Of a stretch of DNA of 64,000 nucleotides, positions 1 through 64,000 are shown one piece after another. Below the pieces are notes generated by a model that did not search any database, was not told where the DNA came from, and saw only the letters and a list, made by a program, of their open reading frames with translations. The DNA is from Beroe ovata (Eukaryota; Ctenophora; Nuda; Beroida; Beroidae), in the NCBI GenBank assembly GCA_946803715.1, contig CAMPET010000122.1, positions 28,306-92,305 of the forward strand. Direction: 5' to 3'. The position numbers were made by a program, and so were the translations under genes. Positions within the stretch are counted from its first letter, which is position 1, and the number at the start of each line of letters is the position of its first letter.

Positions 1-1
1 A

Positions 2-4
<3 letters not shown>

Positions 5-38
<34 letters not shown>
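5..38. repeat. (CA)n microsatellite
   Basis: Pure CA dinucleotide run at the left edge of the window. It continues to the first bases, so its true length is unknown. Confidence 0.95.
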
Positions 39-40
<2 letters not shown>

Positions 41-621
41 CCAGCGTGACACATTATGCAAATTATTATGTGAATTTTGTTATTAATCGTCAGGTATTCG
101 GTATTTTATGGAGGATCGCGCGTTATAGTAGCTGTGATCACTGGGCCATGTGAATTTACTAACTTACTAAGTGCCGGCTTGGATTCCGTTATATATTGAG
201 TTCTCTCCAAATTATAATACTCAACATCAATTCCTATTTTATCAACATACTAAGTATAACTTGATATAGAGCTTCGCATACATTGGCGGGTTCAACCTAG
301 GAACTCAACAGAGAAGCTGCACGACGCACAGTTGTATCGTTTTATACTCGGACTTTCAGTGACATAAAGCAAATTCTCGGGCGTCTATAATAGAGGAATT
401 AACAGTGTCTAGAACATTAAGTAGTTACAATATGAGTCATTTACAAACGAGTCAATTACAGAGGGCTTGCTGAGTTGTCACTGTCAATTAAACTAGAGCA
501 AGACGGAATGTTAGAAGTTTGTCTCACTAGCGAGAAGCAGGAGATAACAAGGGAATGGTATTCAGTATCCAGATCAGTAAGTAGGTGTCTCGGCCGCCTA
601 ATTTTCGGGTTTGATATCTGT

Positions 622-732
622 GCTGAAATAGACAACGTCATAGAGAATTGCCTGATAAGCTGAAATAGACAACGTCATAGAGAGTTGTCTGATAAGCTGA
701 AATAAACTACGACATAGAGAATCGCCCGATAA
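622..732. repeat. 37-bp tandem repeat, three copies
   Basis: Three consecutive copies starting GCTGAAATA..AACGTCATAGAG and ending CTGATAA or CGATAA (622-658, 659-695, 696-732). The third copy has diverged. No coding function is seen. Confidence 0.8.
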
Positions 733-837
733 TCTGGTTTCAGTTATGTTGGGTTGTGTCGAGAAATGATCAAAAGCAACTTTGAACTTATCTGTAAGAC
801 GTCATGGTAGGTATCATCAGTAGGAATTGAGTAGGAA

Positions 838-1040
838 TGCTCAATATTATCCCGTATTATACTCAATATTATCCCGTATCATACTCAATATTATCCCGTA
901 TTATACTCAATATTATCCCGTATCATACTCAATATTATCCCGTATTATACTCATTATTATCCCGTATTATACTCAATATTATCCCGTATCAAACTCAATA
1001 TTATCCCGTATTATACTCAATATCATCCCGTATCCATAAC
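838..1040. repeat. 22-bp minisatellite, about nine copies
   Basis: The unit is ACTCAATATTATCCCGTATTAT with an alternating TAT/CAT variant at its end, so part of the array reads as a 44-bp higher-order unit. The two overlapping ORFs across it are translation artefacts of the repeat. Confidence 0.9.
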
Positions 1041-2284
1041 CTGTGATACGTCTACGCTCTGATTCGCACGGCTACCGATAATATTCACATCATCATTTGG
1101 GACATCATCTCGATATATATACTCAATTATACCCTTAAACGTGATCCCCATCCCAATTGGGCGACCATCACTTGTTCTCATCACGTGTCACTGGTGTCTC
1201 ATCACGTGTCACGTCCTGTGAATTACAACTTTTAATGTGACACCATGACAACACGATCATTGGAGCAAATTCCATTAGCACTGTTCGGCACACACACGTT
1301 ATTGAGGTAATATGGCGTACCTGTGATAAACCATCGTATTAGCGAATATAAACCTGTGAGACCGTACTCATGGCGACTCCTGAATAGGGGACAGTTGAGT
1401 CATGGTGGATTTTCATGGTTCCACCTCTTTCATCGATTCACCAGTACTAGGTATTGCAACTAGGTATTGACAGTTATCTATGGTAGAAAAGGAGTCAAAT
1501 ATAGATGGATCACACCTCATCTATGATATGTACCACGTCAACACCCAGCCTTATAATTATTATTATCAATAGGTGCAATGTCACGCATCGGCTATTGATT
1601 CAATTTTGGCAAAACACTCTCCGGCAAGAGTGCTGTGTGCCAATTAATTGACACAATTAACATCAAATAAATACACACGCTTGGAGCCGATGAGTATACT
1701 GTGTTCATGACTTATATGCCACTTTTTCCATTTATATTGGTGCTATGAGCCAGCAAAATATTCAGTGACCTGCATATTCCGTATATGATATTGCATTATT
1801 TAAATCAGCATAACTTGATAAATGAAGGATTGTTGTGAATCGCCAAACGATCAAATTGTAACAATCAATCACTATCAATATCGAAATCTTCGTCCACTCG
1901 TCCAGTGAAAATCGAACGGTCCACCTGCCACTAGAGTGATATTTAATTGATCGATCATATATTTTGTGCCACAAAATATTTTCTGTTACAAAGTTGCAGA
2001 TTTGACGTGATTTTGTAAGGCGCGGCGACATTTGAATGTTGCGTTTTTGCGCGCACTAGAAACGCGCAATTCTTTAACCATGTGTGCGTGGCGCGCGATG
2101 GCCCATTTCGCGCCATTCCTTCGGTCCTTAGATGGTGACGTTCTATTCAGCGGTGAGAGTGGAGGGTTGCCATAAGATAACTTTGTGATGCACTACAGAT
2201 ATCCTTTTTTTGTTTTTATGCACGTTTCCATGTCCTTGGCCCTTTCTCATGACTTATCTCCCCTTCAAACTCGATAACTTTCAG

Positions 2285-2742
2285 CAAATCTACTCAAGAA
2301 TAGTGAGGATTTGTAAAAGTGACAGGGGAGGGAATCTGTTCTTCCTGAATATCTTCATCACATTTGTAAAGGCAAGGATATATTGCTCTTACACGAGACC
2401 AGGCCAATCACCGTATGATTTCAATGAGATCGGTGGGTAATATGATTCGCGAACTTACGTTTTTACACGTGTTTATGCGAATCATTGCGAATTATTGCTC
2501 ATTTATAATGTTCCCAATGTTACCATGGGAATTTCTTCCATTCGTTCTGCACTCTCTTTTATGGACCCTTAATAACCAACTTCATCCTCTTTTCAGGCGG
2601 TGCTTACTTTCTCGATGGTGTACTGTACGGGATTTTCTCTGGTCCCACAAGTGTTATCGAGACGGGCTCTGTTCTTTGTAAATTTGACATGGACGATATT
2701 GTACGAGTATTCGAAGGGAAGGCTAAATATTTTGACAGAGGT

Positions 2743-2784
<42 letters not shown>

Positions 2785-5700
2785 TTGAGAGGGCGAGTGT
2801 TTTTTTACGAGGTTGATAAGGGGAGAAAATGCCAAGTGGATGGATACGGCCATACTCGGTTGAATGCACCNAGTCAGAAGAATTCGACATACCACCAGAT
2901 AATGTCCTCCGCAATATCATCATCCGACCCTCTGTATTACAGGTAAGTTGCACTCATGGTGACTCAAGTGATCTCCCACTATATCATTGTTCAAACACAA
3001 TGAAACTTGAGTTCGTGATTTCGCTGTTCGTGACTTCGCTGTACTCAATACAATGAACTTTTTATGGAGTTTCATCATAGTAGTGAGTGTGCACACATCT
3101 TTCAGTTCGAAGCAGATGAAAATACTGACGGTTCATAAGATAGTGATATCTAATGAAACGAGCTTCATAGCTAATGCTGGGGTAGATGGAGGGAAACTGG
3201 TCCGTATAGGATTCCAGGTAAAAATGATATCTCTAGCAATATACTATACTAGGTTTATTAACTGAGACCATATTCAAAATCAATCAGTATCTAGCAATAT
3301 GCTAGGTGATTAAATGTACTCAGCCACTTTGAATTTCCGACCCGAAATTAGAGACGTATTAGCTACGAATGGCGAACCCTTCTATTGTTATTCCCTCGGT
3401 ACTGACTGATCAATCAGTTTCAGTTATGCGACTAATAATCAGCGATCCGATCCTTCAGTTACTATAGTTCCTCATTGCCAGGACGGAGAATTACTTATTC
3501 TATCATTATCACACAAACCCGCCGCTCAGTCAGGAAACGCGGATGTAGTCCGTCATCGGACATTCACCCTGTCCCACCACCCTGGTCCTGTACGTGGCCT
3601 GACAACGTCCACCACTGACACCCGGACATACCTCATGTCTGACACGTGGGTCGGGTACATTCCTCTACAGTTACCGTGCACCTACCACACTACCTGCCAA
3701 TCATGCCAGGTATTAGTCGGTACTTACTACTCTACCACTGTGAACATTGAACAGCATCATATTGCCTCACACTGTGAGTGTAACTGTACTGGAAGTGCAT
3801 GACAGTAGACAACGGCAGAGTACATTATAGTGTGCACTGCAATTTCCACTTCATTTTCTCCCTACCCATATCAAAATATCCCCATGCTCATACCAATATC
3901 TCCCCATTCTCATACCAATATCTCCCCATTCTCATACCGATATCTCCCCATTCTCATACCGATATCTCCCCATTCTCATACCGATATCTCCCCATTCTCC
4001 AGACGGCATTTCCTTATTGCGGGTGGTGCAAGCACGCCTCGGGAACAGATCGCACGTGCACAACAGCTGCCGAATGTACCGGCAGTGGAGATGACTCGTC
4101 GTGGCTGTCACCGTACCGGTCATGCCCAGCACTCGCCACCTTCAAAACAAAGCCGTCCAACAAGACCGTGACTCTGACTGAGTCTAAACCCGTGTCCCTC
4201 GTCCAGTTTGAGTGTGAGAGCTGGGAATTTGTAACTCCCTCGTGGACGAAATTCAGGTAATAATATGACTGAGTCCTATCATCACATACAGCTGAATGAT
4301 GCAGTTGCTTGCATCATGCACATTGGGCATATTACGTCATGCCAACATCATGTTGGGCGTTGCTCATCATGAGTGATGAGAGAGAGCAACTCTACGTAGT
4401 AAAATATTTATGATGTTTCCAAATCCCCTGCCATAGCACCATAGAAATACTCATATTCATCTTTTGTATTTGACGAAAATCATTGAGCAATGCTAGCATG
4501 TGAGCGATGCTTTCATGAATATTTACTGTCGTACCCCGAGATTCGAAGCAAGCACCGCACACTTTTTCTAGGAGTCAGATCCCGAGTTCAGCGACGATCA
4601 AAAACAGTGGGAAAACACTTATTTTAAAAGTGGATAGCTACCTCGATGCTGGATCTTATACTTGTAGTTTGAAGGTAAGTAGTCTCAGCACCTACTTAGC
4701 TGCATGAATCTGGCCGTGACACATCATTTCGATCAGTTTCTGGTGTCTCAGTTGTGTCTCAGGTGTGTCGTCGAGTGTCGACATTCGCGCGTACAACCCA
4801 ATATTCAATCATCATACACAAAGAACCTTATGACTTATCTTAGTATCAAGCCTTCGATAAGAAAAGTCTTCACTTTCTCAGTAGAGACTCGCTGAGTATT
4901 GAAAGAGTAATTACTTTATGACGTCTTCACGTGTTACTTTATGATATGGGTAATAAGTGGAGGCTGTGAAGTATTACTCGGATGAAAATGTGAAGCAATT
5001 TATTGAGTGATTATATGGTTATTTATGTGCTCAGTAAAAGATGTTGAGTGAGGTGTTGCTTCTACTTCTTTTGTTCGTTTCACAAAAGTAGAATCGAGTC
5101 ACTCATCAATTTATAATAGGGTGCGGGGAGAGGGCATGCTATTACATTCAAACTCATCAAGAACTTGCTTTTAATTAGAATCGATGCGCGATGCACAATT
5201 GCAATTCGATCTTGATATTCAGCTGGGAGAATGGTTCTCGAAACTGATCCGGTCCCATTATTGGATGTCGCGAAGTATATCATTTATGGGGACCCAATTG
5301 CATCTATTTGCTCATAGAGCGCATTCGGGAAGAATATTTTGATTGATTGAAACAATTTCGGCTCCACTTCAATCATACCTTAGGTATTACCTTCTATCAA
5401 CTATAGATCACTAGATTTATCGCTATATTAATCAATAATCATACCTACTACCATTTCCAGGGCGAAGCAGGGAATGTCCAATCATCTGCTACTCTAACTG
5501 TCCTCGTCAGTCCGTCATTTGTCCAACTATCGCCCACCAACGTTACGGTACCTAAAGGTGGGCTCAATGCAATTGTTATTATGGGCGGGGGCTGTTATTG
5601 TCTCTGTATAATTTATCAAATGTTTACTGCTGTAAGGGGAGCTGAAGCACGTCCCAAATGGATTGATATAGAAAAGATACGGCTTAGATTTCGGACCAGT

Positions 5701-8700
5701 GGTAAGTTGTAAGTGGTAAGAGATATGATCCTCACTCCCGTACTCTGTAGGCGAGGATGTGTCGTTGACGTGTGTATCAGAGGGGAACCCTAAACCTAAA
5801 GTCACGTGGAAACTGAAGAGCGGAGAACAACTGCCTGGATCAGCAAGAACTGACCCACTGACAGGTATTATAGACTGAAAGAATCGATGATCTCCTTCAG
5901 TGGTTCCAGGGTCAACTTTTTCTTGAAATCCCATGTTTTGCTATGACAATATAGTTGATTGCGAACGAAACGGATCATAGGATTGCGAGGATACCTACAC
6001 AGTACACACTAACTTCTCCCTCACAGGGGAGTTGAAGCTGATCAGAATAGTTGCCGCTGACGAAGGGAGGTACTTCTGTGAGGTGGACAACGGGGTCGGA
6101 CCCCCTAAGAGAAGTCATGACATTGTGGTCGGCGTTACAGGTCTGTATGATGTTCTTACTATACGTTTTGTATCGATACGAGAGTGTGGTCGTACCATGT
6201 CATGGACATTTCATGTTTTCACAGCGATTCATAGGAAATGTAGATAGGCTGCCCTTTGTGGAAGTGCAGCACTTCTTATGATCAATGGCCAGCATAATCC
6301 TACTTCCTTCAGATGACGACCCCATTGATCCGGATAGCGACGCCACTTCAGTCGAAATTCCGCAACCGTTCGATTACAAGAAAATCATCATTATTATCGG
6401 CTGCGGGCTGATTTTGGTGTTTGCGGTGGCAGGAATCATACACTGCTTCGTGAAGAAGAGGAAACGCAAAAAGGTGAGACCACGTCATGAATCATGATAG
6501 CACTTCCGACAGTTAATGTGACAGCTACATGTGAGAATACCATATGACAGACGTTGCCGGAGTGGTGACACAGTTTTGACAGTTGTTTGGTTTATATCAT
6601 GACAGTTGTCATATCACTGCTGGCACAATTATATATCTGACGCAGCTGATAGCTGTTCGAATCATACTGTCTCCGTTCTAGGCTGCGCTAGTCCCGGGAG
6701 GAATGTATCCCCTGACGTACCAGGAGCAGATGTATGGGGACATACCCCCTCACACACCCTCCTCTGCCATCACACCTCAGTATATGGAGGAACAGGTCAG
6801 TTGTAACTCAGATATACTGGTGGAGTAGGCACTGGTGAAGTAGGCACTGGTGTCACTGCTAGGTGTTACAGTGGAATGCTGGTGTTATTAGGCATGGTCG
6901 CGACGGGAATAGTTACACAGACATTATTGAAATTAGCACTCCTATAATTAGGGATTTTGAAATCAAATCATGCAAGGAATCTCGTGTTATTCCTAGATCA
7001 AACTTTAGAGTTAAGTAGTGTTTCGAGTGGAAAATAGGTATAATACAATCAACATAACTCAACATAAACGGTGGTTGAAATGTAGGCTCTCTTGTTCCCA
7101 GAACCCTGGATACCGAGGTGGCTTCACGGAGAGGCCACTATTTAGCCGATACAGCAGAGCCAAGGTAGTGCAGGATAATGAGCTATAGCATGTGTGATTT
7201 TAGTGAAGCGCTCACCGCAATACTTGATACATCACTATCTCACTATTTTCCGAGTTTCTTCTAGCTGTGGGGTTATTATTTACTGATAGAATATATGCGA
7301 CGCTTGTTTATCATTCATGTTTGTCATGCTCTGATCAACCATCTGCTATTCCCTTTCGAGCCATTATTATTAATGAGCTGTAAGTGAGTGTGATATTGTG
7401 TGTACACGGCAAGTGCAGTGTTTAAATGTGTTTACACTGTACATTTTACACCGTCCCGTGTACAGTACTACAGTGTACACTATAAGATGTATTATGTACA
7501 GTGTAAGTAGTCTGTAAAGTGTCGTTAATCCAGCTTTTAGAGATATCAACTTTTTGTGTAATCACACTCTTAAAACTGTTATGTAGTGATTTTGAGTTTG
7601 ACACTTTTTTCCCTTCAAAAACCTTGTAAACACCCATTTACACCCATTAACACCCAAAAAACCGTGTAAACACCATGAACTGACGAATTTTCTCCACTTC
7701 AGATCCATTTTGACTGGAATCAGCAACAGCTACTGAACCAGCACATTTTCAACCAGCAGATGTTGGCTGCCCAGATGGGCTCCGTGGCCGCTGTAGGCAG
7801 CCCCGGGGCCACCTACCTTCTCCCTCAATCTGGGAGCATGACAACCAGCTCCCAGGAGGAGCCCCCGCCTGCCTACCAGGCGGAAATAGGTGAGTTAACC
7901 GGGCCCGTACATGTGGTAAATAAGTCACCCCATACACGGATGCTTTGAGTGGTGGGTGGTTGGCGGCTTCATGGCCGACGGCCGCGTTGTTATCATAATA
8001 GCAACCATGATGATGTGATAGATATATCTAGATGGAGTTCTGTCAATCTTTAGCTTTGTGTGTGAGTGAAGTAATTGGAGAGTGAAGAAAGTATAGTGAG
8101 AGTTGAATGGGGAAGTTCTGAGTGACTGAGCGAGGGAATAGCATGCCCTGTATGCCTGGCTGCATTCATTGTCCGAAATGAACAATGCCTCATTGTCAAT
8201 AATCGTCATGGTGCCCCAATTGACGCATTATACCCGATTCCATCTATAGAACTGATATTTCGTTGGGCAGGAAAGAATTATCCTATTAACTCCACACAAA
8301 AGGTTTCTGTGGGGTTCATGAAAAAGAATCTATACTCTAGCTATGAATACGGGGCATGCAGCCTCAAACGAAGCCTCGGTAGAACAGCGAATTAATGACA
8401 TGGATTCCATGTTTCCTATTCCTGGAAATCCGTATTCCGTATTCTATTTCTTAGAAACCTAGAAGTTCAGAACACATGAGTAGGCTTCTTTATTCTTTAA
8501 GTACAATCTTATAAAAAGTTCCGTTCATCAAGAACAATCATGTGACTCAGTGAGGCAATATTATTGAGGGGTGGAGTTGCGACAACGCGGATAGGTCTAT
8601 TCTGACATGAAAATATATTTTCAGAGCTACACCAGCCGCCTGCGAGTCACCAGGGCGTACTGCAGCGCCTCCTGCCACACAGAGAAGCCGCCGCCGCTGC

Positions 8701-9386
8701 ACAACATCCACAGCAACACTTCTTCACACCCGTGCAAAACTCGCCAGGCTACTCCATGACCACAAGTGTTGAGAGTCAGGCCGGTTGCTCCGGGTCAAGG
8801 GGCAGTGAAAATGAATACGATGTCACGGAGAATAGTCGAGCGCCCCTCGTACCGCCTCACGCCACAGTTCGGGGCGCGGACTCGCCACCTCCCGCCGGAA
8901 CGAGAGGTCCGACGCCGCCGCCCCGCTCTGACGTACGAGCAAAGACAAACACGTAAGTCAAGTAATCAAGTATATAATGGTGGATTTACATCAGGATTTC
9001 TATTGCATGCGGTGATCAATATGATGATTTGGCACTGATTGCTCCATGAAAAAGCACTAATTTCACTGATTCTCACTTTCAGAGTAGAGACTATTCTTCA
9101 TCCTCCTGACCAGGAAGACAGTTCCTCATCTCGACTGACGGATGTCACTCCACTCCTCTCTGAACCACCCCCTTCCCCCCCACCAGAGCCCCCCGGACCT
9201 GACCCACATGTGGCGGGCGGTTGCGGAGTGGGTGTTGCCGATACCGAAAGCCTGCACGAGTATGAGCGAATAGGACTCCTGAACAATAGCGTGTGTAACG
9301 CAGCACAGCTGCAGGCCACGTCTTGCCATCAACAAGCACCGGAAACGGACAATTCCAGCAGGGGGAGTAGCTTGATGCAAACGTGA
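2285..9386 (+). CDS. transmembrane semaphorin (Sema-PSI-Ig-Ig-TM), 5' part missing
   Basis: Cell-surface guidance or adhesion ligand of the semaphorin family; plexins are the usual partners. Exons: 2285-2432, 2597-2740, 2798-2942, 3106-3217, 3482-3709, 4003-4256, 4572-4674, 5461-5557, 5751-5864, 6027-6140, 6313-6473, 6682-6795, 7703-7889, 8625-8952, 9083-9386. Phases join without a break to a TGA. The first exon has the Sema signature RIVRICKSDRGG..FLKAR-like, a Cys and YDFNEIGG; the next has LYGIFSG and GSVLCKFDMDDI. The exon at 4003 opens with the PSI core PYCGWC. Two Ig folds follow, with Cys pairs FEC/YTC and LTC/YFC, then a transmembrane helix at 6373-6453 and a basic stop-transfer run KKRKRKK. 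The roughly 310-residue tail is rich in Pro, Gln and Ser and has a PPPAY motif. The N-terminus was not found. One N lies in exon 3. A plexin is unlikely because Ig folds, not IPT repeats, follow PSI. Confidence 0.85.
2743..2780. repeat. (GT)n microsatellite in semaphorin intron
   Basis: TG dinucleotide run that begins right at the 5' splice site of the exon ending at 2740, so the donor (GTATTGTGTG) merges into the repeat. The next acceptor is only about 20 bases beyond the repeat. Confidence 0.9.
3264..3470. repeat. diverged partial copy of the 11.4-kb inverted-repeat element
   Basis: GAGACCATATTCAAAATC at 3264 onward, and a block near 3405-3460 with GATCCGATCCTTCAGTTA, match the right end and right flank of the foldback element at 11.4-11.74 kb, with gaps. 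It lies in a semaphorin intron. Confidence 0.5.
3879..4002. repeat. 22-bp pyrimidine-rich minisatellite ending in a splice acceptor
   Basis: Five to six copies of CCCCATTCTCATACCAATATCT or its CGATATCT variant. The last partial copy reads CCCCATTCTCCAG and is the acceptor of the PSI exon. Confidence 0.9.
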
Positions 9387-12300
9387 GCTGCGGCGCGCGC
9401 GATCATTTTGCACGTGTCACTAAGAGCAACGCGTGCCCATTCATGGCGTCATCATATGTTTTGTACAGCTCACCTCGAATCAGTGAATTGTGTTAGTCAC
9501 ACAGTCACGTGCCTCCTTATGTCACACGTGTTGGTTATACAATATACATAAACATTATCTAAGTTACGTTCAAACTATTTTTTATTGATTTGAAGTTTTT
9601 TTTTAAATTAAGCAATTTAAACTCGAAGTCATCGTCAGCACATTTATTCTTATCACTATCAGAGACTCGGAATTATTGATTGATTTACCCACTATAATAT
9701 TCATATCAATATCATCATGTTTCCCATACGAACCATGGTGCATCGAGGTTTTTCGTCATTTACCCCAGTCACACAGATCATTGAAAAACAAATTATTGGT
9801 TCTGATATCTTTAATAGCAGGTTTCTCATGTCCATTATAGCATTATGTATGGCCATCAAACATTCATGATATTGAGCTATTTAGTTCACTCAGTTAATGC
9901 GTACAAGTACAAAGCTTTTGCGAGAAAATATTATATCTGGTCGGGGCTGAAAGTTCGAAATATTTAAGTTAAATCAATTTTGCATGAAGGAGCGGTCGAC
10001 CGACACATCTTCAGGAGGTGAAACCGTAGCCACTAGTTTTGGAGAGGCAAAATGAAGCTTTCTAATTGTACCAGGGCTATAATTATATAAGTTCTGCTGA
10101 CAAAATAGCACAGTGGTCGGAAAGGACACGCCCCAAATGCGCAACTTATGAATGAAGAATGCTTTGTCGAAATTTAGCTATTGAAAATTCACGTTAATGT
10201 TGAATATCGATTGTTCCTCAAGGATTCAGATGATTTGGCGAAAAGTCATGAAACTGCTATTATTGTGAGCAACAGCTATGCACTTTGCAGCTATGCACTT
10301 TGCAGTATGGAGGCTATGATTCATATGCGTTCAAAAGAGTTTTGTCTTAGAGTTAATCATCTTAATCTAGTATCAGTTCGCTAGGTATATGAAGGATTAA
10401 TCTATTACCGCTATTCAATGGTCTAGGTCACTTTGTTGTGCTTAGTGCTCGCTTCATGATTGTCAGCTTGGATTTATCCTGGGCATAATTGTGGAATTAT
10501 GATCCGCTCACGATAATGGATACTTATTCGTGGATTGTTACATGAAGTTCATGATGAACACAACATTATCACCCAACACAGAGTATTTTGAACGATCGAT
10601 TTAATGGCGCAACGGCGACTTTCATCCGATTAATTTGGAGCTGCCCTCCTCGGGATATTGAAACCATGTCTTTGATTTGATATCCGATGTTGCATTACAG
10701 TTTTGAGTAGATGAAGATTATAATAACAATGGTTTGAAGTTTCAGTGACATGTTGTTTTTTATTTCGATTTTTGTCATACCATATTTTCAACTTCTCTTA
10801 TTTTGAATCTCAATACCTTCCTCTTATTTTGTCACAATGTTCGAAATCATGCTCACCCCAATCCCAGATGGCCTGTGACCGCGCCCATATTATCGATATA
10901 TCTGAATTTCTCTATTTTTGATTTGGCACTGGGGAATATCATGGCTGAAACATTTTGACATCACTGTTAATCATAAAATTATCTGTACATGATCACGGCC
11001 ATGTTCCCAAAAATCTCCGTTACCGGTTACGTGGATCAGGATACCCTGCTTGCCTATCGATGACTACCCTACCGACACTGTGTGATGTCCCCGGCACCCT
11101 TACCAGAGTTAAGATTAAGCGCGCTGAACGAGTTGCTGCATGAACAATACCCCCAAGTTGGCGTGACTGCGTGGATCGCTCCACCTCAAGGGGGTATACT
11201 AACGTGTCGTCACGTTATCAACACCCCATTGTGCTGCTTCTTGTATTTAAATGCTTGCGCGCCCCCACAGCTCCATCACATGCGATTGTTTTGAAGCTCG
11301 CTAAAGTTCATGTCTCCAGCTTCCCTGACCGCTCATATTTGAATTTCACAATGTTTCCCCACCCCCAATTCCCACTCCCAATCAATCACCTAGTCTGATT
11401 GATAATGATTCTAAATATGGTCTCTGCAACAAAGTAAATGTAATGAAACTGAATTTTGACGACTGAATCTGGATTTTTAACAACTTGACATCGGTAATAT
11501 TTCCGGAATACTGCTCTAGTTATTTCATTTCAGGTTGAAAACGGAGTTGTATTCCGAAAATATTTCCGATGACAAGTTGTTATTAAAAAATCCAGATTCA
11601 GTTATTAAAATTCAGTTTCATTATTTTGTCGCAGAGACCACATTCAAAATCAATCAGTATCACTATCAGTTTATGCACAGTTTATGCACAGCAACTAATA
11701 AATAATGATCCGATCATTCAGTTAATCAATCAATCACCATGACAACACAAGGAAATGGCTACAAGGTCAAGAGCGTCAACACTCAGCATGATGCATTAAC
11801 TTTAGCCCCTTGGCCTTTATCATCATAAAGGGCCAATTTGCAGTGCATATGCGGTCAGCCTCTTTACCGTCGTTACTCGTTCTTTTTTACAAGCCACGCG
11901 CATCATGAAACTGCAGCTTGAGTACCCTCATAAGCTTCATGACCATATTCATCCGGCTTCATCCAAATGTGATCACTAAAAAGGTGTTATCGTGCTAATA
12001 AAGTATCTTAAAGTAGCTGCCAACTCAGTATCAAGAATTCAATTTGACAAAGGAACACTTAATATAATTGTTTACTTGAATAATTGAAGATTGAATCAGT
12101 CTGATTCTATTTCAACATTTCATTTTTAAAGATCCCCTTTTCTGTATTGATATTTTTTCATAAAATTGCTCCACCCTGACTAAAAATGGCATAAAATATA
12201 ACCACTCCTAGTTCAGTATCTATGTAATAAACCTACCGGAGATATAATTGCACATGGAGATTGGAGATCTGCCTCAAAGAGTGGCATAATAACTACGCTA

Positions 12301-13853
12301 CTAGAACTTGCTAACAACTTCTAAACGATTTTATTTCATGATCCTCGGGCAGTTCTTTTAGTGCCGAAAATTGAGTCGGATGCGCAGATGACCTCGGTAG
12401 CTGAATTAAGTCATTTCCATAATATAGTATTTTCTGCGAAGATCGAGCAAATTGGCTTTTATTGCAGTGGCCCCGCCCAACCCACAACGATACGGATACC
12501 CCTGAGTAGAGCTTCCAATTCAACACATTCCATTTTACCTAGGAGAGATCACTGCTCCGAGTTATTCAGTTCTTGACATTTTCAAGGCAGTACTATACCG
12601 TCAATGAGATCAAAAGTATAAAGTATTCATATTGCTTGCATAATTTTATCTGAAAATGATATCGACAGCTCCTTGGCATTGGTAAATGCGTACATTATAA
12701 TTTTATCATCGGCCATCTCAATCCTTGAACTCTATGGTTCCACATAAGTGGATACTTGAGTTTGAGTTGCCATGCTGACACTCGCAGTTACAGAAGTAAT
12801 CATTGTCATGTCTGTCGTTGGCATCTACAGCAATTATACATGTGCACAGCTTCCAATTGGAGCTTAACGCAGCTATGCTGCGGACCATATTCAGACGAAA
12901 CATCCTGCGCAGGGAATGAGCCACACCCTAATTATGTTAGAGCAACCACTTACCCTAATTATGCTATTGCTAATTATGTCCATTGTCTACCTAGTTAATT
13001 TATTATATTCACTGTAATAAACACATTTGCCTTGTCCTCAGAGACACACGTGAATATCATCATATGTTTTGTCATAGTACTATGTTTTGTCATAGCCACA
13101 TAAAGTTTGTACACTTGTTCAATTACGTCACACACCTTCTATTGCAACTGTTTCAACATCTCTGCCTGTTATGGTTGATCGGGTCCGGGAGATTGAGATA
13201 TGCCTGCTTTCTGCGGAAGTGACAACTTAATGATTCATAAACTATGATGCATTAAACTGCCTTATCTGTGGCCGATAATTGCTTCCAAAAGCCGGCTATT
13301 TGCCATGCTATTCAATATTTACACGCCTGTTTGAACACAGATCGGCAATCACAGAGTTAGTGAGCGAAACGATGGCCTGGCAGTAATGAGCTTTGTTTTG
13401 AAAGATTTGTTATCATAAACATCAATTATTGCACCGTATTCTCATTTACAAGTGCCAAAACTGTCAGTAATACTCGCAATCGAGAGCTGACAGTGCATGC
13501 AGCTGCTGGTTTACCATGTGCCCATTCAACCCTGCAGTCTATATATAAGTTGCATCACAACAATGAGAAGCTGTTTCACTGCTACCGCACGCAGTATCTT
13601 AGTACATGGCCAACACCATGCTCAATGCTCATTATGCCACTTTGATATCATAATGCAGGAACCTTTTCATTTGGGAGTTATTCTGACCTTTGGACTGGAA
13701 GATTTTCTAGAGAAATCTCCCCGGTATTATATCGCTGCACTAGGTACTTCTTTCTTTTCCTATATTCAACACTAAAAACTCCATGTACTCAGCGCATGAA
13801 CATCTGTTAGAGCAGCTTTCTCAGCAACACATTCCTAGAACACCACAATTACC
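9387..13853. other. 4.5-kb stretch without a recognised gene
   Basis: No ORF here looks like a known protein or shows a spliced structure I can support. Contents noted: a 15-bp direct duplication (AGCTATGCACTTTGC twice, near 10277-10306), the foldback element at about 11.39-11.66 kb, and a TATA-like TATATATAAG at about 13541, roughly 300 bases upstream of the peptide gene. Confidence 0.6.
11393..11665. mobile_element. foldback / MITE-like element with arms of about 120 bp
   Basis: The two halves are near-perfect reverse complements. The left arm begins ATGGTCTCTGC..AAATGTAATG near 11417 and runs inward to about 11530. The right arm runs from about 11540 out to GCAGAGACCACATTC near 11645, and weaker matching continues outward on both sides. 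There is no transposase ORF inside. Non-autonomous DNA element is an inference from structure. Confidence 0.75.
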
Positions 13854-14559
13854 ATGATGCTCAGATTCCTTGCTGTCACACTTTTCATAGCCAGTGAGTA
13901 ACATTTCAAACGGTTATTTGAGGGGGTATTAGGTACTCGAAAATTCGTGTCAAATTATCAACCAAGTACTCCCTCATATAACACTCACTCCACGCTGTTC
14001 TTTTATATTGCAGTTCACCAGCTAAAGAGTGCAGCTATTGAGTCCACTGATGAAGAACAACCTACAACAGAAATGGATGAGGGGAATGAGGATTTTGCGC
14101 AATACAGAATCGGTGAGTGGGATGATCATTGCAGTCCCAGCTACGTTGAAAGTCATGAGAAATATACCTTGATTTCCTTGCTCACTCCACTCTATGAAAT
14201 CAGATGCGTAATGCGTATCAATATATATGTATTTAATGATGATATATTCGCAGTTGAAGTGAAGTACGAACGTGTAGATAGCACCGACACAGATAAACAT
14301 CATGAGAATAAGAGATTTGCTACGGGGCGATCGTGCAGTCAAACTGAGATTTCTGTGAGTTAACTAAATCATGTGAAATTATAACTTCCGAAGATGTTTT
14401 CTGAACTCATCCGATGGGATCCAAATTTCCAAATCCAATCGGATCGAAGCTTCCAAAATGATCATGAATTAACGCCCCTCCCTCTTCATACAGTTCTGTG
14501 CTTACAAAGGCTCAAACCGCTGTAGTACCTATGGAGGGGGAATGTACTGCATCTTCTAA
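13854..14559 (+). CDS. secreted four-cysteine peptide precursor
   Basis: Exons 13854-13893, 14014-14112, 14254-14354 and 14494-14559 join in phase to give 101 residues. The N-terminus MMLRFLAVTLFIA is a hydrophobic signal peptide. It is followed by an acidic propeptide of about 45 residues rich in Glu, Asp and Thr, then a Lys-Arg pair at residues 66-67, and a 34-residue C-terminal segment with Cys at 74, 82, 90 and 99 (spacing C-X7-C-X7-C-X8-C). This layout is typical of processed secreted peptides such as neuropeptides, antimicrobial peptides or toxins, and the sequence does not decide between them. Each structural part falls in its own exon or nearly so. The start is the first of two adjacent ATGs. 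I recognise no family. Confidence 0.7.
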
Positions 14560-15521
14560 ATATAATCAACAAACTAATTGCAGTAATTGCAGAGGTTTGT
14601 GGCGCTTTTGTCCAACGATTCTTTTGTCCATTTATGTGTTGAAATTTCGCAACAATTCCATTAATGTAACGCGTTGCTGTGGGGCAAAAAATCTACTGCA
14701 TTGGCCACGACCACGTCCATTGTCCATTAGTCATAGAACTCTACTTCTGCAGAAATACAGATTCAGTAACACGAACACTTTTGCAGGTAACACCGTCACA
14801 GCCCTTACAAATAGCACTCGAGTTGTCTGGGGGAAGAATGGTCAATGGTCTGCAGTGCCCACTACTTCTCAAACTAGTCAGTAGTCTAGGCAGATATTCC
14901 AAGGACTGATATTGCAAAACATGATTGACCTTTTCATAGTGTATATTATATGAGTTTATTTATATTGCGAAAATGTTCCGTCATAGACATGAGTTATGGG
15001 TGCAACTGTTTTTCATGTACATATTCTGGTGTTGCACAGACGTTTCCTCCTCAATTCTGCACGGAAAGAAATATGAAAAGTGATCTTTATTAATCCACTT
15101 CAGTTGTCAATGCCAAACTGGTGATTCAATTGTTTGTCTGGTACCTCTAGTGAACCGAAAAGATCTCTGAGTGACTGGGTCTGTCCAAACTACAGACATC
15201 GGATTTAACGTAGCAAAATTATGCGTGATATGTTGTCAAGTCTACCATAAAACATGCATATACTAAATGGTCATATATCGATCTGCACTACTGGCCATTT
15301 TATTCCCACGCCGCGCAACGCGCGTCACAATTGCGCCGATGGAACAGTGTTTGTGTTTTCGCGCGTCACGCAATAAGTATGTAAATATTGCGAAAACAGT
15401 GGCAAATTGGGAAAAAGTCCGTTATTGATGAGAATTATTTCGGATTCCCAACAAAACATATCCAGGAAAGACTTGAGAACTACATACAAACATAGTATCT
15501 AACTTAACCCTTCACCGAAAT
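14560..15521. other. intergenic, no gene seen
   Basis: Convergent spacer between the peptide gene and the last serpin exon. It holds a CpG-rich patch near 15308-15365 (CGCGCAACGCGCGTC). Overlapping ORFs at 14498-14909 are shadows with no recognisable content. Confidence 0.5.
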
Positions 15522-15527
15522 TTTATT
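15522..15527 (-). promoter_or_regulatory. poly(A) signal AATAAA for the distal serpin exon
   Basis: AATAAA on the minus strand, 134 bases downstream of the stop codon of the most distal alternative serpin exon. Confidence 0.55.
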
Positions 15528-15660
15528 TAAGGATGGATGCAACTGAAATCAACAATATGAAACTGAATAAACTACAAACAATACGCGGTCCCGTAACTGC
15601 ACAGGTAACGACGCTAGGAACTGTTAACAGCTACGAACCAGCTGAAATGAGCATGAAAAT

Positions 15661-15890
15661 TCAAATCTTATTCAATCGTCCTAGAAAAAGCAAAATTCCA
15701 TCAGGTGAGCTGGTAATCACGAACACACACGGCTGATCAACATGGAACTGTATGGGCTTCACTTTCGATATCCTAGCGCAACGTTTCTTCATAACCATGC
15801 CTGTTGCAGCTGCAGCCTTCGTCCCCTTCTCATCTACAGTTATGACGGCCTTGTGGACGGCATCGGAAACATATAGGTCGGCAGGGATTC
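15661..15890 (-). CDS. serpin alternative C-terminal exon D (basic P1)
   Basis: The most canonical of the four. After the acceptor ATTCTCAG it encodes LYVSDAVHKAVITVDEKGTK, then an Ala-rich hinge (AAAAT), a loop MVMKKRCARISK, and the C-terminal strands IQFHVDQPCVF and LLFLGR. Counting from the hinge Glu as P17 puts Arg at P1, preceded by Lys-Lys, and Cys at P1'. That predicts a trypsin-like or proprotein-convertase-like target. It ends 134 bases before an AATAAA. Confidence 0.9.
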
Positions 15891-18800
15891 CTGAGAATTT
15901 GACTTATCTGACGTGATAGTGGCTGTTGTCTAGTGATATAAAACTGAGAAGTGTATTTGAGGCTCACACAGAGTTTCAGAGTAAGAGAGGTTAATGTGAC
16001 AGGGAACCAGAGTGTGCTACAAAAACACAAAAAGGAAGAAGACGGCCGATAAGTGACATAATAGAATCGCACGAAATGAAGTGTTTTGTAGCCTGTAAAT
16101 GAAAATTTTTAATTGCAGAAGATAAAGTTGAGCCGCATAGCATTCTGAACACCTTGTCCAATACAGCTAGATCACTTTGCAATCTTTATAAATCGGCCAG
16201 TGAACGTCTGAAGTCCCCCACAATAGATAAGGAAAACAAATACTTGATCGACATGAAACATGATCGGTACGGGTTTTTTCCTGTATCGAGAGCAAGAAGG
16301 CGCCATCATGAATGCGGTGGCAGCTGCCGCCTCAGTGCCACGTTCGTCCACCCCTATCACGGCTTTGTGGACGGCTGCAGAAACACTGATATCTCTTGAA
16401 AAACCTGTGGTGATGCTGGGTGGTCGAGAAGGAACGTGCGTAATGCGTATTTGAAGGACATAAACTTGGTATTTGGCAATAATGATGCACATACAATGAT
16501 GCAGAGCCCGTCAATTGATGATATAGCATAGGTAAAATTATACTATCGACTGAATAAAAATGTAATAAGGTAGCATTACATAAGGCAGAAAGAAGAAGAT
16601 CGCTCAAGAAATCAAATTGTGTTAGGCTTGCAAAGCCGTCCATTGAATATCTGATTATCATTACAGAAAATCAAGAGAGAGCACGGTTGATCGACAAAGA
16701 AATCAATTGGAGGGGGTTCATTGTCCATGGGCATCATACACCCTAGTCTCATCACGACGGCCGTGGCGGCAGCTGCCTCAGTGCCAGATTCATTAACGGA
16801 AATCACAGCTTTGTGGACGGCTTGGGATACGACCACATCACGTACTCCTGTGGTGTGATTTTGCTCAAGTGTGATTTTGCTTCGAGCGTGTGGGGTGATA
16901 TTGCTCACGGTGTGATTTAGCTTCGAGTGTGTGTGTGTGAGATCTGACACTTAACCACGCGGCCAAATAGGTGAGGCAAAATTGTCTCTGTGGTTAAGTG
17001 GAGCAGCACAAGATATCAGAGGTTAGGCTGACAAAGAGTTATGCTTATTCAATGATAAATAGCATGTTCTATTGTTCTGAAGTTGTGTGCGTATTGTAAG
17101 AAGCATTTCTACAATTTTACATAGGTAGTATGTCAGCTAACTTAATCTAGCAAAGCTGATAAATCTCTGGTAGATACTATAAAGTATAAACTGTAGTCTT
17201 TTACGGTTTTTGTAGGCAACAGCCAAGAAATTGAATGAAATATCATTATACGCACAGCTCAAGGAATGATATATGGGCTGGGCAATCAAACTGATTGTGA
17301 TACATTGATACAAAATCATGTTATTATCATAATTTACAAGAATTTCATAATTTATAATACTTATCGGAATTAATAATCTGTGAGAAGCATGCACCAAATT
17401 CATCTCTGTATGTCCGATCCAATCTATTGAAAAGTTTTCAATGCCCAATTAAATACAGCCCCGGTAACCTATTCACATATTATTTAGCACTGACTGTGAT
17501 ATCATAATGTGTGGGAGCTAGGAGAGCCACCTCAGAGGCAAGGGTTGAGGCAACGGCCGGCGAACAGTATGAGCCGCTTGTAATACAGCACGACGGCGAA
17601 CGGCTCATCTGCCACGAAGTAAAGATCTGATTTCAGCGTGTTCCTCCTAAAGCAGTTGTTAGAGTTATGGACAGAACGCAACGAAACGGACTTCAGATTT
17701 GCAAACTTCTTGACGGGCGCCTCAATGTCTAGCTTCGCCGCGTGGAGGGAGTCACTGGCTGCCAGATGGTCACGCGACAACTCGGGAATGAAGAGTCCTG
17801 AAATGCATGGTATACGTGGACACTAATTATTGGAGGATCGCACTGTTGAGGGGCTGGTCAGCTGCTTTCAGGAGGGAAGGTACAGGCTACCAGGATCAAC
17901 GATCCAAATCAAATTCGTGCAAATTATCGGGGAAACAAATCATGTGGTTAAAATCAAAACACCGTGCCCTTTGCGGAGAACGGGCAAATAACCTTTTACC
18001 TTACTTCTAGTACAAGTATTAGTCGCGGAGGACACTAGGTTTGCTAACAGCTTCCTATCCGGAATGAAGAATCACAAAACTGTCTTACTCCGAGAATTCG
18101 GTCTTCAGACCTAAGTATTCTATGGATAAATCGTGATGGAAAATCGTGATAATATTTTGATATCCATGCAAATTGCAAATCACTGAGAAGTGGACGTGTT
18201 CGAATCACCGATATAAGCCATGAAATACCATTTCATATCGAAAACCCTGCACCAGGCACACCCATATCTCTCTTCTCTCAGACCAAAGGGACCTTGACTC
18301 CTCACAGTTCTTACAACAACTCGACAAATCAGGACTGCAGCAATAACCATAGTAGTTGCATTTAACTATGTCTATAATTATAGACATAAATTAAACTCAC
18401 AGTCTTTTGTCACGAGTTTAATAATTTATCAAACTCGTGATAAAATTCGATTGCTGGTTTATAAAGCCGCACACCAAGGATCCCCATCGGTTTTGAAACG
18501 CTTACACGGCACTCACACACTGTGTGTGAGTGCAACAAGTGCTCGGGTGAATCACCAAATTCATTTGATGGTAAGTTTATCAGGGTGGCAGCCAAATCGA
18601 TCGAAAAGAAGATGTAAAATAAGGCATATTTGATGCATGAAATGCCAAGGGGAATTAATGGGATTAATGGTGCATTGCAAAAGTTCATAAAGAGACAGAG
18701 AAGGTAAGCACATGCAAAGAACCATACAAAGCACAAAGGAAAGCATACAACTCTTACCGTTAATCCCAGAGAAGTCCGCAACCCCCGCTTCAAACATCTC

Positions 18801-19709
18801 TCCAGCGCCCATTTTACAGAGCAGTTCCTTCAAATCATACTTCTCCTCAAAATTGAACTTGGGGAGTTTGAGGTTGACTTCACGCGACGTGACAGCTTTG
18901 TACCACTCATCAGTTACTCCCGGCTTCATGATTTGTTCCTCCACTTGGCGTAGCTGGTAGGGGACTTGTGGCAGTATGACCATCATGCTGATGTCTTTAC
19001 ATCCCTGGTAAGGCAGGAGCACATACCGTGCAACACTATTCTCTCCGTACATCAGGTGCTTGTTACTATAGTAACGCATCATCTGAACACGTGCAGTCTC
19101 CCTGGCATTTAGGTGGAAATCTTCCTCTTGTGACGTATCGAACGGATCCACCCACAGACCTTTGAAATAGATGGCATTGCACAGGATTAACCTGGTCAAC
19201 TCATCCACCATGGATGGATCTATCAGTTGCTTGATCATATCCTCAGTAGACTCAGCAACCCAACTGTTAACCTCATCAGCAACCTGATTTGCATCACTGA
19301 ACGAGTTGCTGATGATATCAGCATGGAGATCCTGTTGCAATACTCTCTTATACTCTGGTAAAACCTGGAAATTGTCCTTGATCCAGACTCTGTTTGCCAC
19401 GGCTAATTTTGTACAATCATCCTCTTTCTTGTTCAGAGATTTGATGAGACGGTGGTAGAATGACAGGATATCGGTATCGGCGATGCCCAGAATACCCATC
19501 ACTTCACTCAGCTGCCGCTTGGTCGTCCCTTTAGCCCCCTGGTGCACCATTTGTAGACACGCAGCAATGCTGAGAGGAGAGTAGAATATGTTGTCCTCAG
19601 ACTCGGATAACAGACCGTATAGCCTGGCGCTGAAGTCCCCAATAGATTCCGAGCATCGTTTCAGGGACAGGCTCTTGTCACTGTTTACTAACTGCCCTTG
19701 GGAGCGCAT
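15661..19709 (-). CDS. serpin with four alternative reactive-loop exons
   Basis: Serine/cysteine protease inhibitor of the serpin fold. One body exon (18758-19709, 317 codons plus one base) carries helix A to the end of the region before the hinge, including SPLSIAACLQMVHQGAKGTT, FNEVNSW-like DEVNSWVAEST and ILCNAIYFKGLW. It ends in phase 1 after DFSGING. Four downstream exons (17532-17797, 16612-16847, 16172-16404, 15661-15890) all begin in phase 1 behind their own CAG acceptor and end in their own stop, giving isoforms of about 393-405 residues, the normal serpin size. No second body exon exists between them, so mutually exclusive terminal exons are the simplest reading. There is no signal peptide at this start, which with the P1' Cys suggests an intracellular clade-B-like inhibitor. 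The ATG at 19709 lies four bases behind a pyrimidine-rich CAG. Confidence 0.9.
16108..16113 (-). promoter_or_regulatory. possible poly(A) signal ATTAAA for serpin exon C
   Basis: Variant hexamer on the minus strand about 60 bases past the stop of the alternative exon ending at 16172. Its weakness relative to AATAAA is noted. Use is inferred. Confidence 0.35.
16172..16404 (-). CDS. serpin alternative C-terminal exon C
   Basis: Acceptor CATCACCACAG. Encodes ISVSAAVHKAVIGVDERGTE, the hinge AAAATA, loop FMMAPSCSRYRKK, then IMFHVDQVFVFLI and a short end. Hinge counting puts Ser at P1 and Cys at P1', preceded by Pro at P2. The hinge is intact, so an inhibitory serpin is expected, but with a target different from exon D. 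Confidence 0.88.
16612..16847 (-). CDS. serpin alternative C-terminal exon B
   Basis: Acceptor AATCACACCACAG. Encodes VVVSQAVHKAVISVNESGTE, the hinge AAAATA, loop VVMRLGCMMPMDNEPPP, then IDFFVDQPCSLLIF. Hinge counting gives Gly at P1 and Cys at P1', with Arg at P3 and Leu at P2. The last residues (NGRLCKP) match the usual GR..P serpin end only loosely. Confidence 0.88.
17532..17797 (-). CDS. serpin alternative C-terminal exon A (degenerate hinge)
   Basis: Acceptor ATGCATTTCAG in the same phase 1. Encodes DHLAASDSLHAAKLDIEAPV, where the usual hinge should be, followed by KKFANLKSVSLRS in place of GTEAAAATA. The C-terminal strands are well kept: DLYFVADEPFAVVLYY and LILFAGRCLNP. Loss of Gly at P15, small residues at P14 and the Ala run is known to block loop insertion in serpins, so this isoform is probably non-inhibitory. 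It is the exon closest to the body exon. Confidence 0.8.
18758..19709 (-). CDS. serpin constant body exon
   Basis: Single exon supplying about 80 percent of the serpin fold and shared by all isoforms. The donor is GGTAAGAG at 18757-18750. The open frame continues upstream of the ATG through a 41-bp minisatellite and an assembly gap, but that translated repeat is not credible protein. The start MRSQGQLVNSDKS leads straight into helix A (SIGDFSARLYGLL). Confidence 0.88.
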
Positions 19710-19736
19710 CCTACTGAGAGAGTGAAGGGTGGTGAG

Positions 19737-20137
19737 GATTGGTGAGGAATGGTGGGAGCATGTAACTTGTGGAAGCAGGGTGGTGAGGAGTGGTGAGAGC
19801 ATGTGACTTGTGGAAGCAGGGTGATGAGGAATGGTGAGAGCATGTGACTTGTGNNNNNNNNNNNNNNNNNNNNNNNNNNNNNNNNNNNNNNNNNNNNNNN
19901 NNNNNNNNNNNNNNNNNNNNNNNNNNNNNNNNNNNNNNNNNNNNNNNNNNNNNNNNNNNNNNNNNNNNNNNNNNNNNNNNNNNNNNNNNNNNNNNNNNNN
20001 NNNNNNNNNNNNNNNNNNNNNNNNNNNNNNNNNNNAGCAGGGTGGTGAGGAGTGGTGGGAGCATGTGACTTGTGGAAGCAGAGTGGTGAGGAATGGTGGG
20101 AGCATGTGACTTGTGGAAGCAGGGTGGTGAGGAGTGA
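19737..20137. repeat. 41-bp minisatellite spanning an assembly gap
   Basis: Unit beginning AGCATGTGACTTGTGGAAGC and continuing with GGTGGTGAGG-type sequence. About 182 Ns (19854-20035) lie inside the array, so copy number is unknown. Its pyrimidine-rich minus strand runs up to the acceptor-like motif before the serpin start. Confidence 0.9.
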
Positions 20138-21711
20138 TAGCGAGATGGTGGGGAAGGTATAGTCATGACGTGAAGTGATGATAATGTTTAACTATCAACT
20201 GGGTCGCAATTGAAATAGAAGCAAAGCACGAGTTTTCAAACAACAAAGAAAACGCGATTTTAGGATGAAACCACAGTTGTCACAATCCTAGGTACATCAC
20301 ACTGTACACTGCAGTGCACGATACAATCTCGTCAATACAGATAATCATAGCAACACCATAGCAACCATAGTAACAGTTCCCTCCTACAGCTGACTATAGC
20401 CACACAGTGCGGCCGATACATCACAAGCCAAATAGAGAAACAATGCGTAAAAAGAAACCATGACATAAAACATTTGCTGAAATGGTCTCAAGTAGCAGAA
20501 TCGCTCAGTAATAGAATTAGAATCCTAACGAAACTGTGTATTAAGTTACCTCAAAAGAGGGAACAATATGATAGGTAGAAAGCTCAGAAAGTCTGTGACT
20601 AGAAGCACACTTACACTCACACACCCACACACATACACACAACTAACACAAACACACACACACACACACACACACACAGCTACACACAAGCACACACACA
20701 TGCATACAAACACATACATCAACACAGACACCAACAGACACATACTTGTTCGGCATTCAATACCTACAATAAAGTTGCAGGTTACCTTTCAGATTAATTT
20801 AATACGATTCCGTAGTTATAGGAATTTGGAAATTGTATCCAAAACGAGATAGGGAGAGAAGTTTCTAATTCAGTAGACACTGACACACACAAAAACACAC
20901 ACACACACACACACTCTTCTGTGGAATTGTCCGATTTGTCGTCAGCCATCACTCTATTTCTGTCGAAATGGAAAATATGCCACGGCAAATTGAGTTCAGA
21001 ATTGAACAATTAATATTATCATGAGTAGGAATTGGTTGGTCAATCGAATAGGTACTGCAGTAGATCCATGACATCATCTGTTGTAGGATGACATTATACG
21101 TAGTTCATGACATTATACGTACTACAATATGATCTCGATATTGGACAATGAACACTCGCTGCTTCATCATGCCATGGTAACTAGCTAATTGGTAGGTAGG
21201 GTGGGTATAGCAATTACAGTACCTACTCTCACAGAATAATGCACCGTGCATGCAACAAAAGCAGGATCTATAGGACACGGTAGTGTCCAAATCCAAATGG
21301 AACCCCCAGGATGAAAGATACTGATTAAATGAGGGTTAGTTTAGCTCGGTGTTCAGTGTTTTTTCGTGGAAATGAAGTTTTAATTCCAGAACATTGATTT
21401 TTAATGGGATAATGATGATATTTGTCAAAAATTGATTGTTTATGATGATATTTGTCATATCCAAACTTATAGTCATCAATATCAAATACTGATATGTCTA
21501 AAGAGTAAAGATCGGACAAAAAGAAACATGCCTCCAGATAAAAAATGCCAAATTCACTACAGAATCCCAGGGTTCTGCAAGTGCAAACTCGCACTCACAA
21601 GGCGAAAACTATCAATCCATCTCTTCACTGCTGAGTATAAGTCCTATCATACAGTGGGAACGCTAGCTCCTTTCTCATATACTATATATCAACAGTTATA
21701 GTCTCTCACTT
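20138..21711. other. intergenic between serpin and ERI-like gene
   Basis: No coding signal. It holds CA-rich microsatellite blocks at about 20613-20745 and 20880-20914. The ORFs there are artefacts of the repeats. Confidence 0.6.
20613..20745. repeat. CA-rich microsatellite
   Basis: Interrupted CA repeat, purest at about 20654-20678. Confidence 0.9.
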
Positions 21712-24700
21712 CTACTTCATGGGCAGAGCACTCTTATTTTGCTGCATGAGTTTGTCCACAACAGACGCAAAGTCTGGTTTACTAGCCCGCCTAGAGGGAA
21801 GGGGTCGGGAAGCGGGCTTATTGTTCTGCTGTGTCATCAACTTGTCGACCATGGAGGCGAAGGAGGGGTGGCTGAGCTGTCGACCCGGTGTAATGCGTCC
21901 ACCTGGGGTGGTTCTCCCCGCGATGGGTGGTACATCTGGGGTGGTGCGCCCGCTACCACCCGGCTTACCACCCAGAGACATGGTGCTCACTCGCCTCATC
22001 AGAGCCATTGTCTTATCCTCCTGAGGATAGAGGGTGAGAGTTGTGTGTGGATCTAGGGAATCGTCATGACCCCCTGTGGTAACAGTACGGAATACTCAAC
22101 TTCTAGAATACCCAATGTCGCGAATACCCAACGTCGCGAATACCCAACAGAATTGTAGGGCATTCTAGAAGTTGGGTTTTCCGTACCCCAATCACCCCCA
22201 GTACCCACCTCGAGGTCGGCCAGTTCCTCCTCCTCCTGATCCTCATCCTCGTCCTCCTCGTCGATCTGATCTCCGTTCTTCTTGCTACGGGACATGAACG
22301 TCTGCCAGATCTTAGCGTGGAAATCAACTCCCTTCCCCTTCATCGCTTTGATCATGTTGATTGTATTCTTGCAGTTGTCTTCCTGTTACAGGCGGTTGAT
22401 AAGGGGAACAGTCAAGTTAAAAGCATGCTCATCTTTCATTATAGGTTGTTTTCAAATGGAATGAATTACGAATGTCAGGGCGAAAATGTGTCAAGTTGGC
22501 TTTCTAAAGCAAGTTTTACACAAAATTCCGAACTCCGAAATTGTCAGTATACGCAGGTCTATGATGTTACCCTGGGAATTGTTAATAACCCACACACTTA
22601 CAGCCGAGTGGGGACGTCCCTGTTGCTGGAGCCCCAGTGTCTGGAGCATACCGACCGAACTTCGCCGTCTGATCTGCTTCACTGCCGGCTTGTCAGTATT
22701 CTGAGAGAATTATAGCGCGTGTGTGTATGTGATATGGGGAGTTGAGGACCACATCAGGATTTGTCAACACTGTCAGTGTGATACCTGCACACTATAATAG
22801 TAGTGCTGTGTCATGTGTGGTATTATTATGTAGTGTGGCACGTGGACTATTTAGTTATGACAGGGAATAGTCCTGCACTTAGTTTTAGCCTGAAGCAAGA
22901 AAACACTGGCTCCCCAATCCCCATCAATTTGATCTGTGTATCCGACATCATGGGGATCATGGTATCCGACATGGTATCCGACATCATGGTATCAGCCATG
23001 GTATCAGCCATGGTATCCGACATTGTATCCGACATGGTATCCGACATCATCATGCGTTGCCAGACAACAGAGATGCAAACACTCGGTGTATCTCCAGTCG
23101 GGAAGGGAACCGATTCATGGAATCATATTAACCGATACTCATTATCATCGCAGAACACGACCACTACATCGACGAATGTCGCTTTTAGTCTAGGTACTTA
23201 ACAAGTACACAATTCCGTACCCTGTTCAGAAAACCATACTATGACACAGAACCTTGAGTACTATGATACTGTACCTACCTTTATCACTATAGTAGGTAGG
23301 CACGGAATCAAGTTAGACGTACCTATTTAGGTATGTAGGAAGACGGTAGAACGATCAAAGTCTGTAAAGTTCTACAAGTTTTATGATGCCCAGCTTAAGG
23401 TACCTACAATCTCTGTAATAATGATGGTACCAGTTTTATAGTATACTATACCAGCATTATACTATTATAGGGATCGTGTACCTGCTTCTTCTCGTGCTGT
23501 TTGTACATTTCCTCCAGATGTATCCAAGTGAAGAAGTAATTGGGACAGTGGTATCCCATGGCTTTACACTGGGCTGGTAGCATGTGCTGTAGGTCGAAGT
23601 GTGTGTGTGGCACAAATATGTACCTGCGGTTAGAATACGTCCGGTCACCATGTACGGAATAACCAAGTCGCTGTAGATAGAAATCTATTGTTGATGGTGG
23701 AGTTGTGAGCGTCAGGTAAAAGATCACGTGTTATACTGAGGAGCACGTGTCTGACTAAGGAGGTGCACGTGTACCTGGTCTGATGCAGTCCTTGTCTCCA
23801 CATCCATCCATCAAAGTCGATGAGCAGGGTATCCAAACTGGGGGCATTGGCGAGCTTCCTATCGCTGATACACGTTAACATCTTACAGAATGTACTGAGC
23901 GAGGCGTTTATCTCGTGTTGTGGCTTCACGTATGAGTAGAATCTGCGGAATATAGTATAGTGCGGGATGTTAGTGTGTGCGGGATGATGGTGTGTGCGGG
24001 ATGATGGTGTGTGCGGGAGTGTTGGCGGGATATTTCATATTAGCGTGTGTGCGGGATATCAGAGGTTGTGTGAAGTGTAAGTGAGTAGTAATACAGTGTG
24101 TCAGTGACACACATGGGAGACACATAGCAAGACTGCTGATCATGTGACACACGATATAACACGTGCCTTCATTCCCAGTGAATATTTCGTAGAGCAAAAC
24201 AATTTTATCGTTACTTACTACCGATTAGTAACTATGCATGTGATGATACAGAGAAATCGGAACATTGACTATGGACATGGTGTTGACACAGGTTTAATAG
24301 GTAGCAATCTCTGATACCAGGTATGATAACGTAAATAGCACTATGCACTATGCTTCTTGGTACGTTTGACTTCCGGAAATATTATTACGAATACGATAGC
24401 ATAAAATAATTGTCAGACTCGGTTCTAGAATTAATAACACTTCATGGTTGATGTTACATTCCAATAAACGCGTGTGCGTCTTGACTTGCGCGGGCTTTAA
24501 AATACCAGAAAAATTTCCCGGAATTCCGCAACGGAAACCATGTTTAAGCTGTCTGCCGTTCCCCTATCGATGTGACGTGAAACCATTACACGACCAGGAG
24601 CGGAATTTCCGGTGAAAAACAGGGATAATGATAGTCTGGACCAAGCCAGAGACAGTTAGCATGGGTGTAATGCGTTGCTCATTATGTAATTACACGCTAC

Positions 24701-25681
24701 TACACCCAGTACATACTTACCTACTCAGCAAGGGCAGGATGACCGCAGACATATCGCATTATTACTCATGATAGTATGATAGGATGAAACCCATAATGAC
24801 ATAACATGAAAAAACATTCGGAAGTGAGGTGCAGAAATCGAATCACACTGTTCTACGAAGTTCGATCTAACCTATAAATATTATGTAGCCGCGACATAAT
24901 ATGTTGCATACAGTAAAACTAATTAAGTATGAACAACTCTGCCTACTGTTCATTGTATTTTAAATTGGGCTCAGTCAGACTTCCTGAGTATCTATTTCTT
25001 AACTTGTGGGAATATTGCTAAGAAGTAAACGCCCAAGAACTGGATTTTCTGCGAAATCTGAAGAAGTTTCTTGGTCAAATCATCGTGATGACTATATTCC
25101 AGTGTTTGAGAAGTGTTGACAATTATAGCAAGAATGCTCGGTATATATGATACTATAATTAGACATTCAGAATCTGCACGGTATGATGCAACAAAGAGAG
25201 CAAATAGTGCACTTGTGCGATTTCATGAGTAGTGGTATCATCAGAAAAAGTCTGTGACTGATCCCAACTAGCTCGATTTGTAACAAATGCAAGAATTGCA
25301 AGACATCCATCCTTTGATAATGATGACGACCAAATATGATACCTACTTATACTGAACTATCAATCCTCATAGGAACGTATTGGTGAAGAGTCGACAAAAA
25401 ACCACTAGGTTTGTACCACAACACCACAATTATACAGCCACAAGACAACAACCACACAATAACAGAGGCGCTTGTTCAATTCACAACTGCAGTAACAGTA
25501 TTAACGGAATGATGCTTACAACTCACTTGTCCTCAATCTCTTGAGAATCGACGTTGTACTTCAGTACACAGAACTCGATCATTTCCTGGGGCTCGAGTGA
25601 GCGCTTGCCATCGCATGTAAACTCAAACGAGCACACGAGGAAGTAATCGTACGGTAGTATCTTCCTCGTACCGTAAGACAT
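21712..25681 (-). CDS. ERI-family DEDDh 3'-5' exonuclease-like protein, probable pseudoenzyme
   Basis: Related to ERI1/ERI2/ERI3, RNA-trimming exonucleases. Exons in transcript order: 25527-25681, 23775-23942, 23482-23623, 22602-22700, 22209-22382, 21712-22020. They join to 348 residues. YDYFLVCSFEFTC replaces the family motif YDYFLV.DFEATC, so the first metal-binding Asp is Ser while the Glu is kept. Later FYSYVKPQ, the exonuclease-II Asp (HFDLQHMLPAQC), the His (GRPHSA) and the last Asp (EDNCKN) are retained. An acidic run of about 20 residues follows, then a Ser/Thr/Pro-rich tail with two copies of FAS(M/V)VDKLM. There is no N-terminal SAP domain, so this is closer to ERI2/ERI3-type layout than to ERI1. 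The first intron is about 1.6 kb. Confidence 0.8.
22085..22186. repeat. hairpin-forming inverted repeat filling an intron
   Basis: Arms GTACGGAATACTCAACTTCT and the reverse complement near 22157-22186 pair over about 30 bases. The loop holds tandem CGAATACCCAACGTCG-like units. It occupies most of the 188-base last intron of the ERI-like gene. Confidence 0.75.
22943..23053. repeat. 12-bp tandem repeat
   Basis: Copies of ATGGTATCCGAC or ATGGTATCAGCC, about eight to nine, within an intron of the ERI-like gene. The minus-strand ORF reading SDTM/ADTM across it is an artefact. Confidence 0.85.
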
Positions 25682-27623
25682 TTTGTTATGGGGTACTCTC
25701 AGATAGCAGGGTTCTTTTCACATGACCTCCAAAGAATCTTGAGGAGAAAGGCACGACTGTTATGGACGCAGAGTGGATGAAACAAAACTACACAAAGGAT
25801 GTACACACCCCTTGACTGAGGGAATAATATGGGAAAGACAGAGTTCGAACAACTGCTATATAAATACTGCGTGAGGTGTTGAAATGCCTGTGTATATTAG
25901 TCCTAGTATCGGCAATAACTTGATAACCAGGGAAATATATATTATATTGAATTCTCGCACTGCTACAGCTCTATAACATACTGCAGGGCAGTAAGCAGGT
26001 CCTTACTACAGAGGGGAGAGACTGTTTGTAGAAAATATAGGTATGAGCTAAGTCACGGTACACTGTCAACACTTCCGTGTTACGATGATCAGCGTCTAGA
26101 GATTGATCGATAGATGCATAATATCATGGGAGTCAACCGCAATATCTCACCAACTGGCTTATAAGCAGCAGGTTGAGTGCAGGACGTTCATTGCATTTAA
26201 TCGAACATATCTTTGCGTTGGACTTGGTTGTTTAAAAGTTTTTTTACAACAACTGCCTGTATGTGTTGGGAGTTAAAAACATTTTACTAGTACAAGGTTC
26301 ACCGCGGCTTCTTGCTTATGAGTTAAAATATAGAAACTGTGGTCTTAGAACTCGTGATAGTGACGTGGTGACGTGGTTCCAAATTATGCATCAACATTAA
26401 ACATTCCATAGTAATGGTCTACAACAACAGAATATAGAATACAAAACAAGTTCAACAAGACAGACCACGACAGCAGATGCTATCGGAGATAATTGCACAG
26501 GGAATTTATTCCCCTGCACAATGCACACGCTGTTCTATGAAAACTGCTGACTGACAGCATGGCACAATACAGAGCTCTTATTTCAGGAGCCTCGTTTTAA
26601 GTAATGATAGTGCTAAGAGGAGGAATGTGTCTGGAGACACGATGTAATCAGGAACTAAGAAAACCAAGAAACATGAGAACATGAACATGAGAAAATTGCA
26701 AAGCTGTCGAAGTTTCGAGTCTTATGCTACGGCTGTTTGGGCTCTCAAAAGTGTGTTCTCACACCTGCAGTCAGTAAAATGTATAATCATTCAACACGTC
26801 TGAGCAACAGAACAGGAACACCTATGAAGCTGGAAGAACGAAAGTGGACGTAGGTTAACATTGGACTTCGTCTGCGACTGTTGCTGTATGATGGAGAAGC
26901 GACACAAAATTCTGAATAGCTCGACTTTCAGTTTGATTGACTCTGTTCGCCATCATTAGAAACCATGATTATCGTCTCAAGATGCATAAAGATGACTTCT
27001 TCCATCAGCAGTGAATTTGGGTCTCTTAGCATCGGATTTTATCCAAGGTTTCTCAATAAAATACCAGGGTAAGTTGAATGAATTGAATTAGATCAAGGAT
27101 AATTTAGTTAATTTTCATATCAAATAAGAATCAAGACTATTTTCAAGACAATCTAATAGTATAACCTTCGTCCTTCATATCAAATAAAAATCACAGTTAC
27201 ATAATTCAAGCACTTAGCAACTCTGTTGTCAACAAGAAGAAACATTTCATCGCAAATACCATTCAAATAAATATATCAAAATTCAGGCAATAAATTAGAC
27301 ATAATATCAAGAAATTGATGAAATAAGCAATAGAAGAGGGAACAGAGGGAAAAGTCACAGTTAAATCATGAAAAAGATAGAAATCTGTCAAAGATCTCAT
27401 CAGATAAGTTAATAAATAAGTTAATAGGTACATCATTTTGTGTTATAGCAAGCCAGACACTCACACTTCAAATCAGTAAATTGCACACCAGCAAATGATA
27501 TGAGCATTCAGCATTTGTGCTTACTGCCCTTATTAGTGCTTATTTGCTTATGACTTAGTTGATGTTAATCAGTCAAACATTGGCAGAAAATCAGGATTTT
27601 TACTGATCAGCCCATGCAATCAT
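25682..27623. other. intergenic, no gene seen
   Basis: Between the start of the ERI-like gene and the stop of the MANSC-like gene, both on the minus strand. No ORF over 60 codons and no repeat family recognised. The sequence is AT-rich. Confidence 0.55.
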
Positions 27624-28393
27624 TCAATGGTCCATGTCATTCATGAGAAAGTCTATACGATTGTATCTTTGACGTGGACTCCATTCTACACACTTCATGG
27701 TGATGATTGCTATGACAACAATGAAAACTGCACATCCAATAATTAGAAGGGCAATCGCTGTTCCCTTTGATACCAGTCCTGATGGCCTGAAGCAATAATG
27801 GTTATGAATAATTGAATCAACTAACAAGTGATTCAGAGACGTCATGTATCAAAGAATAAAAGATCCTTGATTGAATAAGAGCAATATGAGAAAAAATTCT
27901 AATAGATAACAGTAATACTTCTTCTTAACTCCTTCACTAGCTATCAAATCATCCTCTTCAACTTCCACCTTTTCTGACAGAGTATCCTCATCTGTAAGAT
28001 ATTCCAATGAAAAATTTTGGCTATAGTCTTGAAAAGAAATCAGCAATCTTACTACTTATAATTGGTCCTCATATATCAGGGCGCTGGCAAGCGCCCGCAG
28101 CCACGGAAAGAGAATGGGCGTGGTCCCGGCCCGTAGGGCCGGGNAACACAGTTCCTTGATTCTTCATATGATGCCATGTCACAATATTCATCAAAGCAAC
28201 AACTCCTCACACATTCTTCTTCAGATTTTGCCGTTATATTTTGTAGAATCTTAGAATTATCATTCGTTAGAACAGCATGATCAGAATAAGAAATCATGGT
28301 TCTCTGGCAATCTGTTGATTGACCCAATACTGCCCAAAGAAGATTGGAAATGATCAATGGCAGCCACGTTTTTGAAAGACCTTTAGTATCCAT
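27624..28393 (-). CDS. small type I membrane protein with MANSC-like cysteine domain
   Basis: Start at 28393 gives MDTKGLSKTWLPLIISNLLW, a signal peptide ending near GQS. The ectodomain then has CQRTM.., SEEECVRSCCFDEYCDMASY and NC: the Cys-Cys pair and spacing of the MANSC domain (seven-cysteine motif). A middle exon (about 27960-28027, end uncertain) is acidic. The last exon ends at 27624 and holds a clear transmembrane helix (GTAIALLIIGCAVFIVVIAI) and a short tail with YNRIDFLMNDMDH. The first exon breaks at an N (28144) beside a 64-base GC-rich block that looks foreign, so the end of the cysteine domain is missing or misassembled. Exact splice sites of exons 2 and 3 are not certain. Confidence 0.55.
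28080..28144. other. GC-rich block ending in N, possible assembly artefact
   Basis: A short run of about 64 bases, far richer in GC than its surroundings (GGGCGCTGGCAAGCGCCCGC near its start), ends exactly at a single N within the MANSC-like exon. Confidence 0.5.
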
Positions 28394-29523
28394 TCTCTGT
28401 TAGAGTTGGTCAATGGTGAGTGTATCAGCAAATATGTACTTATGGTCCAAATATTTTATCATGGTAACTGAATTCTTTTTGTAATGAATACTGAATAGTC
28501 AGTATACTACTATACTTAATACTAGTATTTACTGTTGATAAGTCAATCAAGCAATGGTCATTTAGACTAGAAACTTGACTGATTGTTAAACTTGTCTGAT
28601 TATTAAATCTGAATATATGTATTCTACCATCTCTACCACAAAGAATTATCTAATAGAATAAAATGGAATATAAGATTATAACATAACCACTTAACAACAC
28701 AAAGAATTGCAATTGAATATATAATTTATATTCGAATAGTTCCTGTCGAGAATTTCATTGCGCGTGCGCAATTGCAATTGCAAATTATTTTCAATGTTAG
28801 CATTTGTGTGGCGATACTAAGCCAGTAAATCCAGCTAGAGCTAACGCGGAACGCAGAACGGTGAGCGTCAGTAAAATTATAAATAAGTTGCGGCCGCGGC
28901 GCGCGCTCAATGAGATCAGAAATTCTCGACAAAAATTTTTGACAAGAATTGTCCACACAAATTCGCTTGTTAGATATTGTTACCGCGCGCGAGAAATAGA
29001 GGTCAGATAAAATCTGACAAAAATTCGCGACATGGGCTATCATCGATTCATCGCGATCGACAGCCAAGTTTGCATCAAGTTGCTTCAGCAATGAAAAGGC
29101 AAAATTTTGTATTGCCAGGCAGGCAAAGCTAAATATAATTAATTAATTAATTCTGAGCTTTTTAATTATTTACACTGAAAATATTTTCCTCACTCCTCAG
29201 CACTATACAATGCACTGCTAGACTGCTGATGTAAGCCTGTTGATTTTGAACAAACAAATTACCCAATAATTCCACTCTTATGCTGTATCATTGTTTCATT
29301 TTGCCATATATCTTGAATCCCTGTTGCTTTGGTTTTATCTAGATTCTAACTAGATTTCACATTTGATGCGTCTAAAGGGACTCCAGGTAGTTCAAAGCAT
29401 ATTGGCATAAGAACAGATCCTCTTTTATTTCACTTTCTTCAAAACAATAGCATTCAAAACAATAGCATTATTATTTATTTATTTATAAGGAATAATTAAA
29501 ATTGATACCATGTTTCTATAGGT
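28394..29523. other. divergent intergenic region with CpG-rich repeat copy
   Basis: Separates the MANSC-like gene (-) from EXOSC7 (+). Bases 28860-29060 contain GCGGCCGCGGCGCGCGC and GCGCGCGAGAAATAGAGGTC, matching the palindromic repeat family seen at 36.7 and 56.5 kb. The 121-codon minus ORF here falls in that repeat and is not called. Confidence 0.5.
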
Positions 29524-30372
29524 ATGGCATCAATCAGGTTATCAACTGCAGAGCAGAAGTATATTATAGACAGTGCAGAGTCTGACTTCAGGCCTGATGG
29601 AAGATCATGTGAAGACTATAGACAAATTGAAATAGAAACCAGGAACTTACCTAACACCAATGGTTCTTCTAGATGTAAAATTGGTAAAACTGAGGTACTT
29701 GTAGGTGTTAAAGCTGAGGTTGTTGATGTTGACTTACATCTACCAACTCAAGGCAAGCTCAACATATCGGTAGATTGTTCTGCAACTGCTTCTCCCCAAT
29801 TCGCTGGAAGGGGCAGTGAGGCAGTAGAACAAGAAGTTTTATCAGTTCTTAACCTCCTATATTCATCTACAGATACTCTGAATCTCGAGGATTTATGTAT
29901 TGTGAAAGGGGAATCATGTTGGCTCCTCAATATTGATGTTCTGTACATTCAGTGTGGGGGAAACATTTTTGATGCAGCATCTATTGCACTCAAAGCAGCA
30001 CTATACAGTACTACAATGCCTAATGTCAATGTTTCTGGGGAAGGTATTGAAATGGAATTAGAGATATCTGACGACCCGTACCACGTGTGGACACTGAACA
30101 CTACCATGTGTCCAATATGCATAACATTGTATCAGATTGGAGAATCATTTGCTGCTGATGTTACAGAAGAAGAAGAGGAATGCAGCACAGGCTATGTTCA
30201 TGTGGGAGTGTTACCCTCAGGTGAGGTGTCGGCCATGGAGAAGTCAGGTGCCGGCAATATGGAACCAGATGCCCTACTTGAGATGATTGAAGTTGCCGTG
30301 AAAATAGGAGAAGATCTCCATAAGCAGTTAGATAAGAATCTCATCACAGAAAGTACTACAGCGACATTATAA
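29524..30372 (+). CDS. EXOSC7: exosome complex subunit RRP42 / EXOSC7
   Basis: Non-catalytic RNase PH-like subunit of the hexameric RNA exosome ring, acting in nuclear and cytoplasmic 3'-5' RNA decay. Intronless, 282 residues (human protein 291). The N-terminus has the RNase PH opening EQKYIIDSAESDFRPDGRSC, then EIETRNLPNTNGSSRCKIG and ILVGVKAEV-like TEVLVGVKAEV. ADDP-type SDDPYHVWTLN and CPICITLYQIG follow, as in this paralogue. The middle has LCIVKGESCWLLNIDVLYIQ, the typical strand pattern, and FDAASIALKAAL. The start is the first ATG of the frame, two bases behind TTTCTATAG. Dymeclin follows on the same strand after 350 bases. The absence of introns contrasts with most neighbours. Confidence 0.93.
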   Translation: MASIRLSTAEQKYIIDSAESDFRPDGRSCEDYRQIEIETRNLPNTNGSSRCKIGKTEVLVGVKAEVVDVDLHLPTQGKLNISVDCSATASPQFAGRGSEAVEQEVLSVLNLLYSSTDTLNLEDLCIVKGESCWLLNIDVLYIQCGGNIFDAASIALKAALYSTTMPNVNVSGEGIEMELEISDDPYHVWTLNTTMCPICITLYQIGESFAADVTEEEEECSTGYVHVGVLPSGEVSAMEKSGAGNMEPDALLEMIEVAVKIGEDLHKQLDKNLITESTTATL

Positions 30373-30722
30373 TCTGATGCTCGATATAAGGAAAACTTCC
30401 AGCTATTTCCTCACAATATTATGAATCATTGATAGAGAGATAGAGGTTTCAACCAGATTTTAGGTCGACTGTGGGCCTTGCAGTAACAGAATTTATGACT
30501 TCAGGGCTGTGTCAGATGACAAAGTCGCCACATGTTTTTGTTATAACTTATTTTTCTATTATTTATTTGACAATTTATATTTTATCCAATTTTATCAAGT
30601 TTCTTCAAGAACTGTTTCGTGAGAAGTAGCGCATGCTATTTGTGTCAATACGTCAATGCGACCACACACAAGTGATGATAGAGTTTAACATGTTTCATAC
30701 ACACAGGAAGGGTGGTAGCGCG

Positions 30723-33700
30723 ATGGGTGTGGCTGCATCATGTAACCTGGTCTCCCTGTCAAGCAACCCTCACTTACTGAGGCTGTCATCTGCTGAGAAA
30801 ATCCCACTTCAAGATCCCTTCTGGGATGAGTTGCTCGACTTTTCCTTTCCGTCCCCCGATAATAGGTACAACACGATATATCTTCCAAAATATGATATCT
30901 TATATTGATTGAGATGATAAGCAACCATTGATATGTTGTAACTTCATATAGAGTTGTGACTTCATAGTTCATATCATATATATCATCAATTAGTTTTCAC
31001 TTCATGGGTAGTGAGTACCGATTTCAATTGACACAGCATGAAACAACATTGCAATGTGAGTTGTGATATCATCATGATATCAATTACAGTAACCGTTGTG
31101 CATCTCCTCAGTGCAGACTCAAGACTGCTAGAAGAAAGTGTGGATGAGATTTGCTGTAATTTCAACAAGAATAATGCAGAAAGTGGGAGCATGTCTACTT
31201 TACTCTCAATTGTCATATCTCTGATAAAGCACAGTCTACAAGATGTGTCTGAGGATAATATCAAGTAAGGTTTCCCGTCTGCTGTGGCATCATCGGGAAA
31301 TGAATCATCTCATGATTTACATTGAATTATATGCGAATTTCATCATTTATAGTCGTTATCATTAGCAAGATTTGACACCGTATAATCCCGTACTGACTTG
31401 CGCGGGATTCTTCAGAGTTCATTAATTCCAGAGTGGCACCTGCATTATTTGCATATCATATGATGTAGGAAGTGAAATTATCGCTGTTATCCCCAGTAAA
31501 GAAGAGCTGGAGACACTGTACAATTCTCTGCTCATAGTCCGCACTCTAACCAAGAAGATGACAATGTCACTGTCAGTGGAAGAGTGTGCACACCACTTCG
31601 TCACGCCTGACACACCCGCCACACCGGCACAACCCTCAGAGGAGGAGCCGAGCTCGCCCACCTCTCTTCAGGACAGAGTCAGTGGCTACGAGACATCGGT
31701 TGACGAGTTGTGTTTCTATCTCTACGAGTTTCTCATCAATTATCCCGTCAGGTGAGTTGGTAACGTTAGTAACGGTAACTAATGGTTACCATGTTATCCC
31801 AATTACCATAACATGGTCAACTTGGATACTATAACTATTCCAACTATCGCAGGATATCGACTATCCAAGTTCACAGCGAGTGTGTGAAGATAGTAACAAC
31901 ACTCCTGTCTGCACAGCTCTACACCCACTCTCCCCTTCCCTCCTCTCCCCTCATTTCCACTCTGCTCTCTGGACGATGCAGCACTCTCGCACCGCAGCTC
32001 ACTCAGACGCTCCTGTGTAACGCGATTCACGAGCCCCTGCCCAACCCGACATCTGTGTCCACGTATCTGTGGAGCTATGTGCCCTTTACTTCGTCCCCCA
32101 AACCGCTATATTCGGACTCGGCCTTCTTCCAGGAGTGTTTATTACTCCTCTCACTGCTGACTAGCTACAGTAACACTGATGTTAGTGAGGATAATGGTGG
32201 GAGTGAAGAGAATGGAGGGAGTGGTAATCCGTACAGGAAAGCACTTTGCACGTTTGGACACATTGAGCCGGGTAGTAATGTGGCTGATACGTGTTTTGTG
32301 ATTGATATGGATAAATTGTACTGCTACTTCTGCAAGGGGGAGGCTGCTGAACAGGACACACTGTTACTCTACACCTTGTTACAGGTCAGTAAGTAATCGA
32401 TCGCTCCCGTCTGTTCTTTACTCAATCACAAGCAAAATTAGTTACTACGACCATCCCAAATCCGCATTCAAATAACAACATGATTTCCGTAGGGCAATGT
32501 GAATGTGAAAGCGTTCCTCTTGTCACGTACGGACATTGAGCGATTATTGATGCCTCTGCTCCGTGTTGTTTATGACGCAGAGAGTCACAGTACACACCAC
32601 ATGTACATGATACTGATAATACTACTGATACTGACACATGATGACCATTTCAGTTACTTCATTCATGACCTGGTAAGTGAATGTGTGATAGGGGAATCTG
32701 GTAATACTCCTACCATAGATTTCTTGTGATGTAATGGGAGATTGTGATGTAATGAGCGATTTTCATTTTTCTGTCGTCTCAAGGCAGTGAAATCTGGTTT
32801 CACGTCTGATTTGGCACTGTCACATTTTTAAATCTACAACTACGTGTGCGGCGGTGATTTTATTGTGTAGATATGTGTGACGTATGGCGCGCACATCACG
32901 CGCGAATTCTTCCTTGGGATTGTAGATCAGACTGTGGCTGGAAACGTGGCGTGTCACAGTGTGACATGCAAACAGAAATAATAGGAGGGTCAACTGTCAT
33001 CCCCATTATCATGTCATTCTATTAAAACTCAAAAGCAGACAATTCGAATGGCGGAATAATAAATTAAAAGGTTCAACAAACAGGAATCAAAAATCTTGGT
33101 CAAAATAAATTTCAACCAATATAAATGTGGGGTAAAAAGCAAATTAAATAAGAGTTGGCTTGCTACAGTTGTAGCAGTATAGTTTGTTGTTAAGTTTCTT
33201 AAGATTTGATAATAACTAAACTTGATCAGCAAACTAATCAAACAATGAAAATCCTAACTTCAGTCCTTAAAAACCAATCAATGATAATAGAAATCTGATT
33301 ATAAAAACAAATGTTCTAGGTTTCTCAAGGATCTCCTGAACTGTCGGCCTAAGAACAATTCTGTTCTTGAGGTTCTATCTTGATATTATGTTCTATCCTA
33401 ATCTGTTTGAATGTCGAGTTTCGACGTTTTATCCAACCTGTTAACCTCGATAGACCCAATTGATGTCGTTGAGAGTCCATGTGTCCTATAAAACTCTCCC
33501 TCCCTTTGCTCCAATTAGAAAACCCCTGCTTGACAAAGTTCGCATTTGATGTGTGTACGGGGGCGAGTAGTCTGAGAGAGGCAGCCATGCAGCAAGTGTA
33601 ACACAGGACACCCTGTAAGTCCGGGTCATATGATAGCCAGGGATAGTCCTCAAACCAGCTCGGAGAGAAGCGAATCTGTCGAGAACCCTTCATTCGGGGT

Positions 33701-36292
33701 GGTATGATATCTGTGGGGTCAGGTTGGTAGGGATATGTTGTAATGAGGGATATGACAGCCTCGTCACTTGACAGTGAAGTATCCTGAGGTGGGCATGGAT
33801 GCAGGGGTTGTCTGTCGTGTGGTTGAATAACGCCGGCGTTGCTGTCATCTGAATACTGACATGTTGTCTCCCGCTGTGGAGAAACTCGCTCTGGAGACAG
33901 ACTGGGAACCGGTGATCGTAGAGACACCGGTGAGAGTGATGGATTTGACGATGATGGTGAGAGTGATGAATTTAGCGATGATAGATTTGGCGATGATGGT
34001 GAGAGTGATGAATTTGACGATGATGACAGTGAAAGCTGCCCGGTATTACCAGCTCTCTCCTGCAACACTTCTCTATCTGACATCATAGTGGTGCTTGGTG
34101 TCACAGTGTCCACTGCTGCTGCTGTATGAGATGTGTCAGGAATGCGTTCTACCAACTCCATATTATCGATCAGTTTTTCATCTGTACCGATATCATGATC
34201 CTTCGACTCGGTAGTCGAGATCACCGTGAAGAACTTCCTGATGCTCGTTGTCTTTGTCCGCTTTTGGGGACTGTCTTTGATAGGGCGTGGTCGCTTTGAC
34301 ATTCCTGTGATGGGTTAGCAATCAAGTAAATAACTAGCAATCAAGTAAATATTAAATAACTATTTTTTAGGTGTGTATTGTGTAGACTATAATATAGGGT
34401 ATTTCAAGATGAATGATACAATAAGTCACAAAGATTGTCACCTGTACTCGTATCAGGACAACATCAACTATACAGCAGATATACACACCGATACGCTGAT
34501 ACGGGACACGGATGAAAGAGAAAGAGCGCGGAAATTAACGTGTAGCGCGTCATTGGGTTATCTGTGTCACGTGATGCGTGTGCGTGACTTAGATTGTAGT
34601 GTTCTACAATAATAAAAACTCTCACCACGACATATTGTGTGTTTTGGGAATGTGTTTGTTTATGAATGTGTCGGAGCGGTCGGAGTGTATATTTTTTGAG
34701 TGTGTATAATATGCGAGTGTGCAGGGTGTACAAATTTCTTATGTACATTGTACATACCATAAGTACTATACATAAGTATAGTGCTTCACAAATAATATGA
34801 ATTAGGGTAACCCAAATTGGGTTACCCTATCAGTATTCAGTACGAACTTCGTCAGCTCATCAAACATTGAAGTTTCGAAGTTATACATTCTGTATACATC
34901 ATACATTGTGTATCACATGGTACCATACATTGCACAATGTACAGTTTTGATCAGGTAGACTAGAAAATCACTTGCCCTCACTACCCTCATTCAACTATCT
35001 CCCTCAGACATTACCGAGCGTATCGTGGTACAAGGAACGGGCCCTATCGAATGTCTCAGTCGGGGGCTTGCTCATCCTTGTGACCCTCAAAACAATCCAG
35101 ACAAACATGACGAAAATGCGTGACAAATACCTCCACACCAACTGTCTTGCTACCCTTGCCAACATGTCCTCCAAGTTCCATTCATTCCACCCATACGTTG
35201 CTGAGAAGATTCTGAATCTCTTCACCACGATAGTGAAGAAGTATGGTAAGATAAGATCGACTCTGCTCAGTGTGACCGGGGAAACGGAGAGAGATGAGAC
35301 ATTGGAGCACACCATCGAATATTGGGTAATTGTTTTACGATGCTGTTCGGGAAGGGTCACAAGATCTAAGATGACAGTAGATTTGTTTTCGTTCCAATAT
35401 CTGAATTTCATCTCCGGGCCGTCTATTGCCCAGTAACACACCTAACATTCTCTAATCTCATAATTTAATCTCTCTATTGTGCTGCAGGAGTGCGAGCGCG
35501 AGACTCTGGAAGAAGTGATCAGGATGTTTTTGGAGATTTTCAACAGTAGCATCTGCTACTCGGGAAAGAATAATCCCGTGTTGATCTATGAGTTACTTCA
35601 CAAACGGGAGGTTTTCCTCCCTTTCCAAACACACCCTCTCTTCTCTGAGCTTATCATCAATATTGAGAGTGTGAGTAACACACAAAACTCAGTTTATGTA
35701 TAGTCTCCGTGTAATAATGAGGTTCCAAGAGAGCTTCAGGTTTCTAAATCAACTTTACCCTCTATACACTCTATACATCTATACAGTTGTGTACTCTAAA
35801 TTACACCGTTGCAAATTGCAGATTCTGGGTTATTTGAACTCCAAACTGGAGGAAAGGACCGAGGAACAGGGCATATCAGTGAGTGTGGATTGTGTGATGG
35901 TTGTCATTGAGGAGGTTGTTAGACAGTGGCCTGCTGACATATTACAGGTTGGTTCTTCATCTTAATCATATGTAGCGTGTATCTTGCAACATTTTGGACA
36001 ATATGCAGATAAGCACCAGTTGGTAGTGGTGAGGTTTTCAATTGTCTCATTTACCCAATTCAAGATGACCTGTATCTGATCCTGATTAATTTCTATTTCC
36101 AGTATCTGATTAGATTTGGTGATTCAATGATTTTGAACTCAACATCTTTTTCTTCAGAAAATTCCGTTGCTAAAGTTTGAGTACGTCGAGGAGTCACGTC
36201 CGGAGGAGTTTTTCCTGCCCTATATTTGGACTCTACTCTTTTCTAACAGCAACATGTACTGGGATACCACGCGCATATCACTGAAACTGTAG
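30723..36292 (+). CDS. DYM: dymeclin
   Basis: Peripheral Golgi protein needed for Golgi organisation and trafficking; human loss causes Dyggve-Melchior-Clausen dysplasia. Exons: 30723-30865, 31112-31264, 31497-31751, 31853-32384, 32493-32672, 35008-35325, 35488-35670, 35822-35947, 36158-36292. They give 674 residues (human 669). MG at the N-terminus is a myristoylation site as in the human protein, followed by DPFWDELLDFSFPSPDN. Later blocks NPYRKALCTF, LLLYTLLQ, HHMYMILIILLILT, TNMTKMRDKYLHTNCLATLA, ETLEEVIRMFLEIFNSS and PEEFFLPYIWTL match dymeclin closely, ending NMYWDTTRISLKL. For the third exon an upstream in-frame stop rules out the first candidate acceptor; TTATCCCCAG at 31487-31496 keeps phase. 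The 2.3-kb fifth intron contains a zinc-finger gene on the other strand. Confidence 0.95.
33349..34302 (-). CDS. TTF-type zinc-finger protein, hAT-transposase-related, nested in a DYM intron
   Basis: Intronless ORF of 317 residues on the strand opposite to its host gene. Residues 1-30 are basic (KRPRPIKDSPQKRTKTT) and end in SIRKFF, which resembles a PCNA-binding PIP-box but lacks the Gln. A long Ser/Pro-rich middle has imperfect SLSPSSPNLSSLNSS-type repeats. From about residue 205 comes a TTF-type zinc finger: RQIRFSPSWFEDYPWLSYD, then GVLCYTCCM, GFSNWSKGRESFIGHMDSQRH. This domain is typical of hAT transposases and of domesticated relatives such as ZMYM/TTF-finger proteins. The transposase core and dimerisation region are absent, so it is either a domesticated fragment or a shortened element. 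The start at 34302 is two bases behind CCCATCACAG. Confidence 0.75.
   Translation of the reverse strand: MSKRPRPIKDSPQKRTKTTSIRKFFTVISTTESKDHDIGTDEKLIDNMELVERIPDTSHTAAAVDTVTPSTTMMSDREVLQERAGNTGQLSLSSSSNSSLSPSSPNLSSLNSSLSPSSSNPSLSPVSLRSPVPSLSPERVSPQRETTCQYSDDSNAGVIQPHDRQPLHPCPPQDTSLSSDEAVISLITTYPYQPDPTDIIPPRMKGSRQIRFSPSWFEDYPWLSYDPDLQGVLCYTCCMAASLRLLAPVHTSNANFVKQGFSNWSKGRESFIGHMDSQRHQLGLSRLTGWIKRRNSTFKQIRIEHNIKIEPQEQNCS
34804..34828. repeat. short perfect palindrome
   Basis: AGGGTAACCC and GGGTTACCCT separated by five bases, in the dymeclin intron that hosts the nested gene. No function is known. Confidence 0.6.
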
Positions 36293-36659
36293 AATACAGA
36301 GTGGGTTGTGTTTCGTAATTCGTATGAGAAGTGTTTGTGTTTTGAATTTAATCCTTTCTCCGATATACAGAATTGGGTTGATTTGGAAGTTAAGTTCATT
36401 GAACTCGAGGGCTTAAATGATAAGGATATCTGATATGCAATGTTTCATGAACTGCATCAGCATGATCATGATCGAGATCAGTACTTCCAGTTGAATAGTA
36501 TCAATCTTATTGAGTAAGTGAATACTTATTATATTAATTATGTGTCATGCCAAATCTGAATGTAGAAATTTCGAATCGTAATTAAGGAATTATGAAAGTT
36601 GTAATTAAATTAATTAATTAACCAATTAGTTAATTAATTAGTTGAGCTCCTAGTCCTAC

Positions 36660-37140
36660 AGTGTAATAATAATATTGTATCCATCGAAGGCTGAAACAGG
36701 CCTTCGATGTTATTGTTCCGGCCTTCGATGTTTCGGCGCGGCCTTCGATGTTTCGGCCTTTGATGAAGGTCGCCGGACGCTGATGTTATTTGCCGGATGT
36801 TATCTGTCCACTGTTTCTTGCGCGCGGCGCAAGAAACAGTGGACACGACAGATAACATCCGGCAAGATGTTATCAGGCATTGAGGCATAACATGTTTCTT
36901 GCGCGCCGCGCGGCGCGTGCGCCTTCATCGAAGGCCGAAACATGAAGCCTTCGCAAAGAATTTGTTGATTTTTCCCTACCGTCGGCCGGGATAAAATTCC
37001 GTCAGCAAGGGTAGAGAGAAATTTTACAACGAAGGATAAGTTTGCGGCGGCGCGCAAAACGAAATTCTCGACAGGGTCTATCATCAAGCGAAAGCAGATA
37101 CAATGACAAAATTTCGCAAGTCAGGTCTTTCGGGCTTGTA
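36660..37140. repeat. GC-rich palindromic repeat cluster
   Basis: Several copies of GGCCTTCGATG or its complement, plus a 74-base near-perfect palindrome at 36791-36864 (TGCCGGATGTTATCTGTCCA and its complement around GCGCGCGGCGC). GCGCGCCGCGCGGCGCGTGC follows. It shares these units with 28.86-29.06 and 56.44-56.80 kb. Confidence 0.8.
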
Positions 37141-37620
37141 TCACCAGCAAAACTGCCAATATTTGATCCATTGAGACAGTTGTGAAAATGTGAAGGTCGT
37201 CATTGACTCATTGAAGATGAGGCAAAGTATGGGACAGGGAACAGATCCTTGTGGGACGCCGCTCAAGACAATTGCTAGGATAGAGCGTTTGTCATTGACT
37301 GACACTAGCTGGAAACGATTTTGTATGATGTCTTCGATGTGCTTCAGGAGATGGGAAAGGCAGCTATACCCTTTTTCTGAAACCATGCTACTTGGTTGAC
37401 AGTTCATGCAGTAGATTTCAGGGGCTTCATTATAGATTTATGACAAATCTCTCAAAAATTTTTAGGGTTGCTGGTCGATGGTTGGCAGCATCAGAACTAT
37501 CACCTTTCTTGAACGCAGGAGTGATTATCTGTGTCTTGAGATCACCCAGAATGACACCAGAGAGAAATGAAACATCCCAGCTGCCAGTCAAATACTTTAC
37601 CTGCTAGCTTGATATAATAA
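37141..37620 (-). mobile_element. decayed non-LTR retrotransposon (LINE) reverse transcriptase fragment
   Basis: On the minus strand the upstream part reads IITPAFKKGD..NHRPATL..KIFERFV and the downstream part reads VSEKGYSCLSHLL, then VLSGVPQGSVPCPILCLIF. These are reverse-transcriptase blocks of the Jockey/CR1 type. The parts are in different frames and the catalytic Asp-Asp block is not intact, so the copy is dead. No ends or target-site duplications were found. Confidence 0.8.
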
Positions 37621-38277
37621 TATCATACCATTGCCAAAATGGTCAACAGTTTCTGTTGTGTGATTGGCACCTGTCTTTGGCTCTCTGCCCTCTACTAAAA
37701 TTAATTTCTTACCAGCACTACTTATTAAAATCAAATTTGAGTTTGCTCTCAATGAGCAAAAACATGTACAGACTAAAGAATCTCATTACTGTCCAGGATA
37801 TTGCCAGCTCCTCCTGGGAATATGGCATTTATCAATACTAATTTCTATTGCATAGCACTGTAGCAATGGCTTACCATTGTTTGAAATGCGACCTAGTCTA
37901 ATATCACTAACTGCATCTTATGAATTTAGTAATTTATCACAGTTTGCATCTGTTTCACTCATTACATAGTTGCATACTACATGGTCTATCCAGAACCCAA
38001 TGGTGATCTACTGATCTCTTATAAGCTAAAATCCCATTCAACTTCATCAGAAACCATAGTTTGATAATGCTCCATTTCTGGATGGTTTTAACTGTTCTTC
38101 AGCAAATTTTAGCCATGGGGAAGCCATAGTATAAGACAATTGGTCTTATGTATGACTGCAATTATGAATAATAGTTGTTGATGGTAACTAGCATTATACT
38201 TGTACTAGCATTATACATGTACTGCATCATCATGCCAATGCTCTTCAAATGTCATCTAATTTCTCTCAGTGATAGTG

Positions 38278-41200
38278 ATGTCAAATGAGTTAGACAAATA
38301 TGATGATGTAGCACAGTGGGATTTAAGTCTTCCAGATGGGAAACATGCAGTGAGGTACCACTTCACATGTTGTGATGAACATTTTTTCAGATGTTTCCTG
38401 ACCTTATCATCACAAGTTGTTGTCCTCCTAAAATGTACAGGGTGTACCAAAAAAGTGGACAAAAGCAGAAGCTCATAACTATCATAAGCCTGATAGGAAT
38501 TGGCCAATGGCCCAAAGCTTTCCCCATCAAAATTTCCTAGTTAAAAATGTATGAGTTATCAGCAAAACTAGCTGTTCAGTTTTTGCACATTCATGACTCA
38601 GCCTATGACTGAGTCATGAATCAATTCACAATCAATTTTGCAGCATCTCTAACACTTTCTTGACAACAGAACAGCGTCCTTCACTTTCATTCATCAGCAT
38701 CACAGGATCTGGGCCACTAAAATGAATGCAGACTTCAACATAACAATCCTCAACTAATCGAGAGCAAATCCTGAAAATTTCATCAATGAGCCTTAACAGG
38801 ATATATGCAAGCTCCAAACTAATTTCCACTTATTTTTTGACACACACTGTATAACCCAGTTTGCTCCAGCCTTGTATTATCTCAGATCATCCCTATGTTC
38901 CAATACATTTTCAGGTTTCAGCATGGAACAACCAGTGGGAGGAGGGTCATCATAGTTGATGGGAAGGAGATTAGGAACACAGGATGGCAGTTCAAATTAG
39001 TTGGCAGGGAATCGTTTATGATCGGGAATTACCGGGCTTGTATTATCATCGAGGCAAATGGCTTGAAGTAGGTCAATAACTGTTGAAAGTTTTTGTGTTG
39101 CATTATGAAATTAAATGATTTATACCAAGGCAGCATAATCTGAAATCCTCCCTTTCAGCTACACCTATACTTTGGAGGTAGATGGGAAAAGTCTGAAGCG
39201 ATTCGTGGAGAATCGGCAGAAAGCTTGCAGAACTTGGACTCCCCATGTTAATGGCTCTCCCCATCGTGTGGTATTAGGTGAGTGACACTAACATGTGCAG
39301 TAGGGAATGAAAATATAATTACAGTTCCATTCCAGTGGCTATCCGCTATATTAAACCATGGCCCAAAGGGTTTTTGTGCTGTGACGTAAGCAATCGATAT
39401 CGAAAATATTCCTCGCAGCTCACCGCATGCAGCATAAGATAAGAATGCAGTAGGTACATAATATTACCTAAATTTTCCTCGATCATTTTAAATCGAAATA
39501 TTGACGACCCGAGGAGCGGAGAGGTTTCAATATAAATGTTGTCATGGTGATCGCATGACTAAGGTCATTATCTTAACTTGATTCGATCACACTTACCATT
39601 ATAATTCGTTCATTAGTTGTTTTCGGGCGGTTTGAGTTTCATTTTATTCAGTAGGAGCGTGTTTCCTCATCACCACAACTTTGAACTTGATTATTGTTTG
39701 ATACCAGTGTCTGTGTACAAAGACTGTCCACTACAGTGTGTTTGCATGATACTGGTTCCTTCAACTCCTCTTAATACTTTTGCAATTGTTTAATCGCGTT
39801 TGTTAAGCAAACTCTGGTAGAAGCATGCAGAACATGCATTAAGCGTGTGCACTAAGTTGCAATTCTCTGACTTCTTGACGTTTAGAAAGTTCACGTTGAG
39901 AAATTTGGTTTACAATTGCTTCGAAAATACGGGTACATCGTCTGTCTCTCAAACGAACCTGATGGCTGATGATTTGGAACTCGATTTGGTTGTTCACTTG
40001 CTGGATGCTGGCGGGTCAAAAGGTCTCCTGGAACTCTTCAACCACGTATACGGCATGAACAACCATTACTTCCGTCTCGTTGCATCGGTGGGCGGTCCTG
40101 CTGCGTTCTTGGAGGAGTTCTCTTCATTTCTGTCCCTGAACAAAGACAACAAAGTGTCCCTGTCGGTCCCGTTTGTGGTGTGCCGGGACGCGGGTTGTAG
40201 CTGCGGGGATTTCCACGTGTGCTCGCACTGGCCGCGTCGTGTGGGCGCTTGTGTCACGTGTCGCGGGAACCCTGTCAAAAACTCAGACAACGCGGCTATC
40301 TACAAGAAGTACCCTCTACTAGGTAAACTGAATCCTATCCTCTTGAAACGTTTACTGAAACGAACAAAGTTCATTATTAGACCTGAAACTCCGATTCTGT
40401 TTGAGAAATGTGCCCCTGATTTACTGCGATTTCCCCAAGTTTGCCAGTATTACAACAGCCAGGGCGGGTGTGGCAGACCTTGCCTTTTCTTCCACTTGTG
40501 TCGGAGATTTGTGGAGGGCTGTTGTACGAATGAGAAGACGTGTGGACTATCCCATGATCTCAAATCTAAACACAACAAGATGATCGTTGAGCGATGTGGT
40601 GGAATTCCTCTAGACGATAGCTCGCTTCTCCAGGTTATCACATCACAGACCTCAGTGACAACACTAGCCCTGGATATGTTGGACCATGACACCATGATAC
40701 ACGACCACGAGACAGAGATATGTGTGTGGAATTTGGTAGGAGAGTGTGGCAAGGGGTCAGAGTGCCCATTCCACCACACCAATCTGCCGTTCTGGTGGCA
40801 GTACCAAACTGATGGTGGCGGCTGGGATAGCTGGGATAGACACAACATACTGGTTCTGGAGAAAGCGTACTGTAACCCCGTCATACGGACAGTTGAGATC
40901 AAGATCAATGATATCATAGCTATCATTGACTTCCCCACAATGACCATGCTCGATGGAGAATATAGGATACGGAGGATGTCCACTGGGGCTGTCCATGGAG
41001 ATCGACATCTCGGTTCCCTGGCGACAGCGTACCACTGGCACTGGGAGGAAGTGGACAACGTATGGCACGAGTTTCCGTCGTGTGTGACGCAGGGAAAACA
41101 CGCCCCACAACTTGAACTCCCGAGTCACGTGATAGAAACATCGTATCTCCATGGTGATGAGAAGCTCCATTTCAAGATATCGGACTCCGAGTTCAAGCTT

Positions 41201-43176
41201 CTATTCGGCGGAATGCAGATGAAGGAGGAGGACTGTCGGAATATACGGAAAATCTGCCGCCGACCAATCCACCGGACAGTACCGCGATGTGCGAATTTGA
41301 TCTGCGGAGTTGATGCACCTGATCACGAATACCATACTGCGGTCACTGACGCCACGCCTGACCAATGGGAGTTCGTGACGAGCCAGTTGAAACAGGGAAC
41401 AAAACCGAGCGAAATCAAGGTACTGTCGTCTAACTTGACAGACGCACAGTTTGGAAAGCGGGACACGGGAAAGCGAGATAAGATGTATCTATTCCATCCT
41501 GTCGTTGGTGATAACCCCACTGCTATAGCACAACACGGTCTTCTTCTTACCGACACACCAGCTAGCATGAAGAAATACGGAGCTGGGCTTCACCTCAGTG
41601 TCGATGAGACCTACTCCCTCCACTTCTCTTCCAAACCGACTCTGCTCCTGTGCGAAGTGATTATCGGTGCGTACAGCCGGGGAAAACCAGACGACGTGGC
41701 ACCACCGATATCGGAATTCGGCGAGCAGTTTCACTGTTGTGTAAATAATGTGGACAATCCCGATGTCTTTGTGCTGTATGATGTGATGTGTGTCAAGCCC
41801 AAGTACTGGATTGCGTTTTGAGAATATTGGATTGTGTTTTTTGGGAGAAGGTATTCGAACAGTGAGACACCCGATATGCAGTTCATTATTATTATCATTC
41901 GTTTCAGGATTTTGTGGCAGGATTTCTTTCAGTCTTTTCTACCTCAATCGTTTTGTACATCAAATAAATCAATTGTATTCAGTATTTTCATCAAATTGGT
42001 TATGATCGAGGATTGATTTTCACTCCAGTTACGAATTATGGATAGATTAGCCTATGTAGGTCTCATCAGCATTTGAATTCACAATCAGCATAATGACATA
42101 GCGCACGTAGGGGGCTGCATGTAATAAAGTACACTGCTATCCTTATCATGACGACATATTGACAATGTGTCATTGACAATGCTTGTATACATATATTGAT
42201 TTGCGTAATATAGCTGGTGTGTGTGTGTGTGTGTGTACTGTGTAGGATCTGTGTAAATCATTTGTTCGCAAGATTTGCCATACCGCGTGCATTGCTCCTT
42301 AGTCCTTGTTGTTTATTTGGCATGCGGACCGCTTGAATTTAGAATTATAGTCTGAAACGATAATTGTAGGACTTGCTTCTCGTTAACCCCAGATAAGCAA
42401 CAGGATGTAACATCTTGCGTAGTGAATACGTTAGTAAACGAGTATGTGACAGCTTAGACATCATTCCACAACATGTTGATTGTATTATATGAAGATGATG
42501 GTATGCACATATCAATCATATGCGCCTGATATCCGAAAAGTCTTGTCGCTTAACATCAAACTTGGCTGCATTCACCAAAACCTACATTTGGCAATATATG
42601 AACTGTGCCACTTGTTTGGTACGCGCGAGAAGAAGCTTCGGACAAAGTTCAAGTTTCAGCAGCTAGTGTTGCTGCGCGCGACGGTGTCGATCTTGTCGTG
42701 GAAAATACGTGCGCGCTACGCGGTGCAATTTATTACGACCTAGATTAAAAAAATCGAGATATTTGCATATCAGTGTCATATGTAATCCGACCTTTCATCA
42801 AGAATGATGAGTTATATTCACAGAGAAGGACAGCCTAAACGTTTGGTTGGACGGACAGAAATTAGACGTTGTGGTAAGTATTCCCAATACCCTGAACTCT
42901 CGGGTCAGATGCGTAATTAGAGTCGCCCTCATACTATTGCAGTTGTATATCAGCGGGTTATTTTCACGGGTGATTCACAACAGATTCCCATTATAGAGTG
43001 AGTTTGCGGACAACGGTACAGAAACGTGTTTCCTGATTGATGGCCACCAAGCCGTGATACGGGCCGTGACATCGGGAAAACGGCGAGAGGGCATCATCTA
43101 CAGCCTGTTTCTGGGTGATATGCAGATACCAGATGCCACAGAGAGTAGCATGGGATCTGGAAGTAGCTCTGCATGA
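38278..43176 (+). CDS. FAIM: Fas apoptotic inhibitory molecule
   Basis: Cytosolic beta-sandwich protein linked in mammals to protection from death-receptor apoptosis and from protein aggregation. Exons 38278-38354, 38915-39067, 39159-39277, 42824-42873 and 42997-43176 give 192 residues (human short form 179). Matches include VAQWDLSLPDGKHAV, FQHGTTSGRRVIIVDGKEI, FKLVGRESFMIGN, YTYTLEVDGKSLKRF, EKDSLNVWLDGQKLD and DNGTETCFLIDGHQAVIRAV..GKRREGIIYSL. The start follows TTTCTCTCAG by eight bases. The 3.5-kb third intron contains an entire PARP-family gene on the same strand, and the first intron holds a short inverted-repeat transposon. An AATAAA lies about 150 bases past the stop. Confidence 0.93.
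38436..38851. mobile_element. short transposon (MITE-like) with mariner-like inverted ends
   Basis: The left end TACAGGGTGTACCAAAAAAG and the right end, whose complement reads TACAGTGTGTGTCAAAAAAT, are imperfect terminal inverted repeats flanked by TA. CAGGGTGT..CAAAA ends are common in Tc1/mariner-type elements. The 416-base interior has no recognisable transposase. It lies in the first FAIM intron. Confidence 0.6.
39962..41821 (+). CDS. CCCH-WWE-PARP protein (ZAP/PARP12-like), nested in a FAIM intron
   Basis: Intronless ORF of 619 residues from the ATG at MADDLELDLVVHLL; the open frame extends 39 codons upstream without another ATG. In vertebrates ZAP (PARP13) and PARP12 bind RNA and restrict viruses; PARP12 is a mono-ADP-ribosyltransferase. 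The N-terminus resembles the ZAP winged-helix. CCCH-type fingers start at about residue 161 (VCQYYNSQGGCGRPCLFFHLC, then CCTNEKTCGLSHD), and another is CVWNLVGECGKGSECPFHH. WWE features begin near residue 278 (LPFWWQYQ) and 355 (WHWEEVDNVWHEF). The PARP fold covers about 470-619 with YLFHPV, GAGLHLSVDETYSLHF and KPKYWIAF. The His of the H-Y motif is kept but the usual Gly-Thr after it is Pro-Val. AATAAA lies at 41963. Activity is uncertain. Confidence 0.85.
   Translation: MADDLELDLVVHLLDAGGSKGLLELFNHVYGMNNHYFRLVASVGGPAAFLEEFSSFLSLNKDNKVSLSVPFVVCRDAGCSCGDFHVCSHWPRRVGACVTCRGNPVKNSDNAAIYKKYPLLGKLNPILLKRLLKRTKFIIRPETPILFEKCAPDLLRFPQVCQYYNSQGGCGRPCLFFHLCRRFVEGCCTNEKTCGLSHDLKSKHNKMIVERCGGIPLDDSSLLQVITSQTSVTTLALDMLDHDTMIHDHETEICVWNLVGECGKGSECPFHHTNLPFWWQYQTDGGGWDSWDRHNILVLEKAYCNPVIRTVEIKINDIIAIIDFPTMTMLDGEYRIRRMSTGAVHGDRHLGSLATAYHWHWEEVDNVWHEFPSCVTQGKHAPQLELPSHVIETSYLHGDEKLHFKISDSEFKLLFGGMQMKEEDCRNIRKICRRPIHRTVPRCANLICGVDAPDHEYHTAVTDATPDQWEFVTSQLKQGTKPSEIKVLSSNLTDAQFGKRDTGKRDKMYLFHPVVGDNPTAIAQHGLLLTDTPASMKKYGAGLHLSVDETYSLHFSSKPTLLLCEVIIGAYSRGKPDDVAPPISEFGEQFHCCVNNVDNPDVFVLYDVMCVKPKYWIAF
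41963..41968 (+). promoter_or_regulatory. poly(A) signal of the PARP gene
   Basis: AATAAA 142 bases past the PARP stop, still inside the FAIM intron, so the nested gene has its own 3' end. Confidence 0.6.
42216..42236. repeat. (GT)n microsatellite
   Basis: Short GT run in the large FAIM intron. Confidence 0.8.
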
Positions 43177-44292
43177 TTGTGGCATAGGTGGAGTAGAGAA
43201 TTCTCAATATACATGCTGTGTCAATGCATGTTCTTAGGCTAACATATGTAGCTGTGCAGTGTGCACATGTGAGCTACGCAAAATAGAAGATATGTGTTTC
43301 TTATACTGAATAATTGAATTTTGAATCAATAAACCATTTAAGCTTAGTAAAAAGTGATACCATGATTGATAATGATTGCGAATATATTGAATGTATGCTA
43401 TATTATAACCCGCTGATTGATTTTATCTTAAACCCTTAGTTTTGAAGTTTTCATTGTTGCTGTCATGTCAAATCTAGGTCCACTTATTTTTGCTTACAAA
43501 ATGATTAAAACAATGATTGTGCTAGGTTTAACGATAAATGTAAGAGAATCACAACACAATTTTAATATGTAGATAGATCACACTGTCCACGTCAAATTAA
43601 TTGGGCGTGGTCCGTTCCACCACTGTGAAATATACTGAAATAGGATGGCATCCTAGGATAGCAGCAAAATCTCACACTCTTTTAATAGCATCTCTGTATA
43701 TTGAAAAAGCGAAATTAATTCACTCGATATAACTAATTACATTGGATATATATATCGCCAACTTCAAAATTTATCTAACAGTAGCACAAAATAAGCTGGC
43801 TTTGGATTCACAAAATATTTTGCTCTGTGCTAGGATATCATATGCATTTGGACACGAAAAATTAAAACAAAAAGCATTGAAATATGTTACACCGCATGAT
43901 GTTAGCAATATTTTTACCACGTCAGTGCTATGGCCACTTAATCATCAAATTCAAACACGAAACTCAACACACGAATGGTGTGCGTCTATAATCAACTGTA
44001 GTTGAGAGTATCATGTGATTAAGTCATGTACACTGAATATACATTATGTGTGTGTAAACATTGAACACGTGTATCATTGTTATTCATATGCAATTCATAT
44101 CATCTAAAGAATATAAACAATGGTGCGAGTCCAGCTCACATGCTTTCCTCCGATTTAAACGTGCTCGGTCAGTAGGAGTACGTGTATCATACGTCGTAGC
44201 CATGACGACGCCAAGTACACATGGACGCGCGCGCGCAATGTCACGTGACGCGCGCGTGGGCCACGTGACAAACCGACCAGTCACCGAGCACG
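43177..44292. other. convergent spacer between FAIM and clathrin heavy chain
   Basis: Includes the FAIM poly(A) signal AATAAA at 43328-43333. Near the clathrin stop (44222-44290) it has a CpG-rich stretch with two CACGTG sites and GCGCGCGCGC, probably clathrin 3'UTR or downstream sequence. The 87-codon ORF at 43742-44005 has no recognisable content. Confidence 0.5.
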
Positions 44293-47200
44293 TCACATGG
44301 TGCCCATGTAGCCACCGTTGTACAGCTGTTGTGGCATGCTTTGAGGCGGCATCTGCTGCTGGCCGGGGACACCGTACATGTTGGGCATGGGGCTGTAGCC
44401 TGGACCACTGGTAATCATGAGCTGTTCACCTGGGAACACGTCTTTGGGTGAGGGATTGGGACTAATATCTATAACAGTGATAGAATACAATCAGGACAAA
44501 GCTATTCAACAGCACGTCACTTATCATCAGTTTTCAGTGAAAACTTTTCACAGCCAGACACAATATCACAATTATATTGGAGGTGCCAGACACCGAAATT
44601 GTAATGGCAAAAATGATAGACATTAGATTTATACATGACATGCTCAACAGTCGGACTGGACATCACACTGTACTGGTATTATAGTGCAGAGGTATGGGCT
44701 ATGGGCATTGTGCAAAGACTATATCAGTGGGCGAGAGTGTATTACAATCCGGCTTCCACTTACTTATGTCCACGGTCTAAATATAGCCAATAGCAAGCTG
44801 GGGCTCTGATATCATGGGATGGAGTGAATGACCGTGATCAATGGGATTGTTAACGAATTGTATGGACCAATGCACCTCATACAAAGCAAAGTTGTTTCTA
44901 TGATTCTCAATGACAACTATAAAACCCGCTGGCACTAACCTAGGACGAGCGGTTGCTGGTTGTTAGTTTCAGCCTCCTTAGCTCTGGTTTCGTCAGAAAC
45001 CTCTAGTTTATCAACCTGAGCATGGATAGTTGAGCCGATGTCGTGTTTTCGTGCGATTGAACTGAGATTATGTTCATCTGTGCTCCAATTTCCTAACATC
45101 CTATGACCAACACTGTGAATCCACCTACCTTCTGTGTGTACTCTCTGACACTCTGAATGAGATACGGCATGGCAAAGTCCATGATGTTGTGTCGCCACGC
45201 CAACTCCAAGATCACATCCGGTCGCAACATGTCGTACATCACGAACGTTCCGGCAGCAAAACTCTCGTAATTCTCATTTTCCAGGAACCACGACATCAGA
45301 TCCTCCGATATTTCCGTATTCCGGGACTCTGCCGCGTACTCCATCGCGTCCTTGAAGAGGAGGTCCTTCTTGCACAGTTCCACAGCCTGCTTCCACCGGT
45401 TGTTCATTTTGAAGAGGTACGCAGCAATACGTCGAAATTCTATCAACTCGTGTTTCTCCATGCGTTGAGCAAGGGCGATGTTGTCAAAGTTGTTGAAATC
45501 GTCGATTGAGCTACGGAGACTATCATAATCCTCGTTTTCGATGTAGATGTTGTTGAGTGCCTCGTTGATAACCTTGTTGTTGTGAGACTGAACACTCTTG
45601 ACATAAGGTAGGACAAGTGATAGCTGTCCAACCTGTAGATTAGTGAATTGTGAGTCAGGGTCTTGGTATTTGTGTCACAAGTGACCTCGGCGTTCGAATT
45701 TTCTGTTAGCGTCCTCCGTTTATGCTTGCTCATAATTTGTAACCAGATCCTAACCTAAGTTTCGTGGCACGCAGCTCAATTTCTACACAGCAATGTTTGG
45801 AAAGAAGGGTACTAATTTCCAACTTCTTAGATAAGTTAGTCACGTGTCCCATATCACGTGTGCTTACCTTTTGGAAGTATCCCACAGCGCGTGTGTGGTC
45901 AAGACGAGGGGTGAGGACCAATAGGAGATCGTTAAGCAGCATTGGCTTGAACTCCAAGTAGAAAGATAAGGCTGAAATGTGACACTGTGAGTAAGGCGGC
46001 TATTTGATTTCCAGATAAGAGAAATTCATGTTACACACTTCTAACACTCCAGTTTTTCACATAAACTGGATACTACACATACACATAAACACCCATTTCA
46101 AACAGCGGTTTCGCAGAATTCCGACATCAAAAACACACAACTACCCACCTTTGTAGTAAAGCTCGATGTTAGCCACTTTGGTGATAATATCCTTGAAGAG
46201 GGCTTCTTTCCAGCACGGCGTGGGGTGGCTCATCATGGTCTGTATGGCGTTGTCATACTCCTCATACTTATCGTAGAGGAAGACTAGCTCTGCCCAGAGA
46301 TGTGCTTGTTCAGCTGCTCTCAGTACCTGAGTGTGGTGAGAGGGTGAGTGTAGTGAGGGGTGAGTGTGGTGAGGGGTGAGAGGGTGAGTGTGGTGATAGG
46401 TGAGAGGGTGAGTGTGGTGAGGGGTGAGAGGGTGATTGTGGTGAGAGGGTGAGATGGTGAGTGTGGTGAGGGGTAAGTGCTAGGGATGAGTGCTAGGGAG
46501 GAGAGGTCATTAGAGAACTGGTGAAGTTACTGTTACTGATATTATAGTCTGTTTTCACTACAAGTAATGTCAGTCCAATTTTTCTGCGTGGTCTGTGAAA
46601 AGCCGGAAACCCACCTTAGGAATATTGACACGTGACCAGAACAGCTCCAGATGCTCTCTCATCTTGGGTGCATTGTACTTGGAGTACAATATAGCCAGCT
46701 CCGTGAACATGCCCATGTGGGCTCTCTCCAGCCCTAGAGCTGCCTCGAGAAGCTGGATCAACTCCTGGAAGAAGCCACGGCTCTGGTAGAAGTTGATCAG
46801 TTCCTCTAGTTCATCAGCGTGGACCACAATGTGGAGACCACACATCTGTGCCATCCTGAACTCGCCTGCTTCCACACACGCGAAACACACCTGAGGGAGA
46901 GAAAGAGAGGGGTTGTCACGTGATGACACAGCTAGTGACGTGATGGTACAGTAAGTGACGTCATAAGACACAGTTGGAAACGTCATAAGACTGGTAAAGT
47001 CAAGAGACCAACCTCTTTCCATGTTTTAGTGCTGTTCGCTTTGCGTGCCCCATCAACAGCTGCCTGATACTCGCCCAGATGAACTAGAGTAGAGGAGAGA
47101 CGGGCATAGTTGCTCACGTTGTTATACAGGATCCTTGCCGGCTCGTACAATTTCTCCTCGTAACATCTGTCTCCCACTTGCTGTATCTGAGCTATGTTCG

Positions 47201-50200
47201 GCGAGGAAATGAACTCTTCCAAATCGGCGAGACGGTTCACTTTGGCGTACGCAAATACGAGTTCTGTCTCGATGATAGCTTCGCGAGCTTTCTTACGAGC
47301 CATCTGGAGGTAGCGGACCATATCCTCATACCCATCTGAGATTTGGGCGATGAATCAGATTGAATTCAAAACGGAAGTAACATACAGATGAGGGAATCAG
47401 AGTGGTGTATTTTTGAATCAATGCTATTAACAAACCGTTGGCTCTTGCAGCTTCAATAACATCAAGATAAGCAGAGGGGTCGTCTGCCTTTATGAAGGAG
47501 TCAATAGCGTCCTTCACTGCCCCGGAATTTAGTTGAGCTCTTGCCAGTTCCGACCACACGGTGGGATCATTGCATCTCTCTGCGAACTCGTATGCCCGGT
47601 CCAGGTTCTTGACATGTTCAATGAGAACTTGTACAGCAGACGTGTTGACATCGAACTTCTTGAAAATGGCGAATGCCTCTTCGAACAGCTGGTTAGTGAT
47701 AGCGATGTTGGCAATGTCAGGGGCGTCGTAGTTGTCAAGTCTGGTAATGTACTCCATGACTCGGGTGGGATCTGCCTTGACAGCTGTCAAGATGAGCAGG
47801 TTCTGCAGGTTCCTGTGGTCGCTGAACACAGAGTTCTCCAGGACGATCTTCTCCAGGAGCTCTATCAGCTCGTTGGGCAGGTCGGCCGCCATGAACGCTC
47901 GCACCGTGGTCGATACATCATCGGCATCTTGGGTCTCACTGAGAGCAGTCTGTACAACCTGGGGGGGATGTGTTACTACATGCTGGAATAGACGGACAGT
48001 ATTCTCACTATTCGGTAATGTGGGAAGCAATGGGATGGAATTTGGTGTAATCTAGTATTTGGCGTACCTGGTCAATGAGTGGGCGTCTGAAAGTGTTCTC
48101 TGGATCCAGGACATGTTCCCAAAGTGCGGCATCTCTCCTCCTCACGAGATGCCGAGCAGCGTATTTGAAGAGGGAGTTCTCGTTACACACCCGGATCAAA
48201 TCCATGTCACATGAGCCCCTCTCATACGATACACACGCCAGGTGTGGGTCTCTCTTCTCGCAGTACTTCCCGATAACCTCACTCTCGTAGTACTGATTCT
48301 CACGCAGGAATCGCTCGGGGTTGTTGTTCGAGTCGATGTAGATCTTAGCGAGGGCGTTGTGGGTTGCGGGCTCGTTGATCCCCTCGTGGACTCGTCCCTC
48401 CAACCACGGCATGAGAAGCTTGAGTCGGTTCCTCTTCTCCACTTCCTCCACCAGCTCGTCAGTAGAGAATTGCCCCCGCACCGTGAGGATGAGATTCTTT
48501 ACGATATCCTCACCACAGTCGACATCCAGCAGTCCGCCAACCACGGCCGGTAGTCGAGATGGGTTTACCTGGGTAATATTCATCATAGAACACACACATG
48601 TAACATAAATGTGGATTTTTCAAAGACGATGGGAAAGATAATTATGAATTTATAGTCGAACCTTCTGGACGTAAATCTCGATGTATTTCTGCAGGTTATT
48701 CTTGTAGAGATACATCACCAAATCGTGTACAAAGTTGAACCTGATAAAATTACACTCAATTCCGGTGTTCCGGCATGACACTCATGTGGAATGTTTTCGA
48801 AATACATTCGAAATAATTTCGAAATACATTCGGAAATGGTTAAGCCCTATCAAGTAATTCACCTGTCACACACGATGATAAGTGGCAACTGATCCGCCAA
48901 CTTGGCCTCCTTCAGGAAGTTCTTGACCCTCTCAGGATCGTAACAACTGCTCTCCCTACAGATACGCTCCACCTCCTTGATCTGGCCGGTCTTACACGCC
49001 GCCTGGATGTATCTGAAGTGCACCTCCGCCTCCTGGCTGAAGTTCACAATGCTCCCCAGGAAGTAGAACAGACCCTCGAAACTCTTGAAACTCTCGAAAA
49101 GCTCGATAAGCTTGGTCGTGCCGAGTTGCTCGTGATACTTTCCAGCAACTTGTACACAGATCTGTAGATTCTGTCGGAGATTGGCCGTCAACATGGCTTT
49201 CAAACACTCCAAACTATCGTCCACACTGAGAGATCCGAAATACTCGACAAGCCACTCCTGCTTCAGAAGATGGGTGTGCACAATGGCTCTCTTGATGTCG
49301 AATATGTCAGTGTAGTGTTCCAGAGCTCGTTGTAGGAGCTGGGCTTGCTCACACAGCTGAGCGACGTGTGCTCTGTCATAGTGGGTGAATAGCTGGTTCC
49401 CGAGAATAGCATCAGCCACCTGGCGGGGATAAATGGGGAATTAGATCAGTGTACACTATGATATACATTTCTACACTGTAAAAATCGCAATGTACAGTGT
49501 ACACGGGGACTGGGTGATGAAGATGAATACTGCACTGAGTAATATCCAGGGTTTTACAGTTTACACTCATTAAGTGATGTGTGATTCGAACTCCCCAAAT
49601 TCCTATGTGTACAATACAGCTGTGTTGTTAAAATAATCTGCTGTTAACTACATTTAAAACCTCCATTTAAACTACATTTTAAACCTACATTTATCACACA
49701 GCTGCTACTATACATTGATCACACAGCTGCTACTATACATTGATCATGCAGTACACCTGTATGGAGTGTACAATACAGTGACAGTTGACACCTGTAACAG
49801 CTACAGGTTTCAATCTGTTCACTATTGAGCATGAGGTGAGGACTAAACGTACATCAATATCCCTCTATGATCAGAAGCTAGGCATGGTACTGTATCCTTT
49901 GTACTGTATACAGTTTATCCAGTTTACAAACTCTGTACATGGTGGTACAGTGTACCAAATATAGCGTGTATAAACGACCAAGCCCACCAATCATCCAATT
50001 TCATAATCGCCTCCTTTGCAATCGCCTATGTACACGCGGAAGTACCAAATCAATGGACATCTCTGAGTACACTTAGGAGAAACCATAATGAAATTGCATA
50101 ATTTGAACGGACGATGATACCAATTTGGAATAATGAGGCAACTGATTGTGACACGAAGGTAGATAATCGGATCATAATGATGGAGTGTGAGAGAAAAGGT

Positions 50201-53200
50201 AGATAATCGGATCAAAATGATGGAGTGTGAGAGAATAGAGAGTGTTTGCACTCACCTGAGGAGCACTCATGAGGTTCATTTCAAGGAGTCGGGTCTGTAG
50301 TGGGCCTTCCTCCGGCTTGTTCCCCTTCAGTGCCTCCAGGAGGAAGGAAGTACATTGAGGAATGAGATTCTGCTCCATGAACACATTCGTGATCTGGGTA
50401 TGGGGGAGATATACGTGAGAAGTGGATACATTGAGGTGGTATCTTTTCTAAAATAGATTATAAGCTTAACAGTATCATCAAAATGTGGCACTTCAGTCAA
50501 TAATATAAAATGAGGTACATACATATCAGATTATATCGATAGGAAGATCACACAGATGACACTCACACTCTCAATGTCTGCCAGGGGTGGATCATCTTGG
50601 ACGAGCATGGTGGCGAAGGTTGTTCCATTCTCCACGTTACTCCTCATCACGTTGCGGAGGATAAACACGTAGTCGGGCGTGTAGTTCACTTTCTTAGCGT
50701 ACAGGACAATCTTCTGGAACTGATTCGTTTCCGCGAAACAGATTATCACCTGCGCAAGAGGAGGGTGGTGGTGGTGGTTAGAGGTGTCAAGCGTATGTGG
50801 TGTGGTGTCATGAAATGACTTATGCAGAGTATGGAGTCTTGGAGGCATGGTTAACGTAACAAAAGTTTAGAATAAGAAATGCTTACATAAGTTACAGTTT
50901 CGATTATTAACAGTCCCTATTTACAAAATTTACAAAATGTACAAAACTTTTGAAAAGTGCATGCTCTTCTGAATGTTGCGCATGCTAATTATTCATGGAA
51001 TCTGCGACGACAGACAGAGTGCGAAAAATTAGGGAAAACCTAAGTTTTCAAATCTTTAAGGCTCGACGAAATCTCGGTTTGAAGGCATCTCCATTCTTAA
51101 GCCCAGGCACAGTGGAGGCTTGAGTCTCCGGAAATTCATTCGAAATAAGCTATAAAAGAAACTAAAACAGTACTAAATCACGGGATTAAGTGATATAATC
51201 GCTTCCCAAATGTCCGGCTAGCTCCTCGTGAAGGCACTGCTCCTTTTTGGGGGGCTGGAACTCGCTGCTCAATGGCAGAACGCTTGGCAGACCTATAAAA
51301 CTAGAAAATAGCAAAACACAGCGAGCCCCTGATTATGTTAAAATGGGAAATCGTGCGAATATACCGGGAGCCCCCAGAAAACAAATTATATCAATAAAAT
51401 GTGTTTTTCGGTTGGCAAACCTTTTGTGGGATGTTTGCTCTCAGATAGACAGACAGAGCCAGTGTTGTGTCATGAGCTTTGATAAGATCACCCAATTCTT
51501 CGCTGCACTCGAGCTGAAGTAGACAACAATCAAAATACGTATTCTAGAATTAGGTGGGCAAAGATTCGTGGACTGTTGTTACCATGATCACTCACCTTTC
51601 CCTCAACAAGCCATTTCTCTAGGAGCTGGTTCCTGCCTTGTTGTAACACAGGTCTAGCCAGCTCAAGAGATTCAGCCTTGTTCAGTTGGCTGGTTTCCAA
51701 CAGGATGGAGAAATATTGGAGTAGAGGAGACGCTTGTCCAGGCTGAGATGGGCATTGCTGGAATCTCTGTATCGTCTGAGGCGTTCTTAGTATTCCCTGA
51801 AATTAGAAACATGTAGTTACTTTCTGAGTTTGTGTGTGGACACTGTACGTGTCTACTTGTACATCGAAGAAGAAACCCTAGAACAACATTGTCTAATTCC
51901 TCGTTACTGTCATATTCCTCGGTACCTTGGGGGCGTTGGCCGCTACTTTCGCTGCCTCTGAGTACTGGCCCTGACCGAACAGCATGTTGAATCTCCGGAC
52001 GAACAGTTCCTCAGCACCAGCCAAGTTACAACGGACCGATATCTTGAGAGCCAGCTCAGGGTTCTTAAGCTGGTTAGTGATGTATCCGACAATGTTGTCT
52101 TCATCAATACTCACAGATAAAACCTGGGTGTATGATAGTGAGTTCAATCCGAGATCTCTCTCACAGGTCGTTAGGTACATATTTCAACACAGTTTTAAAT
52201 TGCGCTTTTATTTGTCACATAGTATTATTTGGCACAAGGTGATTTCAATTTTCCCAGTACAACAGTAGACTGATTGTTCGCTCAAAAACCGGAAATTTGT
52301 GAATCCGGGAACACGTGATCATTAATTTGATCCAGGAACTGAATTCTGCAGGCAGTGCGCGTGTTCGTACGTGTCCATTTGCGTAGTAGACGCTGCCATG
52401 AGAATTGTGTTTTGTAAGCGTTTGACCAGATATTTGCTGACACTACGTGCTTTATTGCGGCGCGCGCCGTACATTTTATGTATGTTCTGCCGGAATGTAC
52501 TGAAATTATGTCATTGTGTGACACGTACCTGTCCTTTCCTGTTCACTCCGACGATGCCGTTAGAAGCCTCGTGGGGAGCTGTCACGAAAATAGTGTCTCC
52601 AGAAATCCTATTCATGTAGATGCAAGTCCCAGACTCGATATCGTATAGGTGAATGTATCCGTACTTGGTGATCATGTATATGAGGCCGTGTTCCTTGCTC
52701 GCCTGTGTGGGGTCACGCCATATGTTAACTAACGCAATGATCAATAAATATTACATACAAATTGATATAAGTATTGTGTAGGAACTACCTGCATTGCCAC
52801 GGGGAAATCATTGGGGGCCTCAGGAGGGAAAAAAACGTCGACTGTCTTCTTTGCAAAGTTAGCATTACCTTCAGCAGGCGCACCGACCTGTATTATCGGC
52901 AATAATTAGTTGTCAATAACTGTCGATTGTTAACCTGTGTGCACTGTGCATGTTACTTGTGCATGTGCACTGTTATGTGTTATCGTTGTGTATGTCACCG
53001 GGAGTACAAGGGTCTACTAAATAGAGTACAACGAGGGAGTTGTTGTCAGCGGTAAATTTATCAATAAATTCGAGCTAATGTACAACACAAACCTCAATGA
53101 TGTGAAGTTTGCCTCCAGTTTGATTTCTTACAGAGAAAGCAAACACATTGCTCGGACTCTTGTTGCCTTCCACCTTGTGAATAATTGCGAGTGTGAGTAG

Positions 53201-55156
53201 TCGAGAGTTACCCCTGCCACACTTTACACTTCCAAACTTCACATTCATGCCTCCTCCTCCTCCAGGATTCCCACATATATACCTCCCACTATGTCACACT
53301 CCCTAAACCGTTCCAAATCTCTTACCGCTTCCTTCTCCTCCATTCATCCCTCTCCGCTCGACTCCCTACACCCCTGAGTCCTGCACACTCCTACACAGCA
53401 CAGTGTACACAGTACACACTCCATGTCACTTTTGCTCACTCTGTCTCACCCCCTACAAACCTGCTCACTCCCCCTGCACTCTTGCTCACTCCCCCTCACT
53501 TTTGCTTACTCTGTCTTACTCCCCCAACAAACTTGCTCACAGTCCCTGCACACGTCCTTACCTTGAACGGGACGAATGTGGCAGCGTGACCCTCGATTGG
53601 TTGTGACACGTTCCTCTCGACGGAATAGAGCTGCATTGCTCCCACGACTCTCTGCTGCTGAGCAGATATACCGACAAGCAGCAGCCACTTCATCGCTTCA
53701 TCGGTTCGGTAGTTTATGATCTGACAGCCCTTCAATGTGCTGTGTCGATCAAACACTTTCTGTGGCAACGCATCACCTGTGGGGTAGACGGAATTTCTCA
53801 TCTCACATAAACATAACCTAGGTTCGTGGACTTCTTGCCTGAGCTAATGAATCTAACCCAACCTGAAGAACCTAAAAGTGCCTATATTTGGGTGACTTGG
53901 CCATTTAGGTGCCTACATTTGGGTGACTTGGCTACTTAGGTGATGTGGAGGTGGTTATTGTGAGCAAACCACACGAATTCGACCACAATTTTTTCCATTC
54001 TTATCAGAGGAAATGAGCTTATCAGATATTGTGTTACAGGCAGTTGTGAGTTGAATAGAGCAAAAATCCTTCTAGCAAGCACACACAAACAGACACAAAC
54101 ACACACATACAGTGGTGCTTTCTTGAAACCTTTAACCATTATCATAACTAAACACCAATGTCTTGAACTCCTACAGTATACACCCTTGTAATCCCCGACT
54201 TTTAACAATTCAAGTATTAATAGGCACACAAAACAATTATGATTGGATGAGTTCATGAATTGACAATGAATGCGTTCCATTTGTTCCAACAAAATTAGAG
54301 ACAACAATAATGGGGGTTAATTAGGATTCCCAACCTTCCATAGGCCAGTGGTAGACAGTGTTCTCAGTAACCAGAGCGATGGTGTTCACAGATATCCACT
54401 TCCAGAAGATAACGTCCTCATTGGAAACGTGAGCCTTGATCTTACTCTTCATCTCCAGATTGAAGATCTGTAACGTCTTGCCCGCTGTAAGAAATAGAAT
54501 AGAAGAACGTGAGATTCAATTTACTGGGTCAGACAAAAATCACATAACAGCCAAACTGGGAAGGGGAGAGTGGAGAGCCATCATGGAAATGATTATTATG
54601 ACTGGTCTATGACTGGTCTTAGGTCTATGACTGATCTATGAAACTGTTAAGTCACCATTACCTTTCAATGCGATGACTTTACTGGACGGGTTCATGATGG
54701 CAGAATCAGCTGATATGGGACGTCTCATAGGGTTACTGGTGTCAGCCATGTCAACAATGACCACCTGCCACGAAACTCAAAATTGCAAACTACTTACGCA
54801 ATATTCCATCACATTCGGGAACAGAATCAGAAATCTATCAACCTATAAGTGAAAATGAGTTAGATACATTGCTCATACCTGTGACTGATCACCATTCTTC
54901 TCTCTGATACATATGAATTTATCTGATTCCATGGTAATATTTGAAAACCCAATGTTAGCACTGTTAATCCCTATGTTAGTGAGCTGAAAGAGAAAGGATA
55001 AAAGAATTGAATTGAATCGAATTCAATTACATATTTTAAAGCACAGCTATCAGACAAGTATCAAATAAATTTAAGAAGTTGTTTCATAAATTGAATATTA
55101 CTCTCTATTATTACCTGAATATGCTCTTGAAACCTAATGGGCATGACTTGTGCCAT
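44293..55156 (-). CDS. CLTC: clathrin heavy chain
   Basis: Structural leg of the clathrin triskelion for endocytosis and trans-Golgi budding. 23 exons, in order: 55115-55156, 54879-54983, 54662-54764, 54335-54484, 53562-53776, 53093-53173, 52789-52887, 52529-52702, 51926-52123, 51596-51796, 50567-50749, 50256-50393, 48863-49419, 48662-48740, 48068-48568, 47436-47958, 47013-47335, 46615-46890, 46149-46326, 45868-45971, 45129-45632, 44940-45015, 44293-44468. The sum is 4986 bases, 1661 residues (human 1675). It starts [20 protein letters not shown]. The N-terminal propeller has [12 protein letters not shown] and [13 protein letters not shown]; the leg repeats and trimerisation region ([20 protein letters not shown]) are complete. 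The C-terminus has QLMIT, a variant of the QLMLT Hsc70 uncoating motif, and a Gln/Pro/Met-rich end. The acceptor-like TACTTGCAG is ten bases before the ATG. Confidence 0.97.
46330..46495. repeat. GT/GA-rich minisatellite in a clathrin intron
   Basis: Imperfect copies of GGTGAGTGTGGTGAGGGGTGA within the intron between the exons at 46149 and 46615. The copies contain GTGAGT on the plus strand, opposite to the gene. Confidence 0.75.
53430..53545. repeat. imperfect pyrimidine-rich repeat in a clathrin intron
   Basis: Repeated units related to TTGCTCACTCCCCCTGCAC, lying just downstream (in plus coordinates upstream) of the exon at 53562-53776. Confidence 0.6.
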
Positions 55157-57151
55157 GTTGGTTTCTCTGCAAGTATCAGCAACCCTATCCTACTGGTCAT
55201 GAGTATGTCAGTTAATCTGTAATTTACCGCACTAACAATAATGAGAACAACAAGAAATGTATGAGTTTGATGTCTTCATGTGTCTGTCTGGGAAAGCCCT
55301 TGCTTTGCAAGCAACTTCTCTACCTTAAGCCACTAAATATAATTTATACACATCTAATCTGCATTCTGCACATTTGAGTGAGTGTACCAAATATATACAT
55401 GAAAATTGCACACTGTGTTCATATTGCATCAGCTCTTGTGGTGTCAGCCAGCATGTTTTGGGACTCCCAAATTGGGAAAGAGACTCATCATACTTGGAAA
55501 TAGATAAACCTATTGCTTTGCTGCAGATTAGATGCAAAGGGCATCTGTGCAACAAAATTCTTGAGCCTGTCATAAATAGACAACCTTCAGGATGATCAAG
55601 AATGATAGAAATGAGTAAATGTTTGACAAGCAGTAGTTCATCTTTTTGAATTGATTCAATTTGGTTTATAAATAAATAAATATTAAATACAACATTTCAT
55701 GCAATCCCTTTCTGTTTCAAAACTTTGATGCTTAAGTTTTCAAGAGCAATAATCGCACCCAGCAAACTTAGCCAGCAACCCACTCCTACCTATAGGTTGC
55801 CTGGCGATGCTAGACTGCTGATTAGATGCAAATGACAAATGTGCTGAGCATACTATCAATAGACAATCATAGCATACCACCCTACTTCATGAAAAGATAT
55901 ATTTCAGAAAAGAAAGATTCTTCTGAGACATCAATCTGCAAGCATACCATCAATAGACAATCATCAGGATAATGTGATTAGGCTATCAACTTCTGTGACA
56001 GAGTGGTCTGTACGGAACCCCACGGTTTCGATTCCTTGTTTAACATGCCGTACAGCAACCGTGTTCGCCAGGCTATGGGCTAGGCACATAACCACTTTGT
56101 CTTGACCAAAGTCGATTTTATAAATCTCGTTTACAGGAAATGTTTCCTTGTGAATGATCAAAATGAAAACTGGTGAGTGATAAGCAAAGGCATGGAGTTC
56201 CTTTTACAATTTGATTTACTCATGTAATTCCATTTGATTTATAATCCATCATTTCAAGTCATCCTTCCTTTTCTGTTCAAATTTCAGTGCTTCAGTTTTC
56301 AAGAACATTTCTAAGCAATGACAAAAGTTTCATCATTTTGCCGGTGCTTCAAAGATGAAGCAATGAAATATGCAGCTGCAGCTGCAGGCTCCAGTCGGCG
56401 TGTCGACTAGGTGTAGAAAGTAGGGTTTTTTGTTAGATTTTCTCAGAATTTCTCGCGCGCGCCTTCATCGAAGGCCGAATCGAAAGCCTGTTTCGGCCTT
56501 CGATAAGGGTCAGGTAACATCTGACAACAAATTATATTGTACAAATGACATGCAGACAAATCATTTTCGGGAATTTTAAGGGGCCGGGATTCCATGAGTA
56601 AAACTACCTCATACCTTAACTATATTATTCTTTATTGCCAGATTTAATCTGGCCTCTGTTTCTCGCGCGCGGCGTGAGCGCGCCTTCATCGAATGCCGAA
56701 ACTGTTTCGGCCTTCGATGAAAGCGCTCACGCTGCGCGCGAGAAACAGGTACAGGTCAGGTTTTTTATAACATCTGTGATCTGACAAAATTCTTTACACA
56801 TTGTCATACAGTTCCGCATTGTAATTGTAAAATATGGATATTTTCAATTTCATTCTCAATCAAATCCGAGCAAACGCATTCTTAAGTAGATTGCAGAAAG
56901 AGTAAGGGTCACACTCACTGGTCATCCTCAGACGGTATTAAACCGTAACATTTAGTTTTACAGAAACTTAATCACAGAACACTTAAAAACCTGATAATAA
57001 ATTAACCGTTGCAGTACCTATAAGTATAAATATAATATCATGGTATCACCATACCACTTGGTTCCGATACCACGATTGTTTCATGTCGGTCCATCACCCA
57101 ATATGTGGTCACGTATCTAGACACTGTCTATGTGATTACGTGTCTTTGTGG
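55157..57151. other. intergenic repeats between clathrin and HCCS
   Basis: No gene seen. A dispersed unit (GATTAGATGCAAA..ATCAATAGACAATCATC) occurs in three diverged copies near 55527, 55821 and 55938. The palindromic GC-rich family occupies 56.44-56.80 kb. Clathrin promoter elements should be in the proximal part, but none is recognisable. Confidence 0.5.
56440..56800. repeat. GC-rich foldback repeat
   Basis: Bases 56658-56746 form a long imperfect palindrome: GTTTCTCGCGCGCGGCGTGA on the left and its complement on the right, with GCCTTCATCGAA/TTCGATGAA units in between. A second GCGCGCGCCTTCATCGAAGG unit lies at about 56453-56475. The family is shared with 28.9 and 36.7 kb. Confidence 0.8.
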
Positions 57152-60100
57152 TCACGTGTCTATGTGAGGTGAAGGGGAAACCTCATCCTCATGTCCAGCT
57201 GGAACCATCGGGTACTCGAAGAGTCGAGTTGCAATGGATGGTATGTTACGGAGCAGGAATACCTTGGCCCGGTCTTTACACGCTGTAAATGAATCAAGCG
57301 CGGGACGGACATCGATTTCCACCGAGTTTTCCCCGTCATCATCCTCAATCCCGGTGTCGTAGTAGTCCAGTATATACCGTACCTGCCACATCCATGATAT
57401 TACAATAACATAATGAGCGGGGAGTATTATGAAAACTATGCAGAAGAAGATATGAAAATTTCACTCACGGGCGTGCCGCATCTGTCCACTACCCAGTCAT
57501 GTCTATCGAACGGAGCATCATATCCCATCCAGGTCCTAAATCTAGCTCTTGGAGACAGCTCCTTGGGCTTCCCGGCAAACTTTACCAACTGGGGATTCGC
57601 ACATTCCTCGTTGTAAAACGATTCCCAGAGCAGGATCTGATGAGACAAAGTGTCGGTGATTACTACAAATACAAAATCAACCAGCGTCAAGAGAGGAAGT
57701 GCTGTCACGAAAGAGCGTCGTTATCAGAAATATGTGTCAAGAAAAAGTGGTGCCCAAGAAAATAGTTTCAAGAAAATGAGGTAACCAGAGAAAGGAGTGC
57801 TGTTACGATAGTGGTGACTTTAGGAAGAGGTGACAAGGTGGACCAGTTTCAGAGAATAGGTTGTAGAATTAGAAATTATCCCCAAAACCCACAACTAGAA
57901 AGTACTCACCTCTTGCCACGCTTTCTCATTGTTGAAGTTGTGTATCTTGATGATCTCAGTGAGCGTTTCTGGTGTTACATCCTCTTTTTCATCTCTCCAG
58001 TTCCAACCTTTCCGTGTCATGGCATTCCAGAACATTTGTTCAGAAGGGTACACCCAATTCTTACCTGGGTTGTTCTCAGTGATACCTATATATCTGGAAA
58101 ATGTTATGCTGATACCTACTTCATTGTGAAAAGCGATAAGTTTTCCAGGGAAGTCGGCAATACTCCCATAGAAGTATTCCATGTTAATGTATGGTAACTC
58201 CTAGTTAAGAGTGGACAACGAAGACTATAGTGGATTAGGACATCTCTCGTTAATTTGAGGAGATTTGGCCTGCACAACTTACTGCGATCAAGCTGTAAAT
58301 ACAACTAATACCAGCAAATTCATAGTGACCAAAGTGACGGAACCCTTATATTAGCAGACATGCTTGATACTACAAGGCATACCTTGAGCAATGTGTTGCA
58401 TGTTTATGAAGTGATTGGATTTTAAATAACACAGTTGGTGACAGTAGCACAGTATGTAACCACCGATTTTAATGTACATGGGGTACAATTCAATGTACTT
58501 TGTTTGTTGGAGGTGGTTAATTTGGGTTCCTACGAGTTACGAAGAATGTAAATTTGATTTTGTAATTTACTAACTGCCAAAGTAACGAACGTTTGATCAC
58601 CATGTTAGATACTTTGTTTTGATGCTTTGCTCGGGCTAGAATTTGCTGAGATCATTGCAATTCTTTGATAAGACCTTTGGCATATTACCAAACCTTCATT
58701 ATACTGAGACTGCAGCTAGACCCAACTCATTTTTCAAAATCAACAACTCTCTCAATTTCTAGAACACATCTATATGACGGAGGATTCATTCCTGATTCCT
58801 GACATTTTTGTTGACGGTAATTTTATGTTTTATGCTGATGATAATACCAGGTTCATACCTGTATTATTCAAATCAGTGACGCAAGTCTTGGATAGATAAG
58901 GAAACTGAAAAGCGCTGAATTCATGCTATATTCCCCACGTGAAATGACAGCATGCGTATTTTAGCATAACCCAAGTTCGAACCCCAGTATCGTATTTCAC
59001 ACGACTGAAACCAGTACTGTATGGAGTTCAGACATTATCAAACACGGGCTCATTGATAAGCTTACAAGTCCTGAATTCCTCTGCGCTCTGTTTGTGGTAC
59101 TCTTTTCCCGCTGGTACATAATATGCCATTATTCAGTTAACCAATTACTGCTAATTATCACACACATACACACGGCACTAACACTGTCTTCACGACAGGT
59201 AGATGATAAAGAAGTTCAAGGAGAAGGTTCTCAAGCGATCCAGTTCATCAGCAAGTCAGGGCCGAAGGCCGCGTTATGTAAGCGAGGGTAACAACTTCGC
59301 ACTATCGGCCCGAGCCGGGATAATCCGGAGTCAGTCTGACGGACACATTCACCGTGTAAACCTGGTTAGCATGGCGGACCGGACGGCGGCCGCTAATTAC
59401 TACTCGGTACAGAGTTTCCGCGAGTACAGCAAGTCGGTGCGTGTGTCACGACGTGACAACGGTCCTGACAGAAGTGCATCGGTCATCGCCAATCCGATAG
59501 CCACGTCCTGTGACACGGAGAGGTTGAGAACAACGTCCTCAGTGAGCAGGTCTGTCCCCAACTTCCTGCACATCCCTGACGAGGGCGAGGTTGTGACTCC
59601 ACTGGGACGCACCCCCACACTCCACACCCCCACTGATGAACTGGAGAGTTTCGTGGAACAAGCTCAGAACTCGTGGAAGAGCGAGCGAATCAAACACTCT
59701 AACACAGCTGACAGTTTGGGCGGTGGAGGGAGTAACGGGGATTCCAAATCTCGGGAGGGATCTGTCTCGAGGAGTAGCTCGGGAACATCCGACAAAGTGA
59801 AGAGGATCTCGTTGGGGAGGAAGAACACTCCCGACCCACCCATTGTCGTCCCAGAGGGTATACCCAAGAAGAAATACCTGGGCAAGTACAATGCGAAGGA
59901 CCATGAAAGTGAACTATTCGACAACACGGGAAGTGATTACAAAGTATTCACCAAGAAACCAAAGGAAAAGAAGGATATTTCCTTCAAACGAATGTTATCC
60001 TCGAATGGTAAGAAAAATCGGAAACAGGATGAAACTACGAATACAAGTGATTCCATCATTCTGACTGAGGAGAAGAGACTGTTGCGAAGAGCAGAGGGCA

Positions 60101-62408
60101 TCAGAAAGTCCGTAACGTGGAAAGAGAGGATTTGCAGAATATTCGAGAGAAAATACACGTTAGAGGACATAGAGGAGATCAGAGAACGGAAACACTTCTA
60201 CGATAGTGTTAACCTTGACAAGAATTGGTGTGTGTCACAACTACATTCCGCCCTTCTCAATGATACTCATCTGTACCAAGTTAACCTGGAGAAAGACCAC
60301 GCGTTTGGTCTGGGCCTGTATTTGTATGGTCTGGGTCCGGACACCCTAGTGCCATATGTTAGTATTTATGTCAAGGACGTAATTCAAGGAGGTTATGTGG
60401 ATCGACAGGGTACAATCAAACCTCATGACCAAATTATAAAATGTGGCGGAACCAGTTTTGTGGGTATCAAACAGGAGGAGGCTCTAAAACTCATGAAAAA
60501 CGCAACCAACCTCCAACTGATAATGGGACGCAAGACAAACGAAGATAATCGGCCCGTGTCGAAGGCCGATCACAAGGAGAACCTCTTGACGTGTGGTGGT
60601 GTGTGGTTCGATCCCAAGAAGAATCCCCAGGTTCTCGAGTCAGGAGATTTCCGCTTAATCAATGCAGCAGACGAGAATGAGTTCTTCTTGAGCAGCTGCA
60701 AAGTTATGAACGTGGACACGAGTAAGTTTTCCCGGAGAGAAGGGTTCACGCCGGGAGGGGGAAACAGCACGAGCAGCGAATCAGTTGAGACAGATGATCG
60801 GACCCCGAGCTTCAAGTCGCCCACTGTGTGGTTAGGGAGGCAGGGCGTGCTGGAGGACAAGTGTACGAACTACCAGCAGGAAAATGAACAGTTGAGAGCT
60901 CTCGTAGCACAGATGAAGCGAGAGAATCGACAACTCAGACTCAGGAATAACTTTGCAACGAAGGAGTCGAAGTATGTTAAGGTGAAGATGGACGAGTTGG
61001 CATATGAGAATATTGATCTGAAACTCGAGGCAGGGAACAACGTGCCCAGTTCATGGGACGATAAACCAGAATTGGCGGCTGAAGCAGTGCATGCGGACAT
61101 GAACTCACTAATGAACGACGATGCTACCAGTCTCAGCACAATACGGACTGCCGAACCGATGCTCTGCCCGGCAAACACAGGGTTCGCACGAATGGAAGAA
61201 GCGTCCAGCGCCGCACTGGAAGGAACCTCAGACCTGGAGAGCTCGTTTGAGGGCAAGTACGTGACAATCCACACGCCGAGCAGCCAGGGATCGACTGCCC
61301 GTTACTCCAACTACTCCTCCCGGAGATCGAGTAGTCTGATAACCTCGACTCTGTCGAACGTGCAGAGCACGAGTTCGCTCTACTGCACGAGCGAAGAGGA
61401 GCCATGCGAAGAGAACACGCCCATTAACCGTGACCTCGTGGAGAGGTTGTCACAAATGACGGGCGATGACGGGTATGGGGACCTCTCTGAGAACCATCTG
61501 TTCGCTGATCACGAGTCGTCCGAGGACGATGCATCGTTTGTGGTGTGACGGAGTTTGGACACGGGAATTCTGTACACGGATTATATCATCATCGTCAGGA
61601 ACGGTGCGAAGATGTGGATATAATACGCATGATTGCATGGGTTTTATCAAATTACACGTGTTCTGACTGCTGACTCTCTATTGTACCAACTTCTTACAAT
61701 CAGTTAAATGACTAGTTTTTGACTTCAGATTGAATGCTGCTTCATTTGGTCGCGATATAAATATGAAAATGAATCAGGAATGTTGGGAGGAATCACTCAC
61801 CAGTCCCTGCCCTGGGAATGGAGCTGACTTCACGATTAGTGTGCAGAGGGAACGGCTGGTCGTAGGCTGGTCTCTGGTTAGGTGGTGGCATCATGTTGTC
61901 AGGATCAAAGGAGGCGTCGGTGGCTGGTTTATGCATCGGGCACTCAGAGGGAACTGACTCACTCACAGCACTCGGGCACTCAGAGTACATTGAAGAGATG
62001 GCTTGTTGCGCTTTGATGTACTGAGGAAAAGGGGTTATAGTGTGACTGTGAGGTGAGATGATGTAGTTTGATATAGTTAGATCAAGGAGACGTCTGATCA
62101 AATGTTATATGAGGAATACTACTGCGCGAATATAATTCGAGTAGATATACCTGTGCCGTTGTTATCTTATGAGGCTCACTCTGCTGTTCAGGATTCACAC
62201 GCTCAGCCACTTGTTGAGCTGGATCAGCATCTGCCAATTCTTGCTGCTGAGGTGCGATGTCAGGGTGTGGCATGGCATTGTGGTCGACTGGACATTTTCC
62301 CACACTGGGCTGGGGGGACGCTGGTTGTTGCATGGCAGTGTGGTCGACTGGACATTTTCCCTGGAGTCCCTCAGCTTTTACAGACTCGGTTATTGAACCT
62401 GATGTCAT
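57152..62408 (-). CDS. HCCS: holocytochrome c-type synthase
   Basis: Mitochondrial intermembrane-space haem lyase that attaches haem to cytochrome c. Exons 62151-62408, 61801-62020, 57910-58085, 57469-57636 and 57152-57382 give 350 residues, longer than the 268 of human because the N-terminus is extended. That N-terminus has CP haem-regulatory-type motifs: KCPVDH twice, then ECPS and [22 protein letters not shown] and SSIPRAG match the conserved linker. The core has [67 protein letters not shown] and DVRPALDSF. For the third exon the acceptor ATATATAG at 58086-58093 keeps phase; the CCAG just beyond it does not. The 3.7-kb second intron contains an intronless neurabin-like gene on the opposite strand. 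Confidence 0.93.
59203..61548 (+). CDS. neurabin/spinophilin-like PP1-binding PDZ protein, nested in an HCCS intron
   Basis: Intronless ORF of 781 residues. In bilaterians neurabins are actin-bound scaffolds that direct protein phosphatase 1. The first 290 residues are basic, Ser-rich and disordered. Residues 300-330 ([23 protein letters not shown]) align with the neurabin PP1-docking segment RKIHF..PI.VF.TYS.EDYD; KSVTW at 302-306 fits the RVxF consensus with Trp. A PDZ domain of neurabin type covers about 357-444 ([45 protein letters not shown]). A coiled coil follows at about 550-583 ([20 protein letters not shown]), then a Ser/Glu-rich end with DASFVV. There is no obvious actin-binding or SAM domain. 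The start follows CTTCACGACAG by four bases. It could also be a divergent scaffold that only shares the PDZ fold. Confidence 0.8.
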   Translation: MIKKFKEKVLKRSSSSASQGRRPRYVSEGNNFALSARAGIIRSQSDGHIHRVNLVSMADRTAAANYYSVQSFREYSKSVRVSRRDNGPDRSASVIANPIATSCDTERLRTTSSVSRSVPNFLHIPDEGEVVTPLGRTPTLHTPTDELESFVEQAQNSWKSERIKHSNTADSLGGGGSNGDSKSREGSVSRSSSGTSDKVKRISLGRKNTPDPPIVVPEGIPKKKYLGKYNAKDHESELFDNTGSDYKVFTKKPKEKKDISFKRMLSSNGKKNRKQDETTNTSDSIILTEEKRLLRRAEGIRKSVTWKERICRIFERKYTLEDIEEIRERKHFYDSVNLDKNWCVSQLHSALLNDTHLYQVNLEKDHAFGLGLYLYGLGPDTLVPYVSIYVKDVIQGGYVDRQGTIKPHDQIIKCGGTSFVGIKQEEALKLMKNATNLQLIMGRKTNEDNRPVSKADHKENLLTCGGVWFDPKKNPQVLESGDFRLINAADENEFFLSSCKVMNVDTSKFSRREGFTPGGGNSTSSESVETDDRTPSFKSPTVWLGRQGVLEDKCTNYQQENEQLRALVAQMKRENRQLRLRNNFATKESKYVKVKMDELAYENIDLKLEAGNNVPSSWDDKPELAAEAVHADMNSLMNDDATSLSTIRTAEPMLCPANTGFARMEEASSAALEGTSDLESSFEGKYVTIHTPSSQGSTARYSNYSSRRSSSLITSTLSNVQSTSSLYCTSEEEPCEENTPINRDLVERLSQMTGDDGYGDLSENHLFADHESSEDDASFVV

Positions 62409-62764
62409 GCTACGGATAAAATGCGGAGTTATCAATGTTCATCACTATCAGTAATACCTTGTACAAATTGGGACATTACTAAGTATTGAAGTTGAGTAGG
62501 CAGTCAAAATAGAGGCCATCCATCGATATCAAAGATAGCACAATACAGTATACGGGTTTAGTAAACGATATTTACAATAACATACAAACTAATACCTACT
62601 TCAATATCACTGTCAATTCATTATCTTGATCAAATTGACGATATATTGAAATGTAAAGTCACATAAATAGAAGTCAAAGTTGGTGCTTTATTGGATGAAA
62701 TAAGTTTTACACATTTCGCAGATCTTAAACAGTCATTATTAATTGGTCCAGCCACACAGTGTCA

Positions 62765-62931
62765 CCCCTATCCCTCACCACTCACCCCAACCCCCTCACC
62801 TCCTCACCACTTACCCCTCACCCTCACCACTCACTCCNACCACTTACCCCAACCCCATGATCACTTACCCCTCACCACTTACCCCTCACCCCTCACCACT
62901 TACCCCGCACCCCTCACCCGGAGTGAGTGAA
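62765..62931. repeat. minisatellite of CCCCTCACCACTTAC units
   Basis: About ten imperfect copies with one N. On the minus strand each full unit contains GTAAGT or GTGAGG, the sequence of a strong 5' splice site. Confidence 0.85.
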
Positions 62932-63471
62932 CGCGAGGTCGATGCTCTGCCCCGGCTTAATGTTCACAACCTGGGTGTGTCTGGTCTGTGTATTTGCGAC
63001 ACTGTACGATCCGGGCGGGAGATTGACTGCCACGTTGCGTTGCGTCACGTGATGGGTCACGTGATGAGAGGGACGATTGTGGTGGAAGCGAGCACAATGC
63101 TGGTCTTCCTTCCTCGAGGCAGGGGTGTGGTGGACACGTTTGCAGTACCGGGTACTCGAGGAGAAGAGTGATGCGAGTGATTCAAATGCTTCGTCTACTG
63201 TCATCGCACTCTCTGGTACCTGGAGAGGGAAGATGGTGAGAGTGGTAAACATGAAATGCAGTATCACAAATCACCAAATCATGGGAAACAAGTAATTCCC
63301 AACATGGATCAGAGGTTGATATAATATAGTGGGAATATAACACACGTTGTTCTGAGGTATTTCCAGTGGTTTGGGCCAGTCTACTGCCCTGTCTCGGGCT
63401 CTGGTTAGGACATCTTGTCCGTTGGTAATAGTTCTGCACATCGTACATGATGACCATTGTTCTTCAGCCAT
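62914..63471 (-). CDS. unrecognised two-exon protein
   Basis: Exons 63346-63471 and 62914-63219 join in phase 0 to 143 residues. It starts MAEEQWSSCTMCRTITNGQD; the second exon reads VPESAMTVDEAFESLASLFS, then a His-rich part (FHHNRPSHHVTHHVTQRN) and VNIKPGQSIDLAFTHSG before a TGA. The donor after NN is GTGTGT, which is weak, and the acceptor is CCCTCTCCAG. A second possible donor (CCGG followed by GTGAGG) lies just before the stop, so the protein may continue by splicing into sequence not identified. I do not recognise a family. The start is five bases behind CCTCCTAG. Confidence 0.45.
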
Positions 63472-64000
63472 GACTGCTAGGAGGATGTTGCGTCATAATG
63501 ATGGCCGATGAGGATAGATCTCTGATGAAGATGAAAGTGAAAGTACAAGACAGGAGGAGATGAGAACAAGTAAAGTAAACAAGTATTTTGAGTGTTTTAT
63601 TCTCTCAAGGATTCAGTTTTTCGAAGATTCGGGATTTATCTTCATTGAAATTTTATTGGACAGAAGATTCGAGTGAAATTGACACATCATTCATAGATTA
63701 TCTAGCATCGCACAATCAAAGAAAATTATCTATGCTAAAATGAAATATCGACTTTCGAACGAGAAGTAGCAGGAGCAAAATATTACATCGGGATAAAATG
63801 ATAGCTTCTCGAACGCGTCATAAAAATGAAAAGTAGCCGATCAGTTGGAATTGAAATAGTTCAAACACTCCTGAGGCATGTTGTATTGGTATGCTCGTCG
63901 TTCAACAAGCTCTAACATTTTCAATCTTGATTTATCCTGTTTGGATGGCACTTCATAATGTGGAAAATAGGACAATAAAGTACCTAAAATCACCTGAAAT
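63472..64000. other. right end of window, no gene seen
   Basis: Upstream of the unrecognised minus-strand ORF. No ORF, repeat family or clear core-promoter motif noted. Confidence 0.5.

Follow-up and report, generated by a model that had tools for sequence, protein, structure and literature searches.

Can a single serpin gene exchange its reactive loop by joining one body exon to any of four terminal coding exons, and does each of these endings produce a protease inhibitor? This question is raised by the window, by which we mean the whole 64,000-nucleotide stretch of DNA that was analysed. One serpin body exon is followed there by four in-phase loop exons, here called A, B, C and D, and the present analysis confirms this observation. 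The gene most likely belongs to a ctenophore and encodes a serpin in which no signal peptide is visible, and its last coding exon is most likely one of the four. We consider it quite probable that a single gene with a choice of four acceptors generates three inhibitors of different specificity (B, C and D) together with a probably non-inhibitory form (A).

Architecture of the locus

The body exon matches the Pfam Serpin profile with 262 bits over positions 2-299, and its start codon aligns with the starts of its homologues (MTSQGQF in P0004). Exons A, B, C and D lie 3' of the body exon on the same strand, each in phase 1 with a CAG/G acceptor and its own stop (Table 1). The intervals measure 960 nt from the body to A, 684 nt from A to B, 207 nt from B to C and 281 nt from C to D, and the four loop exons are contained in one gap-free stretch. 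Exons D, B and C score 64.1, 49.7 and 45.9 bits, respectively, over approximately positions 302-370 of the same profile, and exon A reaches 16.7 bits over positions 301-370, below the 27-bit cut-off. Because the body covers positions 2-299 and the loop exons approximately positions 301-370, each body-loop pair makes one complete serpin. Joined to exon D, the body gives hits to 196 PDB sequences at E <= 0.001, the strongest at 6.9e-62, and the body and loop together cover the whole Serpin domain, which places the product in the serpin superfamily. The layout of one body and several in-phase, protein-ending exons is that of serpin genes with alternative reactive-loop exons. The preliminary description, which reported a 952-nt phase-1 body exon and four phase-1 exons with CAG acceptors and their own stops, was accurate in coordinates, strand, phases, acceptors and stops.

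Table 1. Coordinates of the body exon, the loop exons and the associated signals in the window
Feature	Position	Strand	Description
Possible AG acceptor right before the ATG	19714..19715	minus	TTCACTCTCTCAG; noted by eye
Serpin body exon	18758..19709	minus	952 nt; 317 codons and one further base (phase 1); start codon ATG at 19709, final exon base 18758, donor AACG/gtaagag
5' splice site GTAAGAG, common to all isoforms	18751..18757	minus	corresponds to the residue at which homologues leave the serpin sequence or enter a loop
Loop exon A	17532..17797	minus	266 nt; encodes a serpin C-terminus that lacks the inhibitory hinge; own TGA; acceptor CATTTCAG
Loop exon B	16612..16847	minus	236 nt; hinge GTEAAAAT; P2-P1-P1' L-G-C; own TGA; acceptor CACCACAG
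Loop exon C	16172..16404	minus	233 nt; hinge GTEAAAAT; P2-P1-P1' P-S-C; own TGA; acceptor CACCACAG
ATTAAA, possible polyadenylation signal past the stop of C	16108..16113	minus	motif scan only
Loop exon D	15661..15890	minus	230 nt; hinge GTKAAAAT; P2-P1-P1' K-R-C; own TGA; acceptor ATTCTCAG
AATAAA, candidate shared polyadenylation signal past D, first after the body donor	15522..15527	minus	motif scan only

A loop profile built without the window's own exons ranked the same four exons as the top stretches of the window, with 111.2 bits for D, 103.7 for B, 86.5 for C and 18.5 for A, followed by a next stretch at 11.7 bits. In six frames, the loop profiles revealed no fifth loop exon in the window. 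A segment at 40546-40424 was considered as an extra loop exon and rejected as a chance match, given that it scores only 13.6 and 11.7 bits and lies antisense to a long open frame.

The N-terminus of the body aligns with its homologues and appears polar by eye, with no visible signal peptide; the products are thus probably intracellular, unless an upstream 5' exon adds one. The possible AG acceptor close to the start codon suggests an upstream 5' UTR exon. A 41-base tandem repeat (19740-20133) lies directly upstream of the body exon and flanks an N run (19854-20035) on both sides, and the 5' end of the gene may therefore be misassembled. A different 41-base tandem repeat (2.1 copies, 16849-16933) ends at the acceptor of exon B.

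Elsewhere in the window, open frames resemble by eye a CCCH zinc-finger protein whose C-terminal domain is PARP-like (39821-41821, plus strand, 666 residues), exons of a clathrin heavy chain (several long frames, 45093-49440, minus strand) and an RNase PH-type exosome subunit (29506-30372, plus strand, 288 residues). The window has a mean G+C content of about 42.5%. A search against Rfam yielded no match in the window, and no relative emerged when viral contigs were scanned for genomic neighbours from other species.

How would one ending be selected? In the proposed mechanism, the body donor at 18758 would join the acceptor of A, B, C or D, with the four acceptors in competition. The first loop exon joined would set the C-terminus, and any later loop exons retained in the message would serve as 3' UTR only. 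Because every loop exon carries its own stop, no special exclusion machinery is needed. RNA pairing that forces an exclusive choice was considered and set aside on the same ground, and a scan of 15500-18780 for inverted repeats (seed 10, minimum 14, a setting that would miss weaker pairing) returned three, including one palindrome and one local hairpin, with no docking site common to the loop exons. From the stop of A to that of C, the motif scan found neither AATAAA nor ATTAAA, although weaker TATAAA motifs are present there; A and B thus lack either motif ahead of the next loop exon. Their messages may accordingly extend across the later loop exons, which would then be 3' UTR, in which case the choice would be one of alternative 3' splice sites and not of separate terminal exons. 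Products ending in B, C or D would act as suicide inhibitors that present different bait residues on one scaffold and would thereby address different target proteases. We infer that this species uses each of the four junctions, that the specificities differ and that the A form is non-inhibitory.

Homologues and the conserved body-loop intron

Among the best 120 of 1362 matches to the body, the highest-ranking protein with a species name comes from the ctenophore Bolinopsis microptera (P0004, leukocyte elastase inhibitor-like isoform X3), and its body is 67.5% identical to that of the window. Sixteen body homologues stand apart in the same set, with a drop from 318 bits for P0016 to 247 bits for P0017. 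A ctenophore origin is likely, judging from this similarity, for the 15 homologues besides P0004 and for the window itself, which supports the earlier suggestion that the species might be non-bilaterian.

The homologues locate the intron. Directly after the glycine at the junction, 8 of the 16 leave the serpin sequence with Glu or Lys, the expected translation of a GTGAG or GTAAR donor, 6 enter a loop and the remaining 2 end elsewhere. Such breaks and joins at one residue indicate that the intron is conserved and is spliced in the relatives. P0001 and P0008 do not differ in the 181 residues that lead to the junction, after which one continues with a donor-like EF and the other with a D-like loop; the loop of P0008 is the nearest row to exon D (68% identical). 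A body (P0009) and a loop (P0139) carry the same longest contig figure, 878,851 bases; provided that this shared length denotes a single contig, body and loop seem to lie together in that genome too. Taken together, the anatomy, the conserved intron and the spliced homologues strongly support one body with alternative loop exons, as originally claimed.

Among the matches listed (best 120 of 1362 for the body and best 120 of 4537 for the loop), no species has two transcripts that combine one body with different loops. The name of the Bolinopsis protein implies isoforms X1 and X2, and these are not among the best 120 of 1362. P0004 shares the body-loop junction residue with the window gene but differs in its loop, which has an acidic tail and a Tyr at P1 and no clear counterpart here (best match exon B, 48%). 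The acidic loop class as a whole (P0004, P0124, P0129, P0134, P0137 and P0154) has no clear counterpart in this genome. P0123, P0126 and P0141 are three short frames that are near-identical outside the bait and differ within it; they are perhaps a fast-changing loop array of another species.

Loop diversity, exon A and alternative explanations

The loops were compared in an alignment of 23 rows, comprising 13 of 22 fetched proteins, six homologue tails and the four window exons; the other 9 fetched proteins were dropped by eye as not ctenophore-like or as near copies of P0154. Exon A was omitted for column identities (22 rows), and two outgroup tails were added for the tree (25 rows). Bait positions were counted with the conserved Glu as P17. 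Across the 22 loops, the mean pairwise identity is 0.86 in the hinge (P17-P8), a value that is partly built in because the rows were picked by eye for likeness, 0.33 in the bait (P7-P5') and 0.41 in the following columns. Nine residues occur at P1 (G, S, R, Y, C, Q, T, F and L), and 20 of the 22 loops have Cys at P1'. Intracellular clade B-like serpins lack a signal peptide, and several clade B members have Cys at P1'; the products may belong to this group. The tree is poorly resolved, with 4 of 22 inner branches well supported and C and D unplaced. It identifies P0122 as the sister of exon B (support 97/90), and the grouping of this pair with P0139 (94/93) is just short of the support mark.

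What does exon A encode? The inhibitory small-residue hinge (P15-P8, GT[EK]AAAAT) was found in three of the four exons, B, C and D. At this site exon A reads DIEAPVKKFANLKSVSL; the hinge position itself is EAPVKKFANLKSVSL, and the residues in place of the inhibitory hinge are EAPVKKFANLKS. The flanking strands LHAAKLDIE, FVADEPFAVVLYY and LILFAGR are retained. Insertion is not expected of a hinge that contains Val-Lys-Lys-Phe. The product of exon A, in which both hinge and bait would be replaced, is therefore predicted to be non-inhibitory and most likely unable to trap proteases. The preliminary description had placed a hinge in all four exons and had counted at least four inhibitors; the former applies to B, C and D and fails for A, and the latter is not supported.

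Exon A does not look like debris. Its relative P0241, the sole match reported among about 5.8 billion proteins, shows 79% identity across 87 columns that include a single gap, and the similarity opens precisely at the residue with which the predicted exon begins. The 47 residues that precede it in P0241 match neither the body nor the intron, and their best hit in the window (E 0.43, at 11677) falls outside the locus. A reading of P0241 as one longer uninterrupted exon was rejected for want of a convincing match of these residues in the window or the body, and they were read as intron. The similarity from the first predicted residue, together with the unmatched stretch before it, thus looks like a conserved exon behind an intron. 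These observations bear on the alternative that only B, C and D are alternative loops and that A makes no protein, being either in decay or a poison ending through which the gene yields less product. Such a role would fit the missing hinge, the longest end branch of the loop tree (5.85) and the low Pfam score of exon A. However, conservation that begins exactly at the splice boundary, and the retention of serpin positions 301-370, phase and acceptor, make this alternative unlikely.

Two further explanations question the use or the unity of the array. A single loop exon might be in regular use, with the other copies as leftovers of tandem exon duplication, and the usual polyadenylation motif is indeed found near the stop only for C and D. 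Against this, each of the four exons keeps an open frame and intact splice sites, at a nucleotide identity of about 56-58% among B, C and D, and both B and A have relatives elsewhere. Pairs of B, C and D show pN values of 0.32-0.35 and pS values of 0.67-0.84, with synonymous change near or past saturation. In neutral simulations from D, in which indels were not modelled, 87 and 69 of 2000 copies were still open when all of the change was placed on one copy, and 263 and 251 of 2000 when half of it was. We regard the single-loop explanation as very unlikely. Alternatively, the loop exons might belong to further bodies that are missing or collapsed in the draft assembly, so that several genes are present. 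The assembly contains N gaps, including that at 19854-20035, and may be incomplete; moreover, relatives may have more than one body, given that the 16 homologues include several different ones. Yet only one body precedes the four loop exons, which share a stretch free of gaps, and among the best candidates scored in the assembly there was no further body of the family, leaving several genes, each with a hidden body of its own, highly improbable.

The assembly searches behind this comparison yield lower bounds because only the best candidates were scored. In the 77.8 Mb assembly, the body found itself, a 29% identical relative on contig C25 and one match at E 0.28. Exon D recovered D, C and B, followed by four distant matches on C25, C101 and C21 (seven in total), and exon A found itself alone. 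A genome search with Pfam Serpin listed at least 13 places and missed exon A. One such body and four such loops were thus found, and the other serpin loci on C25, C101 and C21 have one loop match per gene and no array in six-frame loop profiles. The serpin on C25 (L001, 1429-2724) occupies one 431-residue open frame with hydrophobic stretches at both ends by eye, and is perhaps secreted or membrane-anchored.

Relationship to known loop-swapping serpins

We return to the reading of one gene with four alternative endings. The junction lies before strand s5A, 29 (B) or 30 (C and D) codons upstream of the hinge end. Because the boundary precedes s5A, the hinge is swapped together with the bait, and a hinge-less form such as A becomes possible within the same gene.

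Intron positions were counted from E342 along the alpha-1-antitrypsin sequence, and were anchored on the E342K conserpin alignment. By this numbering, the window junction falls at 323a for loops of the length of B and one codon off for C and D. According to PMC2746811 and PMC2556349, intron 323a is present in vertebrate group V3 (neuroserpin and its kin), but lancelet, sea urchin and sea anemone lack it in their orthologues of neuroserpin, and the match may therefore be due to chance. The window gene also differs from group V3 as described there in that introns 167a, 230a, 290b, 352a and 380a are missing; its only junction is that near 323a, and the body and loop exons are otherwise unbroken.

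The swapping strategy itself is already known. PMC4006314 describes loop-swapping serpins in insects, nematodes and urochordates, among them Drosophila Spn42Da (Spn4), in which one serpin core is followed by four alternative loop exons, as in the window gene. In Spn42Da, by the same account, the sequence varies from G335, after a conserved hinge (N324-T334), whereas the window gene carries the hinge inside each swapped exon. Serpins of the clade of Pteromalus PpSerpin-1 and Manduca serpin-1 resemble the window gene in their swapped C-terminal exons, phase-1 junction and G/GTAAGT-like donor (PMC10513286). The same paper reports C-terminal alternative splicing in 192 of 731 genes of this insect clade, with the boundary one base past the hinge end in 161 of the 192; the window junction lies 29-30 codons earlier. 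The difference in boundary favours an independent origin and suggests that loop swapping arose separately from that of insects.

Is the array old or convergent, as the preliminary description supposed? Each alternative stands in part: the supported sister of exon B in another genome and the 79% relative of exon A indicate that the array is not new, and the boundary differs from that of insects. A search limited to open-access papers listed no title on ctenophore serpins and nothing for serpins in Mnemiopsis. We tentatively suggest, at somewhat less than even confidence, that ctenophores invented loop swapping independently and early, with the boundary before s5A, that A is a conserved non-inhibitory form and that the intron may be the ancient 323a. 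If this is true, placing the hinge in the cassette would let one gene switch both its target and its character as inhibitor or non-inhibitor, and the 323a intron would be an ancient animal intron that vertebrate group V3 has retained without the cassettes. A conserved hinge-less cassette would make the switch between inhibitor and non-inhibitor testable within one gene.
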